Shown here: one piece after another, positions 1 through 7,519 of the stretch
Layout of the letters: each line of letters begins with the position of its first letter
How positions within the stretch are numbered: the first letter of the stretch is position 1
NCBI GenBank assembly: GCA_937907415.1
Contig: CALCHY010000148.1
Location: 1-7,519 of the forward strand
Origin: an uncultured Trueperaceae bacterium
GTDB taxonomy: Bacteria; Deinococcota; Deinococci; Deinococcales; Trueperaceae
Direction: 5' to 3'
Length of the DNA stretch: 7,519 bases
Translations under genes and position numbers: made by a program
The notes under the pieces: model-generated
Databases searched by the model: none
What the model saw: only the letters and a program-made list of their open reading frames with translations
Told to the model about the DNA's origin: nothing

Positions 1-17
1 GGGGGGGGGGGGGGGGG
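1..17. other. Poly-G run at contig edge, probable artefact
   Basis: The first 17 bases are all G, followed directly by ordinary complex sequence. A pure G run at the extreme end of a sequence is typical of two-colour Illumina chemistry reporting no signal as G and being carried into an assembly. It should not be read as genomic sequence, and any residue translated from it (poly-Gly) should be discarded. Confidence 0.75.
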
Positions 18-206
18 CGGAATGTCGGCGCTCAGTCGCCCGACGACTTCCTTTACGGCTTTCTTGGGCGGACGGACGCGGTTCTTGCCGACCTTGAACG
101 CGTGCGAACGAACTGGCCGAAACCATGGCCGCCCCACGAGCAGCGGCTGAAGCACCTTCCTACCTTCAGGCCGCGGTTCGCGAATCACATACGCTCTGCG
201 CTCTAG
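18..206 (+). CDS. 3' end of an unrecognised protein gene (5' end missing)
   Basis: A reading frame is open from the left edge to a TAG at 204-206, giving about 62 residues and no start codon, so only the C-terminus is present. The peptide contains SPDDFLYGFLGRTDAVLADLE and ends in FANHIRSAL. It has a credible mix of hydrophobic, charged and aromatic residues (two Trp, several Phe), and its third codon positions are mostly G or C, as expected for a real gene in GC-rich DNA. The other frames here give low-complexity Ala/Pro/Arg peptides. I do not recognise the family. It runs in the same direction as the large NTPase gene, but nearly 380 bp separate them, so co-transcription is uncertain. A competing minus-strand frame exists but has a weaker third-position bias. 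Confidence 0.45.
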   Translation, partial: RNVGAQSPDDFLYGFLGRTDAVLADLERVRTNWPKPWPPHEQRLKHLPTFRPRFANHIRSAL

Positions 207-323
207 ATGCGGTTCTCAACCAAGATCGCTCAGGACCGCGCCACGCCGCACCCCGACCCTGTCAAGCCGCCCTCGCAGCAGGCAAAACTACATCTCTCGA
301 GAGCGCGCAGTGCGTCAGAGACG

Positions 324-349
324 AGTGTTACAGCATCAAAGATAACACT
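324..349. promoter_or_regulatory. Inverted repeat AGTGTTA-N12-TAACACT, candidate operator
   Basis: A perfect 7-bp inverted repeat (324-330 and 343-349) is separated by 12 bases. The spacing and AT-rich half-sites resemble a dimeric regulator site more than a terminator: the loop is long and only a short, broken T stretch follows. A weak -35/-10-like pair overlaps it. It lies about 235 bp upstream of the NTPase start, so it would act on that gene only if the promoter is nearby. Assignment as an operator is inference. Confidence 0.3.
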
Positions 350-410
350 ACTTATCGTTTTCAGGCTGTGGGGGAGACCACAATCCCGCTTACCCACAAT
401 GGAGGGGTTT

Positions 411-429
411 AGGAAGAGCGGATCTTCCT
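411..429 (+). repeat. Short hairpin AGGAAGA-GCGGA-TCTTCCT
   Basis: A perfect 7-bp stem (411-417 with 423-429) encloses a 5-base loop. Only two or three T follow, so it is at best a weak intrinsic terminator for the upstream gene. It could instead be a leader RNA hairpin of the NTPase transcript. The stem is moderately A/U-rich and no function can be assigned from sequence alone. Confidence 0.35.
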
Positions 430-572
430 TTGCGCTCGCTCCAAGATGGTTAGGGCGTCAGGCAGAGCGGTACATGCCATGCGTGAGGAGGCTTACACTT
501 GGGTGTATCACTATCGGGTTGATGAGACTTGCTGGGCCAACCGGTCCAACTTGAATCCTCGTTATCGACACC

Positions 573-585
573 AGGGGTGACAATG
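573..585 (+). promoter_or_regulatory. Ribosome binding site that sets the NTPase start
   Basis: AGGGG at 573-577 lies 5 bases before the ATG at 583-585. This supports starting the NTPase there and not at the in-frame TTG at 529, which has no comparable purine tract upstream and would add 18 residues of little apparent character. An in-frame GTG (577-579) overlaps the purine run and is therefore less likely. Confidence 0.6.
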
Positions 586-3500
586 GACAAATCGGCAGGG
601 GTGGGCGACGGGCTGTCTCCGCTGACTCCAATCTACGATGAAAAGCATCATGCAAGTTACGCCACTCACCTAGTAACCGCAATCACCAGTGACCCGCCAG
701 TTCACAATGTCGCCTTGGCTGGCGCTTACGGAACCGGCAAGAGCAGCATCCTACAAGGGGTTAAACAGGCCCTATCAGACTCCGCCGGTAGAAAAGCGCG
801 AATCCCGCTGGTAGAAATCTCGCTATCGAATATTAATGAGCCTTCCGAAAAGGTCGCCAAGGCGAGTGGTGAACCTTCCCTATCTGCAGTGCTACAAAAG
901 GAAGTCGTAAAGCGGCTCCTCTATTCCCAGAGCCCGCACCAACTGCCCCTCTCTCGGTTCAAACGAATTGCAGACTTCCGCCGGAAACGCGCCATATGGA
1001 TCGCATTGGGGGCCACGGCCATTCTATGGGCGATCCTATTTTTGGTCTTTGGTCCGTCCGGTATAAATCAGTACTTTGAGGGCCGCAGCCTGGCCCCCTG
1101 GCTTGGAGCCGGGTTGGGCTCCCTTGTCAGCATCGGCATTTTGTTTACTGTCCAGTATTTTATGCATCAGCACGCGGTGCATGAGGTCTCTTTCGGCGCG
1201 GCAAGTATCAAGCTCAGTGACGCCGCCGGTAATTACTTCGACCAGTTCCTCGACGAAATCATCTACTTTTTCAAACGCACGGGAACTCGGTACGTATTCT
1301 TCGAAGACCTAGACCGGTTCAACGACCCGGACATCTTCCGAGCGCTGCGCGACCTGAACTCGATTCTCAATGCAGCCCTACCAGAAGAGAAGCATGTTGC
1401 CTTCGTTTACGCCGTGCGCGACAGCCTCTTCGAGCCGGGAACCCCGGATCTCTTGAAGGCGCCTGGCGCCAGCAACGTCTCAGAGAACCCCGAGCCAGCC
1501 ACCAACTCCCCTATTCCTGAGAGCACACAATCGGCTGCCACAGGCCATCGGTACGGCGTGAGTTCGCCCGCATCTGACCGCTCAAAGTTCTTTGACCTAA
1601 TCATCCCCATTGTGCCATTCATCTCTCCTGAAGTTTCTGCAGACCTACTCCATCGCGAGTTGAAGTCAAGACCAATTGCGGACGACGCTAGGCCGTCACA
1701 AGACCTGGTTGAACTCGCGGGCCGCTACTTTACCGACATGCGAGTAATCCACAGCATCGCGAACGAGTTCCAAATCTACGCGAATGAACTACTCGGGAAG
1801 TCCAAGCTAAGCGGCTTAGATCCAAACAAACAACTCGCCATGATTCTCTACAAACATGCCCACTTGGCAGATTACGAGAGGATTCGGAGCGGTGACAGCA
1901 AACTTGACCAAATTGTGAAGAAAGTCCGAGAAGTCGCCCATGAACGCCTACAAGTCATTGACAAAACGGTTGCGCAGTTGAGGACAGAAATCCCAGCAGC
2001 TGACAAAGTCAAAACGCTTAGCGAGACTATGGGTGCGCGGCTCCAGTCTCTACTGGAAATCGGTGCAAAATCGAGCGGTGTCGGCGCGGGAGCTTCTGTT
2101 TTGCTCGAGCCTTCCCAGCGAACTTTTCAATGGCAGGACCTGAAGACCGAGGCATTTTGGACTGCATACGCCGCCCAACCCGGGGCGCTTATCCTCCAAA
2201 ACGGCGCTCGGTTTCAAGTGAGGCTTACAACTGACGAACTCGAGAAGTTCATAGATAAGGTGGCATCTATTGCAGCCTGGCACAGTAGAGCTCAGAAAGA
2301 GGTTAACGACCGCGTGCGATCTCTGAGCAGACTGCGCGCAAGGAACGTCGAGGCGACATTCACGCAGCGTGTAACTGACCGCTCGCTTTGGGACACGAAT
2401 TTGTCTGCCGCAATACCCGACCTCACAACGTACGCCCACGAAGTCTTGGAGGACGGGCTAGCGCTCGATCTTATGCGCTCCGGGTACCTGGACAACAACT
2501 TCGCCCTTTACGCGAGCGTCTACTACGGCGACCTGCGTAGTGTGGACGCCCGAAGTTTCATGCTCCAAGTGATGGACCAACACGAGACAGCACCCGATTT
2601 CAAGTTATCCAACAAGGACGTAGAGGCGATCCTCAAGCAGCCGGGATACGATTTTCTGAACACTCGGAGCGCTTTGAACGTCTCTGTCTTCGAGCACCTG
2701 ATCGATAATGACCGGCTCGAGCCAACTATCCGAAGATTGGTCGCGGGCACGCTGGATCAGAATCACGTCTTCGTCAGGGCTTTTCTCGCTCGCAGCAAGG
2801 CCGCCTCCAGACTCGTAGTGCGCCTCTCCCCCACCTTCGACAAAATCCTAAATGTCATTGCGGGAAACGAGCAGTTGGAACCGGATGTAAAGCTGCGCCT
2901 GGTAAGCACTGCGCTCGCCAACCTGGACAGCAAGGTTGACTATGACGCCAGTGACGCCACTCTCGAACTTATCGCGGAGAATATCGATAGCCTGCCCGTG
3001 CTCAGGGAGGAGCTATCCTCGGAGCGAAGCAGCGCCTTCGCCAAATTCTTAAGTCAGAACTCCATCAAGCTTGAGTCAGTTCAACATTTGCCCGACGGCA
3101 CAAGGGACGCCGTCATGGAAGTAAATGCGTTCGAGGTCAACCTTCCAAACCTAACAGCGATTACGCCAAGCGACGGTCAGGTTGGTATAGACACGCTGTC
3201 AGAGGTTCAAGACTCCCTCGCCGACTACCTGCTCCAGGAGTCCGAGGCGTATCTCGGCTCGTTGGAATCAGCCGAGGCGCAACTGTTTAGCGTTGACACC
3301 CCAGCACGCCTAATAGAAGTGCTGGAGCTCGCCACCAACCTCGACGACGATTCGAGCGACAGACTTCTCCAACTCGCCCACCCTGATGCCATGGTTGAGC
3401 GGTTCACTGATGCTCCCGCGAGCAGTTGGCCCAGCCTTGCACGCACCAAGCGGTTTATGCCTACCGCACTCAACTTGACCACTTACCTTAAGAGCGAACA

Positions 3501-4320
3501 GCACGTTGGCTCCCACCGCGACTTAGCGCGTAGCCTAGCCACAACTAGTGCGATTCTGTCCGAGAACGAAGCGAGTGACGATGACAAGACCGAACTGGCC
3601 GTATGGCTAGTCAATCAAGAAGAGATTCCTAGTCCCGTCACGTTGAGGCTTCTCTCGCAATTGAATCCACCTAATCCTCTGCCCCTCGCGAGTTTGCATG
3701 TCCTTGACGGCCAACTGCTCGCCGGACTCATAAGCGCGCGGCACGTCGGAGACACAGTAGAGACTTTCAACCACTTCGGCTCCCTCCCCTGGAGCGAAAA
3801 AGAACTGGCCCTAGCCAAATCAACGAACCTGCCTGGGTTCGTGACGCGACTCGAGCTCCAAAGCGATGAATACGTCGGCGTCATTACGAGTAGCCTTATC
3901 TCCGGAGAGGCAAAGGCAGCGGTTTTCCTTGCGGCCCAAAGCCTTCATGAAACCAAGATGCTCACCCTGGAGCTTGCGACGGTATTGGTGGATTTCGCGG
4001 CAACTGCAAGCTTGGGGGCATCAGGCGAAGAATTGTCGACACTCGCAAGGGCTGGAGCCCCGTCTGAACGCATAGCAAAGGTGCTTGGCCAGCGCGTAGA
4101 CGACCTTACCAAGATGGAAATCTTGGATGTCTTAAGTCAACTGCGCGGTGAGTACAAGAAGCTGGCTGCCGCTGACGGAAAGAAGCCAAGAATCGAGGAC
4201 GACAACGACGTACGACGGCTACTTGACATGTTGAAGGCGAAGAATCACGTAAGCGACTACCGCACAGAAAAGAAGGATGACAAGTTCTTGCGGGTATTCA
4301 TGAAACGCCACCAGAGCTAG
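583..4320 (+). CDS. YobI/KAP-like P-loop NTPase, membrane-anchored, 1245 aa
   Basis: This is a large predicted NTPase. Walker A is GAYGTGKS at residues 47-54, preceded by a hydrophobic strand (VALA). Walker B is YVFFEDLD at about 237-244, with the ED pair at 241-242, followed by RF. A sensor-like strand FVYAVRD lies near 274-280. Two hydrophobic segments, about 137-157 and 174-193, fall between Walker A and Walker B, the arrangement that defines KAP-family NTPases. The conserved-looking KFFDLIIPIVPFIS (335-348) and DMRVIHSIANEFQIY (385-399) match my memory of YobI-type ATPases. A Pro/Ser-rich linker (about 286-334) precedes the first. The remaining ~800 residues are mostly helical, with a coiled-coil-like stretch near 440-485 and Leu-rich repeated helices that could form a scaffold. 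KAP proteins include PifA of plasmid F, which excludes phage T7, so a defence role is plausible but inferred. It is convergent with the TIR/HTH gene pair. A TTG start at 529 would give 1263 aa. Confidence 0.88.
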   Translation: MDKSAGVGDGLSPLTPIYDEKHHASYATHLVTAITSDPPVHNVALAGAYGTGKSSILQGVKQALSDSAGRKARIPLVEISLSNINEPSEKVAKASGEPSLSAVLQKEVVKRLLYSQSPHQLPLSRFKRIADFRRKRAIWIALGATAILWAILFLVFGPSGINQYFEGRSLAPWLGAGLGSLVSIGILFTVQYFMHQHAVHEVSFGAASIKLSDAAGNYFDQFLDEIIYFFKRTGTRYVFFEDLDRFNDPDIFRALRDLNSILNAALPEEKHVAFVYAVRDSLFEPGTPDLLKAPGASNVSENPEPATNSPIPESTQSAATGHRYGVSSPASDRSKFFDLIIPIVPFISPEVSADLLHRELKSRPIADDARPSQDLVELAGRYFTDMRVIHSIANEFQIYANELLGKSKLSGLDPNKQLAMILYKHAHLADYERIRSGDSKLDQIVKKVREVAHERLQVIDKTVAQLRTEIPAADKVKTLSETMGARLQSLLEIGAKSSGVGAGASVLLEPSQRTFQWQDLKTEAFWTAYAAQPGALILQNGARFQVRLTTDELEKFIDKVASIAAWHSRAQKEVNDRVRSLSRLRARNVEATFTQRVTDRSLWDTNLSAAIPDLTTYAHEVLEDGLALDLMRSGYLDNNFALYASVYYGDLRSVDARSFMLQVMDQHETAPDFKLSNKDVEAILKQPGYDFLNTRSALNVSVFEHLIDNDRLEPTIRRLVAGTLDQNHVFVRAFLARSKAASRLVVRLSPTFDKILNVIAGNEQLEPDVKLRLVSTALANLDSKVDYDASDATLELIAENIDSLPVLREELSSERSSAFAKFLSQNSIKLESVQHLPDGTRDAVMEVNAFEVNLPNLTAITPSDGQVGIDTLSEVQDSLADYLLQESEAYLGSLESAEAQLFSVDTPARLIEVLELATNLDDDSSDRLLQLAHPDAMVERFTDAPASSWPSLARTKRFMPTALNLTTYLKSEQHVGSHRDLARSLATTSAILSENEASDDDKTELAVWLVNQEEIPSPVTLRLLSQLNPPNPLPLASLHVLDGQLLAGLISARHVGDTVETFNHFGSLPWSEKELALAKSTNLPGFVTRLELQSDEYVGVITSSLISGEAKAAVFLAAQSLHETKMLTLELATVLVDFAATASLGASGEELSTLARAGAPSERIAKVLGQRVDDLTKMEILDVLSQLRGEYKKLAAADGKKPRIEDDNDVRRLLDMLKAKNHVSDYRTEKKDDKFLRVFMKRHQS

Positions 4321-4544
4321 GCCAGAAGCCACTAGCCGTCACTGACGCCCCGCGCTGGTACCTCTCAGAGAACAAGGCCGTGGTGATCAAGCCAGGCCCC
4401 ACGCCCGACACTCTCCACAAACTCCAGTGGCGCGATCACCGCCTTGAGCTAGTTCCGGGATGGTCCTTCGAGCACTTTCTCGGCGGGGCGCAAGCCGTCC
4501 ATCGGCTAGAGGCAGCATCACTACCGTGCACACGAGAACTTTGA
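4281..4544 (+). pseudogene. Open frame overlapping the NTPase 3' end, possible gene remnant
   Basis: In the -1 frame relative to the NTPase gene there is an 88-codon stop-free stretch ending in TGA at 4542-4544; the other two forward frames hit stops soon after 4320. Third positions are strongly G/C, and the peptide is coding-like (for example APRWYLSENKAVVIKPGP and LVPGWSFEHFLGG). No ATG, GTG or TTG occurs before two adjacent GTG codons at 4380 and 4383. A weak AAGG at 4374-4377 would serve the second and give 53-54 residues. I do not recognise the family. It could be the 3' remnant of a decayed gene, a small protein from GTG 4383, or a C-terminal extension of the NTPase separated by a frameshift. 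No slippery heptamer is visible in the overlap, which argues against programmed frameshifting. Confidence 0.35.
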
Positions 4545-4607
4545 GCTTCTGTTACGACCCCAGCTAGCCGGGACCCCCCTTCCCAGTCGCACCACCATAA
4601 GTTCCGC

Positions 4608-5798
4608 TCAGCCCTCGTCTCGCAGCGGGTCTATAGCGAGCACCTCATCCCTCGCCCAAGCGATCCACTCCGTTAGCGTCGTCTCCTCCGTTACGGCTGC
4701 CGGTACGCGGCCGGCGGCTTCTACTGCTGCGATGAACGCTCGCAGCTGCTCGGCGCGTGCCCAGCGCTCGCTCAACTCCAGGAGCTGCCGCGTCCTGGCG
4801 GACTTGGCCTCGCGCCGCAGCCGTTCCGCCTCCAGCCGCTCTAGCTCCCGGCGCCGCTCTTCCTCCTGCCGCTCCCACTCCAGCTGCCGCTGCCGGCGCT
4901 CCTCCGCGAGACGTGCCTCCTTAAGCCGCGCCCTCACAGCCACCTCAACCACCAGCACCATCACCTCATTCAAGGACCCCTCGAGGGGTTCCTCCGGGGT
5001 CTCCACGAGGCGCCGCTCCATCGAGGGGTAACTGACTTCGCCATAGATGACGCGCAACTGCAAGATTCCCGAGGGGCTGTAATCGTTAGAGCGCCAAGAT
5101 CCCCATTCGTATCCGCCTTTTGGTTCCCGCTTCTTCCTGGGGGTGCGATTAGCTCGCTCACTGAGCCGTAGGTGCAGGTCGATGCCCTCCACCTCCAGGC
5201 GAGATCCCTCACCACGCCCACCCTTCAGGAGCTTTCTCTTCCGAAGCCCAACCTCCAGCGCGTCCACGATTGCTAACGCACGGGAACGGCTGGCATCGCT
5301 TACCACGAGACTCAAGGCCCCGTTTTCCAGGCTAGCGGTACGCATGCCGCGGTAGTCGACCCCGCCGTCGTAGCCCTTCGCGCTATGCCGCATGCTCGCG
5401 TTCAGCTCGCGCGCCCAGGCGCCCCTCCGCTGCCTCTCTGTATCTACGATGATCTTGTTTTCGGGATTCTCCTCGTACTCGCGCTGCAACACGACGGGTT
5501 CCGCGGTCTTAGCCGTACGTCCGTCACGCACCGCGTGGCCATTGCCGCTCCGCGAGCCCCGCCACACGCGCACCTTCTCGTCACCGTCTTGTGGCCGCGG
5601 CAGACGCGGCTGCGTCACCTTCTTGGCCGCCGCCACCTTGGCCCAATGGCCTCGTGGCGGCACGGGAACGTCGTGCCTGTCGCAGATCTTGCGCAGGCCA
5701 GTGCCCGTGATACCGAACCGCTCCGCCACCTTGGTGGCCGGCTCACTCCACACGAGCTCGTACAACTCCCTCCGTGATACCGCCACGAGCGTTTGCAT
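4608..5798 (-). CDS. HTH-like N-terminus plus coiled-coil protein, 396 aa, function unknown
   Basis: The N-terminus (residues about 8-54) includes RRELYELVWSEPATKVAERF and then a Gly-Thr turn, LRKICDRHDVPVPPRGHWAK. This looks like a helix-turn-helix-type DNA-binding unit and is familiar as the start of a widespread, uncharacterised family in proteobacterial islands. The middle (about 110-285) is a mixed domain with strands such as GALSLVVSDAS and LEVEGIDLHLRL. Residues about 288-350 are a highly charged Arg/Glu-rich coiled coil, and the end WIAWARDEVLAIDPL closes the protein. No catalytic motif or membrane segment is visible. It follows the TIR gene on the same strand after 76 bases, which suggests one operon. 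The ATG at 5798 has no clear Shine-Dalgarno sequence; GTG at 5786 is an alternative. A DNA-binding or regulatory role is inference. Confidence 0.82.
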   Translation of the reverse strand: MQTLVAVSRRELYELVWSEPATKVAERFGITGTGLRKICDRHDVPVPPRGHWAKVAAAKKVTQPRLPRPQDGDEKVRVWRGSRSGNGHAVRDGRTAKTAEPVVLQREYEENPENKIIVDTERQRRGAWARELNASMRHSAKGYDGGVDYRGMRTASLENGALSLVVSDASRSRALAIVDALEVGLRKRKLLKGGRGEGSRLEVEGIDLHLRLSERANRTPRKKREPKGGYEWGSWRSNDYSPSGILQLRVIYGEVSYPSMERRLVETPEEPLEGSLNEVMVLVVEVAVRARLKEARLAEERRQRQLEWERQEEERRRELERLEAERLRREAKSARTRQLLELSERWARAEQLRAFIAAVEAAGRVPAAVTEETTLTEWIAWARDEVLAIDPLRDEG

Positions 5799-5874
5799 GC
5801 TTTGACTATGCCCGCCTGCGCCCTAGCTCGTCGAGGGCTCGGCAACTGAATATCGGCCCGCTACTCAAGCCCAA

Positions 5875-7026
5875 TCAGAACGGAAGGTCCTCTTCTTTGG
5901 GGAAGAGTTCGGGTTCGGGCTCCACGCGGTGGATCACCCCGCCCTTGACAGACCACTTCTCCCCCGTCCAGCGCCGTAGTAGCTGCATCAACCGAAAGCT
6001 ACCGCGGTCGCCCTTGTTCTGCGTGTTTGCCTCCCAGGCCTCCAGGAGCCTATCGACCTGGGAAGGCGTAGCGGTCTGGAATCGTGATAACAGCTTGGCC
6101 ACTTTTTCTTCCGAGTCGTCGTAGTTTCTTGAGCGCTTGTAGGCGTAGATGACTGAGTCGAAGAGCTGTGGCGTCCGCACAAACTTGGCCTCAAGCAGCT
6201 CGAGAATCTTCAGGGCCATTCGTTCCGGGTGCTCCAAATCGCCAGCCCCCAGGGCTTGGCGGATTCCGAGCAACCCGTAAGGGGTGCCGCCGAGGCGCAC
6301 CGCAATCACCGGCACGCCACGCCCGATGGCGACACCAACCTCCTGGTTCGTCCAGCTACTCTCGTGGAAATCGGCCGTCACCAGCGCCACTAGCGCGTCC
6401 ATGCTGAAGAGCGCATGCTCGATCTCGCGGTGCCACTCCCTTGTCGGTTCGATGTCTTCGTGAGCCACGAAAGCACCGATGCCACACCACTCGATCGCCT
6501 CCTTCAACTTCGAGGTCTCCACCTTGTAATTCGCCTTGTGGCTGAGGAACACCCGCGTCGGATACGGGCCCCAAATTCGCTCGACCGCCTGTGGCGGCGC
6601 CGGGCTCGTGACCACGCGGTGGTAGGCGCCCGCCTCCTCCCGCCATCGCTCATCCTGGATATGACTGGGCTCGAGGATCACGCTAGTGAAGCGCTCGCCT
6701 TGCATCCGGACCATCTCCTCAAGGTCGCGAGTGATGCGCTCCTCGATGTCGCGGCGGCGCCCGAAGATGCGGACGAAGAGATCGTCCGGTACCGCCAGTT
6801 TCAGCGTATGCCCGTGAATCCCGCCATCATAGTTGTCGTAGTGTGTCGCCTCGTCAACCGACGCGGGGCTGTTCACGAGCACCTCGCTGAGCAGCGCCTC
6901 ACCGTTCAGTTCGTAGATCTTGTTGAGAAGCCGCAGGTACCCTTCCGCCTGATACGGCAACTTGAACTCTGCCAAACCATCAGCCATCTGCTCCCCCATC
7001 CACCGCCAGAATCCCTTAGCGCCCAC
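5875..7026 (-). CDS. TIR-domain protein with SSB-like C-terminal tip, 383 aa
   Basis: A TIR domain spans about residues 156-260: strand A with box 1 TRVFLSHK (157-164), a BB-loop-like stretch FVAHEDIEPTREW (186-198), and SSWTNQEVGVAIGRGVPVIAV (223-243). The W-x3-E (W225, E229) fits the position of the catalytic glutamate of TIR NAD+-cleaving enzymes, so NADase or cyclic ADP-ribose-producing activity is plausible. Residues about 20-120 form a separate N-terminal domain I cannot name, with a YDNYDGG motif (63-69) and a helical, charged second half. Residues about 285-358 are helical. The protein ends in an acidic Pro/Glu tail closing with EEDLPF, resembling the SSB C-terminal tip. No signal peptide or membrane segment is seen, so it is likely cytosolic. 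The GTG at 7026 is the longest start. ATG 6999 and ATG 6987 are in frame, and the latter has the best Shine-Dalgarno (GGGGGAG, 6997-6991). The HTH/coiled-coil gene follows. Confidence 0.88.
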   Translation of the reverse strand: MGAKGFWRWMGEQMADGLAEFKLPYQAEGYLRLLNKIYELNGEALLSEVLVNSPASVDEATHYDNYDGGIHGHTLKLAVPDDLFVRIFGRRRDIEERITRDLEEMVRMQGERFTSVILEPSHIQDERWREEAGAYHRVVTSPAPPQAVERIWGPYPTRVFLSHKANYKVETSKLKEAIEWCGIGAFVAHEDIEPTREWHREIEHALFSMDALVALVTADFHESSWTNQEVGVAIGRGVPVIAVRLGGTPYGLLGIRQALGAGDLEHPERMALKILELLEAKFVRTPQLFDSVIYAYKRSRNYDDSEEKVAKLLSRFQTATPSQVDRLLEAWEANTQNKGDRGSFRLMQLLRRWTGEKWSVKGGVIHRVEPEPELFPKEEDLPF

Positions 7027-7063
7027 GCTCTCGTGACTTAGCTCTGCCCGTGCTACGCCGCAT
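7016..7063 (-). CDS. Possible 15-aa basic leader peptide upstream of the TIR gene
   Basis: A short frame runs ATG (7063-7061) to TAA (7018-7016) and encodes MRRSTGRAKSRERGR, with nearly half its residues Arg or Lys. It has the best ribosome binding site in the region: AGGAG at 7073-7069, 5 bases before the ATG. It overlaps the GTG at 7026 in a different frame and stops 16 bases before the in-frame ATG at 6999, so translational coupling to the TIR gene is possible. An ORF this short can arise by chance, so the strong Shine-Dalgarno is the main support. Confidence 0.3.
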   Translation of the reverse strand: MRRSTGRAKSRERGR

Positions 7064-7068
7064 CTTCT

Positions 7069-7086
7069 CTCCTCGCCTTCGGCGAG
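7069..7086 (-). promoter_or_regulatory. Hairpin abutting the leader Shine-Dalgarno sequence
   Basis: Read on the minus strand, CTCGCC-GAA-GGCGAG (7086-7072) forms a perfect 6-bp GC-rich stem with a 3-base loop. The AGGAG at 7073-7069 starts in the last two bases of the 3' arm, so folding would partly occlude that ribosome binding site. No T-tract follows on either strand, so this is not an intrinsic terminator. Control of TIR expression through this structure is inference. Confidence 0.35.
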
Positions 7087-7133
7087 TGAACGTCCTAGTC
7101 GGCCGATTTGCTGCCTCGTGTGGGTCGATAGTA

Positions 7134-7464
7134 TGAACCGCCCCGCATTTTCCGGAGGCTAGTTTGCTTGAGTCAGGCTGCTGCCTGACCCTGCTGGCGA
7201 TAGTACATCTGCTCGAACTCGGCCGGCGGGATGTCGCCGATGGGCTCTAGTAGCCGCTGGTGATTGAACCAGTGCACCCACTCCAGGGTGGCGATCTCAA
7301 CATCGGTAACGCCCCGCCACGGGCCCAAGTGATGAATGACTTCGGTCTTGTAGAGCCCGATGATCGTCTCAGCTAGCGCATTGTCATAGCTGTCACCGCG
7401 ACTGCCGACCGAGGCGGCGACGCCGGCCTGAGCGAGCCGCTCCGTGTAGCGGATCGAGAGATAT
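7134..7464 (-). mobile_element. IS3-family element remnant (transposase 3' part and terminal repeat)
   Basis: The terminus reads TGAACCGCCCCG at 7134-7145, a TGAAC-type end familiar from IS3-family elements of proteobacteria. It is followed by about 27 bases and the stop codon of a transposase read on the minus strand. Similarity to IS3 transposases ends near 7464-7466, inside the segment that normally carries the second catalytic Asp, so most of the element is absent from this window. Immediately beyond, an IS30-like terminal repeat starts. Whether the rest of this IS3 copy lies on the far side of that element cannot be told from this window. Confidence 0.75.
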
Positions 7465-7493
7465 TGTCTGAGTTCAACCGGTCGATGCAACAC
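7173..7493 (-). pseudogene. IS3-family transposase (integrase core), C-terminal fragment
   Basis: The peptide from QYLSIRYTERL through GSRGDSYDNALAETIIGLYK, FNHQRLLEPIGDIPPAEFE and MYYRQQ is the C-terminal half of an IS3 OrfB transposase (retroviral-type integrase core). The Glu in NALAETI is the third residue of the DDE triad. The expected HSDRG motif carrying the second Asp, which should sit just before QYLSIRY, is replaced by HRPVELR, encoded by foreign sequence from about 7466 onward. The first Asp is also absent. The GTG at 7493 is only an accidental start in that flanking DNA, and the frame continues to the window edge. The fragment cannot be catalytically active as it stands. Confidence 0.8.
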
Positions 7494-7519
7494 CTTCTTG
7501 TTGGAGTGATTGTAGCTGC
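7465..7519 (+). mobile_element. IS30-like element end (terminal inverted repeat), cut by window edge
   Basis: The stretch 7465-7492 begins TGTCTGAGTTCAACCGGTCG and ends ATGCAACA. It aligns, from memory, with the terminal repeat of IS30 (TGT, then TTCAA, GGTC and GCAACA in the same order), allowing a two-base length difference. It starts exactly where IS3 transposase similarity stops, as expected for insertion into that gene. The body of the element would lie beyond 7519. A GGAG at 7515-area is not usable to define a start, and no transposase coding sequence can be identified in the visible 55 bases. Confidence 0.5.

Follow-up and report, generated by a model that had tools for sequence, protein, structure and literature searches.

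A TIR protein encoded in the DNA analysed here (the window, 7519 bases in all) ends in EEDLPF, a tip of the kind that closes bacterial SSB proteins. The observation extends far beyond this one protein, to a large TIR family spread across many phyla. Judged from sequence comparison, the (D/E)(D/E)(I/L/V)PF tail is probably a short linear motif that mimics the host SSB tip and docks the TIR protein into SSB-tip pockets. The resemblance had been pointed out for the single protein in the initial annotation, and it is now backed by selective conservation of the tip, by a second architecture in which the commonest tip is that of E. coli SSB, and by agreement with the host SSB at residue -3 (counted from the C-terminus) in 21 of 25 genomes.

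The new part is the SSB-tip targeting element, carried on a TIR protein, itself a known kind of protein. The initial annotation knew of no TIR protein with this feature, and no TIR or other defence protein with an SSB tip was found described in the titles and abstract openings of open-licence PMC papers among the matches listed.

The TIR protein and its surroundings

The TIR gene lies on the minus strand (5875..6987), as delimited by the open reading frame list and the homologues (Pfam TIR_2, E=2.6e-12). Its start was placed by the list at a GTG at 7026 (383 aa), while the homologues correspond to an ATG at 6987 (370 aa). The AlphaFold2 model shows three domains, an alpha/beta one at the N-terminus, the TIR domain and a helical one, followed by an end of low confidence. 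The N-terminal domain (residues 1-139; 6571..6987, minus strand), defined by alignments and the model, belongs to a family with a YDNWNGG...GHA motif and matched no Pfam family.

The TIR domain follows (residues 144-250; 6238..6558, minus strand), recognized by Pfam TIR_2 and by Foldseek, which aligned it with solved structures of TIR domains. Glutamate E216 of its WTNQE motif (6340..6342, minus strand) is invariant in the family alignments and is the putative NADase glutamate; we presume the catalytic role of this WxxxE residue from the literature on TIR NADases. Two features expected of a TIR NADase, the fold and the conserved WxxxE glutamate, are present in the window protein. Behind the TIR domain, alignment and model place a C-terminal helical domain (residues 254-345; 5953..6228, minus strand) that ends in a conserved WTGxxW.

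The remainder is a variable linker (residues 346-364; 5896..5952, minus strand), with a family column entropy of 3.0–3.8 bits over positions -7 to -18 and a low-confidence model end, and then the SSB-Ct-like tip with its free terminal Phe (residues 365-370; 5878..5895, minus strand), assigned from the translation, the family alignment and the host match in relatives. Positions 5875-5922 of the minus strand encode the final 15 residues, EPEPELFPKEEDLPF, together with the stop codon; the initial annotation had placed the tail correctly. The window protein thus has the terminal PF of an SSB-Ct and the acidic EED before a hydrophobic L at -3. Its residues 361-370 had a mean pLDDT of 60 in the AlphaFold2 monomer model.

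No other domain was assigned to a named family in Pfam/PADLOC-type searches of the window protein and its relatives. Fold searches hit the TIR part, and since the VIA-align rows spanned model residues 89-225 only, the other domains may have known folds. Pfam detected TIR_2 but no SSB domain (PF00436) in the window protein, in 37 relatives and in 9 further proteins.

The neighbours of the TIR gene in the window are a Tmn-like ATPase and an unmatched protein. The first is a 1263-aa YobI-like P-loop ATPase (529-4320, plus strand; Pfam PF20693, 9.2e-93; PADLOC Tmn, 1e-48), and together with the adjoining TIR gene it possibly forms a small defence island. The second, a protein of 396 aa taken from the open reading frame list (4608-5798, minus strand), follows the TIR gene on the strand they share, after a gap of 76 bases. 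It gave no family above the cut-off in family searches, and may be a co-transcribed partner of the TIR gene in this locus. Upstream of the TIR gene, at the other end of the window, the family search detected a fragment of an integrase-core transposase (7173-7517, minus strand). The window opens with a run of 17 G (positions 1-17), which has the appearance of a sequencing artefact.

Conservation of the tip in two architectures

The search with the window protein returned 912 homologues, and the statistics were taken from 120 among the matches listed. Tips were counted in the 116 of these 120 that extend at least 8 residues beyond the conserved WTGxxW. The C-terminal residue was F in 103 of the 116 and the end was PF in 92 and [ILVMF]PF in 86; the residue at -4 was D or E in 97. 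The stretch from WTGxxW to the end varied among relatives from 11 to 26 residues. Column entropy in the 116 was 0.85 bits at -1, 1.39 at -2, 2.43 at -3 and 1.9 at -4, against 3.3 at -5, 2.97 at -6 and 3.0–3.8 at -7 to -18. The expectation of the initial annotation that the tip would be conserved more strongly than the linker therefore held for the last four residues, but not for -5 and -6, which were about as variable as the linker. Tips in the window's family frequently have fewer acidic residues (TEIPF) than SSB tips do, -5 and -6 being hardly conserved. Homologues without a PF tail, which the same annotation had named as counter-evidence, do exist, as a minority (24 of the 116) and as whole tipless sister clades.

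At the codon level, the last four codons (DIPF) of five close relatives (L152, L162-L164 and L168) vary only synonymously. Changes in the linker codons of the same five alter residues, and -5 and -6 have one residue change each.

The tip recurs in a second architecture, which in its model consists of four predicted N-terminal helices, a TIR domain and a helical domain. The profile search for this architecture gave 5399 proteins at E<=0.001, of which 120 among the matches listed were examined. PF ended 118 of the 120, and positions -3 to -6 were conserved too; D stood at -5 in 105 and F at -7 in 47 of the 118 listed PF-ending members. The commonest form, with 46 of the 120 listed, was an exact DDDIPF, identical to the tip of E. 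coli SSB, which appears as DFDDDIPF in an excerpt of PMC10164576. In profile alignments the WTDQE of this architecture is aligned with the WTNYE (W-x-x-x-E) of AbTIR. The tail of its AlphaFold2 monomer model had a mean pLDDT of about 50. A subset of this architecture (P0158 and P0185; 392-394 aa) is extended at the N-terminus by some 80 residues ahead of the four-helix domain.

A base rate was obtained from the other reading frames of the TIR loci, namely 2674 stop-to-stop ORFs of at least 100 aa, SSB loci left out, many of which are spurious frames that serve as a control. None of the 2674 carried the tip and 7 ended in PF; among the TIR-matching ORFs the tip was present in 42 of 116, fragments and repeats included. 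The motif is short, which is the one point in favour of a chance resemblance or a sequence artefact, and that explanation is ruled out for practical purposes by these counts and by the PF ends of 118 of 120 and 92 of 116 listed homologues.

The tail might instead serve an unrelated C-terminal role, for example in recognition by a protease or in contacts within TIR filaments, the likeness to SSB then amounting to a shared acidic tail and terminal hydrophobic residue. Such a role would suit the 11 of 116 listed members of the window's family that end in F without PF, and the variable -5 and -6 of that family, but it would lead one to expect neither an exact PF kept despite a varied linker nor the agreement with the host SSB at -3 described below, and is very unlikely.

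Distribution of the tip and agreement with the host SSB

From 160 confirmed genome loci, 80 were retained, and 27 of these end in PF. By record title, the PF-ending hosts are Planctomycetes, Verrucomicrobia, Bacteroidetes (Pedobacter, Prevotella, Alistipes), Fodinibius and Proteobacteria, with Brevibacillus, Latescibacteria, Sumerlaeota, Caldilineaceae and others in addition. Profile searches of 1912 genomes in six phyla added three tip-bearing hosts only, because the family is rare.

A conjugative plasmid of Klebsiella pneumoniae encodes a TIR relative ending in SDDIPF, and no DNA match to this gene was found in E. coli genomes; a relative on a Pseudarthrobacter plasmid (L170) is tipless. With the single window protein as query, no close relatives were found in viral contigs. 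With a profile as query six were detected, and all six end in PF. PHROGs gave no match for the three members searched. One viral-contig TIR protein (L167, 3938-4699) has no C-terminal helical domain and ends in HELPF, so the tip can be present where that domain is missing. In the aligned tip-bearing members the helical domain is kept before the tail, and the tip is found behind differing N-terminal domains.

In a tree of 91 TIR domains, 36 of them from PF-ending proteins, the trait falls in several clades and needs at least 13 changes, on a topology with support below 80 on 50 of its 87 inner branches. Whole sister TIR clades are tipless, though the SSBs of some of their hosts carry tips, which indicates that TIR function does not in general depend on the tip. 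Two archaeal members (L022 and L029) are tipless, and the SSB search of their genomes gave no match. One protein (L023) has a lone SDDIPF tip amid tipless relatives, in a host whose SSB ends in DDEIPF, and may represent an independent gain.

Related restriction-modification-like ORFs recur near tip-bearing TIR genes (L002, L054, L055, L069, L075, L079 and L166), as read from the sequences by eye. On the same reading, no other conserved partner gene recurs in the compared tip-bearing loci. In L033 one open frame (1-1626) joins an apparent DNA methyltransferase end to the TIR protein, which looks like either a fusion or an assembly artefact.

The SSB search succeeded in 27 of 29 genomes with a tip or near-tip TIR protein, in 20 of 24 with a tipless one and in all three extra tip-bearing genomes. 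An SSB and a tip or near-tip TIR protein were thus available together from 30 genomes, and five of these were dropped before counting: in L001 the TIR protein ends in PS, in L003 it ends in SF and the SSB is cut by the contig end, in L005 the SSB is cut, in L042 the SSB frame stops short of a tip, and in L070 the SSB has no tip.

Residue -3 was identical between the TIR tip and the best-scoring host SSB in 21 of the remaining 25 genomes, against 8.8 expected from shuffling (p<=1e-5). Shuffling within architectures, with labels assigned by eye, raised the expectation to 16.4 (p=0.03). Removal of the near-duplicate L079 left 20 of 24 (p<=1e-5 overall, 0.04 within architecture). The four mismatches (TIR/SSB) were L002 (I/V), L004 (V/I), L062 (T/I) and L072 (L/S), the first two being members of the window's own family. 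The rarer V at -3 was seen in four TIR tips, and the SSB matched it in L033, L049 and L054, but not in L004. Over the last seven residues, a TIR protein shared 4.68 with the SSB of its own host and 3.69 with other SSBs (p<=1e-5). Longer identity to the end of the host SSB was found in L076 (EEFDDDIPF) and L047 (ATEDDLPF).

Part of this match could reflect shared ancestry within phyla. Supported branches of the TIR tree gave 3-4 independent pairs per comparison, too few for significance. For L versus any other residue there were 4 pairs, of which on average 3.9 changed the same way and 0 the opposite way (not significant); for I versus any other there were 3, with 1.8 the same way, 0.3 opposite and 0.9 without difference (not significant). 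As a correlation the host matching is strong, and the tree mostly agrees with it.

The last seven codons of the TIR gene and of ssb were compared in 8 pairs, and 19, 16, 15, 12, 17, 17, 13 and 11 of the 21 bases were identical. The stop codons differ in 5 of the 8 pairs, and of the 15 bases downstream 6, 3, 4, 2, 4, 2, 1 and 1 are equal. Recent copying of the 3' end of ssb into the TIR gene is unlikely in 7 of the 8 pairs, in which the DNA is clearly different while the peptides match. In L038 all seven residues agree with those of the host SSB and 15 of the 21 bases do, which fits selection on the peptide. In L047 the DNA is nearly identical to the end of the host ssb (19 of 21 bases), so the tip may there have been copied from it.

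Proposed docking of the tip and a possible role in defence

The binding of RecG to the SSB tip is weakened by loss of the terminal Phe or by a change of Pro to Ser, according to an excerpt of PMC10164576. The conserved Phe and Pro of the TIR tips are thus positions that SSB-binding proteins need, which makes docking the natural reading. Like the SSB-Ct, the TIR tip comes after a variable linker and runs from acidic residues through a hydrophobic one and Pro to a final Phe, and in several genomes it is identical to the host's own tip over at least 6 residues. It differs in that the TIR carrier has no SSB domain and in that its binding is putative.

One version of docking is that the tip binds constitutively to the host partners of SSB (RecO, PriA, RecG, chi and others). 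The TIR protein would then be parked at forks or repair sites and would fire when a phage attacks or crowds those SSB-binding proteins. Its share of probability lies inside that given to docking as a whole, and it must be regarded as tentative. A tip that tracks the host SSB is what docking on host proteins would produce, and its presence behind different N-terminal domains resembles a portable localization signal; constitutive clustering at forks, however, would probably carry a risk of self-activation.

The favoured version is that the tip is a decoy within a sensor. TIR NADases act when clustered. The TIR domain would be an NADase that stays inactive as long as the protein is a dilute monomer, with the flexible tail displaying a decoy of the SSB tip; the tail is of low confidence in both AlphaFold2 models, as expected of a free tail. 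Multimeric proteins that need the host SSB tip in phage DNA metabolism would bind several TIR tails together, and the clustered TIR domains would cleave NAD+ and bring about abortive infection. The best candidates would be the ring- and filament-forming proteins of the RecT/Red-beta/Sak kind, by which phages anneal single strands.

Published work, as far as excerpts go, offers precedents for these steps. Recognition of the seven C-terminal residues of host SSB by phage proteins of the RecT type is host-specific (PMC10711431), the ring-forming Sak80alpha of a staphylococcal phage acts together with the SSB tail of that phage (PMC11846896), and electron micrographs show Red-beta as rings and filaments (PMC8034648). 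SpbK, a TIR NADase, becomes active when the portal ring of a phage clusters it (PMC12847820).

For the tip-bearing protein the chance of an NADase output is put at about even, and phage annealing proteins are a doubtful choice of trigger. The decoy sensor as a whole, that is, a widespread TIR branch with the host's own SSB tip as an integrated decoy, kept in step with the host, whose TIR domains are clustered by phage multimers with depletion of NAD+, is possible but uncertain; constitutive docking on host partners is about as likely, and a self-latch less so.

In such a latch the helical domain would itself offer a pocket of the SSB-tip-binding kind, and the tip seated there would hold the protein in the off-state until displaced by SSB tips that accumulate on phage single-stranded DNA. 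Retention of the helical domain before the tail in aligned tip-bearing members is in line with this, as are the several defence systems triggered by phage SSBs (PMC12887533 and PMC10732053, in excerpt). The latch is nevertheless rather unlikely, because the tail is left unplaced in both monomer models (a weak argument at mean pLDDT 60 and about 50) and because a self-contained latch need not follow the residue of the host SSB; L167, moreover, has a tip and lacks the helical domain.

Among the close known systems is SpbK of B. subtilis, a TIR NADase with a four-helix N-terminal domain that is activated by the phage portal YonE (excerpt of PMC12847820). It shares the TIR enzyme, four helices are likewise predicted before the TIR domain of the second architecture, and PADLOC gave a weak spbK match in 3 of 58 members. 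The tip-bearing proteins differ by adding a C-terminal helical domain and a tail, and SpbK docks on the portal through its N-terminal domain (same excerpt). Thoeris proteins (ThsB; NCBIfam ThcB4) have TIR domains that match over about 50–90 residues, and the precomputed PF08937 (ThsB TIR) is found in 3 of 120 relatives among the matches listed. Membership of the window protein in Thoeris was rejected (ThcB4, 41.6 against a cut-off of 220 bits; ThsB_TIR, 17.4 against 21.2 bits), and so was membership in the Retron TIR reverse transcriptases (NF042941, 35.6 against 600 bits, in the TIR part only). In the place where Thoeris would have a ThsA-type partner gene, the window has the Tmn-like ATPase and the unmatched 396-aa protein.

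Defence triggered by a phage SSB is already known (PMC12887533, PMC10732053 and PMC13381803, in excerpt). Retron-Eco8, AbpAB, Hna and Nhi, and Hachiman by co-expression, link SSB biology to abortive infection in this way (PMC10732053 and PMC12887533, likewise). These systems respond to the SSB of the phage, whereas the TIR protein described here carries a copy of the host SSB tip. A parallel is offered by the integrated decoys of plant immune receptors, in which an immune protein bears a copy of a host target as bait. The bait in the TIR protein would be a six-residue tail, and no homology to the plant receptors is claimed.

Since many proteins of the second architecture end in precisely the tip of E. 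coli SSB, the proposal is testable in E. coli K-12, with peptide assays such as those in use for SSB partners. A host-matched mimic of the SSB tip would give a large, phylum-crossing TIR family a concrete route of sensing or targeting through the hub of replication and repair, and it could account for the fitting of a horizontally mobile immune gene to its host through six residues. The decoy, if true, would amount to an integrated decoy in bacteria at the size of a peptide, unavoidable for phage replication and recombination proteins that depend on reading the host tip, and a phage could escape it only by giving up SSB binding.
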